Shown: positions 1-64,000 of the stretch, in pieces | How positions within the stretch are numbered: position 1 is the first letter of the stretch | Layout: every line of letters begins with the position of its first letter | Source of the DNA: Rhodococcus phenolicus | Lineage (GTDB): Bacteria; Actinomycetota; Actinomycetes; Mycobacteriales; Mycobacteriaceae | Direction: 5' to 3' | DNA: 64,000 nucleotides | Assembly (NCBI RefSeq): GCF_001646785.1 | Contig: NZ_LRRH01000008.1 | Coordinates: 186,001-250,000 of the forward strand | Program-made: the position numbers and the translations under genes | Notes under the pieces: generated by a model | What the model saw: only the letters and a program-made list of their open reading frames with translations | Told to the model about the DNA's origin: nothing | The model's database searches: none

Positions 1-2
1 CC

Positions 3-296
3 GAGCTGCGCAGCGGATCGACGGTGTACCGGTACCGGCACGAGGACGGCCTGCCCGGCACCGAGGGCGGTTTCCATCTGTGCGCGGCGTGGCTCGTCGA
101 GGCGTACCTGCTGGTCGGCGCCCGATCCCAGGCCGAGGCACTGTTCGCTCAGCTCGTGGCGGCGGCCGGCCCGACCGGTCTGCTCAGCGAGGAGTACGAC
201 CCGGTCGCCGAGCGTGCCCTGGGCAACCATCCGCAGGCGTACAGCCACATCGGGCTGCTGCGCTGCGCCCAGTTGTTGTCGGGCCAGACCACGTAG
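3..296 (+). CDS. Glycoside hydrolase family 15 protein, C-terminal end (partial)
   Basis: The reading frame is open at the left edge, so only about the last 97 residues are present. The segment has GH15 (glucoamylase/trehalase-like) C-terminal features: HEDGLPGTEGGFH, an LLSEEYDP stretch whose Glu is in the position of the catalytic base, and GNHPQAYSHIGL near the end. Actinobacterial members include trehalases and alpha-glucosidases, and the substrate cannot be decided from this piece. No signal peptide can be judged. A strong hairpin follows the TAG stop. A GH15 assignment is fairly safe; the exact activity is not. Confidence 0.8.
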   Translation, partial: ELRSGSTVYRYRHEDGLPGTEGGFHLCAAWLVEAYLLVGARSQAEALFAQLVAAAGPTGLLSEEYDPVAERALGNHPQAYSHIGLLRCAQLLSGQTT

Positions 297-311
297 CTCT
301 TCGCACACGGA

Positions 312-352
312 AGCGACAGCCGCACACGTCCTGGACGTGTGCGGCTGTCGCT
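312..352. terminator. Bidirectional hairpin terminator between convergent genes
   Basis: A perfect 20-bp inverted repeat (AGCGACAGCCGCACACGTCC and its complement) is separated by one base. It lies between the GH15 gene (+) and the LacI gene (-), which converge, so it can serve both. There is no long T-run on either side. Confidence 0.75.
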
Positions 353-377
353 CTCGTCGGCGAATTCTTTCAGCGAA

Positions 378-1484
378 TTATTCTGCGCACCAGAGTCTTT
401 CGGCCGGACCGACGGTGCGGCCCGGGAGCAGTTCGGTTTCCAGCGTCTCAACCTGACCGAACCCGGAATGCGACGGCGCCGCGAGCAGGAGTTCGCCCGT
501 GCGGCGGCCCTTCTCCTTCTGCGGCTGCCGCATGGTGGTCAGTCCCTCGCGCAGCGCCTCGTCGATGCCGTCGAAGCCGGTGATCGACAGGTGACCCGGC
601 ACATCGAGCCCGGAATTGTGCGCCCACGCGAGCGCGCCGAGCGCGAGGACGTCGGTGGTGCACATGAGCGCGGTGATCCGCGGATCGGCCGTCATCGCCT
701 GTGCGGCACCGGCGGCGCCGTCGTCGGCGGTGTGGGCATACCGCTCGACGACGGTGAGTTCGGCGGGGTCGAGGCCGGCGGCGGTCATCGCCTCCTGTAC
801 ACCACGGATCCGCTCGTGCTGCACGTGGAAGCTGTCGGTGGCGAAACGCGACGCGTCGGCGACACCGTCGTGGCGGTCGCGGGCGAGCCGCATGCAGACG
901 ACGCCGATCCGCTGATGCCCCAATCCGATCAGGTATTCGGCGAGGCGGCGCATCGAACCGCGGTCGTCGATACCGACGAGCGGCGCGGTGGAGATGCCAC
1001 GCGGCTGATCGCACACCACGATCGGCAGGTGCCGTTCGAGCACGGCCGCGAGATAGGGGTCGCCGTCGGGCACCGAGTAGACGACGAATCCGTCGACGGA
1101 GGACCGGTGCACGACCTGCGCGGCCTCCTCGTCGTCGCGCCCCGGGCCCGCCGGGACCAGGAGCAATCCCTGACCGGCGACCTCGCACGCCTCGGATAGC
1201 CCCGACAGGAAGCTCATCGCCGCGGGGTCCCGGAACGAGTAGCTCAGCGCTTCGGTGAGCAGGACCCCCACGGTGCCCGCCTTGCGGGTGCGCAGCGACC
1301 GCGCCATCGGGTCGGGTCCGGGATAGCCGCGCCGCTTGGCGACCTCGAAGACACGTTCGCGCAGTTCGGCGGACAACTGATCGGGGCGGTTGTACGCGTT
1401 GGAAACCGTGGTCCGCGAAATCTTCAGCTCGGCCGCGATCGAGGCCAGGGTGGCCTGGCGGCGAGGCTGTCGGGACCTGGGCAT
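378..1484 (-). CDS. LacI-family transcriptional regulator
   Basis: This 368-residue protein has LacI/GalR layout. An N-terminal helix-turn-helix lies at about residues 11-34 (TLASIAAELKISRTTVSNAY), followed by the hinge region and a periplasmic-binding-protein-like effector domain (VGVLLTEALSYSF, VGIDDRGSMRRLAEYLI, ITGFDGIDEALREGLTT). LacI proteins normally repress carbohydrate genes and are released by a sugar ligand. The GH15 gene next door makes a disaccharide or glucoside a reasonable but unproven effector. It is divergent from the zinc transporter operon with a 153-bp gap, so the palindrome in that gap could be its own operator rather than a zinc site. Confidence 0.9.
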   Translation of the reverse strand: MPRSRQPRRQATLASIAAELKISRTTVSNAYNRPDQLSAELRERVFEVAKRRGYPGPDPMARSLRTRKAGTVGVLLTEALSYSFRDPAAMSFLSGLSEACEVAGQGLLLVPAGPGRDDEEAAQVVHRSSVDGFVVYSVPDGDPYLAAVLERHLPIVVCDQPRGISTAPLVGIDDRGSMRRLAEYLIGLGHQRIGVVCMRLARDRHDGVADASRFATDSFHVQHERIRGVQEAMTAAGLDPAELTVVERYAHTADDGAAGAAQAMTADPRITALMCTTDVLALGALAWAHNSGLDVPGHLSITGFDGIDEALREGLTTMRQPQKEKGRRTGELLLAAPSHSGFGQVETLETELLPGRTVGPAERLWCAE

Positions 1485-1565
1485 GCACGGACCGTAGCGG
1501 TGTGTCGACCATCACGGCCACCCGGGTGGGGTCCGAAGTCCCCTTCCGGTCCGCTAAAGTAGAAC

Positions 1566-1578
1566 GGTAACGGTTTCC
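1566..1578. promoter_or_regulatory. Candidate operator in the lacI/znuA divergent gap
   Basis: GGTAACGGTTTCC is a 13-bp near-palindrome: six pairs around a central G with one mismatch. It lies about 60 bp upstream of the znuA start and about 82 bp upstream of the lacI start. Zur boxes in actinobacteria are A/T-richer palindromes of similar size, and LacI-family operators also look like this, so the bound protein is uncertain. A TAACGTTA palindrome follows at 1581-1588. Confidence 0.4.
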
Positions 1579-1637
1579 AATAACGTTAGGGTGCCTGCCC
1601 GCGGACACGCCCGACGTCGAATCCAGGAGAAGGATCT

Positions 1638-2705
1638 GTGCGACTGTCCCCCCGCACGCGTGCCGCAACCGCCGCCGTAGCCCTCGCCGGAGTCACCGCG
1701 CTGAGCCTGACCGCATGCGGTTCGGGTAGCGACTCCGACTCGGGCGGAATCAAGGTCGTCGCATCGACCAATGTCTGGGGTTCGGTCGCCCAGGCCGTGG
1801 CCGGCGACAGGCTCGAGGTCCGGTCGCTGATCACCGAGCCTTCCGCGGACCCCCATTCCTACGAGGCCAGCCCGGCCGACGCGGCGGCGCTCAGCGACGC
1901 CTCGCTCGTCGTCTACAACGGCGGCGGCTACGACCAGTTCGTCGACGACGTCCTCGAGGCCACGAACACCGGCGCCGCGACCGTCGACGCGTTCGCGCTG
2001 TTCGAATCCGGCGAGAACAGCGACCTGCATGCCGGGCACGACCACGGAGCCGAGGCGACCGATAGCGGCGGAGCCGAGGCGACCGATAGCGGCGAAGCCG
2101 AGGCGCACGAGGACGCTCACGAGGAAGACGCCCACGACCACAGCGGCGGCGGTCACGAGGGTCACGATCACGGCGGTGTCAACGAGCACGTCTGGTACGA
2201 CCTCGCGACAGCCGACGCCGTCGCGCACGCCGTCGCCGATCGTCTCGCCGAACTCGATCCCGAGGGTGCGGACGTTTACCGCGCGAACGCGGCCGCCTTC
2301 CACACGCAGTTGCACGAGGTCTCCGATCGCACCGCGGCTGTCGCGGCCGCGCACCCGCAGGCTCCGATCGCGCAGACCGAACCGATCGGGCACTACCTGG
2401 TCCAGGCCGCGGCACTGAACGACGTCACCCCCACCGATTTCACCAACGCCGTCGAGAACGGCACCGATCCCTCGCCCGCGTCGATCGCCGCGACCCGTCA
2501 GCTTCTGCTCGACAAGCAGGTCAGGGTGCTGATCTACAACCCGCAGACGGAGGACAAGGTGAGCCGCGAGATGCGCAATGCCGCCGAGCAGTCCGGCATC
2601 CCCGTCGTGGAGGTGTCCGAGACGCTGCCCGAGGACGTCGACTACGTCCGGTGGCAGACGGACACCGTCGAGAAGCTGACCGCCGCACTCGGTACCCCGG
2701 CCTGA
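1638..2705 (+). CDS. znuA: Zinc-type ABC transporter substrate-binding lipoprotein
   Basis: The 355-residue product starts at GTG with AGGAGAAGG just upstream. It has a lipoprotein signal with lipobox LTAC (Cys27). The body matches cluster A-I metal-binding proteins: the EPSADPHSYEASPAD region with a metal His, the NEHVWYDL region with a second His, and the C-terminal SRE/VEVSETLPE region. A long acidic His-rich loop at about residues 131-180 (repeats of HDH, HEGHDHG) is the feature that separates zinc-specific ZnuA proteins from manganese ones. First gene of a three-gene importer operon with the ATPase and permease. Zinc rather than manganese is inferred from the loop. Confidence 0.88.
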   Translation: MRLSPRTRAATAAVALAGVTALSLTACGSGSDSDSGGIKVVASTNVWGSVAQAVAGDRLEVRSLITEPSADPHSYEASPADAAALSDASLVVYNGGGYDQFVDDVLEATNTGAATVDAFALFESGENSDLHAGHDHGAEATDSGGAEATDSGEAEAHEDAHEEDAHDHSGGGHEGHDHGGVNEHVWYDLATADAVAHAVADRLAELDPEGADVYRANAAAFHTQLHEVSDRTAAVAAAHPQAPIAQTEPIGHYLVQAAALNDVTPTDFTNAVENGTDPSPASIAATRQLLLDKQVRVLIYNPQTEDKVSREMRNAAEQSGIPVVEVSETLPEDVDYVRWQTDTVEKLTAALGTPA

Positions 2706-2732
2706 TCCACCCGCTCGAGAACACGGACTCCG

Positions 2733-3599
2733 GTGAGCACACACAACCCCGGCGGTTCCCCCGCCGTCGAACTCCGCAAGGCCCGGCTGTCGTTCGGCGA
2801 CCGCACGCTCTGGCAGGACCTGGACCTGACGGTCCGGCCCGGCGAGTTCGTCGCGGTGCTCGGCCCCAACGGTGCCGGTAAGTCGTCGCTGCTCAAGGTG
2901 CTGCTCGGACAGCTCCCGCTCAGCGCAGGCACCGCCACCATCGCCGGTACCCCGGCGAGGACCGGGAACTCGCACGTCGGATACGTGCCGCAGCAGAAGT
3001 CGCTCGACGAGGGTGTGCCGCTGCGCGGCCGCGACCTCGTCGGCCTGGGTGTCGACGGGCACCGCTGGGGCACCGGGGTCCGTTTCTGGAAGACCCGCCG
3101 CACCGCCGTGGACGCCGCGATCGCGCAGGTCGGAGCCGAGTCGTACGCGAACGCCCCGATCGGCACACTGTCCGGCGGTGAACAGCAACGACTGCGTATC
3201 GCGCAGGCGCTCGTCGGCGACCCCCGTGTTCTGCTGTGCGACGAACCGCTGCTCAGCCTCGATCTCGCCAACCAGCACCTGGTGTCCTCCCTCATCGACC
3301 GGCGTCGCCGCGACCACGACACGGCCGTGCTGTTCGTTACCCACGAGATCAACCCCATCCTGCCGCTCGTCGACCGCGTCCTCTATCTCGTCGACGGACA
3401 GTTCCGCATCGGCACCCCCGCCGAGGTCATGACCTCGGAGGTGTTGTCGGAGCTGTACCGCACGGACGTCGAGGTCCTCGAGATGCGCGGCCGCCTCGTG
3501 GTCGTCGGCACCGGCGACGCCATCGACGCGCTCGGCAGCGCCGGCGGACTGCGCCCCGGCGAGGGCGTCCATCACGACCATCACGAGGATCACGCATGA
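2733..3599 (+). CDS. znuC: Zinc-type ABC transporter ATP-binding protein
   Basis: This 288-residue ATPase has Walker [10 protein letters not shown] (about residues 44-52), the signature LSGGEQQR (about 146-153), Walker B followed by DEPLLSLD (about 170-177) and an H-loop His in FVTHEINP. The C-terminal tail HHDHHEDH is His-rich, echoing the loop in the binding protein. The start is a GTG 27 bp after znuA. It energises import of the metal delivered by the upstream lipoprotein through the permease encoded next. Its stop codon overlaps the permease start (ATGA), indicating coupled translation. Confidence 0.9.
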
Positions 3600-4480
3600 G
3601 CAGCAAATTCACCGACGCGATGAGCCGCATGTTCGACTGGCAGGCCACCGTCGATCTGCTGCAGTACGACTTCGTGCAGCAGGCACTGCTCGCCGGCGCG
3701 ATCCTCGGCCTGCTGGCCGGCATCATCGGCCCGCTGATCGTGAGCCGGCAGATGGCGTTCTCGGTGCACGGCACGTCCGAGTTGTCGCTGACGGGTGCCG
3801 CCGCGGCGCTGCTCGTCGGTGTCTCCGTCGGTCTCGGCGCGGTTTTCGGCGCCGTCGTCGCGGCGATCCTGTTCGGTGTCCTCGGCACCCGCGCCCGCGA
3901 ACGCGACTCGGTGATCGGCGTGGTCATGGCGTTCGGGCTGGGTCTGGCCGTGCTGCTGCTGTGGGCCTACGACGGCCGCACCGGCGCCGCGTTCTCGCTG
4001 CTCACCGGCCAGATCGTCGCGCCCGGTGGCACCGGGATCGCCGTGCTGGCCGTGTGCGCCGCGGTCGTCGTCGGCACGTTGGTCTTCATCTACCGGCCGC
4101 TGTTGTTCGCGAGCACCGACCCCGAGGTCGCCGCCGCGCGCGGCGTCCCGGTCCGCGCCCTGTCCATCGTGTTCGCGGTGCTGGTCGGCATCACCGCCGC
4201 GCTCGGAGTGCAGATCGTCGGCGCGCTGCTGGTGATGGCCCTGCTCATCACGCCCGCCGCAGCGGCCGCGCGGGTCGCGAGCAGCCCACTCGTCGCGACG
4301 GTGCTGGCGGTGGTGTTCGCGGAACTCGCCGCGGTCGGCGGCATCCTCCTGGCCCTCGCCCCGGGCGTGCCCGTCTCGAGTTTCATCACCGCGATCGCGT
4401 TCGTCATCTACCTGGTCTGCCGGTTCATCGGATCGGCCCGGCAGCGACGGGGCGCCGGGCGGGCCGTCGCCGCGCACTGA
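3596..4480 (+). CDS. znuB: Zinc-type ABC transporter permease
   Basis: The 294-residue product has the multi-span hydrophobic pattern of ABC-3 (ZnuB/MntB) permeases. A first segment near residue 32 ([20 protein letters not shown]) is followed by about seven more spans, including the conserved [14 protein letters not shown] stretch. The chosen ATG overlaps the znuC stop. Upstream in-frame codons would run inside znuC and are rejected. The tail is basic (RQRRGAGR), consistent with a cytoplasmic C terminus. Confidence 0.9.
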
Positions 4481-4518
4481 CGTCGGGCCCTTCCGAGCGG
4501 GGTCGATACCCTCGATCC

Positions 4519-8142
<3,624 letters not shown>

Positions 8143-8265
8143 CCGCGCGGCGCGGCCGGCCGGTACCGCATCCGAGAACGGACACGCCGGGCCGAGAAAC
8201 ACCCGCGATGCCCGCGCCTCCAGCAAGATCGAAAAGGCCACCTCACTCGACCGTCAGGAGCCTCG

Positions 8266-8790
8266 ATGCGATCGACAATCCGCGCCGCACTCATCACCGC
8301 GGCGTCCCTTCCACTCGCCGTCGCCGTCCCGGGCCTCGCCGCGGCCGCTGCCGCCGGTGAGGTCACCTACGCCTTCGGCGTCGACGGCAACAGCGTGACC
8401 AACACGATCACCAACACCACCTCGGGCCCGCTGACCTGCACGACCTCGCTCGCACCAGCGCCGGGCGGGGTTCTGCCCCCGGTCTGGGAAGTCACCGGTG
8501 CCGGCCAGACGCTCTACGATTCGGGCGAGGTACAGCCCGGCAGCACGGTGCAGACGGTGGTCGATGTACCGGACGGCCCGTACGTCGCGCTGGCGTCCTG
8601 CGTCAACGCCGACAACACCGCCATGTGGGTGTCCGACTACCCCGGCATCGGCGAGACCCTCGCTCTCTTCCCGCTCGAGGCATTCACGGTCGAGCAGGCA
8701 TCACCGGTCGTGATCGTCCCGACCGAGACGCCCGCCGTCCCGGCACCGAGCGGTGGGCAGGCCCCGAACCCGGGTTTCGGCAGCAGCTGA
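8266..8790 (+). CDS. Small exported protein of unknown function
   Basis: The 174-residue product begins with a clear Sec signal (positively charged MRSTIR, hydrophobic stretch, Ala-rich cleavage region near residues 25-30). The mature part is Thr/Val-rich and beta-like, with two cysteines (CTTS and ASCVN) that could pair. The tail is Pro/Ala/Gly-rich and probably unstructured. GTCAGGAG lies just upstream of the ATG. I do not recognise a named family. Similar small secreted proteins are common in Rhodococcus and Nocardia. It lies between the 5-oxoprolinase and the PxpC-like gene on the same strand. Confidence 0.75.
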   Translation: MRSTIRAALITAASLPLAVAVPGLAAAAAAGEVTYAFGVDGNSVTNTITNTTSGPLTCTTSLAPAPGGVLPPVWEVTGAGQTLYDSGEVQPGSTVQTVVDVPDGPYVALASCVNADNTAMWVSDYPGIGETLALFPLEAFTVEQASPVVIVPTETPAVPAPSGGQAPNPGFGSS

Positions 8791-8910
8791 GTCCCGGCCG
8801 GCAGGGCGGATCGACCGGTCCTCACGACACCTCGGACCGCATGGGACGCGGTTCGGCTCAGCGTGCGTGATCTCCGGGCACCCGACGGCCCGGTGCGGGA
8901 GAATTTCGGT

Positions 8911-9774
8911 ATGGCATGGCTCGAGATCGTTCGCAGCGGAGCTTTGACCACAGTCCAGGATCGTGGGCGCGCCGGAGACGCCGAGGCCGGGATCTCCGAG
9001 TCCGGTGCGGTGGACCGCACCGCGCACGACGCGGCGAACCGGCTCGTCGGCAACGACCCGGCCGCCGCGACCCTCGAGGTCACCGTCGGCGGGCTCGCGG
9101 TACGCAGTGTCGGGGCGACGATCGTCGCGGTCACGGGCGCACGGGTCGCGGTCGCGGTGAACGGCCGTCCGCAGGGCGACTACGCGATGCTGCGCCTCGG
9201 TGACGGTGACATTCTCACGCTCGGTGCACCGTCGGAGGGTTTGCGCACCTATGTGGCGGTACGCGGCGGTATCGACGTGCCGGAGGTGTTCGGTAGCCGA
9301 GCCACCGACACACGGGCCGGTACCGGCCCGGCGCCGGTGGCCGTGGGCGACCGGCTCCTGGCGGGCGGACTCGCCGCCGAACTCCCGGTGGAGTGTCAGA
9401 TCCCACCACCGGCCGGCACGCCCGACCCTGCGGTGCTGCGGGTACGCCGCGGACCGCAGGAGCGGTGGTTCAGCGCCGGATCCCTATCCGCACTGACACG
9501 CGAAACATGGTCTGTCACAACAGAACTGGACCGAGTAGGCATCCGCCTGCACGGTCCAGGGCCGCTGCACCGGGCGGGCGGTGACCGGTTCCCGGGCGAG
9601 CCGACGGTCGCGGGCGCGATCCAGGTGCCCCCGGAGGGGCATCCGATCCTGTTGCTCGCGGACCACCCCGCCGTCGGCGACTATCCGGTGATCGCGGTCG
9701 TCGTACCCGAGGACGTGCACATCGCCGCGCAACTGCGTCCGGGACACCGCGTGCAGTTCCGTCGCACGCGCTGA
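8911..9774 (+). CDS. PxpC/KipA-like biotin-dependent carboxyltransferase family protein
   Basis: The 287-residue product has the family pattern of 5-oxoprolinase subunit C (KipA, COG1984): VQDRGRAG, a SGAVDRTAHDAANRLVGND block and YVAVRGGIDVPEVFGSRATD. In PxpABC, subunit C works with PxpB and PxpA to cleave 5-oxoproline. No PxpA or PxpB lies beside it here, but a full ATP-dependent 5-oxoprolinase lies 0.8 kb upstream. The ATG at 8911 begins MAWLEIVRSG, the usual family N terminus; longer in-frame starts are not supported by homology. Exact role without partners is unknown. Confidence 0.85.
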   Translation: MAWLEIVRSGALTTVQDRGRAGDAEAGISESGAVDRTAHDAANRLVGNDPAAATLEVTVGGLAVRSVGATIVAVTGARVAVAVNGRPQGDYAMLRLGDGDILTLGAPSEGLRTYVAVRGGIDVPEVFGSRATDTRAGTGPAPVAVGDRLLAGGLAAELPVECQIPPPAGTPDPAVLRVRRGPQERWFSAGSLSALTRETWSVTTELDRVGIRLHGPGPLHRAGGDRFPGEPTVAGAIQVPPEGHPILLLADHPAVGDYPVIAVVVPEDVHIAAQLRPGHRVQFRRTR

Positions 9775-9801
9775 CCCGGCAAATGCGGCAGAGACGCTCG
9801 G

Positions 9802-10778
9802 CTACCCGCGACGCTGGCGCGCGATGTCGGCGAGGACGACGCCCGCCGCCACCGACGCGTTGAGCGACTCGACGTCGCCCGCCATCGGGATCGACAGGAT
9901 CGAATCGCACGTCTCACGCACGAGACGGGACAGACCCTTGCCTTCGGAACCGACGACGATCACGACCGGATCGGTGCCGTCGAAATCGTCGAGGCTCGTG
10001 TCGCCGCCCGCGTCGAGCCCGACGACCCGCACACCCTGCGACTGCCAGTCCTTGAGGGTGCGGGTGAGGTTCGTGGCCCGCGCGACGGGAAGCCGCGCCG
10101 CGGCACCGGCGCTGGTACGCCACGCGACGGCGGTCACCGCCGCGCTGCGACGCTGCGGGATCACCACGCCGTGACCACCGAATGCGGCGACCGAGCGGAT
10201 GACGGCACCGAGGTTGCGCGGGTCGGTGATGTTGTCGAGCGCCACCAGCAACGGCCGCTCGTGGTTGTCGCGTGCGGAGGCGAGCAGATCGTCCGGGTGT
10301 GCGTACCGGTACGGCGGCACCTGAAGGCCGATGCCCTGGTGCATGCCGTTCGCGGTGAGCCGGTCGAGTTCGCTGCGCTGCACCTCGAGGATCGAGATTC
10401 CCGTTTCGGCGGCACGCTGGACGGCCTCCTTGAGACGCTCGTCGGACTCGGCGCCGATCGCGACGTACAGCGCGTTCGCGGGCACACCTGCCCGCAGGCA
10501 CTCGACGACCGGGTTGCGGCCGAGCACCATTTCCGGACCGTCCTCGGACTTCCGCCCCGCCGGTCGACGACTCCCGCCGCCACCACCGGTGCGCTGGTCG
10601 GCGGTCTTCGCAGCGGCACGCGCACGCCGGGCGGCGGGATGGTACGGCCGGTCCTCGGCCTTCGGGGTCGCACCGCGTCCCTCGAGACCGCGACGTCGCT
10701 GGCCGCCGGACCCGACGACCTGCCCTTTCTTGCTTCCGCCCTTGCGGATCGCACCGCGGCGCTGAGAATTGCCAGCCA

Positions 10779-10779
<1 letters not shown>
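9802..10779 (-). CDS. rlmB: 23S rRNA (guanosine-2'-O)-methyltransferase, SpoU/RlmB type
   Basis: The 325-residue protein has a basic, low-complexity N-terminal extension (about residues 1-85, rich in Gly, Arg and Lys). A TrmH/SpoU substrate-binding domain and the knotted SPOUT methylase follow: [35 protein letters not shown] and [13 protein letters not shown]. RlmB methylates a guanosine in the 23S rRNA peptidyl-transferase region using SAM. The ATG overlaps the cysS stop by one base (TGATG), so the pair is co-translated. The same order occurs in mycobacteria. The N-terminal extension is typical of actinobacterial members. Confidence 0.92.
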
Positions 10780-12173
<1,394 letters not shown>

Positions 12174-12184
12174 GACCAGCGATC

Positions 12185-12661
12185 CTACCGTTCCGATTCG
12201 GACGGCAGGACCAGAGCAGTCGCGATGGCCGCCACACCCTCGCCGCGGCCGGTGAGGCCGAGCCCGTCGGTGGTGGTCGCCGAGACCGAGACCGGCGCCC
12301 CGAGCAGGTCGGACAGGACCCGCTGCGCTTCGTCGCGGCGCGGCCCGATCTTCGGGCGGTTCCCGATGATCTGCACCGCGGCGTTCCCGATCGTGAAGCC
12401 GTCCGACTCGAGCAGCCGCCGGACCTCGGTGAGCATCGACGCACCGCTCGCCCCGGCCATCTCCGGCCGGTCCGTTCCGAACACCGCCCCGAGATCGCCG
12501 AGACCGGCAGCGGAGAGCAACGCATCGCACAGTGCGTGAGCTGCGACGTCACCGTCCGAGTGCCCCGAGCACCCGTCGGTCCCTTCGAACAACAGCCCCG
12601 CCATCCAGCACGGTTTCCCTGCCTCGACGGGGTGGACGTCGGATCCGATACCGACTCGCAC
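12185..12661 (-). CDS. ispF: 2-C-methyl-D-erythritol 2,4-cyclodiphosphate synthase
   Basis: The 158-residue protein carries the MECDP synthase pattern: GSDVHPVE with the metal Asp/His, the [16 protein letters not shown] stretch with the third metal His, and a [14 protein letters not shown] core. It cyclises CDP-methylerythritol phosphate in the non-mevalonate isoprenoid pathway. It follows ispD by 4 bp, as in mycobacteria, so consecutive-pathway enzymes are co-expressed. The start is GTG. Confidence 0.95.
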
Positions 12662-12665
12662 GGTG

Positions 12666-13421
12666 CTAACGCTCCTGTTCTCGTTCTGCCGTTTCCCTGG
12701 GATCCGTGTCCGACGCGAGCAACGCCCGGGCCAGGACCAGATCCAACGGCGTCGTTATCTTGAAGGCGAGCGGGTCGCCTGCGACGGTGTGCACGGACTC
12801 GCCGAGTCGTTCGACGAGTCCCGCGTCGTCCGTGGCATCCCCGGCGTCGTCGTTCGCGCGGCGCAGCAGCGCGACGTCGAAACCCTGCGGGGTCTGCACC
12901 GCGCGCAGGGTGGAGCGGTCCGGTGTGCCGGTGACCCGCCCGTCCGCGTCGACGCTCTTGATGGTGTCGGCGACCGGTAGAACCGGGATCACCGAGTCCT
13001 GCCCGTCGCGCAACTCCCGGGTGACGCGCGCACAGAGGTCCGGCGGAGTCAGCGCCCGCGCCGCGTCGTGGACGAGCACGAATCTGGCATCGCCCGCCGC
13101 GTCGAGTCCGGCCCGCACCGAGTCGGCGCGTTCGGCACCCCCGGCGACCACCGTGACGCGAGCCGCGGGCCCCGTTCCGACGAGCTCGCCGGCGGGGATC
13201 CCTGCCAGTTCGGGGGGAACGACGATGACGACGCGGTCGACCGCGCCGGAGTCGATCATGGTGCGTACCGCACGCTCGAGCATCGTGCGGCCGCCGAGTT
13301 CGACGAACGCCTTGGGCAGGGATTCGCCCAGACGGACGCCGCGGCCGGCCGCCGGAATGATTCCGACGACCGGCCCGCTGCGATCGTTCAACTGCTGTTT
13401 TTCGATGTTCGCTGCAGCCAC
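12666..13421 (-). CDS. ispD: 2-C-methyl-D-erythritol 4-phosphate cytidylyltransferase
   Basis: The 251-residue nucleotidyltransferase has the signature [10 protein letters not shown] with KAFVELGG, a conserved VLVHDAAR motif and [10 protein letters not shown]. It transfers CMP from CTP to methylerythritol phosphate, two steps before ispF in the same pathway. The GTG start lies 4 bp after the carD stop, so ispD-ispF are in the carD transcription unit. The N terminus before residue 17 is variable, so a slightly later start is possible. Confidence 0.94.
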
Positions 13422-13424
13422 GCG

Positions 13425-13943
<519 letters not shown>

Positions 13944-14202
13944 TTAACACGCGGCCACACGCTGCCCTCATCAACGGTGCAGGTCAGGGGCACGGACACG
14001 TGCGCGTAGGGCTTGACAGGCAATCGGTTCCGTGCATCTCGTGACTTCTGCCACACGGCGTCAATATCATGAGCGGTAGAGCGCGCGCGAGCGGCGCCGC
14101 CCCACCGTCGTGCCGCGACAACGCCCCCGGGGAAGACCGCGCCGCCCGCAACTACTACTCTGCCTAGTGGATTGCGAGCCTTACTCGAGTGGAGGACAAC
14201 CC

Positions 14203-14835
14203 GTGACTGCTCCGAACGCGCCGACTCGCCGAGTCGCGACTGCTCTCGCCCTGGCCGCCGGGGCAGCGCTCACGCTGTCCGCATGCGGCGCCGGCCAGAT
14301 CAGCCAGACCGCCACCCAGGTCGCGGCCGTCAACGGCAACAGCGGCAACGTCGGCCAGATCGCACTGCGCAATGTGCACGTGATCTACCCGAACTCCGAG
14401 GAGTTCTCCATCGAGCCCGGCGGCAAGGCCGCACTCGGCTTCAGCATCGTGAACCTCGATCCGTACACCGCGGACAGGCTGACCGGCATCTCCACCGATT
14501 ACGCGGCCGCCGCGACCGGTGTCGGCGACCTCGAAATTCCCGCCGGCGGCTCCGTCGTCGCGGGTCTTCCGCCCGCCGAGGCCGCGGACGCCGAGGCGCT
14601 CGTCGTCGACGAGTCCCCGAAGCCGGCCGGTGACGAGGAGGAGCCCGACACCTCGGCTCCCGTCGTCGTCGAGCTGACCGGCCTGAAGGAGGGCGTGCGC
14701 CCCGGCCTGACCATCCCGGTCACCTTCACGTTCGCCGAGGCCGGCGACGTGACCATCAGCGTTCCCGTCGACGCCGGACCGGAGCTCGAGCGGCACGAGT
14801 CCGAGATGTCGCCGGTGGTCGGCGAGGGTCACTGA
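14203..14835 (+). CDS. lpqE: LpqE-like lipoprotein
   Basis: The 210-residue product has a lipoprotein signal with lipobox LSAC in its first 27 residues. The mature part begins [17 protein letters not shown], with [11 protein letters not shown] as the start of a beta-rich domain and an acidic linker ([11 protein letters not shown]). Position between carD and radA matches M. tuberculosis lpqE. Its biochemical function is not established; the fold resembles small periplasmic copper-chaperone-like (DUF461) proteins, but I see no Met/His copper motif to support copper binding. The GTG start is preceded by GGAGGAC. A terminator follows the stop. Confidence 0.85.
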
Positions 14836-14852
14836 CCCCGTTTTCGTAGCCG

Positions 14853-14896
14853 GCACGGGGCCGGGCGAGCATCCGCTCGCCCGGCCCCGTGCTTTT
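14853..14896 (+). terminator. Rho-independent terminator after lpqE
   Basis: A perfect 18-bp stem (GCACGGGGCCGGGCGAGC) with loop ATCC is followed directly by TTTT. It separates lpqE from radA, so radA needs its own promoter, which is present 30 bp downstream. Confidence 0.9.
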
Positions 14897-14925
14897 CGGT
14901 CGGCCCTGATGTCGGTCCGCGCCTC

Positions 14926-14931
14926 TATCCT
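14926..14931 (+). promoter_or_regulatory. Leaderless promoter -10 element of radA
   Basis: TATCCT fits the actinobacterial TANNNT -10 and ends exactly 7 bases before the radA GTG at 14939. There is no Shine-Dalgarno, so transcription probably starts at the G of the start codon. Confidence 0.6.
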
Positions 14932-14938
14932 GCAGCGC

Positions 14939-16327
14939 GTGGCCAAGACGAAATCGATCTACCGATGCAGCGACTGCGCGCACACCGTCGCGAAGTGGGT
15001 GGGACGTTGTCCCGAGTGCGGCACCTGGGGATCGATGGACGAGACAGCGGCTGTTCCCGCCGCGGTCGCCGCGCGCCCCGGGACATCGCTGGCGCGGGCC
15101 GGTGCCGCGGCGGTCCTGCCCACCACGCCCGCCACTCCCCTGACGCTGGTCGACGGCAAGGCCACGCACGCCAAGCCCACCGGGATCCCGGAACTGGACC
15201 GGGTGCTCGGCGGCGGGGTGGTTCCCGGATCGGTCGTGCTGCTCGCCGGCGAACCCGGCGTCGGTAAATCCACATTGCTGCTCGAGGTCGTGCATCGCTG
15301 GGCCCAGCGCAGTCCCGACGACCGCTCGCTGTACGTCACGGGTGAGGAATCCGCCGGCCAGGTGCGCCTGCGCGCCGACCGCACCGGCTCGGTGCACGAC
15401 CGGGTGTTCCTCGCTGCCGAATCCGATCTCGCGACGATCTTCGGTCACGTCGAGCAGGTCAAGCCGACGCTGCTGGTCGTCGACTCCGTGCAGACGATGC
15501 TCGCCGCGGACGTCGACGGTGTCTCCGGCGGCGTCACCCAGGTGCGTGCCGTCACCAGCGCCCTGACCTCGCTCGCCAAGGCCAGCGGCGTTCCGGTGCT
15601 GCTGATCGGGCACGTCACGAAGGACGGCGCGGTCGCCGGGCCGCGGTCGCTCGAGCACCTGGTCGATGTCGTGTTGCACTTCGAAGGCGACAAGCATTCG
15701 ACACTCCGCATGGTGCGCGGCGTGAAGAACCGTTTCGGGGCCGCCGACGAGGTCGGCTGTTTCGAACTGTCCGAGGACGGCATCGCCGGGGTCAGCGATC
15801 CTTCCGGCCTGTTCCTGCAGCACCGCACCGACGAGGTCGCCGGGACCGCGATCACCGTGACCATGGACGGCAAACGTCCGCTGCTCGGAGAGTTGCAGGC
15901 ACTCGTCGTCCCCACCAACAATCCGTCGCCTCGGCGGGCGGTGAGCGGGCTCGACTCCGCGCGGGTGGCGATGGTCCTCGCGGTGCTCGAACGTCACTGC
16001 AGGCTTCCGCTGGGAAAGTCCGACGTGTACGCGTCGACGGTCGGCGGCATGCGCATCACCGATCCGTCCGCGGACCTCGCGCTGGCGCTCGCGGTTGCGT
16101 CGGCGGTGCGGGAGCGTCCGCTGCCCGCGGGCACGGTACTGCTCGGTGAAGTCGGCCTCGCCGGGGAGATCCGCCGTGTGTCCGGTGTGGGGCGGCGGCT
16201 CGCGGAGGCCGGTCGCCTCGGCTTCACCCGCGCGCTGGTTCCCCGCGACACCGACGGCGTGCCGAAGTCGGTGAAGGCGACCGAGGTGGGCAACATCGTG
16301 CAGGCACTCGCGACGCTGCGGAACTAG
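14939..16327 (+). CDS. radA: DNA repair protein RadA
   Basis: The 462-residue protein has a C4 zinc finger (Cys10, 13, 24, 27), a RecA-like ATPase with Walker [10 protein letters not shown] (about residue 104), the RadA-specific KNRFG motif (about residue 262) and a Lon-protease-like C-terminal domain. RadA processes recombination intermediates and drives branch migration. The GTG giving [10 protein letters not shown] was preferred to the ATG at 14909: it matches the family N terminus and has a -10 element 7 bases upstream. In M. tuberculosis radA is followed directly by disA; here two other genes intervene. Confidence 0.95.
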
Positions 16328-16376
16328 CGCTTCCGTCAGCGGGCGATGGTTCCCTTCACCCTGTCGGAGAAGGATG

Positions 16377-16390
16377 CGAACATATGTTCG
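16377..16390. promoter_or_regulatory. SOS (LexA) box overlapping the dinB start codon
   Basis: CGAACATATGTTCG is a perfect palindrome matching the actinobacterial LexA box core GAAC-N4-GTTC with its flanking C/G. It begins 7 bp before the dinB ATG and contains it, so bound LexA would block both transcription and the start region. Confidence 0.75.
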
Positions 16391-17628
16391 TGTCCGATGC
16401 GACGATCCTGCACGCCGACCTCGACGCGTTCTACGCGTCGGTCGAGCAACGCGACGATCCGTCGCTGCGGGGCCGCCCGATCGTCGTCGGCGGTGGGGTC
16501 GTGCTGGCCGCGAGCTACGAAGCGAAGGCGTACGGGATCAAGACGGCGATGCCCGGGCGAGCCGCCCGCGCCCTGTGCCCCGGCCTGATCTCGGTGCCAC
16601 CACGCATGGATGCCTACAGCCGCGCGAGCAAGGACGTGTTCGCCGTCTTCGACCGGACCAGCCCGCTCGTCGAGGGCATCTCGATCGACGAGGCGTTCCT
16701 CGACGTGGGCGGTTTACGACGGATCGCGGGCACACCACTCGACATCGCGGTCGGGTTGCGGCGCGACGTCGCCGACCAGGTCGGGCTGCCGATCACCGTC
16801 GGGGTCGCGCGCACCAAGTTCCTCGCGAAGGTCGCCAGCGGCGTGGCGAAACCGGACGGGCTGCTGCTCGTGCCACCGGACGGAGAACTGCAGTTCCTGC
16901 ACCCGCTGCCCGTCGAACGCCTGTGGGGTGTCGGCAAGGTCACCGCCGCCACCCTCCACGCCCACGGCATCCGCCGCGTCGCCGACGTCGCGGACCACAG
17001 CGAGACCGACCTGGTGTCGTTGCTCGGCAAGGCGACCGGCCGGCACATGCACGCCCTGGCCCACGGGTTCGATCCCCGGACCGTCCGCTCCCGGCGTCGG
17101 CGCCGCTCGATGGGCGCCCAGCACGCCCTGGGCCGCGGATACCACGATCCCAACTCGGTGGCCGCGACCCTGATGCTCCTCGTCGACAAGGTCACCCGGC
17201 GAATGCGGGCCGCCGGGCGGCTGGGCCGCACGGTCGTGCTGCGGCTGCGCTTCGCCGACTACACCCGCGTCACGCGCTCGCACACCCTGCCCGTCGCGAC
17301 CGCGCGCACCGACACGGTCCGAGACACCGCCCTCGAGCTGCTGCACACCGCGTGGCCGCTCGTCGCCGACCGCGGACTGACCCTCGTCGGGGTCGCGGTC
17401 ACCAATCTCGACGGCGAGGACACCGAACAGCTGGAACTGCCGTTCGACGAGCGGGTCGACAGGCCCGCCGATCCCAAGCCCGAGGTGGTCACGCACCGGC
17501 CGATCGACCGGCACGCCCTCGACGCGGTGCTCGACGACGTTCACAGCCGGTTCGGATCCGGGTCCCTGACGTCCGCGACGCTCCTGGGCCGGGATCACCG
17601 CCCAGGGGTGCCACTCCTGCCGGACTGA
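16384..17628 (+). CDS. dinB: DNA polymerase IV (Y-family, DinB)
   Basis: This 414-residue Y-family polymerase has the first catalytic Asp in LHADLDAFYASVEQ (about residues 9-22), SIDEAFLDV (about 100-108), helix-hairpin-helix (LWGVGKVTAATLHAHGI) and a little-finger domain. A probable beta-clamp-binding motif EQLELPF lies near residue 350. It performs error-prone translesion synthesis. AGAAGG lies about 10 bases before the ATG. A LexA box covers the start codon. Its place between radA and disA, which are adjacent in M. tuberculosis, suggests an insertion. Mycobacterial DinB paralogues are not generally LexA targets, so the box is notable. Confidence 0.93.
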   Translation: MFVSDATILHADLDAFYASVEQRDDPSLRGRPIVVGGGVVLAASYEAKAYGIKTAMPGRAARALCPGLISVPPRMDAYSRASKDVFAVFDRTSPLVEGISIDEAFLDVGGLRRIAGTPLDIAVGLRRDVADQVGLPITVGVARTKFLAKVASGVAKPDGLLLVPPDGELQFLHPLPVERLWGVGKVTAATLHAHGIRRVADVADHSETDLVSLLGKATGRHMHALAHGFDPRTVRSRRRRRSMGAQHALGRGYHDPNSVAATLMLLVDKVTRRMRAAGRLGRTVVLRLRFADYTRVTRSHTLPVATARTDTVRDTALELLHTAWPLVADRGLTLVGVAVTNLDGEDTEQLELPFDERVDRPADPKPEVVTHRPIDRHALDAVLDDVHSRFGSGSLTSATLLGRDHRPGVPLLPD

Positions 17629-17635
17629 CCTCGGC

Positions 17636-18196
17636 TCAGACCGACGACGTGCCGTGCGGCGAGGCCGGGACGCCGTCGACGTAGTCCTTCGCCTTGTCGA
17701 AGTGCTCGAAATCGACGGTGAGGAACAGGCCGCGGGACGTGGCGACGACGACATCGGGATCGGCCATCGGACCGTCGACGATGCGCGCCTCCGAACTCGT
17801 GTACACCTTGCGGCGCACCGTGCCTTCCAGCCGGGCCCGGAACTCGAGCACCGAACCGAGCGGGATCGGCCGCGCGAAATCGACTTCGAGGTGACCGGTG
17901 ACGACCGGACGCTGCAGCACCATGCACGCCATGCCCTGAACCTCGTCGAACGCGGTGGTCAGGATGCCGCCGTGGATGAAGCCCGGTCCGCCCTGGTAGT
18001 AGGTGGCGACGTCGAGCCGTCCGCGGACCTCGAGCCCGTCTCCGACCGTGCAGTGCATCTTCAGCCCGCCCGGCTGGTCGTCGCCGCATCCGAAGCATTT
18101 GCTCCAGTGCTGCGGCAGCGCCTCCCCCGGCCGGGGATGGTTCTCCGGGATCTCCGGCAGAACGAGGTCGTCGGGCAGCGTCCAGGTACTACTCAT
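17636..18196 (-). CDS. PaaI-family hotdog thioesterase
   Basis: The 186-residue product has a hotdog domain with the PaaI-type motif GFIHGGILTTAFDEVQGM (about residues 75-92), where the HGG and the acidic residue form the thioesterase site. The N-terminal segment WSKCFGCGDDQPGGLKM, with its paired cysteines, is typical of a subgroup near carotenoid and aromatic metabolism genes. It probably hydrolyses an acyl-CoA; the substrate is unknown. It converges on dinB with 7 bp between stops. The chosen ATG (MSSTWTLPDD) gives the family-like length; the frame continues upstream without homology. Confidence 0.82.
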   Translation of the reverse strand: MSSTWTLPDDLVLPEIPENHPRPGEALPQHWSKCFGCGDDQPGGLKMHCTVGDGLEVRGRLDVATYYQGGPGFIHGGILTTAFDEVQGMACMVLQRPVVTGHLEVDFARPIPLGSVLEFRARLEGTVRRKVYTSSEARIVDGPMADPDVVVATSRGLFLTVDFEHFDKAKDYVDGVPASPHGTSSV

Positions 18197-18291
18197 GACG
18201 AAGTAATGTAGTTCCGCGTTCGGCTGCCTCCGCCGGGTAGACCGTGCAATTGTGATTGCCGCCGCATGGCCGCACACGGGAGGAGCAAGGT

Positions 18292-19374
18292 ATGACCGAC
18301 GTGTCGTCCGCGACGCTGCGCGACACGATCGCCCGCCTGGCGCCCGGCACGGCACTGCGCGACGGACTCGAACGGATCCTGCGGGGCCGCACCGGCGGAC
18401 TGATCGTCCTCGGGTTCGACGAGCGCGTCGCAGCCCTGTGCGACGGCGGTTTCGAACTCGACGTCGAGTTCGCGCCGACCCGGCTCCGCGAACTGTCGAA
18501 GATGGACGGTGCCGTGGTCGTGTCCACCGACGGCAGCCGCATCGTGCGCGCCAACGTCCAACTCGTTCCGGATCACCGCATCCCGACGGTCGAGTCCGGG
18601 ACGCGGCACCGCGCGGCCGAGCGCACCGCGATCGAGACCGGCTACCCGGTCGTGTCGGTGAGCCAGTCGATGAGCATCGTGAGCGTGTACGTGGCCGGGC
18701 ACCGGCACGTCATCAACGATTCCGCGACGATCCTGTCCCGCGCCAATCAGGCGGTCGCGACCCTCGAGCGGTACAAGGCGCGACTCGACGAGGTCACCCG
18801 CCAGCTGTCCGTCGTCGAGATCGAGGACTTCGTGACGTTGCGCGACGCACTGACCGTCGCGCAGCGACTCGAGATGATGCATCGAGTGTCCGTCGAGATC
18901 GAGCAGGACGTGCTCGAACTCGGCACCGACGGTCGTCAGCTCGCACTGCAGCTCGAGGAACTGGTCGGCGACAACCAGCTGGCGCGCCAGCTCATCGTCC
19001 GCGACTATCTCGCCGGGACCGAGACCCCGTCGTTCACCGATGTCGAACGCACCCTCGAGGTACTCGGCCGGCTGACCGACGTCGACCTGCTCGACCTCAC
19101 CGTGCTGGCCCGCGCCTTCGGATATCCGGGGACCATCGAGGCCCTCGACACCGCGATGAGCCCGCGCGGGTACCGCGTCCTGCATCGCGTGCCGCGGCTG
19201 CAGACCGCGCAGATCCATCGACTGGTCGGATCCTTCGGGACCCTGCAGGGACTGCTCGCCGCGACCGCCGCGGACATCCAGTCCGTGGACGGCATCGGCG
19301 CCCTGTGGGCCAGGTACATCCGCGAGGGGCTGTCGCGCCTCGCGGAAGCATCGATCAACGGTCCCTACGACTGA
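18292..19374 (+). CDS. disA: Diadenylate cyclase DisA
   Basis: The 360-residue protein has an N-terminal DAC domain with the catalytic MDGAVVV motif (about residue 70) and [11 protein letters not shown] (about 103). A long helical linker and a C-terminal DNA-binding helix-hairpin-helix region ([16 protein letters not shown]) follow. DisA condenses two ATP to c-di-AMP and scans DNA for branched structures, reporting integrity to the cell. AGGAGCAAGG precedes the ATG. A functional link with RadA (reported to inhibit DisA) fits the neighbourhood. Length matches the 358-residue mycobacterial enzyme. Confidence 0.95.
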
Positions 19375-19383
19375 GCGCCGCGC

Positions 19384-20115
19384 TCACGCGACGTTGAACG
19401 GCTCCGGGGTGCTGCGCAGGCCACCGAGCTGCCCGACGACGCTGTATGCGCCCGGCCCGACCGGCTCGCGCGGCGCCTGGCAGCCGGGCGCCGACGTGGT
19501 GCCGGACCACTTCACCGAGAACGCCGCCTGGTCGCCCGGGGCGAGCGCACGCAGGTCGGCGGTGGACTCCGGGAAGCAGTCGGTGTTCGACCACAGCCGG
19601 GTCGCCCCGTCGAGGCTGTAGACCATCACCTGCTGCAGACCGGCGCCGAGATCGCGCTCGCACCGCTCGGTGCCGATGTTGGTGATGACGATCGTGAACG
19701 CGGGTTCGTCGCCGACGCGATAGTTCGGCTGATCCGAGGTGACCCGAACGGCCAGCGACTGATCGGGACACTGCCCCGCGGCGACCGGCGCAGCGGTGGT
19801 CGCCGAGCCGGTGGTGTCGGGCGCCGACGTTCCCTCCGCCGACGTCCCCGATGCCGACGTCCCCGACGACGAGCCGCCACCCGACCCTGCCGCGGTTGCC
19901 TCCGCGGTCGCGTCGGCGGACGTGGCCGGGGTCGCCGTCACCGACGTCGACGTGACCTCGGCTGCGGTGTTCTCCGTCTCCGGATCGTCGCCACCACCGG
20001 TCAGTGCCAGTACGAGCCACACGACGAGTGCCAGCACGACCACACCGACACCGATGGCGAGCGCGCGGCGGCGCCAGTAGATCTCAGGGGGCAGCGGCCC
20101 GTTCGGTTCAAGCAC
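19384..20115 (-). CDS. Conserved membrane protein (Rv3587c-like)
   Basis: The 243-residue product has one transmembrane segment (about residues 18-40, ALAIGVGVVVLALVVWLVLAL) followed by a Thr/Ser/Ala-rich linker to about residue 110. A beta-rich extracellular domain with four cysteines in two likely pairs (GQCPDQ, TERCERD, TDCFPE, APGCQAP) follows. Topology should place the domain outside. Position beside disA and a carbonic anhydrase matches M. tuberculosis Rv3587c. Function is unknown; a cell-envelope role is only inferred. The start is GTG at 20115. Confidence 0.8.
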   Translation of the reverse strand: MLEPNGPLPPEIYWRRRALAIGVGVVVLALVVWLVLALTGGGDDPETENTAAEVTSTSVTATPATSADATAEATAAGSGGGSSSGTSASGTSAEGTSAPDTTGSATTAAPVAAGQCPDQSLAVRVTSDQPNYRVGDEPAFTIVITNIGTERCERDLGAGLQQVMVYSLDGATRLWSNTDCFPESTADLRALAPGDQAAFSVKWSGTTSAPGCQAPREPVGPGAYSVVGQLGGLRSTPEPFNVA

Positions 20116-20172
20116 GCCTCACACGGTAGGTGCAGGTTCGGGCCGGTGCCACACCGTGCTCGGCGTGTCGCG

Positions 20173-20799
20173 TCAGTCGACCGTCACACCGATGTCGCCG
20201 ACGTGGTTCTGGAGTTTGACGCGACCGTCGGAAAGTGCGTAGGTGACACCGACGATGGCGCAACGGCCGTCCTCGACGCGCTCGGCGATGATCCGCGAGC
20301 GCTGCATCAGCAGCTTCGTGGTCTCGGCGACGTGGCGGGCCTCGAGTTCGTCGGGGTCGGTGAGTCCCTCGTTGCGGCCCATGAGGATCGACGGCGTGAC
20401 CCGCTCGACGACGTCGCGGATGAATCCGGGAGGGACGTCACCGTTGTCCAGCGCGGACAGGGTGGCCTTGACGGCACCGCAGCTGTCGTGACCGAGAATC
20501 ACGATGAGCGGCACGTTCAGGATCGCGACGGCGTACTCGATGGAGCCGAGGACCGCGCTGTCGATGACGTGACCGGCGGTCCGCACGACGAACATGTCGC
20601 CCAGACCCTGGTCGAAGATGATCTCCGCGGCCACGCGGGAGTCGCCGCAGCCGAACAACACGGCTGTCGGATGCTGGCCCCCGACGAGTTCGGTGCGGCG
20701 GTCGATGCCCTGGCTGGGGTGCTGCGGGGCGTCGGACACGAACCGCTCGTTACCCTCGGACAGGGCCTTCCAAGCGGAGATGGGATTCGAATTAGGCAT
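20173..20799 (-). CDS. can: Beta-class carbonic anhydrase
   Basis: The 208-residue protein carries the beta-CA zinc and catalytic residues: CGDSR (Cys and Asp) near residue 48 and HDSCGAV (His and Cys) near residue 103. It interconverts CO2 and bicarbonate. It aligns by memory with M. tuberculosis CanB (Rv3588c), including MPN-N-P at the N terminus, so the ATG at 20799 was preferred over a GTG 15 bp upstream. Divergent from mutY with a 95-bp gap. Confidence 0.94.
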   Translation of the reverse strand: MPNSNPISAWKALSEGNERFVSDAPQHPSQGIDRRTELVGGQHPTAVLFGCGDSRVAAEIIFDQGLGDMFVVRTAGHVIDSAVLGSIEYAVAILNVPLIVILGHDSCGAVKATLSALDNGDVPPGFIRDVVERVTPSILMGRNEGLTDPDELEARHVAETTKLLMQRSRIIAERVEDGRCAIVGVTYALSDGRVKLQNHVGDIGVTVD

Positions 20800-20894
20800 G
20801 GCGCCATTATTCACCCGGCCGCGTGACGCAGATCCCTCGGTGGGGGTTACCGACCGGGAACAACACCCGACATTCCGACAGGAGGACGTGTGAG

Positions 20895-21818
20895 ATGGCC
20901 GTCGACGCGACCGCGCTGCTGCGCTGGTACACCGCCGAGGCGCGGGATCTTCCGTGGCGACGCGAGGGCGTCACCGGCTGGCAGATCCTCATGTCGGAGG
21001 TGATGCTCCAGCAGACGCCCGTGGCCCGGGTCGCGCCGATCTGGGAGCAGTGGGTGCAGCGCTGGCCGGTGCCGTCGCTGATGGCGGCGTCGAGTCAGGC
21101 CGACGTGCTGCGTGCGTGGGGCAAGCTCGGCTATCCGCGCCGCGCGCTGCGCCTGCACGAATGCGCCGGGGTACTCGCCGCCGAGCACGGTGACGTCGTT
21201 CCGGCGGACGTCGACACCCTGCTGGGCCTGCCCGGCATCGGGGCGTACACGGCACGAGCGGTCGCGTGCTTCGCCTACGGGCAACGGGTTCCGGTCGTCG
21301 ACACCAACGTGCGGCGCGTCGTCGCCCGGGCCGTCCACGGCCGGGCCGAACCGGGGAATCCGTCGACGACCCGCGATCTCGCGGACGTCGAGGTGCTGCT
21401 GCCGCGTACCCGGTCGCGCGCCGCCACGTTCTCCGCCGCTCTCATGGAACTCGGTGCGACCGTCTGCACCGCCCGCTCCCCCGAATGCGGACGTTGTCCC
21501 CTGCCGAGTTGCGCGTGGCTCGAGGCGGGCAGCCCGGCGCACGACGGGCCACCGAAGAAGGTGCAGAAGTTCGCCGGGACGGACCGTCAGGTCCGCGGCA
21601 AGTTGATGTCGGTGCTGCGGGAGAGCGACGTCCCGGTCGAACGGTCGGCGCTCGACGTGGTGTGGCTCGTCGACCCCGGTCAACGCGACAGGGCGCTGCA
21701 TTCGCTGCTCGTCGACGGGTTGGTCGAGCAGACCGACGACGGGCGGTTCGCCCTGGCCGGCGAGGGAACGGACGGTCAGGCGAGCCCCGCCAGGAACCCT
21801 TCCACCGCGGCCCGGTAG
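20895..21818 (+). CDS. mutY: A/G-specific adenine DNA glycosylase MutY
   Basis: The 307-residue enzyme has the MutY catalytic region (SEVMLQQTPVARV), a helix-hairpin-helix (LLGLPGIGAYTARAV), the catalytic Asp in VVDTNVRRVV, and four C-terminal cysteines for a 4Fe-4S cluster (CTARSPECGRCPLPSC). It removes adenine mispaired with 8-oxoguanine. AGGAGG sits about 9 bases before the ATG. The length matches the short mycobacterial MutY. Its last 43 bp overlap the 3' end of the convergent hydrolase gene. Confidence 0.93.
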   Translation: MAVDATALLRWYTAEARDLPWRREGVTGWQILMSEVMLQQTPVARVAPIWEQWVQRWPVPSLMAASSQADVLRAWGKLGYPRRALRLHECAGVLAAEHGDVVPADVDTLLGLPGIGAYTARAVACFAYGQRVPVVDTNVRRVVARAVHGRAEPGNPSTTRDLADVEVLLPRTRSRAATFSAALMELGATVCTARSPECGRCPLPSCAWLEAGSPAHDGPPKKVQKFAGTDRQVRGKLMSVLRESDVPVERSALDVVWLVDPGQRDRALHSLLVDGLVEQTDDGRFALAGEGTDGQASPARNPSTAAR

Positions 21819-22531
21819 TCGTCGGGCCGGTCGTCGTGCACGAGATGGCCGGCGCCCGCGACCCGCACGTAGCCGGCGCCGGGACGCTCGTCACGCATGC
21901 GCCGCATCTGCCCTTCCGGGGTGATGGTGAACTCCCCCTCGATCAGCAGCGCCGGGACCTGCACGGCACGCCACTCGTCCCAGAAGTGCCGGGTTCCCCA
22001 CTCTTCGGAGATGTCGCGGAAGGTCGCGACGTCGCCGTGCAGGTACCAACCGTCGGCACGCCGGTCGAACGAGTCGAGGAAGTACCGCCCGGCGACCGGC
22101 CCGAAGTAGTCGAGGACGGCGGTTTCGGTGGGGAACGGCTGCGGCCACGCGCCGATCACCGCGGCCCAGTCCGCCGCGGTGCGGCCACGGAAGTCCGGGG
22201 CCATGTCCTCGAGGACGAGAGCGGCGACCCTCTCCGGATGCGCGGCGGCCAGGCACCAGGCGTGCAACGCCCCCATCGAATGCCCGATGACGACGAGCGG
22301 CTCGGCGAGCACCGCGCCGTCGAGGTGCCGGGCCAGATCGGCGACGAACGCCTCGGTGGTCAGTTCGTCAGGCGCGGGGCGTCCGTGCGCGGCGGCGTCG
22401 AACGTGTGGACGTGGCCGTGATCGCGCAACCACGGCACGTGCCGCCGCCAGGTGCGTGCGCTGCCCATCAACCCGTGCAACAGCAGGATCGGTCGTCCGG
22501 AACCGCCTTCGTCGTGCAACACACCCGACAA
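21776..22531 (-). CDS. Alpha/beta-fold hydrolase (Rv3591c-like)
   Basis: The 251-residue protein has the alpha/beta hydrolase pattern: oxyanion region LLLHGLMGSARTW, nucleophile elbow GHSMGAL (about residue 93), an Asp/Glu-containing core and the catalytic His in GAGHLVHDD near residue 233. No signal peptide is seen, so it is cytoplasmic. The substrate is unknown. The start is uncertain: TTG at 22531 or GTG at 22522, neither with a clear Shine-Dalgarno. It is divergent from mhuD with a 23-bp gap and overlaps mutY at the 3' end. Confidence 0.85.
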   Translation of the reverse strand: MSGVLHDEGGSGRPILLLHGLMGSARTWRRHVPWLRDHGHVHTFDAAAHGRPAPDELTTEAFVADLARHLDGAVLAEPLVVIGHSMGALHAWCLAAAHPERVAALVLEDMAPDFRGRTAADWAAVIGAWPQPFPTETAVLDYFGPVAGRYFLDSFDRRADGWYLHGDVATFRDISEEWGTRHFWDEWRAVQVPALLIEGEFTITPEGQMRRMRDERPGAGYVRVAGAGHLVHDDRPDDYRAAVEGFLAGLA

Positions 22532-22541
22532 GGTAGCGGAG

Positions 22542-22547
22542 TAGGCT
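22542..22547 (+). promoter_or_regulatory. Leaderless promoter -10 element of mhuD
   Basis: TAGGCT (TANNNT) ends 7 bases before the mhuD ATG, and there is no ribosome binding site in the 23-bp gap. This predicts a leaderless transcript. Confidence 0.55.
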
Positions 22548-22554
22548 CGCGGCC

Positions 22555-22860
22555 ATGGCAGTCGTGAAGATCAACGCAATCGAGGTCCCCGAGGGCGCCG
22601 GCCCCGAACTGGAGAAGCGATTCGCGAATCGCGCAGGCACCGTGGACAAGTCGCCCGGTTTCCTGGGTTTCCAGCTGCTGCGCCCCACCGCCGGCGAGAA
22701 CCGCTACTTCGTGGTGACGCAGTGGGAGTCGGAGGAGGCGTTCGCGGCGTGGCGCGACGGGGATGCCCGTGCCGCCCATGCCGGTGAAGCCAAGAAGCCG
22801 GTCGCGACCGGTGCGTCCCTGCTCGAATTCGAGGTTGTCCTGGACGTCAAGAAGTCCTGA
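22555..22860 (+). CDS. mhuD: Heme-degrading monooxygenase MhuD
   Basis: The 101-residue ABM-domain protein is very close to M. tuberculosis MhuD (Rv3592): VVKINAIEVP with the active-site Asn near residue 7, SPGFLGFQLLRP, and AAHAGE with the heme-ligand His near residue 75, then PVATGASLLEFEVVLDV. MhuD cleaves heme to mycobilin and releases iron without carbon monoxide. The gene is single, with its own likely leaderless promoter and a terminator right after it. No iron-dependent operator was recognised. Confidence 0.94.
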   Translation: MAVVKINAIEVPEGAGPELEKRFANRAGTVDKSPGFLGFQLLRPTAGENRYFVVTQWESEEAFAAWRDGDARAAHAGEAKKPVATGASLLEFEVVLDVKKS

Positions 22861-22880
22861 CCCCCATCCACTGAGCCGTA

Positions 22881-22916
22881 CGACAGCCGCGCGCGTCCTC
22901 ACGCGCGCGGCTGTCG
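22881..22916. terminator. Bidirectional terminator between mhuD and the DsbA-like gene
   Basis: A perfect 16-bp stem (CGACAGCCGCGCGCGT) with loop CCTC separates two convergent genes. It is followed by TGTT on the plus strand. Confidence 0.8.
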
Positions 22917-23003
22917 TGTTCGTCTGCATTCGCACCGGCCCGTATGTTCGGTGAACTGCCGGCGGAAGTCGGCGAGCGCCACCCGGGCGGCGAGAATCCC
23001 CCA

Positions 23004-23705
23004 TCACACGGCGCAGCTGTCTCCGTCGGCCACGTCGGTGACGGTGCCGGTTTCGGCGGCGTCGTCGATCGCGCGCTGCAGCAACGCGAGGAACACGTCC
23101 TTCGGCTGCGCACCCGAGACCGCAACGGCGCGATTCGCGACGAAGAACGGCACCCCGGTCACGCCCAGCATGCGGGCCTCGAGCAGGTCCGCGCGCACCG
23201 CATCGGCACCTGCGTCGCCGTCGAGACCGACGCGGACCTCGTCGGAGTCGAGGCCGGCCGACGCGGCGATCCGCACGAGCGTGTCGCGGTCGTCGACGAC
23301 CTCACCCTCGACGAAGTGCGCGCGGAACAACGCCTCGAGCAACTCGTTCCGCCGCTCACCCGCCAGGTGCAGCAGCCGGTGCGCGTCGAAGGTGTTCGCC
23401 GCGATCACGGTGGTGAAGTCGATTTCGAGGCCGTCCTGCGCGGCGACGTTCGCGACGTGCGCGAACATCTGCCGCACCTGTTCGACCGGCATCCCCTTCA
23501 TCTCGACCAGCGCGTCGATCTCGGGGCGCCGCAAGCCGGCCGGTGTGTCCGGCGCGAGCTGGTACGAGCGCCAGGTCACGGACACTCGGTCGCGGTGCTC
23601 GAATTCGGCCAGCGCCTCGGCGAAGCGCCGCTTTCCGATGTAGCACCATGGGCATGCGATGTCGGACCAGATCTCGATCGTGGCCGTGTTCTCGGGGAAA
23701 CTCAC
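23004..23705 (-). CDS. DsbA-family thiol oxidoreductase (FrnE-like)
   Basis: The protein of about 233 residues is a DsbA/FrnE-type thioredoxin-fold enzyme: IEIWSDIACPWCYIGKRRF with redox CPWC near residue 20, and the cis-Pro region GVTGVPFFVANRAV. FrnE-like enzymes are cytoplasmic disulfide isomerases or oxidoreductases used in oxidative stress; no signal peptide is seen here. The GTG at 23705 (VSFPENTATIEIW) is preferred; a TTG four codons upstream is also possible. A convergent terminator separates it from mhuD. It follows osmC on the same strand. Confidence 0.87.
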   Translation of the reverse strand: MSFPENTATIEIWSDIACPWCYIGKRRFAEALAEFEHRDRVSVTWRSYQLAPDTPAGLRRPEIDALVEMKGMPVEQVRQMFAHVANVAAQDGLEIDFTTVIAANTFDAHRLLHLAGERRNELLEALFRAHFVEGEVVDDRDTLVRIAASAGLDSDEVRVGLDGDAGADAVRADLLEARMLGVTGVPFFVANRAVAVSGAQPKDVFLALLQRAIDDAAETGTVTDVADGDSCAV

Positions 23706-23751
23706 GTGCCGATGCAACAGCCGGCGGGGCCGGGATGTTCCCGCGCGCGGC

Positions 23752-24189
23752 TCATTCCAGCGCCGCGTCGAGGCTGATCTTCACTCCCGTCAATGCCTTG
23801 CTCACCGGGCATCCGGCCTTCGCGGCCTGGGCTGCGTCGGCGAATCCGGCGGCGTCGAGGCCCTCGACCTCACCGCGCACGGTCAAGGTGATGCCGGTGA
23901 GCCGGAACCCACCGGCCGGGTCGGGGCCGAGCGAGACGTCGGCGGTCACCTCGAGACTCTGCGGTGTTCCCCCCGCCTCGGCGATCAATGCGGACAACTG
24001 CATCGCGTAGCACGACGAATGCGCGGCGGCGATCAGTTCTTCGGGGCTGGTGGTGCCGTCGGCGTCGTCCGCGGCGCGCTTCGGGAACGACACGTCGAAG
24101 GTGCCGCGCCCGGAGCTGGTCAGTTCCACCTGTCCGGAACCGTCCTGAAGGCCACCGTTCCATGCGGTGCGTGCGGTGCGTGTGGGCAT
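23752..24189 (-). CDS. osmC: OsmC-family peroxiredoxin
   Basis: The 145-residue protein has the OsmC/Ohr fold signature with two peroxidatic cysteines, AAHSSCYAMQL (near residue 60) and AGCPVSKAL (near residue 128). Starting WNGGLQDGSGQV, it is closer to OsmC than Ohr. It reduces organic hydroperoxides with thiols such as mycothiol or dihydrolipoamide partners. GAGAGGAGC precedes the ATG. It shares a divergent intergenic region with the maleylpyruvate-isomerase-like gene, where a GAAC/GTTC palindrome occurs. Confidence 0.9.
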   Translation of the reverse strand: MPTRTARTAWNGGLQDGSGQVELTSSGRGTFDVSFPKRAADDADGTTSPEELIAAAHSSCYAMQLSALIAEAGGTPQSLEVTADVSLGPDPAGGFRLTGITLTVRGEVEGLDAAGFADAAQAAKAGCPVSKALTGVKISLDAALE

Positions 24190-24212
24190 GTGCGCTCCTC
24201 TCGACTCGAATA

Positions 24213-24225
24213 CGAACCGTGTTCG
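24213..24225. promoter_or_regulatory. Palindrome in the osmC upstream region
   Basis: CGAACCGTGTTCG is a perfect 5-bp inverted repeat with a 3-base spacer, 24 bp upstream of the osmC start. It resembles half of a LexA box but the spacer is one base short, so another repressor (for example a MarR/OhrR type) is as likely. Confidence 0.3.
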
Positions 24226-24335
24226 CTGCCGAACCTACGCCGCGGCAACGAAATCGGCTTACGGATCCGTATTACCCGGAAAACCCGCGATTCAATAGGA
24301 CCGGAACTGTCCTGAATTCGATCGATCATGGTTCC

Positions 24336-24932
24336 ATGACAACCACGACAGCCGATCCCCGTCCCCTGTTCCGCTCTGCACTCGTGTGGGCGCACGAACT
24401 GTTCGCCGGAGTCACCCCCGATCAACTCGCCGATCCCACCCCGTGCGCCGAATTCGACGTCCGCGCCATGATGGGGCACCTGACCGCGACCGTCGAACGC
24501 GGGCGCCTGCTCGGTCTCGGCGAGGATGTCGCCGACGCACCCGAAGTGATCACCGGTGTCGACGACGACGCCTGGCCCGCCACCCTGGACAACACGGCCG
24601 ACCGCTACTGGCAGGTGTGGAACGACGCCGCGGTGCTCGACCGGGCCGTCGTCGCGCCGTGGGGGACGTTCCCGGGCCGCGCCGCGATCCTGGTCTCCCT
24701 GAACGAGGTCCTCGTCCACGGCTGGGATCTCGCGGTCGCGACCGGGCAGCCGGCGGAAGCCGATCCCGTTCTGGCGCAGGCGGCGCTCTCGATCATGCAG
24801 AAGGCCCTGCCGGAATCACCCCGCGGTGGATACGTGCCGTTCGGGCCGGTCGTCACGCCCGCGGCCGACGCCGGTGCGACCGAGCGCCTCGCGAACTGGG
24901 CCGGTCGCGTGACCGCGCCCTGGCGCGGCTAG
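24336..24932 (+). CDS. TIGR03086/maleylpyruvate isomerase-like metal-binding protein
   Basis: The 198-residue protein belongs to the DinB/MDMPI helical-bundle family: PTPCAEFDVRAMMGHLTATVERG at the N terminus with a conserved His, and the NEVLVHGWDLAVATG motif with the second His near residue 128. Such proteins bind a divalent metal and often act with mycothiol on electrophiles. The precise reaction is not known. Neighbouring osmC and DsbA-like genes point to thiol or redox detoxification. ATG at 24336; a palindromic terminator follows. Confidence 0.82.
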   Translation: MTTTTADPRPLFRSALVWAHELFAGVTPDQLADPTPCAEFDVRAMMGHLTATVERGRLLGLGEDVADAPEVITGVDDDAWPATLDNTADRYWQVWNDAAVLDRAVVAPWGTFPGRAAILVSLNEVLVHGWDLAVATGQPAEADPVLAQAALSIMQKALPESPRGGYVPFGPVVTPAADAGATERLANWAGRVTAPWRG

Positions 24933-24940
24933 GACGAACG

Positions 24941-24978
24941 CGAACGGGCGGTACCCCTGCAGGGGTACCGCCCGTTCG
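24941..24978. terminator. Bidirectional terminator before clpC 3' end
   Basis: A perfect 38-bp palindrome (CGAACGGGCGGTACCCCTG and its complement) lies between the convergent TIGR03086 gene and clpC. Flanking bases include TCGT rather than a long T-run. Confidence 0.8.
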
Positions 24979-25010
24979 TCGTGCTCCGTTCCGGCGCAGC
25001 GGGCCCGGTC

Positions 25011-27554
25011 CTACTGGGCTTCCGCCTCGCCCTCCGCCGTCTTCGCCAGAGCGACGGCCGGGGAGTCCGGAACCTCGGCCGGCTTCTCGCTCGGCGTGAA
25101 CGTGAACTTCGCGTTCTCGCCTGCGCCCTGACCGTCCCAGCCCTCGACGTCGACGAGGACGATCTGGCCGGGGCCGATCTCGCCGAAGAGGATCTTCTCG
25201 GAAAGCTGATCCTCGATCTCGCGCTGGATGGTGCGACGCAGCGGTCGCGCACCCAGAACCGGATCGAAGCCACGCTTGGCGAGCAGCGCCTTCGCCTTCT
25301 CGGTGAGCTCGATACCCATGTCCTTGTTCTTCAACTGGGTCTCGACCCGGCCGATCATCAGGTCGACCATCTCGATGATCTGGTCCTGAGTGAGCTGGTG
25401 GAAGACGATGATGTCGTCGATGCGGTTGAGGAACTCGGGGCGGAAGTGCTTCTTGAGCTCGTCGTGAACCTTGTTCTTCATCCGCTCGTAGTTCGACTGG
25501 TCGCCGGTGCCCGACGAGAAGCCGAGGCCGACGGCCTTCGAGATGTCGGACGTGCCCAGGTTCGAGGTGAAGATCAGCACCGTGTTCTTGAAGTCGACGG
25601 TGCGACCCTGACCGTCGGTGAGACGACCGTCCTCGAGGACCTGCAGGAGCGTGTTGTAGATCTCCTGGTGGGCCTTCTCGATCTCGTCGAACAGGACGAC
25701 GGAGAACGGCTTGCGGCGCACCTTCTCGGTGAGCTGGCCGCCTTCCTCGTAACCGACGTACCCGGGAGGCGCACCGAACAGACGCGACGCGGTGAACCGA
25801 TCGTGGAACTCGCCCATGTCGATCTGGATGAGCGCGTCGTCCTCGCCGAACAGGAAGTTCGCCAGCGCCTTGGACAGCTCGGTCTTACCGACACCGGACG
25901 GGCCGGCGAAGATGAACGAGCCGGACGGACGCTTCGGGTCCTTCAGGCCGGCACGCGTGCGACGGATCGCCTTGGCGACGGCCTTGACCGCATCCTCCTG
26001 GCCGATGATCCGCTTGTGCAGCTCCTCCTCCATGCGGAGCAGACGGGTCGTCTCCTCCTCGGTGAGCTTGAACACCGGGATTCCGGTCCAGTTCGCGAGG
26101 ACTTCGGCGATCTGCTCCTCGTCGACCTCCGCGATGACGTCCAGGTCACCCGCACGCCACTGCTTCTCCCGCTCGGCGCGCTGGGCGACGAGCTGCTTCT
26201 CCTTGTCCCGCAGGCTCGCGGCCTTCTCGAAGTCCTGCGCGTCGATCGCGGATTCCTTCTCACGACGGGCGTCGGCGATCCGGTCGTCGAACTCGCGCAG
26301 GTCCGGCGGCGCGGTCATCCGGCGGATACGCATCCGCGCCCCCGCCTCGTCGATGAGGTCGATGGCCTTGTCCGGCAGGAAGCGATCGTTGATGTACCGG
26401 TCCGCGAGGGTCGCAGCGGCGACGAGCGCCTTGTCGGTGATCGAGACGCGGTGATGCGCCTCGTACCGGTCGCGCAGCCCCTTGAGGATCTCGATGGTGT
26501 GCTCGACCGTCGGCTCCCCGACCTGCACCGGCTGGAAGCGGCGCTCGAGCGCGGCGTCCTTCTCGATGTACTTGCGGTACTCGTCGAGGGTGGTCGCGCC
26601 GATGGTCTGCAGCTCACCGCGGGCCAGCTTCGGCTTGAGGATCGACGCGGCGTCGATCGCGCCCTCCGCGGCACCCGCACCGACCAGCGTGTGCAGCTCG
26701 TCGATGAACAGGATGATGTCGCCGCGGCTGTTGATCTCCTTGAGGACCTTCTTCAGCCGTTCCTCGAAGTCACCGCGGTAGCGGGAACCGGCGACCAGCG
26801 AACCGAGGTCGAGCGTGTAGAGCTGCTTGTCCTTCAGCGTCTCGGGGACCTCGCCGTTGACGATGGCCTGCGCGAGACCCTCGACGACGGCGGTCTTGCC
26901 GACACCGGGCTCACCGATGAGCACCGGATTGTTCTTGGTGCGGCGGGACAACACCTGCATGACCCGCTCGATTTCCTTCGCGCGGCCGATGACCGGATCG
27001 AGCTTGCCCTCGAGCGCAGCCTGCGTGAGGTTGCGTCCGAACTGGTCCAGCACGAGCGACGTCGACGGGGTGCCGGCCTCGCCGCGGCTCGTGCCGGTCT
27101 CCTGGGGCTCCTTGCCCTGGTAACCGGACAGCAGCTGGATGACCTGCTGACGCACACGGTTGAGGTCGGCGCCGAGCTTGACCAGCACCTGAGCCGCGAC
27201 ACCTTCACCCTCGCGGATCAGGCCGAGCAGGATGTGCTCGGTACCGATGTAGTTGTGTCCGAGCTGCAGCGCTTCGCGCAGGCTCAGCTCGAGAACCTTC
27301 TTGGCACGGGGCGTGAACGGGATGTGCCCGGACGGCGCCTGCTGTCCCTGGCCGATGATCTCCTCGACCTGGCTGCGCACGCCTTCGAGCGAGATTCCCA
27401 GCGACTCGAGCGACTTCGCGGCCACGCCCTCACCCTCGTGGATGAGGCCCAGGAGGATGTGCTCCGTGCCGATGTAGTTGTGGTTGAGCATCCTGGCTTC
27501 TTCCTGAGCCAGGACGACGACGCGCCGCGCGCGATCGGTGAACCTTTCGAACAT
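25011..27554 (-). CDS. clpC: ATP-dependent Clp protease ATP-binding subunit ClpC
   Basis: The 847-residue Hsp100 protein has two N-terminal Clp repeats (about residues 1-145), AAA1 with Walker [10 protein letters not shown] (about 210), a UVR/M-domain ([20 protein letters not shown], about 420-460) and AAA2 with GPSGVGKTE (about 550). A ClpP-docking loop is expected in AAA2. It unfolds substrates for ClpP1P2 and is the essential ClpC1 of mycobacteria. It starts with [20 protein letters not shown], the family N terminus. The preceding 400-bp gap carries a TAGAGT -10-like element at 27681-27686, giving a 5' leader of about 120 nt. Confidence 0.97.
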
Positions 27555-27957
27555 CGCACTCCCTCACACTCTCCGGCCGGCGGATCCGGTACGAGGATTT
27601 GTCCCGGACCCGGCCGCCGCGTTTCGCTCCGGCACTCGAGTCGTCGTCGAACCGGCGAAGGTTCCACGACCCCACTTGACACTCTAGTTGCCGCGGTTTC
27701 GGCCCGCTTCCCCTCTACCCTGTTCGGCGGTACTTCGAAACCCGGTCACGAGTGCTAACGCTGCACGTCGTCCATACGTTTCCGCAAGCTCTACGCCTGC
27801 AGCGAACACGCATCGGGGCCCGCCGGCGTCCGCGGTCACCGCCCGCAGCGCGCGCCGGCCGATCTGCACACAGCTGCTACCGGGAAACGGCGAGGCGCCA
27901 CCCGCGCAATTTCCGGGTGACGCCTCGCCGGTACGAATTTCGGGCCGCTACAACTCG
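27555..27957. other. Non-coding region between lsr2 and clpC
   Basis: This 403-bp gap has no supported gene. It holds the lsr2 terminator (27889-27929) and a possible minus-strand -10 (TAGAGT, 27681-27686) for clpC. A single CIRCE half-site GAGTGCTAA at about 27749-27757 lacks its partner. Several short GC-rich inverted repeats are present but no clear ClgR or HspR site was found. Confidence 0.5.
27889..27929 (-). terminator. Terminator of lsr2
   Basis: The stem pairs GGCGAGGCG and CACCCG with CGGGTG and CGCCTCGCC, with one mismatch and a 9-base loop. It lies about 28 bp after the lsr2 stop. In the minus direction it is followed by GTTTCCC. Confidence 0.7.
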
Positions 27958-28320
27958 CTATGCGTGCGCTTCGTTGTAAGCCTCGACAATTTCCGCGGAG
28001 ATACGTCCGCGGGCCGAGACCGCATAGTCGTTCTCGCGAGCCCATTCACGAATGACCGCGCTCTTCTCGCGATCCGAGGTGCCGTTCCGGGAAGCCTTCC
28101 GGCCGACCGGTGCGGCCGGAACCGACTTGGGACGCTTCCGGCCGCCCACCTTCCGGGCGTGCTCCACCCAGAATTCCAATTGCTCGCGCAGTTTCGCAGC
28201 ATTGTCGTCGGACAGATCGATCTCGTAGGTGACCCCGTCGATCCCGAATTCCACGGTCTCGTCCGCCGCCGATTCCTGATCCACGTCGTCGATCAGCGTG
28301 ACAGTGACCTTCTTCGCCAT
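27958..28320 (-). CDS. lsr2: Nucleoid-associated protein Lsr2
   Basis: The 120-residue protein has the Lsr2 N-terminal oligomerisation domain (MAKKVTVTLIDDVDQE, FGIDGVTYEIDLS) and a C-terminal AT-hook-like DNA-binding domain with the core RGR (SARGRISAEIVEAYNEAH). Lsr2 bridges DNA and silences A/T-rich, often foreign, genes; it is the actinobacterial H-NS analogue. The order lysS-lsr2-clpC is the same in mycobacteria. The ATG is the MAKK start; a longer in-frame ORF upstream is spurious. Confidence 0.96.
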   Translation of the reverse strand: MAKKVTVTLIDDVDQESAADETVEFGIDGVTYEIDLSDDNAAKLREQLEFWVEHARKVGGRKRPKSVPAAPVGRKASRNGTSDREKSAVIREWARENDYAVSARGRISAEIVEAYNEAHA

Positions 28321-28427
28321 GTGCCGCAATTCCTCTCGAATGAAACGCCCAGCCCCCCGGCTACGCGCACAAGAGTACATGCGAATTAGACAATGGCAAT
28401 ACGGATTCCAGGTATGTGTGCGATGAA

Positions 28428-29939
28428 TTACCTGGAGGCGGGCCGGACAATTGGAAACAGGATGGTTTCCCTGATTCCCAGTCCGGTGAGCGCCATGAGC
28501 AGACGATCGATTCCCATACCCGTACCGGTCGTGGGCGGCATACCCTGTTCCATCGCCGCGAGGAAATCCTCGTCGAGAACCATCGCCTCGTCGTCACCGG
28601 CCGCGGCCAGGCGCGCCTGATCGACGAAACGCTCCCGCTGGATCACCGGATCCACGAGTTCGGAATATCCGGTCGCCAGCTCGAATCCGCGCACGTACAG
28701 ATCCCACTTCTCGGTCACCCCGGGCTTACTGCGGTGATCACGGGTCAACGGCGACGTCTCCACCGGGAAGTCGCGGACGAACGTGGGCTGGTACAACTGA
28801 TCGCCGCACATGTGCTCCCACAATTCCTCCACGAGCTTGCCGTGGCCGTATCCCTTGTCCTTCGGCACTTCGAGACCGACCCGATCCGCGAGCGCCAGCA
28901 GTTCCTCGACCGAGGTGTCCGGCGTGACCTCCGTACCGATCGCCTCGGACAACGAGGGATACATCTCGAGGGTCTTCCATTCGCCACCCAAGTCGTACTC
29001 GGTGCCGTCCGCGAGAGTCACCACGTACGACCCGAACACCGCGAAAGCGATCTCCTGGATCATCTCGCGGATCATGCGCGCCGAATCGTCGTAGGTTCCG
29101 TATGCCTCGTACGTTTCGAGCATCGAGAATTCCGGCGAATGCGTCGAGTCGGCGCCCTCGTTGCGGAAATTCCGGTTGATCTCGAAGACCTTGTCGATTC
29201 CACCCACGACGCAGCGCTTGAGAAACAGTTCGGGTGCGATGCGCAGGAACAGATCGATGTCGAGCGCATTCGAATGAGTAACGAACGGCCGCGCTGCGGC
29301 ACCACCGTGCAAGGTCTGCAACATCGGGGTCTCGACCTCGAGGAAGCCGCGACGCTCGAGCGCGTTGCGCAGTTCCCGGACCACCGCGACACGCATCCGC
29401 GCGTTCTCACGGGCCTCCGGACGCACGATCAGGTCGACGTAACGCTGCCGGACCCGCGACTCCTCGCTCATCTCCTTGTGCGCGACAGGCATCGGACGCA
29501 GCGACTTCGCGGCCATCTCCCACCTGTCCGCCATGACGCTCAGCTCACCGCGACGGGAACTGATCACCTCGCCGTGCACGAACACGAAGTCACCGAGATC
29601 CACATCGGACTTCCACGCCGCCAGCGAGTCCTCGCCGACACCGGCCAGGCTCAGCATGACCTGCAGCTGCGTGCCGTCGCCCTCCTGCAAGGTCGCGAAG
29701 CACAGCTTGCCGGTATTGCGGAAGAACATCACGCGACCGGCGACACCGACCTGCTCGCCGGTGGCGGTGTCGGGTTCGAGCTCGGGGTACTTCGCGCGGA
29801 TCTCCGCGAGAGTGTGGGTGCGGGGCACGACGACGGGATACGCGTCCTTGCCCTGCGCCAGGAGTCGTTCGCGCTTCTCGCGGCGGACCCGGATCTGCTC
29901 GGGGGTGTCGTCGGGCTGCTGAACGCTGGCATCACTCAC
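28428..29939 (-). CDS. lysS: Lysyl-tRNA synthetase, class II
   Basis: The 503-residue class II synthetase has an OB-fold anticodon-binding domain ([18 protein letters not shown], about 60-80) and the catalytic core with motif 1 (FLEVETPML), motif 2 ([18 protein letters not shown]) and motif 3 ([15 protein letters not shown]). It charges tRNA-Lys. The GTG start ([11 protein letters not shown]) was chosen because homology begins there. The stretch upstream has no clear Shine-Dalgarno, and TAGTCT at 29948-29953 could drive a nearly leaderless transcript. A tRNA-Lys ligase next to a Pls-like synthetase elsewhere in the window is coincidental as far as can be seen. Confidence 0.95.
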
Positions 29940-30025
29940 GGGTAACCAGACTATCGGAACCCGCAGGCACCGACGCCGCAGACCTCCCCGGCGAACACCG
30001 AGCTCAGCACAAAGGTGAGCGGAGC

Positions 30026-30487
30026 TCAGTGAGCCGTGACGCGGGCCACGTCCTCCGCGATGTGCCGCGCACGCGTGACGGCATCGACGAGGCCGGCCGT
30101 CCTGATGGCGGCGTACCCGCCGACGAGGCCGGTCGCGCGGCGGAGACCGAGTTCCTGCAGCGCCGCGACGGAGCGGTGCGCGGCAGGCCCGTCCGCGGAG
30201 ACGACGACCCACTCGACGTCCCGGTCGACGGCGAGCGCCAATCGCTCGGGCCCGGCCGGATCGAGACGGCGGGTCAGCAGGGAGGAGTCGATCGCGAGAG
30301 CACCCGGGAGCGTGCCCTGGGCGGTGCGCTCGGCGCTGGTGCGGATGTCGACGACGACGGCGCCGCGTGCGACGGCGGTGGCGAGTTCCGCGGGATAGGT
30401 CCGCTCGGTGGTCAGCGGCAGCAGGCCGACCGAAGCCGAAGCAGGAGACGCGGAGAAAGATGCAGAAACGGAAAGCGCGGCGCGCAT
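30026..30487 (-). CDS. Rhodanese-like domain protein without the active-site cysteine
   Basis: The 153-residue protein has a single rhodanese fold: [23 protein letters not shown] near residues 42-64 and the active-site loop region [13 protein letters not shown] near residue 95. The loop normally begins with a catalytic Cys; here Ser occupies that place, so sulfur transfer through a persulfide is unlikely. It may bind or sense a sulfur species or anion instead. A Cys-containing leader ORF and nested hairpins lie between coaX and this gene and hide the likely GGGAG ribosome site, which points to cysteine-responsive expression. Confidence 0.78.
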
Positions 30488-30496
30488 GAGAAAACT

Positions 30497-30550
30497 CCCA
30501 GGAATGTGTTATCGGTCGAGGCGGACGTCAGCCTCGACAACACTCCTGGG
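30497..30550 (-). promoter_or_regulatory. Nested hairpin (attenuator) before the rhodanese-like gene
   Basis: In the minus-strand RNA an outer stem pairs CCCAGGA with TCCTGGG, extended by GTGTT/AACAC. An inner perfect 8-bp stem (GTCGAGGC/GCCTCGAC, 30515-30538) sits within it. The 5' arm contains the two adjacent Cys codons and stop of the leader ORF, and the 3' arm overlaps the GGGAG ribosome site of the rhodanese-like gene. A ribosome paused at the Cys codons would open the structure. Confidence 0.6.
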
Positions 30551-30578
30551 CGCTCATGCAGCGGATCACGGCGACCAT
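30528..30578 (-). CDS. Cysteine-containing leader peptide
   Basis: This short ORF reads MVAVIRCMSAQECCRG, 16 residues. A GTG at 30569 would give a 13-residue form. It has three cysteines, two adjacent just before the stop. It begins 3 bp after the coaX stop and precedes the rhodanese-like gene. Short ORFs with Cys runs upstream of sulfur genes act as cysteine-responsive attenuators in mycobacteria. The same logic is inferred here from position and from the hairpin that overlaps its end. Which start is used is unclear. Confidence 0.55.
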   Translation of the reverse strand: MVAVIRCMSAQECCRG

Positions 30579-30580
30579 TC

Positions 30581-31408
30581 TTACACAGATTCCCGACCGG
30601 GGGAACCGTGCCGTGCGGAACGCCGGGCCTGGTTCCGCTCGAACACCAGACGCAGCCCCTCGAGAGTGAGATCCGGCTCGTGGTGCTCGATCGACGTCGC
30701 CTCTTGCATGATCAGCGGCGCACTGTCGCCCGTGCCGATCACCGCGACATCGTCGCGATCGAAGCCGGGGACCTCGGAACGCACCCGGCGCACGAGACCG
30801 TCGACCATGCCGGCGAAGCCGAAAACCGCACCGGACTGCATGCATTCGACGGTGTTCTTGCCGACCACCCCGCGCGGCCGGGTGAGTTCGACCTTCCGCA
30901 GCGCCGCCGACTGCGACGCGAGAGCATCCATGGAGATCTCGACGCCGGGCGCGATTGCCCCACCGAGGAATTCACCCTTGCCGGAGACGACGTCGACGCA
31001 TGTGGACGTGCCGAAATCGACGACGATGCACGGACCACCGTAGAAGTGGTGCGCGGCAAGACTGTTGACGATCCGATCGGCGCCGACTTCCTTGGGATTG
31101 TCCACGAGCAGCGGTACGCCGGTACGCACACCGGGCTCGACGACCACATGCGGCACTTCCGCCCAGTACTTTCCGAGCATGCCGCGCAGTTCGCGGAGCA
31201 CCGACGGCACGGTCGACAACGCGGACACCGCCGTGATCCGGTCGACATCCGCGCCCAGCAGCCCACGGAAGAGCAGCGCGAGTTCGTCGCCCGTCATGCC
31301 CGCATCTGTGCGAACACGCCAGTCCTGCTGCAGTTTCGAGTGCGAGCCACTACCGGTGAACAGGCCCAGAACGATGTTGGTGTTCCGGACGTCGACGGCG
31401 AGCAGCAC
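30581..31408 (-). CDS. coaX: Type III pantothenate kinase
   Basis: The 275-residue ASKHA-fold kinase starts [16 protein letters not shown] (phosphate 1 motif with the catalytic Asp), and has [24 protein letters not shown] and [15 protein letters not shown]. It phosphorylates pantothenate, the first step to CoA. The GTG start (VLLAVDVRN) lies 2 bp after the panD stop, so panC-panD-coaX form a pathway-ordered run. Whether the organism also has a type I CoaA outside the window cannot be seen. Confidence 0.94.
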
Positions 31409-31410
31409 CG

Positions 31411-31848
31411 TTACACCAGCGAACCGGAGTCGAGCGTGGCGAGCATGCGCGGGGTGATCAGACCCGATCCCTCCGGCGCGTGCGCCGGGTCGTTGCCCAG
31501 CTCCACCTGGCGGTTGTCGGCGTCGACGAACACCACGCGCGGGTCGTAGTCCTTGCATTCCTGCTCGTTCATCACACCGTAGGCGATGAGGATGACGAGG
31601 TCACCGGGACTCACCAGACGTGCTGCGGCCCCGTTGATCCCGATGATGCCGGATCCACGCTCACCCGCGATGACGTACGTCTCGAGGCGGTTGCCGTTGT
31701 TGATGTCGACGATGCACACCTGCTCGCCCTCGAGCAGGTCGGCGGCGTCCATCAGGTCCTGGTCGACGGTCACCGAACCCACGTAGTGCAGGTCCGCGTG
31801 AGTGACCGTGGCGCGGTGGATCTTCGACTTCATCATGGTGCGAAACAT
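31411..31848 (-). CDS. panD: Aspartate 1-decarboxylase proenzyme
   Basis: The 145-residue proenzyme has the self-cleavage site at Gly24-Ser25 in [12 protein letters not shown]; the Ser becomes the pyruvoyl cofactor. [17 protein letters not shown] is the conserved core. It makes beta-alanine from aspartate for pantothenate. The start [19 protein letters not shown] matches the mycobacterial enzyme. panC lies 38 bp upstream and coaX 2 bp downstream on the same strand. The C-terminal tail past residue 130 is variable. Confidence 0.95.
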
Positions 31849-31886
31849 GTTCTGGCCTCAGCTCTTGTCGTTCTGGTTCTGCTTGT

Positions 31887-32834
31887 TCAGCGGTTCAGGA
31901 GGTCGTCGTCGGCGGCAGGATCGACCGGTCCGGTCGCCCGTTCCAGGAAGCCGGTGCCGATCGCGACACCGACGTTGTCGATGAGGCGGGTGGACCCGAC
32001 CCGCGCGGCCACCAGCAGACGGCCGTCGCCACGCTCGGGCGGCGCCCCGAGATCCACACCGCGCACCTCGAGGTAGTCGAGCTCGATCTCCGGCGCGGAC
32101 GCGAGCACTCCGCGGGCCGCGTCCAGGATCGCCTCGGAACCACCGGCGGCGGCGTGTGCTCCGGCGACGAGCGCCGCCGACAGCACGGTCGCGGTTTCGC
32201 GCTGCTGTTCGTCGAGGTAGCGGTTCCGCGAGGACAGAGCGAGCCCGTCCTGCTCGCGGACGGTCGGGACGCCGACGATGCGGACGTCGAAATTGAGATC
32301 GGCGACCATCTGCCGGATCAACGCGAGCTGCTGGTAGTCCTTCTCGCCGAAGAACGCGTTGTTCGGCGCGACGATCTGCAGGAGTTTCGCGACGACCGTG
32401 AGCATGCCCGCGAAGTGCGTGGGCCGGCTGCCGCCCTCGAGTTCCGCGCCGAGCGTCCCCGGGTGGATCGTCGTGCGGCGACCGTCCGGATACATCGCCG
32501 ACACCGTCGGCACGAACGCCAGGTCGACCCCGGCCTCGCGCAGCAGCTCGAGGTCCGCGTCGAGGGTGCGCGGGTAGGCGTCGAGGTCCTCGTTCTCGCC
32601 GAACTGGAGCGGATTGACGAAGATCGAGACGACCACGACGGCACCGGTCAGCTTGGCCTGACGCACCAGTTCCAGGTGACCGGAGTGCAGGGCACCCATG
32701 GTCGGTACCAGCGCGACCGTCCGTCCGACGCCGCGCAGCGCCTTGGTCACCTTCGTCAAGGCGGCCGGCTCGTGGTGCACGGTCAATTCACCGCGCACGT
32801 ACCCGCCCCGTCCCGTTTCACTCACCGTGTTCAT
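31887..32834 (-). CDS. panC: Pantothenate synthetase
   Basis: The 315-residue enzyme has [16 protein letters not shown] (HIGH-like ATP site), [19 protein letters not shown] and the KMSKS-like SSRNRYL motif. It joins pantoate and beta-alanine with ATP. Its ATG overlaps the end of the DUF2520 gene by 17 bp; a GTG three codons later is an alternative. The C-terminal acidic tail is longer than in the M. tuberculosis protein. Confidence 0.95.
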
Positions 32835-33753
32835 TCCCTTCGAGAAGCTCGATCAGCTCCGGTTTCGAGCCCGTACGCTGCGCCGACCGCAGCGACAGTG
32901 CCCGGTAGCCCGCGGCGATCTGCGGGTCCACCTCGTCGAGCACCTGCAGATGCGTGGCGACGGCGGCGACATCGCCGCGTGCGACCGGGCCGGTCAACGC
33001 CGACGGGCCACGGCGCAACGCATTGTCGAGGGCGGCGACGAGCAGCGGCTGCAGGACCCGTTCGGCGACGCCGCCGGGATCGTCGTCGACGAGCTGCTGG
33101 CCGAGCAGTTCCTGGCCCTCGAGCGCGACCCGAAGAGCCGCGACGGCATCGACGACGAGGGTGACGAGATGGTTGCTGCCGTGGGCGAGCGCCGCGTGGT
33201 AGAGCGGACGCAGGTCCTCCCGCACCCGGACCGGCTCGCCGCCGATCTCGAGGACGAGGGACTGCGCGATCGCGTAGCCGATGTCGTCGGCGGCGGTGAT
33301 CCCGAAGCACGCCGACGACAGCCGGGCGGTGTCTTCGTCGTGCCCGGTGAACGTCATGGCCGGGTGGATCGCGAGGGGAACCACTCCCTGTTCGGTGAGC
33401 GGCGCGAGCACCGCGATGCCGTTGGCTCCCGAGGTGTGGGCGACGATGGTGCCGCGCGGGACCGTCCCGGTCGCGGCGAGGCCGGTGACCAGATCGGCCA
33501 GTTCGGAGTCGGGAACGGCGAGAATCAGCAGGTTGCAGCGGCCCGCGACGACGTCGACGGGCAGAATTTCGGTATCGGGCAACCGGGTGCGAGCGCGATG
33601 CTTGGACGCCTCGGACACCGCCGAACAGGCCACGACCACATGGCCGACCTTCTCGAGTGCCGCGCCGATCGCGGTCCCCACACGACCGGCGGACACGATG
33701 CCGACGGTGAGACGTGCGGGGGCAGGCGCGTTTGTGATCCCGAAGGAAGTCAC
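32818..33753 (-). CDS. Rossmann-like/DUF2520 oxidoreductase-like protein (Rv3603c-like)
   Basis: The 311-residue protein has an N-terminal NAD(P)-binding Rossmann fold ([17 protein letters not shown], about residues 17-33) and a C-terminal DUF2520 helical domain ([15 protein letters not shown]). The layout recalls pyrroline-5-carboxylate or ketopantoate reductases. Because it always sits just before panC in mycobacteria, a role in pantoate formation has been an attractive but unproven idea; I infer nothing firmer. The GTG (VTSFGIT) has GAGAGGACT upstream. Confidence 0.85.
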
Positions 33754-33901
33754 GGGAGTCCTCTCGTTCGTTCCAGTCCCGCTCGGCGGGTACCAGACGT
33801 TCTGCCCGACAATAGCGCGGCGCAATCGGCGTCGGCCACGGATGCCGGGGGTGATCTGCGCCTCACCGGAAGGACGGGCGACCCGAGGAGAGGGTGCCCG
33901 G

Positions 33902-34738
33902 TCAGCGTTCCGTGGACAGCGACGCGAGGATGTCGGCGACGCTGCGGCCCTGCGGCTCGCTCTCCTCGCCGGCGGCTTCGGCGCGGAGCCGGCGCGCCCG
34001 GCGACCGGTCGCCGGCAGGTTGGAGAGAACATCGGCCCCGGACGCGTCGGCCGATTCGGCGGCCTCGTCGGCGGCAGGAGTCCCGTCCTTGCGGCGGTCC
34101 GGCTTCGCCTCGGCCTTGCGGAGGTCCGGCTTCGCCTCGGCCGTCGCGGTCCGGCCCCGTTCCGGAGCCACCACGGTGGTCTCTGCGGTGAGCGGTTCGT
34201 CGTCCGGGGACGCGAAGGCCGGTCCGGCCGGTCGCGGCGCGGTGACCTGCGTCGATTCGGCGCGCGGCCCGATCTCCTGAGCCGGCTTCGCGACGGAGTT
34301 CAGTGCGGTGCGATCCTCCGGCATTCGGCCGTCGAACAGCATCTCGAGGTTCCGGCGCAGGGCTGCGAGATCCGCGCGGAGCTGGGCCATCTCGTCGGCC
34401 TCGACCTCGAGCTGGGAACGGACCTTCTGCTCGACGGTCAGTTCGTACTCGCGCCGCGCCGAGATCTCCCGTTCCAGCTGCAGTTCGTAGACGGTCTTGA
34501 GGTCCTCGACCTTCGCCTTCTCGAGGGCCGATTCGCGACGGTACTTCGTCATGGCGATCGCACCGACGGTCGCTGCCCACAACGCGACGACGACGCCGAC
34601 GCGCAGCAACTGCACACTTTCACTGAAGACCAGGAACAGCGACGCGGCCATGGCGAGGGCGAGAAGCGCTGCGACGATCACCGAACCTGCACTGCGCCAC
34701 TGCCGACGTTCGTTCCTGTCCCGGCCCGAGGTCCCCAT
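33902..34738 (-). CDS. Membrane protein with coiled-coil (DUF6779, Rv3604c-like)
   Basis: The 278-residue protein has two transmembrane helices near residues 18-38 and 44-62. A charged coiled-coil follows (about 65-135, ALEKAKVEDLKTVYELQLER onward), then a long disordered Ala/Pro/Glu tail. The tail includes a repeat (AKPDLRK, AKPDRRK) and ends in a conserved RSVADILASL motif. It sits in the fol-pan block between DUF3180 and DUF2520 genes, as in mycobacteria. Function is unknown; the topology suggests a membrane-anchored scaffold. Confidence 0.82.
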   Translation of the reverse strand: MGTSGRDRNERRQWRSAGSVIVAALLALAMAASLFLVFSESVQLLRVGVVVALWAATVGAIAMTKYRRESALEKAKVEDLKTVYELQLEREISARREYELTVEQKVRSQLEVEADEMAQLRADLAALRRNLEMLFDGRMPEDRTALNSVAKPAQEIGPRAESTQVTAPRPAGPAFASPDDEPLTAETTVVAPERGRTATAEAKPDLRKAEAKPDRRKDGTPAADEAAESADASGADVLSNLPATGRRARRLRAEAAGEESEPQGRSVADILASLSTER

Positions 34739-34793
34739 GCGGACCAGGGTACTGGTCCCGAGCGTGATCCCCGAGGATCGGCGTCCGGCACTC

Positions 34794-35261
34794 TCAGGCA
34801 GCGGGTTCGCCCGGGTCCTCGGGGGTCTTGCAGCAATGTTCGAGCCACAACGCCGCCGCGACGAGGAGGAACGCACCGATCGCCCCGACCACCACTCCGG
34901 AGGTGTCCTCCGAGGCGGCCTGCACGAACGACCGTTGCGGCAGCAGGTACAACAGGAAACCTGCCCAGACGCCGAGGGCCGCGGAACCCACGAGCGCGGA
35001 CGCCTTCGCGAGCGCCACCGCGCGGGCCACCGTAATCGGATGGAGCTGGCGCGGCCCGTCGCCGATCTCCCGCTTGCCGACCCGTGAACGGATCATGAAG
35101 GCGAGCACGACTTCGAGCAGTGCCACCGGGTACAGCGACGCACCCGCGTAGACGGGGATCGGCGGCAACGAACCGTAGAGGGTTCGGACCAGCAGCCACG
35201 CGACGACCGCGGCGAGCACCGCCAGGGCGAACAGGTCGCGGATGCGTGTGGACTTCAGCAC
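34794..35261 (-). CDS. DUF3180 membrane protein (Rv3605c-like)
   Basis: The 155-residue protein has four predicted membrane spans (FALAVLAAVVAWLLVRTLYG, YPVALLEVVLAFMIRS, ALAKASALVGSAALGVWAGF, VVVGAIGAFLLVAAALW). It is the DUF3180 protein encoded directly after folK in many actinobacteria. The GTG start lies 4 bp after the folK stop, so it is co-translated with the folate genes. Function is unknown. Confidence 0.88.
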   Translation of the reverse strand: MLKSTRIRDLFALAVLAAVVAWLLVRTLYGSLPPIPVYAGASLYPVALLEVVLAFMIRSRVGKREIGDGPRQLHPITVARAVALAKASALVGSAALGVWAGFLLYLLPQRSFVQAASEDTSGVVVGAIGAFLLVAAALWLEHCCKTPEDPGEPAA

Positions 35262-35265
35262 CGGT

Positions 35266-35805
35266 TCACCCCTGCCGTCCCGGGTCCTGCTGTCCGGGTG
35301 CGTCGCCCACGAGCAGCAGGTCGGTGCGGTGCACGCCGTCGCGTTCGGCCTCGTCGAGATCGGCGAGCCAGTCCGCCAGCGGCCGATCGTCACCGTCGAC
35401 GGCGAGCGTGCCCTCCGGTGCGACGTCGAGCCACGGAACCAGCACGAACGCTCGCTGGTGAGCCCGCGGATGCGGCAGTGTCAGTTCCGGATCGTCGCTG
35501 ACGATCCCGTCGCACGTCACCACGTCGACGTCGAGGCTGCGCGGCCCCCAGCGCTGGATCCGGACCCGGTCGGCGGCGGCTTCGAGCTGCTGTCCCAGTC
35601 GCAGCCAGCCGCGGCTGTCGAGTTCCGGGTCGTCGGCGATCACGATGGCGTTCAGGAAGTCCTGCTGGTCGACCCCGCCCCACGGTGCTGTCGTGTAGAC
35701 CGGGGAAACCGCGACGATCCGGTCGCCCAGCGCCTCGGTGACCGAACGCAGATGCGCGAGCCGGTCCCCCAGGTTCGACCCGATGGACAGCACCGCGCGG
35801 CTCAT
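35266..35805 (-). CDS. folK: 6-hydroxymethyl-7,8-dihydropterin pyrophosphokinase
   Basis: The 179-residue enzyme has [13 protein letters not shown], the [19 protein letters not shown] strand, [12 protein letters not shown] with the magnesium-binding Asp pair, and [15 protein letters not shown]. It moves pyrophosphate from ATP to hydroxymethyl-dihydropterin, the step before FolP. The ATG overlaps the folB stop (ATGA). Confidence 0.95.
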
Positions 35806-36167
35806 GGCCGACGCGTCCGATCGACGACGACCGCGACGTCCCCGAACGTGAGCGGGATCGGCGCGGACGGCTTGTGCACGGTGACCTCGACCCGCCCCAC
35901 CCGCGGGTCGGTGAGCACATCGTCGGCGATCTCTCCCGCCACGGTTTCGATCAGGTCCCGCGCGGGGCCCGCGACGATCGCGGCGGCCCGTTCGGCGAGG
36001 ATCCCGTAGTGGAGGGTGTCGCCGAGGGCGTCGCTCGACGCCGCGGGTGCGAGATCCATCCAGGCGACGATGTCGATCAGGAAGTCCTGACCGTCGCGCT
36101 TCTCGTGCTCGAACACCCCGTGGTTGCCGCGCACGCGCAGCCCACGCAATTCGATTCGATCGCTCAT
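35802..36167 (-). CDS. folB: Dihydroneopterin aldolase
   Basis: The 121-residue protein has the tunnelling-fold pattern [20 protein letters not shown] with the catalytic Glu, [13 protein letters not shown] and [13 protein letters not shown] with the catalytic Lys. It cleaves dihydroneopterin to hydroxymethyl-dihydropterin and glycolaldehyde. It lies between folP and folK with 4-bp overlaps at both ends, so the folE-P-B-K run is translationally coupled. Confidence 0.95.
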
Positions 36168-37021
36168 CCGAGTTCTCCTGCCGCACTGCCCCGCTGCCAG
36201 GCCCCCGCGACCGCGAGCGCGTCGAGGGATGCCCGCACGTCGTGCACGCGCACACCCCACGCGCCGTGGGTGACGGCGAGCGCAGACACCACCGCGGTGG
36301 CGACCTCACGTCCTGCGGGCGGCCGCGGCTCGCCGCCGGGCTCGGCGAGCAGCGAGCCGAGAAAACGCTTGCGGGAGGCGCCGATGAGCACCGGGAATCC
36401 GAGCTCGGTGAGCTCGGGGAGCCGGTGCAGCAGCTCCCAGTTGTGGTCCGGTTGCTTCACGAATCCGAGACCGGGGTCGAGGATCAGGTCCTGTGGGTCC
36501 ACCCCCGCGGCGACGGCCACGTCGACCTGGGTGAGCAACTCGTCGCGCACCTCGCGCACGACGTCGTCGTAGTGGGTCGATCCGCCGGCGTGGACGAATC
36601 CGTCCGACGGCCGCCAGTGCATGAGGATCCACGGCACGCCGGCGGACGCGACGACCCGGGCCATGTCCGCGTCGGCGCGACCGCCCGACACGTCGTTGAC
36701 GAGCGTCACGCCTGCCGAGATCGCAGCCTCGGCAACCGACGCACGCATCGTGTCGACACTGGTCACGATGCCTTCGGCAGCGAGCGCCTCAATCACCGGG
36801 ACGACTCGGCCCGCCTCGACCACGGCGTCCACGCGCTGTGCGCCGGGCCGCGTCGATTCGCCGCCGACGTCGACGATGTCGACACCGAGTGCCTGCAGTT
36901 CGAGTCCGCGTGCGATCGCCGTGTCGCGATCGAGGTAGCGACCACCGTCGGAGAACGAATCACTGGTCACGTTGAGAACGCCCATGACGACCGGGCGTTC
37001 GAGGTTCCGCAGCGTGCTCAC
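36164..37021 (-). CDS. folP: Dihydropteroate synthase
   Basis: The 285-residue TIM-barrel enzyme has [12 protein letters not shown] (about residues 17-28), [11 protein letters not shown] (loop 2), NDVSGG and [10 protein letters not shown] with GASRKRFLG. It condenses hydroxymethyl-dihydropterin pyrophosphate with p-aminobenzoate and is the sulfonamide target. The GTG start overlaps the folE stop (GTGA). Sequence and context fit FolP1 rather than the FolP2 paralogue. Confidence 0.95.
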
Positions 37022-37668
37022 CGGCGCAGGATCAGATCCAGGGCTTCGGCGCGGGAGGCCGAGCTGGTCTGGAACAGCCCGCGCACCGCCGACGTCGTGG
37101 TACTGGCACCGGGCTTGCGGATGCCGCGCATCGCCATGCACAGGTGCTCGGCCTCGACGACGACGATCGCGCCGCGCGGATCGAGCTTGCGGACGAGCGC
37201 GTCGGCGATCTGGCTGGTGAGCCGTTCCTGCACCTGCGGGCGCTTGGCATAGAGGTCGACGAGCCGCGCCAGCTTGGACAGTCCGGTGACCCGGCCCGTC
37301 GGGCCCGGGATGTAACCGACGTGCGCGACACCGTGGAAGGAGACCAGATGGTGCTCGCAGGTCGAGTACATCGGGATGTCGCGGACGAGGACGAGTTCCT
37401 GGTGTCCTTCGTCGAAGGTCGTGTTGAGAACGTCGTCCGGGTCCGTGTACAGCCCGGCGAACACTTCGCGGTATGCCCGTGCGACGCGTCCCGGGGTGTC
37501 GAGCAGACCTTCCCGATCGGGGTCCTCACCGACCGCGATGAGCAATTCCCGGACCGCGGCTTCGGCTCGGGCCTGATCGAAGGCCCGGCCGGTAGCCAGG
37601 CTCAACGCCTCTCCCTCGTCCGCCGCAGTCGCGGAACCCGCAGCGGTATTCAGGTGATTCACCGACAC
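37018..37668 (-). CDS. folE: GTP cyclohydrolase I
   Basis: The 216-residue enzyme has [29 protein letters not shown] with zinc and catalytic residues, [20 protein letters not shown] and [11 protein letters not shown]. It converts GTP to dihydroneopterin triphosphate, opening the folate pathway. The start was set to the GTG at 37668 because GGAGGA lies 7 bases upstream. A GTG at 37683 would place that Shine-Dalgarno inside the gene. The first 35 residues are variable. It begins 33 bp after the ftsH stop. Confidence 0.93.
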
Positions 37669-37700
37669 CCGACCGTCCTCCACTCTCGTTGAAATCGGCT

Positions 37701-40112
<2,412 letters not shown>

Positions 40113-40364
40113 ACAGGTTCGGCCCGGCCGGCCGGTCCTTTCGATAGTGCGGTCATCAGTGTGGTCATCGGTGGTGAGCGTGCGTTGACCGGTGACGATC
40201 CGGCCAACGCAAGGTTACCGCGTGCGCATACCTCGCCGCCGGTGCGTAGTCCACCCTCCGGAGCTTCAACGCCCGGAACCGGCCTCGCGTTCCCACGCGG
40301 GGCGATCGGTTCGACGAAGCGACTTCGGCTGCGGGCGGGGCCGTCGGCGTGGGTATCATTTCGC

Positions 40365-42383
40365 ATGGCCACGCGGGATCCGCATGCCGCCTCCGGTACC
40401 GAACCGACGCAGGTGCCGGGCTCCGAGACCACACAGGTCACGGGCGGTGAGACGAGCCGGTTCGAACCCACCCGTGCCGCAGAACCCACCCGCGCCGCAG
40501 AACTCACCCGGGCCGCCGAGGCCGTGACGGATCCGATGACCCCCGGTGTCCCGGTCACCGTCGAGGAACTGCGTGCAGGCCGCCGGATCGACGATTTCGA
40601 CCTGCTCACCAGCCTCGGCCGCGGTGCCTTCGGACGGGTGTTCCTGGCTCGGCAGCTCTCCATGCAGCGGCTCGTGGCGGTGAAGATCTCTCCGGATCAG
40701 GGCAGTGAGGCGCAGACCCTCGCGCAGCTCGACCACGACTACATCGTCCGCGTGTTCGACCAGCGGATCCTGCCCGACCAGGGCCTCCGGTTGCTGTACA
40801 TGCAGTACGTCCCGGGCGGAACCCTGCTGCACGCGCTGCACCGGGTGCGGCGCACACCGCCGGAACGACGCGACGGTTCCCTCCTGCTCGACGCCATCGA
40901 CGAGAGCCTCGCGGACAGGGGCGAGATCCGGCCCGCGGAATCGGCCGTACGCGGCGAACTCGAATCACTGAGCTGGCCGGAAACCGTGGCGTGGCTGGGA
41001 CGGCGGCTCGCGGAAGCGCTCGCGTACGCCGACCGGCGCGGGGTACTGCACCGGGACGTCAAGCCGGCGAACGTACTGCTCACCGCGGAGGGAGTTCCTC
41101 TGCTGGCCGATTTCAACATCAGTTACGCGGAGTCCGTCGGAGGCAGCTCCCCCGTCGCCTACCTCGGTGGCTCCCTCGCCTACATGTCGCCCGAGCAGCT
41201 CGAGGCATGCCATCCGGGATTACCGGGAACCGCCGCCGACCTCGACACACGCAGCGACATCTACGCCCTCGGATTGATGCTGTGGGAGCTGCTGGCCGGG
41301 GTCCGCCCGGGAGATCCGGAGCCTGGGGAAGCACTCGACACGAACACCCTGCCGGCGCTCGAAACGATGGTGCGACGACGGAGGGTCGGCCTCACCCCGG
41401 AAATGCTGGACAAGCTGCCCGCGGATTGCCCACAGACCTTGCGACGGGTCCTCGCGAAATGCCTCGAACCGAACCCGGCGGATCGCTGGTCGTCGGGGAC
41501 GGAACTGGCCCAGCAGTTCGACCTGTGTCTCGACGCCCGCGCCCGCGACCTCGTCGATCCCCCGCCGGACAGCTGGCGGGCCCGCTTGCGCGGGGCCGCC
41601 GTGCCGGTCCTGGTCGCCGCGATCGGCATCTCCAACGCCCTCGCGGCCCTGTACAACTACCAGCACAACTCGTCGCTGATCATCGAGAAACTCCCGCCCG
41701 ACACCCGACAGGACTTCGAGGCCGTGTCGCTGATCGCCAACGCGGTCCTGTTCCCCTTGGGTGCCCTGCTGATCGTGTATCTGGGCCGTCGACTGATCAC
41801 GGTGCCGCGCGGACTGCGCCACGGACGCACCTACGATGCCGTCACCCTGGCCCGCACCAGACACGACGCCCTGCTGTTCAGCGACCGGGTCGTCGCGGTG
41901 GTGATGAGCCTGTGGATCGCGTCGGGAATCGCGTTCCCCGTCGCGCTGAGCGTGATCACCGGGGAGATCGACACCCGCGCCGCCACACACTTCGTCACCT
42001 CGATGGTCGTGTGCGGAGCGATCGCGGTGGCGTATCCGTTCTTCTTCGTCGCCTTCTACACGGTTCGGTCGCTGTATCCGGCGGTCCTGCCGCACGTGTC
42101 CACCGACGCCACCGACGCCCGCGAACTCGAGGGCCTGCACCGCCGCAGCATCCGCTATCTGGCGGTCGCGGCGGCGGTTCCGCTGGTCGGAGTTGCCGGT
42201 GTGACGTTCCTGACCGCCTACGAGATCCCGCGCGTGCTGTTCGCGGTGAGGATGCTGTCGGTCGGGAGCATCGCCGCGTTCGTGCTGGTGTACTGGCTGT
42301 TCCGCCTCATGGAGGAGGACATCGCCGCGCTGAGGCGCACCGTCGCGGTGCGCCCCCGCCCGGACGAACGTCGGCGCGAGTAG
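40365..42383 (+). CDS. Membrane Ser/Thr protein kinase with DFN motif
   Basis: The 672-residue protein has a Thr/Glu-rich N-terminal region with short repeats (EPTRAAEPTRAAELTRAAEA). A eukaryote-type kinase domain follows: glycine loop LGRGAFGRVFLA near 83, VAVKIS with the ATP-binding Lys near 106, catalytic loop LHRDVKPANVLL near 226, DFN in place of DFG near 249, and YMSPEQLEA. About six transmembrane helices follow from 412 to 648. Asp of DFG is retained, so activity is possible. It is divergent from ftsH with a 252-bp gap. TATCAT ends 5 bases before the ATG with no Shine-Dalgarno. Confidence 0.88.
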   Translation: MATRDPHAASGTEPTQVPGSETTQVTGGETSRFEPTRAAEPTRAAELTRAAEAVTDPMTPGVPVTVEELRAGRRIDDFDLLTSLGRGAFGRVFLARQLSMQRLVAVKISPDQGSEAQTLAQLDHDYIVRVFDQRILPDQGLRLLYMQYVPGGTLLHALHRVRRTPPERRDGSLLLDAIDESLADRGEIRPAESAVRGELESLSWPETVAWLGRRLAEALAYADRRGVLHRDVKPANVLLTAEGVPLLADFNISYAESVGGSSPVAYLGGSLAYMSPEQLEACHPGLPGTAADLDTRSDIYALGLMLWELLAGVRPGDPEPGEALDTNTLPALETMVRRRRVGLTPEMLDKLPADCPQTLRRVLAKCLEPNPADRWSSGTELAQQFDLCLDARARDLVDPPPDSWRARLRGAAVPVLVAAIGISNALAALYNYQHNSSLIIEKLPPDTRQDFEAVSLIANAVLFPLGALLIVYLGRRLITVPRGLRHGRTYDAVTLARTRHDALLFSDRVVAVVMSLWIASGIAFPVALSVITGEIDTRAATHFVTSMVVCGAIAVAYPFFFVAFYTVRSLYPAVLPHVSTDATDARELEGLHRRSIRYLAVAAAVPLVGVAGVTFLTAYEIPRVLFAVRMLSVGSIAAFVLVYWLFRLMEEDIAALRRTVAVRPRPDERRRE

Positions 42384-42401
42384 ATCCCGGGACCAGGTCC
42401 T

Positions 42402-42459
42402 GGGACGAGCGTCAGCTCGAGCACGCCTTGGGGACGAGCGTCAGCTCGAGTACACCTTG
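42402..42459. repeat. 29-bp tandem repeat at the hpt 3' end
   Basis: Two head-to-tail 29-bp units (42402-42430 and 42431-42459) differ at two positions; each contains GACGAGCGTCAGCTCGAG. A degenerate third start (GGGTCGAGCG) follows. The second unit holds the last codons and stop of hpt, so the first is a duplication of the gene's end placed just beyond the stop. Each unit also has a small GAGCGTCAGCTC inverted repeat. Confidence 0.75.
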
Positions 42460-42995
42460 GGGTCGAGCGTGCCGATGTACGGGAGGTCGCGGTATCGCTC
42501 GTCGTAGTCGAGGCCGTAACCGACGACGAACTCGTCCGGGATGTCGAAGCCGACGTCCGCGACATGCACGTCGATCTTGACTGCTTCGGGCTTGCGCAGC
42601 AGCGTCACGACCTCGAGGGACGCGGGATTGCGCGAGGACAGGTTGCGGATCAGCCAGGACAGCGTGAGCCCGGAGTCGATGATGTCCTCGACGATGAGCA
42701 CGTGTCGGCCCGCGATGTCCTTGTCCAGGTCCTTGAGGATGCGCACCACACCCGACGACGACGTCGACGAGCCGTACGAGCTGACCGCCATGAATTCCAT
42801 CTGGGTCGGGATGGGCAGTGCCCGCGCGAAGTCGGTCATGAAGAAGATCGCGCCCTTGAGCACGCCGATGAGGAGGAGATCACCCTCGGGCGCACCCACC
42901 GGATAGCGCTTGGCAATGGACTCGGCCAGCTCGGCCGTGCGTTCCTTGATCTGCTCCTCGGAGATCAGTACCGACGCAATGTCGCTCTCGTACAC
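42441..42995 (-). CDS. hpt: Hypoxanthine phosphoribosyltransferase
   Basis: The 184-residue enzyme has the PRPP-binding motif [14 protein letters not shown] (about residues 100-113) and the C-terminal [22 protein letters not shown]. It salvages hypoxanthine and guanine to IMP and GMP. It follows tilS by 21 bp on the same strand, as in mycobacteria and many other bacteria. Its terminal codons are tandemly duplicated past the stop. Confidence 0.95.
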
Positions 42996-43016
42996 CGGTT
43001 TGTTCCTGCCCTTCCG

Positions 43017-44045
43017 TCAGTCGTCCGCACACCGCTGCTGGTCGACGAACTCCGCGTCCAGCCTGCCACGCCGACGCGACACGACCAACCTGGTCCCCGG
43101 TCCCGGCCCACGGCCGACCGCCACCGGACCCTGGCCGCGCCAGTGTCCGATCAGGTCGTCGACCGCCCGCAACGTCCGGTCCGTGGGAGCCGAGGCGCCG
43201 AGTTCGGCGAGCCAGCGACGCAGGGCGCGGCGTCGCACCGCCGGGTGCACCGGCTCGAGCGATGCCACCCCGAGTCCGGCGCCGCCCGCACGCGCGGCGA
43301 CCAGGGCCTCGGCTGCGGCGGCGTCGAGGACTTCGCCGTCCTCGCGGAGTTGCGCCGCCGTGCGGGCGAGCGCGGGCGCGACTCCGCCGCCGAGCACCTC
43401 GTCGAGCAGGGGCAGCACCTCGGTGCGCAACCGCACGCGGGTGAACCGCGGATCACTGTTGTGTGCGTCCTCGTACGGTGCGTATCCGAGTTCGCCGCAC
43501 GCGGCACGCGTGACCGAGCTCCGGACTCCGAGCAGCGGCCGACCCCACGGGTCGTCGAAATCGGCCATGCCCCGGATCGAGCGGGGACCCGAGCCGCGGG
43601 CCAGCCCGAGCAGCACGGTTTCGGCCTGGTCGTCGAGGGTGTGCCCGAGCAGAACGGGCAGTCCGTCGCGGGTCTCGTCGAGAGCCCGGTAGCGCACCGC
43701 CCGGGCGGCGGCCTCGAGTCCACCGGGCCCGGTCACCTCCACCGGGACGACCTCCACCGAGGCGCATCCGCGCGCCCGGGCGAAATCGGCGGCCCGTGCC
43801 GCGACGGCCGCGGAGCCCGCCTGCAGCCGGTGATCGACGACGACGGCCCGCACCGACTCCGCCTCGGCGACCGCCGCGGCGGTCAGCGCCGCCGAGTCCG
43901 CACCGCCGGACAGTCCGACCGCGACCGACCGCACGTCGTGGCGTGCGAGCCACGCCCGTACGGCCAGCCGGACCTCGTGGATCGCCGGAGCCTCGGGAAG
44001 CAGCGGCCGGCCCCGGGCGTCGCGCGCGGCGGTGTCCCGGTTCAC
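43017..44045 (-). CDS. tilS: tRNA(Ile)-lysidine synthetase
   Basis: The 342-residue protein has the N-type PP-loop SGGADSAAL (about residue 40), VVVDHRLQAGS and GHTLDDQAETVLLGLARG. The C-terminal TilS domain is short. It converts the wobble cytidine of tRNA-Ile(CAU) to lysidine so that AUA is read correctly. The GTG at 44045 lies 4 bp after the upstream gene's stop; a longer frame overlapping that gene is rejected. Confidence 0.93.
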   Translation of the reverse strand: MNRDTAARDARGRPLLPEAPAIHEVRLAVRAWLARHDVRSVAVGLSGGADSAALTAAAVAEAESVRAVVVDHRLQAGSAAVAARAADFARARGCASVEVVPVEVTGPGGLEAAARAVRYRALDETRDGLPVLLGHTLDDQAETVLLGLARGSGPRSIRGMADFDDPWGRPLLGVRSSVTRAACGELGYAPYEDAHNSDPRFTRVRLRTEVLPLLDEVLGGGVAPALARTAAQLREDGEVLDAAAAEALVAARAGGAGLGVASLEPVHPAVRRRALRRWLAELGASAPTDRTLRAVDDLIGHWRGQGPVAVGRGPGPGTRLVVSRRRGRLDAEFVDQQRCADD

Positions 44046-44049
44046 GCGA

Positions 44050-45087
44050 TCAACCCAGGACCCGGGCGATCCAGACGTCCGGATCGTCGATCTCGGCGAG
44101 TGTGGGCATGGCGTCGGGTCCGGACCACACGGCGTTGAACTGGGCCATACCCACGCGGTCGACGACACCGTCGACGAACTTCTTGCCGTGCACGTACTGC
44201 GCCATCTTCGCGTCGACGCCCAGCAGCGCGCGGATCACCCGATGGATGGGGTTGGAACTGCGGCGCCGCCGGTTGTCGAACGCGCGACGGATGCGGGCCA
44301 CGGCAGGAACGACACCGGGACCGACGGCGTCCATGACGTGATCGGCGTGACCCTCGAGGAGGGTGCCGAGGGCGAGCATGCGGTCGAGGGCGAGCTGCTG
44401 GCTTTCGGACTGGGTCGCGCGCAGCAGACCGAGCACACCGCGCTCGGACATCGACTTCTCGTCGTTCCCGCGTCGGTCCCGGACGACGGCGAGGACCCGG
44501 CCGGCCAGCTCGGTGACCGATTCGTCGGCGGCGGCACCGAGTTCGGCGGTGGCCGTGCGCATCAGGTCGGCCATCCACGGGGCCTCCGCGAACTGCACCC
44601 GATGGGTGACCTCGTGCAGGCACACCCACAGGCGGAAGTCCGCGGTCGGGACCTTCAGTGCCCGTTCGACCGCGACGACGTTCGGGGCGACGAGCAACAG
44701 GGTTCGCGAGAACGGGTCGTACTGGCCGAGAACGGCGGACGACAGGTACGCGAGCATCGCCCCGGCCTGCACGCCTGCAGGTTTCCCCATCCAGGAGTTG
44801 CCGCCCTCCCCGCCGCCGGTCAGGTCCGCCATCGACACCGCCGCGGCCTGCACCCAGCCGGGCCGGTCCACGACACGGGCCGGTGCCGGCTCGTCGTGGC
44901 CGGCGCCGAGGCGGGTGATCTCGCGCACCGGCTGCTCGGCACGATCGGCTGCCTCCGCGAGTTCGGTCACCACCGCGTCCGCGGTGTACCGGGACATCGC
45001 CGGACCCGGCCGCGCCAGCCGTGCGCCCACTCCGGCCGCGAACGTCCAGTCGATCGCGTCCCCGATCGGGTGATCACGGCCGCTCAT
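44050..45087 (-). CDS. Zinc-dependent metalloprotease-like protein (DUF2342, Rv3626c-like)
   Basis: The 345-residue protein belongs to the DUF2342 group sometimes called coenzyme F420 biosynthesis-associated. It has a zincin-like motif [10 protein letters not shown] (HEVTH, about residue 152) and a downstream [14 protein letters not shown] segment that can supply a third ligand. PWMADLMRT and the FDNRRRR segment are family features. Protease activity is inferred from the motif only. The ATG overlaps the stop of the carboxypeptidase gene upstream (ATGA). Confidence 0.86.
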
Positions 45088-46493
45088 CGGCACCCGCATC
45101 CTCGGAGGGTCGCGGCGACCGCGTCGAGCGCAGGCCGGCTCTCGCCGGGCGACCGGTCGTTGGACATCAGCGCGAACGACAGGACACGTCCGTCGACGTC
45201 CACGACGGTCCCGACCAGCCCGCTCGCCTCCGACAGGGTGCCGGTCTTCGCACGCACCCACCCGGCGGCGTCGCGGTTGGCGGACGCGTATCGGCCGCTG
45301 AGGGTTCCGGTGGCACCGGCGACCGGGAGGTAGTCGAGCATCGGACGCAGCGCGTCGTGGCCGTTGCCGGCGGCCGCGGCCATCAGCGCGTCGAGCAGGC
45401 GCGCGGGGATGCGGTTGTCCACGGACAGACCGCTCACGTCGTGCATGGTGACACCACCGACGTCGAAGCCGGCGGACGCGAGAGTGCCGAGCACGCTGTC
45501 GACGGCACCGGTGAACGATGCCGGGGAGCCGGATGCCGCCGCGATCTCGCGGCCGACCGTCTCGGCGAGCACGTTGTCGGAGTGGTCCATCATCTGGCGG
45601 AGCCGGTCGCGCAGCAACGCCGACTGCACCGAGGCCAGCGGCGCGGCTCCGGGGGCCGCGGTCCCGAACGCGACGGTCGCCGGATCCGCACCGAGCGCCG
45701 CAGCGAGGGCGCGGCCGGCGTCGAGCGCGGGTGTGGCGCTGCGCGGCGATTCGTCCTCGTGCGGGTTCAGCCGGCCGCCGTCGAGCATCACCGGTTCGAT
45801 CGGCGCGATGTAGCCGCCTTCGACGTCGGAGGGAATCCAGCCGGCGGCCATGGGATCACCCATGTAGGCGCCGGCGTCGACGAGCACCGTGTCGACGACC
45901 GTCCCGGAACGTTGGATCTGCTGCACGAGATCCGCCACGCGCGGCGCGCCCGGGTAGAAGCCGTCCTCGCCGACCGGCAGGGCGGTGAGGGTGGGATCGC
46001 CGCCGGCGACGAGCACGATCTCGCCGGGCCGGCTGCCCTCCACGACCCGCGTGGTCACCCGGTGATCGGGCGGCAGTGCCAGGAGCGCGGCCGCCGCGGT
46101 GAGCACCTTCGTCGTCGACGCCGGAATCATCGGGCGGCCGGGGTCCTGCGACCACAACACCGTGCCGGTGGCGGTGTCGGTGACGGACCCGGTGAGGGTG
46201 CCGAGCGCGGGATTCGCCACCGCGGGGGCCAGAACCGCGCCGAGCGCGGCCGCGGCCGGTGCCGGCGCGTCGGCCCGTGCGGGCGCGACCTGTGGGGTCG
46301 CGGTGACCGGTCCGGGTGCCGGGGTGATCGCGGCGTCGGCGTCGTTGTTCGTGATTTCGGCGAGCGCGAACGTACCGCCGACGACGAGCGCGAGGAACCC
46401 GGCGCTCCAGATGCCGATCAGGATGCGGAGGCTGCGTCGGCGCCGCGCCTCGAGCCCGCCGAGCTTCTTGTTCTTGTACTGACCCGCCAACAC
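45084..46493 (-). CDS. dacB: D-Ala-D-Ala carboxypeptidase, PBP4 family (Rv3627c-like)
   Basis: The 469-residue protein has a membrane anchor at about residues 24-46, an Ala/Pro-rich linker and an S13 peptidase domain. The penicillin-binding motifs are all present: SxxK as STTK (near 127), SDN (near 303) and KTG (near 415). It trims peptidoglycan stem peptides outside the membrane. The start is GTG ([13 protein letters not shown]). It heads the run dacB-DUF2342-tilS-hpt and is divergent from ppa with a 162-bp gap. Confidence 0.92.
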
Positions 46494-46655
46494 GCCTCCG
46501 CTGTGTTCGAGACTCCACCCCTGGTGGCCGCCCTGGTGGGTCCGGCACCTGCGTCCACCAGCGTAGCGCCGCGCCCGTTATCCTCTCTGCGGACCATCAC
46601 CGCGGTCGCGGCAGGTGGGGCGACAAGCAATCACCGACGAAGTGAGGACACCGGC

Positions 46656-47147
46656 GTGGAGTTCGACGTCACCATCGAGATCCCCAAGGGACAGCGCAAC
46701 AAGTACGAGGTCGATCACGAGACCGGCCGCGTGAAGCTGGACCGCTACCTCTACACGTCGTTCGGTTACCCGGCCGACTATGGCTACATCGAAAACACCC
46801 TCGGCGAGGACGGCGATCCGCTGGACTGCCTGGTGCTGCTCCCCGAGTCGGTGTTCCCGGGCGTCATCGTCGAGGCCCGCCCCGTCGGCATGTTCAAGAT
46901 GGTCGACGAGGCCGGCGGCGACGACAAGGTCCTCGCTGTGCCGGCCGGTGACCCCCGCTGGGATCACATCCAGGACATCTCCGATGTCCCGCAGTTCGAG
47001 CTGGACGCGATCAAGCACTTCTTCGTGCACTACAAGGATCTCGAGCCGGGCAAGCACGTCGAGGCGGCCGACTGGGCCGGGCGCGCCGACGCCGAGGCCG
47101 AGGTCGAGGCGTCGATCGCGCGCCTGAAGGAGAACGGCGGCCACTGA
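46656..47147 (+). CDS. ppa: Inorganic pyrophosphatase (family I)
   Basis: The 163-residue enzyme has the metal-binding signature [12 protein letters not shown] (about residues 49-60) and [20 protein letters not shown]. It hydrolyses pyrophosphate and pulls biosynthetic reactions forward. The GTG start ([12 protein letters not shown]) matches the mycobacterial enzyme; GTGAGGA lies upstream. A strong terminator follows. Confidence 0.96.
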
Positions 47148-47175
47148 GCCAGCCTGTTCCACCCCTCTTTTTTCC

Positions 47176-47228
47176 GAGCGAACGGTACGTTCAGTCGCTG
47201 AGAGACCGACTGGATGTACCGTTCGCTC
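47176..47228. terminator. Bidirectional terminator between ppa and crotonase genes
   Basis: The outer stem GAGCGAACGGTAC pairs with GTACCGTTCGCTC and encloses a second stem CAGTCG/CGACTG. It is flanked by TTTTTT upstream (A-run for the other strand) and CTTT downstream, so it can act on both convergent genes. Confidence 0.85.
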
Positions 47229-47249
47229 TTTCGTGACCCGGCCCTGCCG

Positions 47250-48080
47250 TCAGCGCCCCCGGAAGTTCGGCGGGCGCTTCTCGAAGACGGCGGAGATGGC
47301 CTCGGTGAGGTCCTCGGACGGCAGGAACGCCGCGTTCCACGCCGCGACGTAGCGGAGGCTGTCGTCGACCTGCGGGGACCGGCTGTGGTCGAGGACGTCC
47401 TTGATGCCGTGGACGACGAGCGGCGGGTTGCCTGCGATCTCCGCTGCGGTCGCGTGGGCGGCGGCGAGGGTGGCCTCGGCGTCGTCGAACACGTCGTTGA
47501 CGAGTCCGATCTTCTCGGCACGCGCCGCGTCGATGTCCTTGCCGGTGAGCGCGAGTTCGCGGGTGTGGCCGTCGCCGATGATCAACGGGAGGCGGGCGAG
47601 GCTGCCGACGTCGGCGACCATGCCGACCTTCACCTCGCGGACGCTGAACTTGGCGTCCGCCGCGGCGTAGCGGATGTCGGCGGCGGTGATCAGGTCGACG
47701 CCACCACCGATGCACCAGCCCTGCACGGCCGCGACGACGGGCTTGCGGCAGTCGGCGACCGCGGTGATCGCGGCCTGCATGCGCTTGACCATCGCGTGGA
47801 AGTCCGTGCGCGGCTTGGCGAGAGCCTTGTCGGCGAGGACCTTGCCGAGGTCGCCGCTCATGGCGGGCAGATCGAGGCCGAACGAGAAGTGCTTACCGGC
47901 GCCGGCGAGCACGACGGCACGCACGTCGTCGTCGCTGTCGAGTGCGGCGAACAGCTCGGGCAGTTCGGACCAGAAATCCGGTCCCATCGCGTTGCCCTTG
48001 CCGGGTCCGACGAGGGTCACGCGGGCGACGTGCGCCTCGATCTCGACGGTGAATGCTTTCCAGCTGGAGTGATCGGTCAT
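47250..48080 (-). CDS. Enoyl-CoA hydratase/isomerase family protein (crotonase)
   Basis: The 276-residue protein has the crotonase fold: oxyanion-hole segments GAGKHFSFGLDL and GWCIGGGVDLITAADIRYA, and a C-terminal helical region. Asp replaces Glu near the second catalytic position (VGMVADVGSLARLP), a pattern seen in delta(3,5)-delta(2,4)-dienoyl-CoA isomerases, which it resembles most. It probably acts in fatty-acid beta-oxidation. The ATG (MTDHSSWKAF) is placed at the end of an inverted repeat that looks like an operator, so the longer frame is rejected. Confidence 0.85.
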   Translation of the reverse strand: MTDHSSWKAFTVEIEAHVARVTLVGPGKGNAMGPDFWSELPELFAALDSDDDVRAVVLAGAGKHFSFGLDLPAMSGDLGKVLADKALAKPRTDFHAMVKRMQAAITAVADCRKPVVAAVQGWCIGGGVDLITAADIRYAAADAKFSVREVKVGMVADVGSLARLPLIIGDGHTRELALTGKDIDAARAEKIGLVNDVFDDAEATLAAAHATAAEIAGNPPLVVHGIKDVLDHSRSPQVDDSLRYVAAWNAAFLPSEDLTEAISAVFEKRPPNFRGR

Positions 48081-48094
48081 TACTCGAGAGTAAT
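48079..48094. promoter_or_regulatory. Inverted repeat at the crotonase start, candidate operator
   Basis: ATTACTCGAGAGTAAT is a perfect 7-bp inverted repeat with a 2-base centre touching the start codon of the crotonase gene. TetR-type repressors of lipid catabolism bind sites of this kind. The regulator is unknown and none is encoded nearby. Confidence 0.45.
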
Positions 48095-48265
48095 ATCTTC
48101 GCCGGGCGTTCACACCGAGCTTCCCGTCACGGTCGCCCCGACGCCGTGTTAAAGGCTCGCAAACTCCCGGTCACAGCTCTGGAAGCGGGACGGTGCGCGG
48201 TGGAAGCTGGATCCGACCGCACCGTCGGGTCCCCCGGCCGGTCCGCCTCGGAGAGGAGCGCAGCC

Positions 48266-48787
48266 ATGCTTCTGCATCAGGGAATCGGCCTCGGTGCGTT
48301 CAACGCCCTGAGCCGTCGTGGCGCCGTCCACGCACTGTACGAGTGCTGCGCGTCGCTCGGCTGGGCGCATCCGGTCGCCGCCGGCCGCCCGTACGCGAGT
48401 CACACCGAACTGTTCGCGCGCGGCGACGCGGTGCTCGTCACGCTGGACGAAGCGAGCATCGGTGAGGCCCTGGACTGCCACCCGATCGTCGGGGTGCGCC
48501 CGCGCAGCGCCCATTCGTGGTCCGAACAGTGCTCGGTGTGGGACGAGGATCCGGGAACCATGGTGGCGATCGCGGACTCCGCCCGGGCCTACGAGCAACG
48601 ATTCGGGTTCCGCTATCTCTGGTGTTCGGCAGGCCGGGGCCCGGACGAGCTGCTCGCCGACCTCGTCCATCGCCTCGACAACGAGGTCGATGCCGAACGG
48701 AAGATCCGCACCGATGAACTGGCGAAGGTCACCCGCACCCGTCTCGAACGCATGCTGGGACCGGAGGGCGGATTTCCGCTGTACTGA
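48266..48787 (+). CDS. OHCU decarboxylase-like protein
   Basis: The 173-residue helical protein matches 2-oxo-4-hydroxy-4-carboxy-5-ureidoimidazoline decarboxylases (UraD-like): DCHPIVGVRP with the catalytic His (about residue 71), HSWSEQCSV with the conserved Ser-x-x-Glu-Gln, and a C-terminal LDNEVDAERKIRTDELAKVT region. That enzyme completes urate to allantoin conversion. No urate oxidase or HIU hydrolase gene is adjacent, so either it is an orphan member or it has another decarboxylase role. GAGAGGAG precedes the ATG. Confidence 0.8.
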   Translation: MLLHQGIGLGAFNALSRRGAVHALYECCASLGWAHPVAAGRPYASHTELFARGDAVLVTLDEASIGEALDCHPIVGVRPRSAHSWSEQCSVWDEDPGTMVAIADSARAYEQRFGFRYLWCSAGRGPDELLADLVHRLDNEVDAERKIRTDELAKVTRTRLERMLGPEGGFPLY

Positions 48788-48826
48788 TCCCGCGCGGCGG
48801 ACCCGGTCCGCTCCTACATTGGAACC

Positions 48827-49300
48827 ATGTCCGCGACACTGCATCCGAACGCCGTTCACGTGGCCGACACGCTCATCTCGCGCGGCCATCCCGGCTTGAT
48901 ACTCACCCAGCCGGAATCGGTGCACACCGCGGAGCAGGCGGCCGCGGCCCTCGGCGTCGACATCGGTGCGATCGTCAAGTCGCTGGTGTTCGAGCTCGAC
49001 GGCGAACCGGTCCTGCTGCTGGTCTCCGGAGCCCACCGGGTCGACCTCGGGCGCTGCGGCGAGCGCCTCGGCGGAACGCTGGTGCCGGCGTCCCCCGAAC
49101 TGGTCTCGGAGGTCACCGCGCAACCGGTCGGCGGTGTCGCGCCGCTGGGGCATCCGACCAATCTGCCGACCTATGTGGATCGCGACCTGGAGGCCCACCC
49201 GTTGCTCTGGGCCGCGGGCGGGCACCCCAACACGGTGTTCCGCACGACCTACCGGGAGCTTCTGCGCATCACCGCCGGCATGGACGTGAAGATGGATTGA
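48827..49300 (+). CDS. YbaK/EbsC-type aminoacyl-tRNA deacylase
   Basis: The 157-residue protein has the YbaK/ProX fold: AAAALGVDIGAIVKSLVFEL with the conserved Lys, VLLLVSGAHRVDL and the GGVAPLGHPTNLPTYVD loop. Members hydrolyse mischarged tRNAs such as Cys-tRNA-Pro; some act on other substrates. TACATT ends 6 bases before the ATG with no Shine-Dalgarno, so the message is probably leaderless. It lies just before the sulfur-type leader of the next operon; no functional link can be shown. Confidence 0.87.
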   Translation: MSATLHPNAVHVADTLISRGHPGLILTQPESVHTAEQAAAALGVDIGAIVKSLVFELDGEPVLLLVSGAHRVDLGRCGERLGGTLVPASPELVSEVTAQPVGGVAPLGHPTNLPTYVDRDLEAHPLLWAAGGHPNTVFRTTYRELLRITAGMDVKMD

Positions 49301-49334
49301 CCGGCCTCCGGTACCGGAACCGGGAACGCTCGAC

Positions 49335-49340
49335 TATAGT
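49335..49340 (+). promoter_or_regulatory. -10 element of the flavin reductase operon
   Basis: TATAGT is a strong -10 hexamer ending 6 bases before the leader GTG at 49347, giving a leaderless short ORF. Confidence 0.6.
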
Positions 49341-49346
49341 GTCAGC

Positions 49347-49418
49347 GTGACTATCCGAGCGTGGAGCCGCAGGCACGTCGACCTGTGCCGAACCCGCTCG
49401 TGCCTGTGTGCGGCCTGA
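49347..49418 (+). CDS. RRHVDLCR-type leader peptide (cysteine attenuator)
   Basis: A 23-residue ORF begins with GTG, contains [15 protein letters not shown] and ends with two Ala before TGA. It carries three cysteines, two in a CLC cluster close to the stop. Its core matches the actinobacterial leader peptides found upstream of sulfur-assimilation genes. It begins at the predicted transcription start, 81 bp before the flavin reductase ATG. Stalling on Cys codons when cysteine is scarce is the known model for such ORFs; here it is inferred. Confidence 0.72.
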
Positions 49419-49498
49419 CGCCCACACCCATTCCATTCATCATCACTCGCCTTGTCCCCCAAGATCTTCCGGTGGGACCGGCCTCTTCAGGGACGGCT

Positions 49499-50062
49499 AT
49501 GCCCACTTCACAATCCCGTGTCGCCGATCGCGTCGACGCCACCGCACCCGAGTGCGCATCGGGCGTCGGCAACGAGGAGTACCGCTCCGCACTTCGCCGC
49601 CACCCGGCAGGCGTCACCGTCGTCACGCTCGACGCCGGGAACGGTCCGGTCGGCTTCACCGCGACATCGTTCTCCTCGCTGTCGCTGAACCCACCCTTGG
49701 TGTCGTTCAACATCACTCACACGTCGTCGAGCATCGAGGCCGTACACTCGGCGGACTCGCTCGTGGTGCACCTGCTGAGCGAGGACCAGCAGCATCTGGC
49801 ACAGCGCTTCGCCCGCAGTGCCGACGAGCGTTTCGCCGACGGTTCGTTGTGGGGCCGTCTGGAGACCGGCGAACCCACACTCCACGACACTCCGGTTCGA
49901 CTGCGTCTTCTTGTGCACCAACTTATTCCGGTCGGAGACAGCACTTTGGTCGTCGGTCTCGTCACCGGCACGCACGTCAACGACACCGAGTCGCCGGCGG
50001 GCCCGTTGCTCTACCACGACGGCGTCTACCACCGGCCCACACCATTGGACACGACATCATGA
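49499..50062 (+). CDS. Flavin reductase family protein
   Basis: The 187-residue protein has the flavin reductase-like split-barrel: [20 protein letters not shown] (about residues 28-47), [20 protein letters not shown] with FMN-binding residues, and [11 protein letters not shown]. Such enzymes reduce FMN or FAD with NAD(P)H to feed two-component monooxygenases, for example those that release sulfite from sulfonates. The Cys leader upstream supports a sulfur role. AGGGA lies 6 bases before the ATG. Its stop overlaps the next start (ATGA). Confidence 0.85.
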
Positions 50063-50541
50063 GCACGACACCCGAACTCGTACTGGTCGTACAGCTTTCC
50101 AACACCGGCGTCCGCTCGTCGACGGATCTCGCCGCACTCGCCGACGCCTTGCGTGAAACCGCACAGGATCTCGTGCCCGGCGTGAGCACCCATACGCTGC
50201 TCAGTTCCACTCCGGTGCCGCTGGTGATCGATCTGCCCGCCCGCGACGTGATCCTCGACAGTTCCCGGGTTCCACTGAGCCATACCGAATTCGAGATCCT
50301 GTCACGGTTGGTGCGACGCCCACGGGTCGTCGTGTCACGGTCGGTCCTGCGCGAGCTCGATCCCGCCTCGTCGGACATCGACCACCGGCGGGGGCGCAGC
50401 GTCGACGTGCACGTCTCCCGGATCCGAACGAAGCTCGGAAGATTCGGCCAGATCATCACGACGGTGCGGGGAACCGGCTATCGCTTCGATCCCGATCCCG
50501 GCGTGCACATCGTCGAACCCCTCACCCGCCGGTCGGCCTGA
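50059..50541 (+). CDS. Receiver-less OmpR/PhoB-type winged-helix protein
   Basis: The 160-residue protein ends in a complete OmpR-type effector domain: [35 protein letters not shown] recognition helix and [13 protein letters not shown] wing (about residues 70-150). The first 65 residues are not a receiver domain: there is no phosphorylatable Asp pattern and the segment is too short. Translational coupling to the flavin reductase suggests it regulates sulfur or monooxygenase genes. What it senses is unknown. A terminator follows. Confidence 0.82.
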
Positions 50542-50550
50542 GCGCACAGC

Positions 50551-50590
50551 GAGTGGGGCGGGAGAACACGGGTGTTCTCCCGCCCCACTC
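50551..50590. terminator. Bidirectional terminator after the winged-helix gene
   Basis: A perfect 19-bp stem (GAGTGGGGCGGGAGAACAC) with a 2-base loop separates the winged-helix gene (+) from the luciferase-like gene (-). Confidence 0.85.
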
Positions 50591-50625
50591 GGCTTGCCGG
50601 GATCCCGTGTGATCCGGGACTCGTG

Positions 50626-51213
50626 CTATGAGGCCCGGACGAGCCCTCGGCTACCGGTTCCGAAGCGGCGCAACACTTCCACCACGGACGGCGCGGTCGC
50701 CGCGAGATCGCGGGACTCGAGCCAGGGAAGCGTGCCGTCGACGATGTGCTCGACGGTGAACGGCGCCGCCAGCGGGACGAGGGTGACACCGTCCGCGACG
50801 TGCGTGGAGTGGATGTCGGCGATGAGACCGGCAAGCCCCTGCGGAGTTCCGACGTACGACAGGGTATCCGTCGCGCGCGGATCGTCCAGCTGCGCGTACT
50901 GCTTTCGCGCGTTCCGGGCTTCGGATGCCACGACCACCTCGAGGTCGACGAGGACGGTGACGCTGTCGGGGTCGCGGCCTTCGGCGACGAGCTCGGCCCG
51001 GACTCGATCACGCGCCTTGCGGGTCTCGCGCAGATCGGTGGCGCGGATACGCACCACGTTCGGCTGCGACGCACTCAGATCGAGTGAATCCTCACCGGTT
51101 CGACCGGCGGTGAGATCGGCCCAGTAGTGCGGGCCCGACGAGCCGGCAAGTTCGATCGCGACACGCAACGGGCGGGCGGACGAAGTGGTGTGAACGACAT
51201 TGCTGTACGACAT
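50626..51213 (-). CDS. Truncated luciferase-like (LLM) flavin monooxygenase-like protein
   Basis: The 195-residue product resembles the C-terminal part of NtaA/SnaA/DszA-type LLM monooxygenases: ATDLRETRKARDRVRAELVAEGRDP, VTVLVDLEVVVA, and GTPQGLAGLIADIHSTHVADGVTL. Full-length members are 330-450 residues, so most of the TIM barrel is missing. The gene nevertheless has its own Shine-Dalgarno (GAAGGAAC), leader peptide and promoter, so it is likely expressed. It may be a reduced enzyme, a binding or regulatory protein, or a decayed gene. Sulfur context supports a link to sulfonate or sulfone metabolism. Confidence 0.7.
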   Translation of the reverse strand: MSYSNVVHTTSSARPLRVAIELAGSSGPHYWADLTAGRTGEDSLDLSASQPNVVRIRATDLRETRKARDRVRAELVAEGRDPDSVTVLVDLEVVVASEARNARKQYAQLDDPRATDTLSYVGTPQGLAGLIADIHSTHVADGVTLVPLAAPFTVEHIVDGTLPWLESRDLAATAPSVVEVLRRFGTGSRGLVRAS

Positions 51214-51280
51214 GTGGGTTCCTTCGAACTGCCGCAGGCGATCCCGCGGCGGTGAGCTGTGGAGACGGAAACGGTGCCGT

Positions 51281-51373
51281 TCAGCTCGTACACATGCCGG
51301 AGGCGGTGCGGCACAGATCGACATGACGACGGCACCACTGTGCGACGACGTTCGATGCGGTCTGCGCTGCCAT
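51281..51373 (-). CDS. RRHVDLCR-type leader peptide (cysteine attenuator)
   Basis: A 30-residue ORF begins at ATG, contains [18 protein letters not shown] at its end and stops 67 bp before the LLM-like gene. Three cysteines fall in the last 17 residues. TAGGGT lies 7 bases before the ATG, so it is predicted to be leaderless. The RRHVDLCRT core is almost identical to the leader at 49.35 kb, marking the two operons as parts of one regulon. Confidence 0.7.
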   Translation of the reverse strand: MAAQTASNVVAQWCRRHVDLCRTASGMCTS

Positions 51374-51380
51374 GGGCAAT

Positions 51381-51386
51381 ACCCTA
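51381..51386 (-). promoter_or_regulatory. -10 element of the LLM-like operon
   Basis: TAGGGT on the minus strand ends 7 bases before the leader ATG at 51373. It lies in the 45-bp gap after the aminotransferase stop, so the LLM-like gene has its own promoter. Confidence 0.5.
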
Positions 51387-51418
51387 CCGACCTTGTGGGG
51401 AATTGTCGATCGAGGGGA

Positions 51419-52732
51419 TCACACGCACTCCGAGGCACCGGCGGGCTCCGCCGCGAGTCCCGGACGGGTCTCCGGCGAGGGGCTCCACAGGCCGTCGCTC
51501 TTGGCGTAGGTCCACGAGGGGCCGTGCTCGACGAGGCGCCGCACCGCACCGACGAGACGCTCGACGTCGGCGGACGAGCTTCCCAGTCCGAGGGAGGCGC
51601 GCACCGCGCCACCGGCACGACCGACGCGGGCGAGCAACGGGTGCGCGCAGAACCGCCCGTCGCGCACGCCGATTCCGTGTTCGGCCGACAGGTACGCCGC
51701 GATCTCCGCGGGTTCGTAACCCGCGACCGTGAAGGTGACGATGCCGACGGAGTCGCACGAGTCTTCCCACAGACGAAGCAGTTCGACCCCGTCGATTCCG
51801 CGCAGACCCTCGACCAGCAGCCCGTTCAGTTCGTCCTCGTGGCGCGCGACAGCGTCGGCGTCGAAACCGGCGAGGGCTTCGCAGGCCGCCGCGATCGCCG
51901 CGGCTCCGAGCACGTTCGGCGAGCCGGCCTCGTGACGCGCAGGGGCGCAGGCCCATTCGGTGTGATCGAGGCGGACCTCGCGCACCGCGCCACCACCGGC
52001 CAGATAGGGCTCGGCCACGTCGAGCCAGTCGCGGCGGCCCACGAGGACGCCGGCGCCGAACGGCGCATACGTCTTGTGGCCGGAGAACGCGAGGTAGTCG
52101 ACACCCGTTGCGGCGAGGTCGATGCGGCGGTGCGGCACGAGCTGCGCGCCGTCGACGAGAATGCGCGCACCGCACTCGTGGGCGAGGCCGGCCAGTTCCT
52201 CGATGGGGAGCAGCTCACCGGTGACGTTCGAGGCGCCCGTGATCGCGAGCAGCGCGGCCGGCGCCCGGCGCAGTTCCGCGGCGAGTCGCTCGATCGTCCC
52301 GGCAACGGTGTCGGCAGCTTCGACGATGCGGGAGTTCTTCCACGGCAGCAGGTTCGCGTGATGCTCGATGTCCAGGAGGACGACATCACCGGGCACCGCG
52401 GTCGCGAGCAGATTCAGCGAATCGGTGGTGTTGCGGGTGAACACGACGACCTGGTCGTCGGCGGCTCCGACGAATCCGGAGACCACGGACCGGCACCGCT
52501 CGTAGGCGTCGGTGGTGACCCGCGAGGCGTAGCCGGCGCCACGGTGCACGCTGGCGTAGAAGGGCAGCAGTTCGGCGATGCGGTCGGTGACGGTGGACAG
52601 GGCCGGGGCACTCGCGGCGTAGTCGAAGTTCGCGTAGGTGCAGGTGCCGCCCTGGACGAGCGGAACCTGCAGATCACAGCCGGAAACGCGGGCGATGGGG
52701 GCGATGCAGGTGGCGGTCGTTGCAGCAGTCAT
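51419..52732 (-). CDS. PLP-dependent aminotransferase class V (cysteine desulfurase-like)
   Basis: The 437-residue fold type I PLP enzyme has ANFDYAASAPALSTVTDRI at the N terminus, EHHANLLPW with a PLP-contacting His, LVDGAQLVPHRRIDL and the Schiff-base Lys in LAFSGHKTYAPFG. It ends RVGRAGGAVRASLGLG. It is closest to SufS/CsdA-like desulfurases and related lyases. No Cys-containing desulfurase loop is obvious from reading. A SAM-IV-like riboswitch in the 5' leader suggests a part in methionine/cysteine or SAM-linked sulfur metabolism. The exact reaction is not known. Confidence 0.86.
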   Translation of the reverse strand: MTAATTATCIAPIARVSGCDLQVPLVQGGTCTYANFDYAASAPALSTVTDRIAELLPFYASVHRGAGYASRVTTDAYERCRSVVSGFVGAADDQVVVFTRNTTDSLNLLATAVPGDVVLLDIEHHANLLPWKNSRIVEAADTVAGTIERLAAELRRAPAALLAITGASNVTGELLPIEELAGLAHECGARILVDGAQLVPHRRIDLAATGVDYLAFSGHKTYAPFGAGVLVGRRDWLDVAEPYLAGGGAVREVRLDHTEWACAPARHEAGSPNVLGAAAIAAACEALAGFDADAVARHEDELNGLLVEGLRGIDGVELLRLWEDSCDSVGIVTFTVAGYEPAEIAAYLSAEHGIGVRDGRFCAHPLLARVGRAGGAVRASLGLGSSSADVERLVGAVRRLVEHGPSWTYAKSDGLWSPSPETRPGLAAEPAGASECV

Positions 52733-52799
52733 GAGAAGTCCCTTGTCTGTTCAGGGACCCGTCGGTGATCGCCACGACGATGTTCGATCGCCGGCGGAG

Positions 52800-52916
52800 T
52801 CCGCGCTTGCTGCGTCCGGTTTTGGAACCACAGCCAGGTCGTCACCCGGAGCACCCCACCGCGGAGGAGGGTTGCCGACCAGCGAGCCGGGGCTTGATGC
52901 TGGTACTCGTGACCTG
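52800..52916 (-). promoter_or_regulatory. SAM-IV-like riboswitch
   Basis: On the minus strand, GGTCACGAGTACCAGC, then AGCCCCGGCTCGCTGG, GGCAACCCTCCTCCGCGG and TGGGGTGCTCCGGGTGACGACC follow in order (core 52837-52914). This is the SAM-I/SAM-IV family consensus in its actinobacterial form. P1 pairs GGTC with GACC. The downstream part to about 52800 may form the extra SAM-IV stem. It precedes the class V aminotransferase by about 70 nt and probably turns it off when SAM is abundant. Confidence 0.78.
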
Positions 52917-53109
52917 CGGAAGAGGATGACAGCACGCCGCCGGTGTTGTCAAACCGAAACACTTCACGCCCTGTCGGCAGGCGAAAAGTCGGTGGTCCGG
53001 AGGACAATCGGTCGAAGCGGCCGTCCCGGCAGGCAGTTCACCTGCCGTCCACCTGGTCGTGAGACAAACCGGCCGCACGCACCATCGACACCAGAGAAGG
53101 ACACGCAGA
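52917..53109. other. Divergent promoter region between riboswitch and Pls-like gene
   Basis: This 193-bp stretch must hold the promoter of the riboswitch transcript (-) and that of the Pls-like gene (+). I see no gene. GAGAAGG just before 53110 is the likely ribosome site of the Pls-like gene. No clear -10/-35 pair could be assigned with confidence. Confidence 0.4.
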
Positions 53110-56100
53110 TTGTCTGTCCAGCCCACGACGGATCCGGGTCGGCCGGCTCGAATACCGGACGAATACCTGCGTTCGTCGTTCGCCCCCGCCGCGCGCACCC
53201 TCGTCGACATCCTGCGCAGCACCGCCGACGCACACCCCGACGCCCCCGCGATCGACGACGGCAGGGTCACCCTCAGCTACGCGGAACTGGCCGAGGAGAT
53301 CGTGGCCGGCGCCTACCGGCTCACCGATGCCGGTGTAGGCGCCGGTGACCGGGTGGGGGTGCGCATGCCCTCCGGCACGAAGGACCTGTACGTCACGATC
53401 CTGTCGGTGCTCGCCGCAGGCGCGGCATACGTCCCCGTGGACGCGGACGACCCGGACGAACGAGCCGAGCTGGTGTTCGGGGAGGCGCGCGTCACCGCGA
53501 TCGTCACCGAGGAGGGGATCGGCCCTGGCACCGCGCCGGCATCGACCGATCCTCGGGTACGCGGCCCCAAGCTCCACGACGACGCCTGGATCATCTTCAC
53601 GTCCGGGTCCACGGGCACCCCGAAGGGCGTCGCGGTGACCCATCGGAACGCGGCCGCGTTCGTCGATGCCGAAGCGCGGATATTCCTGCAGGGCAATCCG
53701 ATCGGACCGGGCGATCGCGTGCTGGCCGGTCTCTCGGTGGCGTTCGACGCCTCCTGCGAGGAGATGTGGCTGGCGTGGCGGCACGGGGCGTGCCTGGTCC
53801 CCGCTCCCCGATCGCTGGTGCGTTCCGGCATGGATCTGGGTCCGTGGCTGGTCTCGCGCGACATCACCGTCGTCTCCACTGTCCCGACTCTCGCGGCGAT
53901 GTGGCCCGCCGAGGCACTCGAGGCGGTGCGCCTGCTCATCTTCGGTGGCGAGGCCTGTCCCCCGGACCTCGCCGAACGGCTCGCGGTACCGGGACGCGAA
54001 GTGTGGAACACGTACGGCCCCACCGAAGCGACGGTGGTGGCGTGCGCCGCCCCGATGGACGGCACCGGGCCCATCCGCATCGGCCTGCCCCTCGACGGCT
54101 GGGACCTCGCGGTCGTCGACGCCGACGGAATGCCCGTCACCGAGGGCGCGATCGGCGAACTCGTCATCGGTGGGGTCGGTCTCGCGCGCTACCTCGACCC
54201 TGTCAAGGACGCCGAGAAGTACGCGCCGATGCCGACCCTCGGCTGGGAGCGCGCCTACCGCAGCGGCGACCTGGTGACGCTCGACCGTCGCGGCCTCTTG
54301 TTCCAGGGGCGCGCCGACGACCAGGTCAAGATCGGCGGGCGGCGCATCGAACTCGGCGAGATCGACAACGCGCTGCAGAACCTGCCGGGCGTCGCGGGCG
54401 GTGCATGCGCCGTCCGCAAGACCGCGGCCGGGCATTCGATCCTCGTCGGCTACATCGCCAGCACCGACCCGGACTTCGACGTCGCCTCGGCCCGCGACCT
54501 GCTCACCGAGCAGCTTCCCGCCGCGATGGTCCCACGGCTCGCGCTCGTCGACGAACTCCCGACCCGCACATCCGGAAAGGTCGACCGGGCCGCGTTGCCG
54601 TGGCCGCTGCCCGGCACCGACGCGGACTCCGCCGAAGCACTCGGGCTCGACCCCACCGCCGAATGGGTGGCGGGCCTGTGGATGTCGCTGCTCGGCGCCC
54701 GCGTCGAGGGTCTCGACGACGATTTCTTCGAACTCGGCGGCGGCTCGTTGTCGGCCGCCCAGCTGGTGACCGCCCTGCGCGAACGCTACCCGGAGATGAC
54801 CGTCGCGGAACTGTACGACCATCCGCGACTGGGTTCGCTCGCCCTGTATCTCGACGAGCTCGCCCCGACCGAAACCGTCGCGCCCCGCCGGGTCGAGCCG
54901 ATGCCGCGGTCGTCGCAGCTGGTGCAGATCGCCGCGACCGTCCCGCTCGCCACGCTGACCGGCATGCAATGGGTGACCTGGCTGGCGGTGCTGAACAACG
55001 TGCTCGCGGCCGTCGTCTCGGTGCCGTGGACCGTCACGCTGTCGTGGTGGTGGGTCGCACTCGGCGTGCTGCTGTTCATCACGCCCCTCGGCCGCATGAC
55101 CATCGCGGTCGCGGGTGCGCGGATCCTGCTGCGCGGAGTGCGGCCCGGCACGTATCGCCGCGGGGGCTCCGTGCATCTGCGGTTGTGGACGTCGCTGCGG
55201 CTCGTCGAGGCGAGCGGGGCGGCCAACCTGTCCGGTGCGCCGTGGATGCTGTACTACGCCCGCGCGCTGGGGGCGAAGATCGGCCGCGGTGTCGATCTGC
55301 ACAGCCTGCCGCCGGTGACCGGCATGCTCGAACTCGGCGACGGCTGCTCGATCGAACCCGAGGTCGATCTGTCCGGTCACTGGGTGGACGGCGACGTGGT
55401 GCACATCGGCACGATCCGGATCGGGGCGGGCGCGTCGGTCGGTGCCCGTTCGACCCTCAATCCGGGATGCAAGATCGGCAAGAACGCTGTGGTCGAAGCT
55501 GGTTCCGCGGTGTTCGGGCGCGTCAAGGCCGGGCAGCAGTGGGCCGGTTCACCGGCCGTGAAGGTGGGCCGCGCCGCACGGCCGTGGCCCGTGGAACCAC
55601 CGAGCCGTGCGTCGGCGTGGGTGCCGGTGTTCGGTGCGAGTTCGGTGGTGATCGCGGGACTGCCGCTCGTCTCGATCGGCGCGGGTGTCGCCTTGATCGG
55701 ATGGTGGGTCAGCGGCACCGCCACCCTCCCCGGCGCCGTACTCCGATCCCTGATGATGCTGCCCGCTGCGGGACTGCTCACGATGTTCGTGTTCGCGCTG
55801 CTCACGGTCGCGTCGGTGCGGTTGCTGTCGATCGGCATGACCGAGGGCTGGCATCCGGTGCGCAGCCGTGTCGGCTGGCAGGTGTGGGCCACCGAACGGC
55901 TCATGGACTCGTCGCGCACATTCCTGTTCCCGCTGTACGCCTCGATGCTCACGCCGATCTGGCTGCGTCTGCTCGGCGCCGACATCGGCAAGGACGTCGA
56001 GGCGTCGACCGTGCTGATGGTCCCCAAGTTCACGAAGGTCGCCGACGGTGCGTTCCTCGCCGACGACACCATGGTCGCGTCCTACGAACTCGGTGGGGGC

Positions 56101-57018
56101 TGGCTGTTCATCTCGCACGCGAAGGTCGGCAAGCGTGCATTCCTCGGCAACTCCGGCATGGCCGCGCCGGGACGCCGGGTGCCGAAACACGGTCTGGTCG
56201 CGGTGTTGTCCGCGGCGCCGACGAAGGCCAAGTCCGGTTCGTCGTGGCTCGGCAGCCCGCCGGTCCGCCTGCGCCGCGCCGCCGGAGACGCCGACTCGAG
56301 TCGCACGTTCGCTCCCCCGCTGAAACTGAAGGTCGCGCGAGGATTCGTCGAAACGTTCCGGCTCGTCCCGATGATGGTGACGTTCGGGATCGGCCTCGGC
56401 GTGCTGTTCGCGTTGAACGCGCTCGCGGCCGTGGGCGGATACCCGCTCGCGCTGGTGCTCGGCGGTGTCGTCCTCATGCTCGCCGGCGCATTCGCGTGCA
56501 TCGTCACCGTGGCCGCGAAATGGCTGGTCGTCGGCCGGATCGGTCGTGTGGAGCATCCGCTGTGGAGTTCGTTCGTGTGGCGGAACGAAGTGTCCGACAC
56601 GTTCGTCGAGATGGTCGCCGCGCCGTGGTTCGCGCGCCCCGCGACCGGAACCGCCGTGATGAATCTGTGGCTGCGCGCGCTCGGCGCTCGCATCGGTCGC
56701 GGTGTGTGGTGCGAAAGCTACTGGCTGCCGGAAGCGGATCTCGTGACGCTCGAGGACGGCGCGACAGTGGAACGGGGGTGTGTGGTGCAGACACATCTGT
56801 TCCATGATCGGATCATGTCCATGGACACCGTGATCCTCGAGAACGGAGCCACCCTCGGCCCGCAGTGCGTGGCGCTGCCGGCGTCTGGCATCGGCGCCGG
56901 AGCGACCGTCGGCCCGGCCTCCCTCGTCATGCGCGGCGACGTCGTCCCCGCATCGACCCGCTGGCAGGGCAATCCCATCGCCCCGTGGACCACACCCGGC
57001 GATTGGTCACCCCGGTGA
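53110..57018 (+). CDS. Pls/PosA-family membrane nonribosomal peptide synthetase
   Basis: The 1302-residue protein has an adenylation domain: A3 FTSGSTGTPKGVAVTH near 160, A5 NTYGPTEATVVA near 300, A7 YRSGDL near 382, A8 GRADDQVKIGGRRIELGE near 400, A10 TSGKVDRAAL near 488. A thiolation domain (FFELGGGSLSAAQ, Ser near 545) follows. Then come about six membrane spans in three pairs (611-676, 838-913, 1081-1140), each followed by a left-handed beta-helix/hexapeptide-like domain (for example GRGVDLHSLPPVTG). This is the layout of epsilon-poly-lysine synthetase (Pls) and PosA, which make isopeptide homopolymers without condensation domains. The substrate amino acid cannot be read reliably. The start is TTG with GAGAAGG upstream. 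Confidence 0.88.
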   Translation: MSVQPTTDPGRPARIPDEYLRSSFAPAARTLVDILRSTADAHPDAPAIDDGRVTLSYAELAEEIVAGAYRLTDAGVGAGDRVGVRMPSGTKDLYVTILSVLAAGAAYVPVDADDPDERAELVFGEARVTAIVTEEGIGPGTAPASTDPRVRGPKLHDDAWIIFTSGSTGTPKGVAVTHRNAAAFVDAEARIFLQGNPIGPGDRVLAGLSVAFDASCEEMWLAWRHGACLVPAPRSLVRSGMDLGPWLVSRDITVVSTVPTLAAMWPAEALEAVRLLIFGGEACPPDLAERLAVPGREVWNTYGPTEATVVACAAPMDGTGPIRIGLPLDGWDLAVVDADGMPVTEGAIGELVIGGVGLARYLDPVKDAEKYAPMPTLGWERAYRSGDLVTLDRRGLLFQGRADDQVKIGGRRIELGEIDNALQNLPGVAGGACAVRKTAAGHSILVGYIASTDPDFDVASARDLLTEQLPAAMVPRLALVDELPTRTSGKVDRAALPWPLPGTDADSAEALGLDPTAEWVAGLWMSLLGARVEGLDDDFFELGGGSLSAAQLVTALRERYPEMTVAELYDHPRLGSLALYLDELAPTETVAPRRVEPMPRSSQLVQIAATVPLATLTGMQWVTWLAVLNNVLAAVVSVPWTVTLSWWWVALGVLLFITPLGRMTIAVAGARILLRGVRPGTYRRGGSVHLRLWTSLRLVEASGAANLSGAPWMLYYARALGAKIGRGVDLHSLPPVTGMLELGDGCSIEPEVDLSGHWVDGDVVHIGTIRIGAGASVGARSTLNPGCKIGKNAVVEAGSAVFGRVKAGQQWAGSPAVKVGRAARPWPVEPPSRASAWVPVFGASSVVIAGLPLVSIGAGVALIGWWVSGTATLPGAVLRSLMMLPAAGLLTMFVFALLTVASVRLLSIGMTEGWHPVRSRVGWQVWATERLMDSSRTFLFPLYASMLTPIWLRLLGADIGKDVEASTVLMVPKFTKVADGAFLADDTMVASYELGGGWLFISHAKVGKRAFLGNSGMAAPGRRVPKHGLVAVLSAAPTKAKSGSSWLGSPPVRLRRAAGDADSSRTFAPPLKLKVARGFVETFRLVPMMVTFGIGLGVLFALNALAAVGGYPLALVLGGVVLMLAGAFACIVTVAAKWLVVGRIGRVEHPLWSSFVWRNEVSDTFVEMVAAPWFARPATGTAVMNLWLRALGARIGRGVWCESYWLPEADLVTLEDGATVERGCVVQTHLFHDRIMSMDTVILENGATLGPQCVALPASGIGAGATVGPASLVMRGDVVPASTRWQGNPIAPWTTPGDWSPR

Positions 57019-58358
57019 AGCCCGTCAAGGCCAAGCCGGTCGCGCCCGTGGGAACGGACCGCCCGCTCGACCCCTATCTGCCGACGAGCGGCAATCGCGG
57101 GTATCGCGTGTCCCGATACGAGCTGGAACTGACGTACAAGGTCGCCTCGAACCGGCTCGCCGGGCGCGCCACGATCATCGCCACCACGACCGACGTCCGC
57201 GGCAAGTACGCACTCGATCTCGTCGACACGATGCGGGTGTCGAAGGTCTCGGTCAACGGCGCCCGGCCCGCGAAATACACGCACCGCGACGGCAAGCTCA
57301 CTGTCACGCCGGCGCAGAAGATCCCGGCGGGTGCGGTACTGACGGTCACCGTGCAGTACGCGGGAACACCGTCGCCGCGGCACTCGGTGTGGGGTGACGT
57401 CGGCTGGGAGGAACTGGAGGAAGGCTCGCTCGTCGCGAGCCAGCCGAACGGCGCACCCTCGTGGTTCCCGTGCGACGACCACCCCGGCTCGAAGGCCACA
57501 TATCGGATCACGCTGACCACGGATTCGCCGTTCCACGCCGTCGCCAACGGCACCCTCCTGAAGAAGACCACGAAGGCGAGCCAGACCACCTGGGTGTACG
57601 AACAACCCGAACCGATGGCGACGTACCTGGCGACCGTTCAGATCGGCCAGTACGAGGCCCGCACGGTGTCGCCGGCCCCGGTTCCGATCGTCGCGGTGCA
57701 TCCGCCGCGGTTGCGCGAGTCGTTCGACGTGGACTTCGCGCGCCAACCGCAGATGATGGAGGTCTTCGGGCGCCTGTTCGGCCCGTACCCGTTCGCGCAC
57801 TACACCGCCCTCGTCACCGACGACGATCTCGAGATTCCCATCGAGGCCCAGGGACTGTCGATCTTCGGCGCCAATCATTGCGACGGACGCCGGCGCGAGG
57901 AACGACTCGTCGCACACGAACTCGCCCACCAGTGGTTCGGCAACAGCCTGACTCTCGAACGCTGGCGCGACATCTGGCTGCACGAGGGCTTCGCGTGTTA
58001 CGCGGAGTGGTTGTGGGCGGAGAATTCGGGTGGGCGGTCGGCGCACGTCCTCGCGGCCGAGGCACACCGCGGTCTGGCCCGCAAACCCCAGGACATCGTG
58101 CTGGGCGATCCGGGTCCGAAGGACATGTTCGACGATCGGATCTACAAGCGCGGCGCGCTCACCCTGCACGCCCTGCGTCGGCATCTGGGTGACGACCGGT
58201 TCTTCACCCTGCTCCGCACCTGGACCGCGGAGCATCGGCACTCGAACGTGACGACCGAGCAGTTCACCGGTCTCGCAGCGCGTTTCACCGATACTTCGCT
58301 GCGTCCGCTGTGGGACGCCTGGCTGCACGAGCCTGCCTTGCCGGCGCTTCCCCACTGA
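57015..58358 (+). CDS. M1-family zinc aminopeptidase (short form)
   Basis: The 447-residue protein has the gluzincin site HELAHQWFGNSLTLERWRDI followed by WLHEGFA, giving HExxH and the distal Glu (about residues 303-326). The usual GxMEN exopeptidase motif is replaced by IPIEAQG, as in other short actinobacterial M1 enzymes. There is no signal peptide, so it is cytoplasmic. The GTG overlaps the stop of the Pls-like gene (GTGA), so the two are translated together. Degradation of the synthetase's polymer, as known for epsilon-poly-lysine-degrading aminopeptidases, is a plausible inference. Confidence 0.88.
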   Translation: MKPVKAKPVAPVGTDRPLDPYLPTSGNRGYRVSRYELELTYKVASNRLAGRATIIATTTDVRGKYALDLVDTMRVSKVSVNGARPAKYTHRDGKLTVTPAQKIPAGAVLTVTVQYAGTPSPRHSVWGDVGWEELEEGSLVASQPNGAPSWFPCDDHPGSKATYRITLTTDSPFHAVANGTLLKKTTKASQTTWVYEQPEPMATYLATVQIGQYEARTVSPAPVPIVAVHPPRLRESFDVDFARQPQMMEVFGRLFGPYPFAHYTALVTDDDLEIPIEAQGLSIFGANHCDGRRREERLVAHELAHQWFGNSLTLERWRDIWLHEGFACYAEWLWAENSGGRSAHVLAAEAHRGLARKPQDIVLGDPGPKDMFDDRIYKRGALTLHALRRHLGDDRFFTLLRTWTAEHRHSNVTTEQFTGLAARFTDTSLRPLWDAWLHEPALPALPH

Positions 58359-58379
58359 TCGTCCGGGTTGCCTCCGGCG

Positions 58380-59039
58380 CTATGGCAACGTGACGTCGGA
58401 GGCCAGCCAGCGGCCGTCGACGAGTTCCATCGTCATCACGACCCGGCTGCGGTCGAGGCGCGGTTCGGGCGAGACGGTGTTGGTGACGGTCTGATCGACG
58501 AACAGCAGCACCTCGACCTTCGACGGTGTTGCGGATTTGACGCCGGCCTCGATCACGACGCCTTCGGCGGTTGCCTGGTTGTCGACCAGCAACTGACGGA
58601 GCTGCTCGCTCGACTGCGCATACATGTCCTTGAACTCCCCGGTTGCGCCGTCGAGCACGGCGTCGAAGTTCGCGTCCAGGTCGTCCGAGCTGACGCTCGT
58701 GAGCACCACCGCGTACCGGCGCGCCGCGTCGAGGGCGGCAGCCGATGCGTCGTCGACCGCATTCGCCTCGTGCAGCTTCCAGCCGAGGATGCCGGACAGC
58801 GCAAGCGCCAGGACCGCGACCAGGACGGCGGCGAGAAGGCCGATACGCCGGCGCCCGCCCGCGAGCAGCCCGCCACCGCGACCACCGGAACGCCCGGGAC
58901 CGTCCGGGCCGGAATCGGTTCCGTTGCTCGCAACATCCTCGCTCGCACCGCCTTCGACCACGACATCGTCGTTCGCGGTCTCGGCGTCGGGGATCTTACG
59001 GTCGACGACCGCGATGGCCGTCCGGCTGTTCTTGCTCAC
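58380..59039 (-). CDS. Mce-associated membrane protein
   Basis: The 219-residue protein has an acidic, Gly-rich cytoplasmic N terminus, one transmembrane helix (about residues 67-88, IGLLAAVLVAVLALALSGIL) and an extracytoplasmic domain of the Mam type (AALDAARRYAVVLTSVSSDDLDANFDAVLDG, VVMTMELVDGRWLASDVTLP). Such proteins are encoded after mceF and help assemble or stabilise the lipid importer. The GTG start has GAGAAGGAGA upstream. It converges on the M1 peptidase gene with a 21-bp gap. Confidence 0.88.
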   Translation of the reverse strand: MSKNSRTAIAVVDRKIPDAETANDDVVVEGGASEDVASNGTDSGPDGPGRSGGRGGGLLAGGRRRIGLLAAVLVAVLALALSGILGWKLHEANAVDDASAAALDAARRYAVVLTSVSSDDLDANFDAVLDGATGEFKDMYAQSSEQLRQLLVDNQATAEGVVIEAGVKSATPSKVEVLLFVDQTVTNTVSPEPRLDRSRVVMTMELVDGRWLASDVTLP

Positions 59040-59095
59040 GTCGGTTCTCCTTCTCGTTGTCGGGCCGGGTCGCTGCGTCGGCAGCCGGGATCGGT

Positions 59096-61489
59096 TCAGC
59101 GCACCCCCGGATCGCCGGGATCGGGTCCGCCGGGTTCGAGCGGAAGGGACAGCGGACCGATCGGCGTCGGATCCGTCTGCGCCAGTGGATCGACGCCCGG
59201 CGGAGGTGTGTACCCGCCTTCTTCCCCGGCCGGCCGCGGCGCATTGCGCGCCCCACGCACCAGGGTCGACGGATCGGGGTTCGGACAGTAGGTGTGCAGG
59301 AACGGTTCCGGGAAGTTCGACAAGGCAGGTGACTGCCTGGGCAGGTCGTAGTCGCACGAGTACCGCGGATAGATGTTGACGAACGCCCAGATACCGCCGT
59401 CGCGGAATGTCGTCGCCAATGCGTCGAGCGTCGACCCGCCGCGAGTGGCCGGGAAGAAGAACTCATGGAGGGCAGGCACCCGGAGATACGCCATCTGCGC
59501 GGTCGTGGCGAGGTTGCCCAGCAACTGCACCATCGTCGGCGAGTTGTCCGCGAACAGTGTGTCGACGGACTGCAGGGTCGCCGGTGCACCGTCGACGAAT
59601 TGCCGGAATCCCGCGTCCTTCGACTCGACACCCTCGAGCACGGTCGACAGGTTCCGGGAGGTCGCGGCCAGGCCGGCAGCACTGTCCGAGAGGGTGCCGA
59701 GCACGATCCTGCTGGTGTTCAGCACGCTGACGGTCTGCGGCAGTACCGAATCGAGCGTGGAGATCAGGAACGTTCCGCCGTCGACGATGTCGGTCAGCTT
59801 GCCCGGCCCTTCCGCGCTCATGCCGAGTTCGTCGACGATGGTTCGGACCGTCTCCGGGTCGATCTGCGCGAGCATCCCGTCCAGATCACCCATCAGCGCG
59901 GACAGCGGAACCGGGGTCGACGTCTCGTCGGCGGAGATCTCCGCACCGTCGGTGAGAAAAGGCCCTGTGTCGGAGTCGGGACGGAAGTCCAGGTACTGCT
60001 CCCCCGCGAGCGACAACCCGGCGACACGCACTTCGCCGCCGGCAGGGATCTGCGTCGACGAGTCGATCGCCGCGACCGCGACCACGCCGTCGTCGGTCAG
60101 TTCCACCGATGTCACGCGGCCGACCGGGACGCCGCGCAAGGTGACGTTGCGGTCGGGGAGCAGTCCTCCCGATTCCGCGAGATTCACGCGGACGTGGATC
60201 TTCCGGTCGGTCGGATCCAGATGGAACACGCCGAAGACCAGGTAGGTGACGCCGAGCACCAAGGTGAGCGCGAGCGCGGTCACCGACAGAGCCAGTCGAT
60301 GCGCCGACGCGTAGCGAACCCCCGAAACCAATACCCGCGCAGGAGCTTCGATCACTCCCTTCTGCTTCCGGCCGACCGTCACTGCGGCACCCCCCCCGAA
60401 CTTGCTCTGCAGCCGCAGCATCGTGTACGTCAGGGTCCCCACGAACGCAGCCCAGTCCGTACCGTCGGGCAGCCTGCTGCCCGGATCGCCGCCGTGCCCC
60501 GGAACCGGCAGCGCCCCGAGCGCCAGCTGCTGGAGGTCGGCGTCGGTGTGCGCGGAGGTACCGCTGGTGATGTTGATGACCGGCGCCATGATCCGGTTGA
60601 CGTTCTCGAGGGAGACCCCCGGCAGCGTCGCCGCTCTGTTGAGTTCGGCTGCGACACGATTGATGTCGGCGATCATGCTGCGGGTGTCGGTTCCCTGGAC
60701 CGACGGGAATTTCGCAATCTGTTCGGTGATCGAAGCGACCTGCGACACCAGATCGACCACCTGTGTGGTGCTCTCGGACAGCACGCCGAGCGCGGGACCG
60801 GCCGCGACGACCGCATCGCTGATCGTCGAACGCTGATCCGAGAGGGTCGCGACGAGCCCGTTCGTCTGCTCGAGCGATCGCCGGATCTCCTCGGACCGTG
60901 AGTTCAGGTCGCCGACGAGCCGGGTCGATTCGTTCATCAGCTCCGCGATGCGGTCTCCCTTACCGTCGACCGCGGCCCCCAGGCCGTTGACGAGTTTCGT
61001 CAGGTTCCGGACGACACCGCCGTTGACGAGAAGCGACGACGTCGCGAGAAGCTCCTCGACGGTCGCTGCGGCCGAGGTGGATTCGAGCGGAATGCTGTCT
61101 CCTTCACCGAGGGTGGCCGCATCGGGCGGTGGATCCGCCGGTGGCTGCAGAGAGACGAAGACGTCGCCGAGCGGCGTCGCGGACCGAAGCTCCGCGGTCG
61201 TGCCCTCGAGCACCACCACGCCGTTCATGATGCGCAACGCGACGACCGCCGTGTAGTTCTCCACGCGCATCGAGTCGACCTCACCGACATCGGCACCCGC
61301 GAGCTTCACCTTTGCCTTGGTCGGCAGGTTCAAGGCGTTCTCGAACGTCGCGCCGATGACGTACGAGTCGCCACCGACCCCGGGCGCCGGAAGCGGCAGA
61401 TCCTCGAGTCCGACCGAGCACGCCGCGGTCGACATCGCCACGAGGAGAGACGTTCCGGCGGTCACGAGCCGCCGCGCTGTGCGCGTCAT
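59096..61489 (-). CDS. MceE-MceF read as one ORF (apparent fusion)
   Basis: The 797-residue ORF is two Mce proteins end to end. Residues 1 to about 369 are MceE, a lipoprotein (lipobox STAAC, Cys24) with one MCE domain (YVIGATFENALNLPTKAKV). From about 370 (VTVGRKQKGVIEAPARVL) it is MceF with its own transmembrane helix (about 395-420) and MCE domain (IHVRVNLAESGGLLPDRNV). A run of eight G lies at the junction. With seven, MceE would stop at a TGA overlapping the MceF GTG. Mce complexes import lipids such as sterols or fatty acids across the envelope. The fusion may be a frameshift. Confidence 0.82.
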   Translation of the reverse strand: MTRTARRLVTAGTSLLVAMSTAACSVGLEDLPLPAPGVGGDSYVIGATFENALNLPTKAKVKLAGADVGEVDSMRVENYTAVVALRIMNGVVVLEGTTAELRSATPLGDVFVSLQPPADPPPDAATLGEGDSIPLESTSAAATVEELLATSSLLVNGGVVRNLTKLVNGLGAAVDGKGDRIAELMNESTRLVGDLNSRSEEIRRSLEQTNGLVATLSDQRSTISDAVVAAGPALGVLSESTTQVVDLVSQVASITEQIAKFPSVQGTDTRSMIADINRVAAELNRAATLPGVSLENVNRIMAPVINITSGTSAHTDADLQQLALGALPVPGHGGDPGSRLPDGTDWAAFVGTLTYTMLRLQSKFGGGAAVTVGRKQKGVIEAPARVLVSGVRYASAHRLALSVTALALTLVLGVTYLVFGVFHLDPTDRKIHVRVNLAESGGLLPDRNVTLRGVPVGRVTSVELTDDGVVAVAAIDSSTQIPAGGEVRVAGLSLAGEQYLDFRPDSDTGPFLTDGAEISADETSTPVPLSALMGDLDGMLAQIDPETVRTIVDELGMSAEGPGKLTDIVDGGTFLISTLDSVLPQTVSVLNTSRIVLGTLSDSAAGLAATSRNLSTVLEGVESKDAGFRQFVDGAPATLQSVDTLFADNSPTMVQLLGNLATTAQMAYLRVPALHEFFFPATRGGSTLDALATTFRDGGIWAFVNIYPRYSCDYDLPRQSPALSNFPEPFLHTYCPNPDPSTLVRGARNAPRPAGEEGGYTPPPGVDPLAQTDPTPIGPLSLPLEPGGPDPGDPGVR
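60390..60397. repeat. Homopolymer of eight C (G8 on the coding strand) at the mceE/mceF junction
   Basis: Eight consecutive C on the plus strand sit 8 bp upstream (coding sense) of the MceF-type GTG at 60382. Changing the length by one restores separate mceE and mceF with a GTGA overlap like those of the other mce genes. Confidence 0.85.
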
Positions 61490-62592
61490 CGCGGCAGCCC
61501 CGCGAGTCCCTCGAGCATGCCCGGGATACCGAAATCGGGCCCGAAGTCACGCAATGTCCCGGTCGCGCAACCCAGGTGCTTCAGTCCCATCCGGTTGCAG
61601 ACCTCCTTGACCAGCTGGCCGTCGAAGAACACCTTCTCGAGCTGCGCGTGCACGCGGGCTCCCCCGTTCTCCTGGTCGATCGCGTTGTACGCGTTCTCCA
61701 TCAGCAGCGGTGTCACGTCGAGGAACTCGGCGAGCTGGTCACGGTAGTCCGCGAGCGAGCGCGTCACGGTCTCCGAATTCGCGAGAGTGGACCTCAGTGC
61801 ATCCCGGTTGTCCGTCAGCAGCGAGTTCGCCTGGAGCAGGATGTCGTTGATCTTCGTGCCGGTGTCGCCGGTCCCGAGGTTCGCGTCGGCGAGGATCTCG
61901 CTCATCTGCCGGGTGGCTTCACCGAACTCGCGGATGTCGCTGTCGTTGGCTGCGGCCGCGCTCGTCAGGACCGCGAGATCGTCGACGATCCTGGTGATCT
62001 CGTTGGCGGTCCCCGCGCCCCCGTCGTCGCTCAGGCGCAGCGCGTCGGACAGCATGGACAAGGCGGATCTCATCGCATCACCATTGCCGTCGGTGGCCGC
62101 TGCGCCGGCCGCCAGGATGTCCGCGACGGGACCGCCCCCGGTTCCGTCGCCCTGGAGCTCGATCGACAGGTTGTCCGCCATCGCCAGCAACCGGTCGAAC
62201 TCCACCGGTGTCTTCGTGCGGTCCAAACCGAGAACCGCATCCGGCGCGAGCTTGTCGCCGCCGCTGTACACCGGCGTCAGCTCCACGTGGCGATCCGTCA
62301 GCACGGATGTCGAGACCGCCACCGCCTGTGCGTCGGCGGGAAGGTCGATTCCGCTGTCGACCTCCATCGTCACCTCGACGTACAGTCCCTTCGGTTCGAT
62401 CCGCGTGATCTTTCCGACCGGAATCCCGAGGACCGCCACGGTATTTCCCTCGTACAGGCCGGCGCCGTTGTCGAACTGGGCGGTGATCGTGTGCGGTTCG
62501 TCGCTGCCGAGGAGTGCGCGGAACCCGAAGAATCCGGCGGCCAGCACGACGAGTACGACCACACCGGCGGTGACGGTCCGACGCGAGATCAT
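61486..62592 (-). CDS. mceD: MceD, mammalian-cell-entry family protein
   Basis: The 368-residue protein has an N-terminal membrane anchor (TVTAGVVVLVVLAAGFFGF), one MCE domain (HTITAQFDNGAGLYEGNTVAVLGIPVG, about 34-110) and a helical C-terminal part with a conserved two-cysteine region (VCNRMGLKHLGCATG). It forms part of the hexameric periplasmic substrate channel with the other Mce subunits. Start and stop overlap its neighbours by 4 bp. Which mce locus (mce1-4 type) this is cannot be decided without mceA and flanking genes. Confidence 0.87.
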   Translation of the reverse strand: MISRRTVTAGVVVLVVLAAGFFGFRALLGSDEPHTITAQFDNGAGLYEGNTVAVLGIPVGKITRIEPKGLYVEVTMEVDSGIDLPADAQAVAVSTSVLTDRHVELTPVYSGGDKLAPDAVLGLDRTKTPVEFDRLLAMADNLSIELQGDGTGGGPVADILAAGAAATDGNGDAMRSALSMLSDALRLSDDGGAGTANEITRIVDDLAVLTSAAAANDSDIREFGEATRQMSEILADANLGTGDTGTKINDILLQANSLLTDNRDALRSTLANSETVTRSLADYRDQLAEFLDVTPLLMENAYNAIDQENGGARVHAQLEKVFFDGQLVKEVCNRMGLKHLGCATGTLRDFGPDFGIPGMLEGLAGLPR

Positions 62593-63635
62593 TCGCACTC
62601 CTGGAAGTAGGCCGGCATGTCCAGCTCCACGGCACGGCCGCTGAGCGCGCACATCCACGAGTCGATCATCGGACCGGCAGGCGCAGAGAAGTCCACCTCG
62701 TTGGCGGTGCCGCTGGCGTTCGTGAAGTTCCGCAGGGCGACGGGCAGGATCTGGAGTGTGTTGCGCAGCAGGTCGTCGTGGTTGCCGAGGCTCTGCAGCA
62801 GTTCGTTCAGGCTCGCGATCAGCTGTTCCACCTCGGGCCGGTCCTCGACCACGACGGTGTGGAGCTCGGACACGAGCTCGGTGGTGGCCGTGAGCAGCCC
62901 GTCGATCATCTCGCGCCGGGACGTGATCTCCTTCAACATGTCCCGGCCGTTGCGGACCAGTTCACCGAGGCTCTGCTGCTGGTCCCGAACGATGCCGGTC
63001 ATCTCGCCGGTGGCCTTCAACAGCGACCCCACCTGGTCGCGTCGTTCCGCCAGCACCGACGACAGGTTCTCGATGTTTGCGAGCGCCTGCGGCATCAGCG
63101 GGGGAAGGTCGTGGAGTTCTCCGGCGAGCGTCGTGAGGGTGTCGCCGAGTTCGCGGGCGTCGACCTGTTCGAAAGTCGTGGTCGCGTCGGCCAGGACGTC
63201 CATGAGGTCGTACGGGACCTCCGTGTTGGACAGCGGGATCCGGTTGTCCGGAAGCTCGCCCTCGCCTGCCGGCCGCAGTTCGATGTAGCGGGCGCCGAGC
63301 AGTGTCGTCAGTTTGATCGAGGCGCGGGTGTCGGGGCCGAGCGGGACACCGTTGTCGATCTTCATCGACACGACCACGTGATCGCCCTCGAGCCGTGCTC
63401 CGCCGACCGAACCGACCTGGACACCGGCGATCGTGATTCCGTCGCCGGGCGCGATCTGCGCCGCCTGGGCGAATTCCGCCTCGTACTCGTGTTTTCCGAT
63501 CCCGGCCGAGCTGATCAACAGGGTCGCCGCGAGAGCAACGACGATGGCGAGGACGGTGATCGTGCCGAGGGTCAGCGGTCTGTACTCCTCGATCGGCCGG
63601 AACCTGCCGCCGCGGCCGGTACGTTCGATGGTCAC
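62589..63635 (-). CDS. mceC: MceC, mammalian-cell-entry family protein
   Basis: The 348-residue protein has a short basic N terminus, a membrane anchor near residues 20-42 (LGTITVLAIVVALAATLLIS), an MCE domain (YEAEFAQAAQIAPGDGITIAGVQVG) and a long helical region. It ends with a Cys-containing tail (WMCALSGRAVELDMPAYFQ). The GTG (VTIERTGRG) lies 7 bp after the mceB stop; the longer frame overlapping mceB is rejected. It assembles with MceA-F. Confidence 0.88.
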   Translation of the reverse strand: MTIERTGRGGRFRPIEEYRPLTLGTITVLAIVVALAATLLISSAGIGKHEYEAEFAQAAQIAPGDGITIAGVQVGSVGGARLEGDHVVVSMKIDNGVPLGPDTRASIKLTTLLGARYIELRPAGEGELPDNRIPLSNTEVPYDLMDVLADATTTFEQVDARELGDTLTTLAGELHDLPPLMPQALANIENLSSVLAERRDQVGSLLKATGEMTGIVRDQQQSLGELVRNGRDMLKEITSRREMIDGLLTATTELVSELHTVVVEDRPEVEQLIASLNELLQSLGNHDDLLRNTLQILPVALRNFTNASGTANEVDFSAPAGPMIDSWMCALSGRAVELDMPAYFQECE

Positions 63636-63642
63636 TGGTCGA

Positions 63643-64000
63643 TCACCTGCACACCGGGGACTGCGTGACACGGCCTTCGGGTGTGGCCTGCGCGACGATC
63701 GAGGGGATGACGTTGCTCAATGCCGGGACGAGCGTGACGTTGAAGTTGCACAGGTACGTGCTGAGGTAGGTCCCTTCCTGGCTCACCCGGGCGAATCCTT
63801 TCAACAGGGCGGGAAGATTGAAGGCGAAGTACTCGAACGAATCCTTGTGATCGTTGAAATGCTGTGCGAAACCCGGTTCCCGAGCCAGGAATTCCTGGAG
63901 GTCGGGTTGGACCTCCCCCACGATCGTGGAGACGCTGTCCGCGACGGTGGCGATCTGCTCGACCGATCCGACGAGTTCGTCGCGCCGCGCCGCCAGCTGA
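63643..64000 (-). CDS. mceB: MceB, mammalian-cell-entry family protein, C-terminal part
   Basis: The frame runs off the right edge; about 118 C-terminal residues are present. They show the MceB-type ending: helical QLAARRDELVGSVEQIAT, then NLPALLKGFARVSQEGTYLSTYLCNFNV with a conserved Cys, and a terminal SPVC. It is the first visible gene of the minus-strand mce operon; mceA and any yrbE genes would lie beyond the window. Confidence 0.85.
   Translation of the reverse strand, partial: QLAARRDELVGSVEQIATVADSVSTIVGEVQPDLQEFLAREPGFAQHFNDHKDSFEYFAFNLPALLKGFARVSQEGTYLSTYLCNFNVTLVPALSNVIPSIVAQATPEGRVTQSPVCR

Follow-up and report, generated by a model that had tools for sequence, protein, structure and literature searches.

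Epsilon-poly-lysine is an industrial preservative, and the enzyme that produces it has been discussed mostly for Streptomyces. Excerpts of the S. albulus literature describe the synthetase gene pls and the peptidase gene pldII as a single operon with a 4-bp overlap (PMC4361855) and place PldII activity on the cell surface, outside the membrane (PMC9205021). Excerpts of a coryneform survey (Jiang et al. 2021, PMC8117764) name Rhodococcus among the genera with matches, and describe in Corynebacterium variabile an operon of the architecture studied here, with the peptidase gene adjoining pls, and coryneform pockets "identical or highly similar" to those of confirmed Pls enzymes. According to the same excerpts, S. 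coelicolor produced epsilon-poly-lysine when given the C. variabile homologue under the S. albulus promoter; in the conditions of that study, polymer could not be detected in C. variabile itself, nor was any obtained from C. glutamicum, where the synthetase protein was confirmed by proteomics. Polymer was thus obtained only in S. coelicolor, which makes production in Rhodococcus uncertain. PosA, the delta-poly-L-ornithine synthetase of Acinetobacter baumannii, is likewise NRPS-like, with A and T domains and a membrane-bound terminal region, but appears in an excerpt of PMC10522769 as a single gene with no cotranscribed partner.

The gene pair analysed here lies in a 64,000-nt stretch of Rhodococcus phenolicus DNA (the window). 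It is of a known kind, familiar from Streptomyces and already reported in Rhodococcus; our additions are the co-occurrence counts, the two clades of Pls and the split in peptidase leaders. All features described below are on the plus strand. The first gene (53110..57018; 1302 aa, TTG start) is a class II pls, a homologue of epsilon-poly-L-lysine synthetase genes; profile searches returned TIGR02353 at 739 bits and TIGR01733 at 326 bits, and its top PDB match was 7wew (655 bits), an entry named epsilon-poly-L-lysine synthase that we take to be the S. albulus enzyme. An adenylation domain (53194..54597; PF00501, TIGR01733) is followed by a thiolation, or peptidyl carrier, domain with the sequence GGGS (54661..54852; PF00550, 48 bits, residues 535-598) and by the TIGR02353 terminal region, and condensation and thioesterase domains are absent. 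The AlphaFold2 model, PDB matches and profile self-comparison revealed three tandem soluble acetyltransferase-like domains with six transmembrane helices between them, the first of which is missed if hydropathy is used alone. The three are the left-handed beta-helix domains C1 (55108..55614; Pfam Hexapep, AlphaFold2 model, profile match to C2 and C3), C2 (55828..56364; AlphaFold2 model, hhalign to C1 98.6%, PDB matches) and C3 (56542..57000; AlphaFold2 model, hhalign to C1 98.7%), and PDB matches in the C3 region cover model residues 540-698. C3 bears H1229 (QTHLFHDR), which was invariant in all 145 aligned family members. The 50 rows of structure matches to the model were filled with single beta-helix domains and contained no Pls-like full-length protein. 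The first-pass annotation had described A and T domains, three membrane-linked hexapeptide-like domains and no condensation domain, and had recognised in them the layout of epsilon-poly-lysine synthetase; our profiles and model bear out the domains, and TIGR02353, the 7wew match and the lysine pocket agree with the assignment.

The second gene (57015..58358) encodes an M1 zinc peptidase of 447 aa with two domains (PF17900 and PF01433). As noted on first inspection, it starts inside the stop codon of the synthetase gene (GTGA, 57015..57018), the same 4-bp overlap with pls as in pldII, and the two genes are predicted to be translationally coupled. The peptidase start occupied the -4 position in 47 of 77 pairs from the window and the named loci, which are the best 80 of 582. 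Alignments identified the zinc-binding and catalytic motif HELAH-18-E (57915..57986), an intact HEXXH-18-E site, together with the catalytic Tyr. The exopeptidase motif of M1 zinc aminopeptidases is GXMEN; the window enzyme has P-I-E-A-Q at this site, with the Glu alone kept (98 of 99 rows). Its nearest solved relatives, 6a8z (E 1.4e-47) and 6iff (E 1e-46), were deposited as zinc metalloprotease and are 474-residue chains similar to it in length; they lack the large domain that classical M1 enzymes carry at the C-terminus, and we know of no link between them and any synthetase.

In our tree, which leaves out Pls rows of 900 aa or shorter and retains 19 of the 21 class I loci, the Pls-type synthetases split into class I, the S. 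albulus type, and class II, which holds the window together with the g3 genomes (probably Corynebacterium). The window A domain is 66% identical to that of S. albulus. The two clades also differed in their peptidases: a Tat-like leader preceded the M1 domain in 19/19 class I pairs (two of the 21 loci, L227 and L230, had no M1 match) and in 0/22 class II pairs from a Streptomyces-like genus, which comprised 20 chosen pairs and two more, five being from genomes with both classes and the remaining class II picks mostly best-ranked rather than random. The window and the 80 named loci (the best 80 of 582, class II by similarity) gave 77 pairs, the available stretch at L079, L132, L140 and L151 ending less than 1.4 kb past the synthetase, and a leader was scored in one of them. 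This exception, L100, is probably a wrong start, as the putative start lies 297 nt past the stop and yields a 126-aa "leader" with many later starts. The leader cut-off of 1.45 was set after the data had been seen; the class I minimum was 1.51 and the class II maximum, L100 left out, was 1.42. In four genomes that carry both classes, the class I M1 had a Tat-like leader and the class II M1 did not. No hydrophobic leader was found on the window M1, even when 50 in-frame codons upstream were included (maximum Kyte-Doolittle value over 11 residues, -0.58). We found no description of this export difference in the open-licence literature.

A two-zinc homology model, quoted in an excerpt of PMC9223678, had prompted the suspicion that PldII is unrelated to the window M1. 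A search with the window M1 domain showed that class I genomes, whose A domains are 73-93% identical to 7WEW, have an M1 homologue (350-407 bits) where pldII would lie, and the idea was therefore dropped. The resemblance to the degrading zinc aminopeptidases of known producers, which the first-pass annotation had invoked, consequently holds for M1 homology, judged for PldII from this class I gene, but not for the exported type, as the window enzyme has no leader. Gene order, the 4-bp overlap and the homologous synthetase and M1 are all shared with S. albulus, and they would fit an antimicrobial polymer that is exported and met outside by a PldII-like enzyme, which shields the surface and recycles polymer there; with PldII activity reported on the cell surface and a leader on all 19 of the paired class I peptidases but none on that of the window, we regard this as unlikely, although a leaderless M1 can reach the envelope by other routes.

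We consider it probable instead that the two genes form an operon for an epsilon-poly-L-lysine-type polymer and a cytoplasmic M1 enzyme that clears internally released chains. The A domain would activate L-lysine, the T domain would carry the loaded residue, and the membrane-embedded tandem beta-helix domains would link the lysines via their epsilon-amino groups and export the chain. The peptidase, translated from the same message through stop-start coupling, would remain in the cytoplasm beside the synthetase and hydrolyse chains released inside, so that the polycation would not harm its producer and lysine would be recovered. Since class II peptidases lack the leader that class I peptidases carry, we infer from sequence that clearance of unexported polymer in the cytoplasm may apply throughout the widespread class II.

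The survey of the pair supports a functional link between the two genes. In 261 genomes of the window's family, counted from a few best-scored candidates per genome, 236 had both genes, 23 had neither, one (G916, a draft 87% complete) had the synthetase alone and one (G043) had the M1 gene alone. In the class sample, counted in the same way, the M1 gene was directly downstream on the same strand in 89/95 Pls-bearing genomes, and all 91 M1 matches of at least 370 bits fell in synthetase genomes. Soil strains that carry the pair include the R. zopfii type strain (L072) and R. koreensis DSM 44498 (L074). The genes are unlinked yet both kept in g3 and in some g9 genomes. In three g3 genomes (L052, L054 and L056) the M1 gene occupies a separate genomic site; we do not count this against the pair, since in such genomes both genes are either present or missing together. 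A synthetase without any M1 match was seen in two genomes, G377 and G179, and G520 has a weak match (E 7.5e-47), so that the pair is not obligatory; the three synthetases sit on long tree branches. The first-pass proposal of a synthesis and turnover pair is supported in both linkage and conservation, with cleavage of the polymer by the M1 enzyme as its predicted part; neither of the refuting outcomes named there, specificity residues outside the Pls/PosA family or genes unlinked at random, was observed. The same co-occurrence, in 236/238 family genomes with either gene and also where they are unlinked, would suit a reserve polymer, lysine being stored in the cell or envelope and mobilised by the M1 enzyme. 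A cytoplasmic peptidase fits mobilisation as well as protection, and cultures of C. variabile and C. glutamicum showed no polymer (excerpts of PMC8117764); nevertheless, the membrane architecture and the published Streptomyces excretion point to export, and storage seems an improbable function.

Because the synthetase is present in 237/261 family genomes, polymer synthesis and turnover look like a near-core trait of the family. Returning to internal clearance, we tentatively suggest, with somewhat less than even confidence, that Pls systems follow two cell-biological designs: an exported cutter, as in S. albulus, and in the far more widespread class II a dedicated intracellular peptidase that clears a near-core isopeptide polymer, or controls its quality, inside the cell. 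On this suggestion, the second design would extend over Rhodococcus, Nocardia, Mycobacterium, other actinomycetes and probably Corynebacterium, with coupled translation, and in one case a gene fusion, tying the peptidase to the synthetase. That some of these enzymes are predicted to be exported and others not, with both kinds in the four double-class genomes, offers a handle on protection of the cell from outside versus inside.

The adenylation pocket (D213, A214, E217, S256, I277, G279, T301, V309, V310 and K490; DAESIGTVVK) comprises the same ten residues as that of the 7WEW chain and was common to 143 of 145 readable rows, L239 yielding no pocket. The identity with 7WEW makes epsilon-poly-L-lysine the expected product. 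The PosA pocket is DMEHNGTVSK, with Met at position 2 (excerpt of PMC10522769); four of its ten residues are different in the window, where position 2 is Ala and not the Phe of PDAP and PDAB. Of the "Pls/PosA-type" label, then, the Pls part holds and a PosA-type product is rejected. The product, which the first-pass annotation had called unknown, is less open, with lysine strongly predicted and epsilon-poly-lysine-type clusters already reported in Rhodococcus (excerpts of PMC8117764 and PMC10819586). Adenylation codes may mislead, and epsilon-poly-beta-lysine and delta-poly-ornithine synthetases are known in the family (excerpt of PMC10522769), but a polymer of beta-lysine, ornithine or diaminobutyrate is very unlikely given these pocket comparisons and the lack of an aminomutase among the profiled neighbours (a SufS-like desulfurase, an ORF without family and mce-type genes). 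Two paralogues, L068 and L069, have Phe at pocket position 2.

A general housekeeping aminopeptidase beside the synthetase by chance is scarcely credible: M1 enzymes are widespread, with homologues of about 40% identity in many synthetase-free genomes and some match at E 1e-30 in 192/394 class genomes versus 95 with the synthetase, but of the 24 family genomes that have no synthetase, 23 also lack the linked subfamily, and the remaining one has it in inactive form. That genome, G043, had no TIGR02353 match at E 1e-20, and its orphan M1 has lost the zinc site, with RQLAQ in place of HELAH and Asp for the zinc Glu; Gly replaces the catalytic Tyr, and Ala the substrate-motif Glu. In G053, synthetase and M1 domain form one protein, with the M1 domain at the synthetase C-terminus, an end that six helices would place in the cytoplasm. 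As each was seen in one genome, either the inactive orphan or the fusion may be an accident. A fusion was also considered for G024, a congener of G053, and rejected; there the pair is encoded by two ORFs.

The window contains a gene for a 1302-aa synthetase of the Pls/PosA family (53110-57018, plus strand; NCBIfam TIGR02353, 739 bits against a cut-off of 423), followed on the same strand by a gene for a 447-aa M1 zinc peptidase (57015-58358), the GTG start of which overlaps the synthetase stop by 4 bases. A SufS-like cysteine desulfurase gene (51419-52732, minus strand) is the divergent neighbour of the synthetase gene, and a family-less ORF and mce-type genes (58380-62658, minus strand) are convergent with the M1 gene. 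The nearest named relative is Rhodococcus zopfii, with 95% synthetase identity, and the genome is Rhodococcus-like. The pair shows an A-T-tandem architecture, the gene overlap, an intact zinc site, and a lysine pocket. In S. albulus, pldII is reported to adjoin pls with a 4-bp overlap in a single operon (PMC4361855); the two genes have been described as translationally coupled, and an upward shift of chain lengths in S. albulus is reported in the same source (PMC9223678). Expression of a C. variabile synthetase homologue in S. coelicolor is reported to yield epsilon-poly-lysine, and the same source names Rhodococcus among the genera with Pls matches and gives detectable polymer as absent in C. 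variabile itself and in C. glutamicum expressing its gene (PMC8117764). Clusters of the epsilon-poly-lysine type (NAPAA) have been listed, on the basis of antiSMASH, in Rhodococcus (PMC10819586, PMC11475406, PMC8396431) and in 218 Nocardia genomes (PMC12153302). The window genes are therefore a genuine pls operon of an already known sort, with a predictable product.

The ten-residue adenylation pocket of the window synthetase is DAESIGTVVK. In a 146-row alignment, this code was found in 143 of 145 readable codes, including those of the epsilon-poly-lysine synthase structure 7WEW and of members of both class I (the S. albulus-type Pls clade) and class II (the clade holding the window), the two exceptions being paralogues with DFEYLGTVTK; a smaller alignment of 106 rows gave 104 and two exceptions, a uniformity that is partly a selection effect because most rows were picked for similarity to Pls. 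The PosA pocket is reported as DMEHNGTVSK, and position 2, which is Ala in Pls, Met in PosA, and Phe in PDAP/PDAB synthetases, has been proposed as a chain-length determinant (PMC10522769). Since the window shares its pocket with 7WEW and not with PosA, lysine is the monomer to expect, and the product would be epsilon-poly-L-lysine. Extra TIGR02353 synthetases occurred in 9 of 151 family genomes (10 copies, 547-573 bits); two of them, L068 (G092:C19) and L069 (G034:C1), have the pocket DFEYLGTVTK with a PDAP/PDAB-like Phe at position 2, and the sequence stretch around these paralogues contained no M1 match. The genome G000 is rich in large NRPS genes (contigs C85, C216, C31, C86, C217, and C4; open frames up to 6967 aa) and gave 67 matches to the synthetase overall, mainly adenylation domains. 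In the third beta-helix domain (56542-57000), all 145 aligned family members, distant paralogues included, keep H1229 of the motif QTHLFHDR; by analogy with hexapeptide acyltransferases, this His is a candidate for the residue that catalyzes isopeptide bond formation.

The first-pass annotation had read 53110-58358 as a Pls/PosA-type synthetase gene coupled to an M1 aminopeptidase gene and proposed a survey of their conservation, which upheld the pairing: all 18 genomes of the genus carry both genes on one contig and strand. In a first family sample (n=151), the synthetase was found in 137 genomes, M1 in 138, both in 137, M1 alone in 1, and neither in 13 (Fisher p 7e-18, kinship ignored). An enlarged sample (n=261), which largely contains the first, gave 237, 237, 236 with both, and 23 with neither (19 by handle in both tables, 4 by elimination of unlisted handles); only G916, a draft 87% complete, had the synthetase without M1, and only G043 had M1 without the synthetase. 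Because the 19 listed genomes that lack both genes are spread over six genera (g3, g4, g5, g12, g14, and g29), the two genes were, most simply, lost jointly more than once, g3 included, where the genes are unlinked. In a class sample of 394 genomes, Pls-type A domains (E 1e-110) were found in 95; M1 immediately followed the synthetase gene in the same orientation in 89 of these, and all 91 M1 matches of at least 370 bits fell in synthetase genomes. The four synthetase genomes without such a match were G377 and G179, with no M1 match, G520, with a weak one, and G531, in which the neighbouring class I M1 scored 356. Among 77 readable pairs from the window and 80 named loci (the best 80 of 582), 47 had the M1 start at -4 and 16 had it at -1; the other starts were at different positions, five lying 297-2106 nt downstream.

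A Pls-type A domain was present in 150 of 343 genomes of the Streptomyces-like genus to which G531 belongs. Class I comprised 21 A domains with 73-93% identity to 7WEW, and the other full-length A domains among those listed, at approximately 65-70%, were class II; five genomes had one of each. A quick tree of 81 synthetases, made without bootstrap, separated class I (19 rows, SH-aLRT support 100) from a class II set (57 rows, support 99) holding the window and mycobacterial, nocardial, micrococcal, Streptomyces-like, and probably corynebacterial members. The M1 tree likewise set the class I M1 genes apart (19 rows, support 100).

One feature sets the window pair, together with its whole clade, apart from the characterized S. 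albulus pls operon: its peptidase has no export leader. Class I M1 genes occupy the place of pldII, mostly with the same overlap, and a twin-arginine leader (for example, MTRCSRRALLRGAALLPLAAT) was scored in 19 of 19 pairs at a cut-off of 1.45 picked after the data were seen, each with the Arg-Arg motif; the class I loci L227 and L230 had no M1 match and so lie outside these pairs. No class II leader was scored in 22 pairs of the Streptomyces-like genus or in 8 others, and among the 77 class II pairs (window and best 80 of 582 named loci), the only one was at L100, probably through a wrong start. Every M1 in the four genomes in which both classes were read matched its own class. This distribution agrees with PldII activity, which has been located at the cell surface (PMC9205021). 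Since class II M1 lacks the leader, the window peptidase is predicted to be cytoplasmic. Besides the architecture, the sequence presents co-retention and joint absence of the two genes and an M1 without an export leader; we infer that epsilon-poly-L-lysine made by the synthetase would be hydrolyzed by the M1 enzyme in the cytoplasm, most likely to clear polymer set free at the inner face.

At L064 (G053:C2, 2578-7824), a single 1748-aa reading frame spans the synthetase and the M1 domain, either as a true fusion or through an assembly indel; in the congener G024 (L063), the two are separate ORFs that overlap. Unless it is an assembly accident, the frame would place the M1 domain on the cytoplasmic side, given six membrane helices. 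The orphan M1 homologue of G043 (L062, G043:C6, 4245-5564), a genome with no synthetase match at E 1e-20, has kept its open reading frame and lost its zinc site: HELAH has become RQLAQ, the zinc-binding Glu Asp, the catalytic Tyr Gly, and the substrate-motif Glu Ala, and HEXXH was kept in the other 80 rows of the alignment. One genome is an anecdote, and it points toward retention of the catalytic site where there is polymer to cut. At L227 (G760:C1), a class I synthetase is followed by a leader-like start, MTRCGRC..., with no M1 match in the stretch, and G760 still holds a class II pair (L235). A further M1 homologue of the class I genome G531 (L183, G531:C3, 1509-2966) is not linked to the synthetase gene and has a start resembling a signal peptide; as a guess, it could be the older exo-type enzyme Pld.
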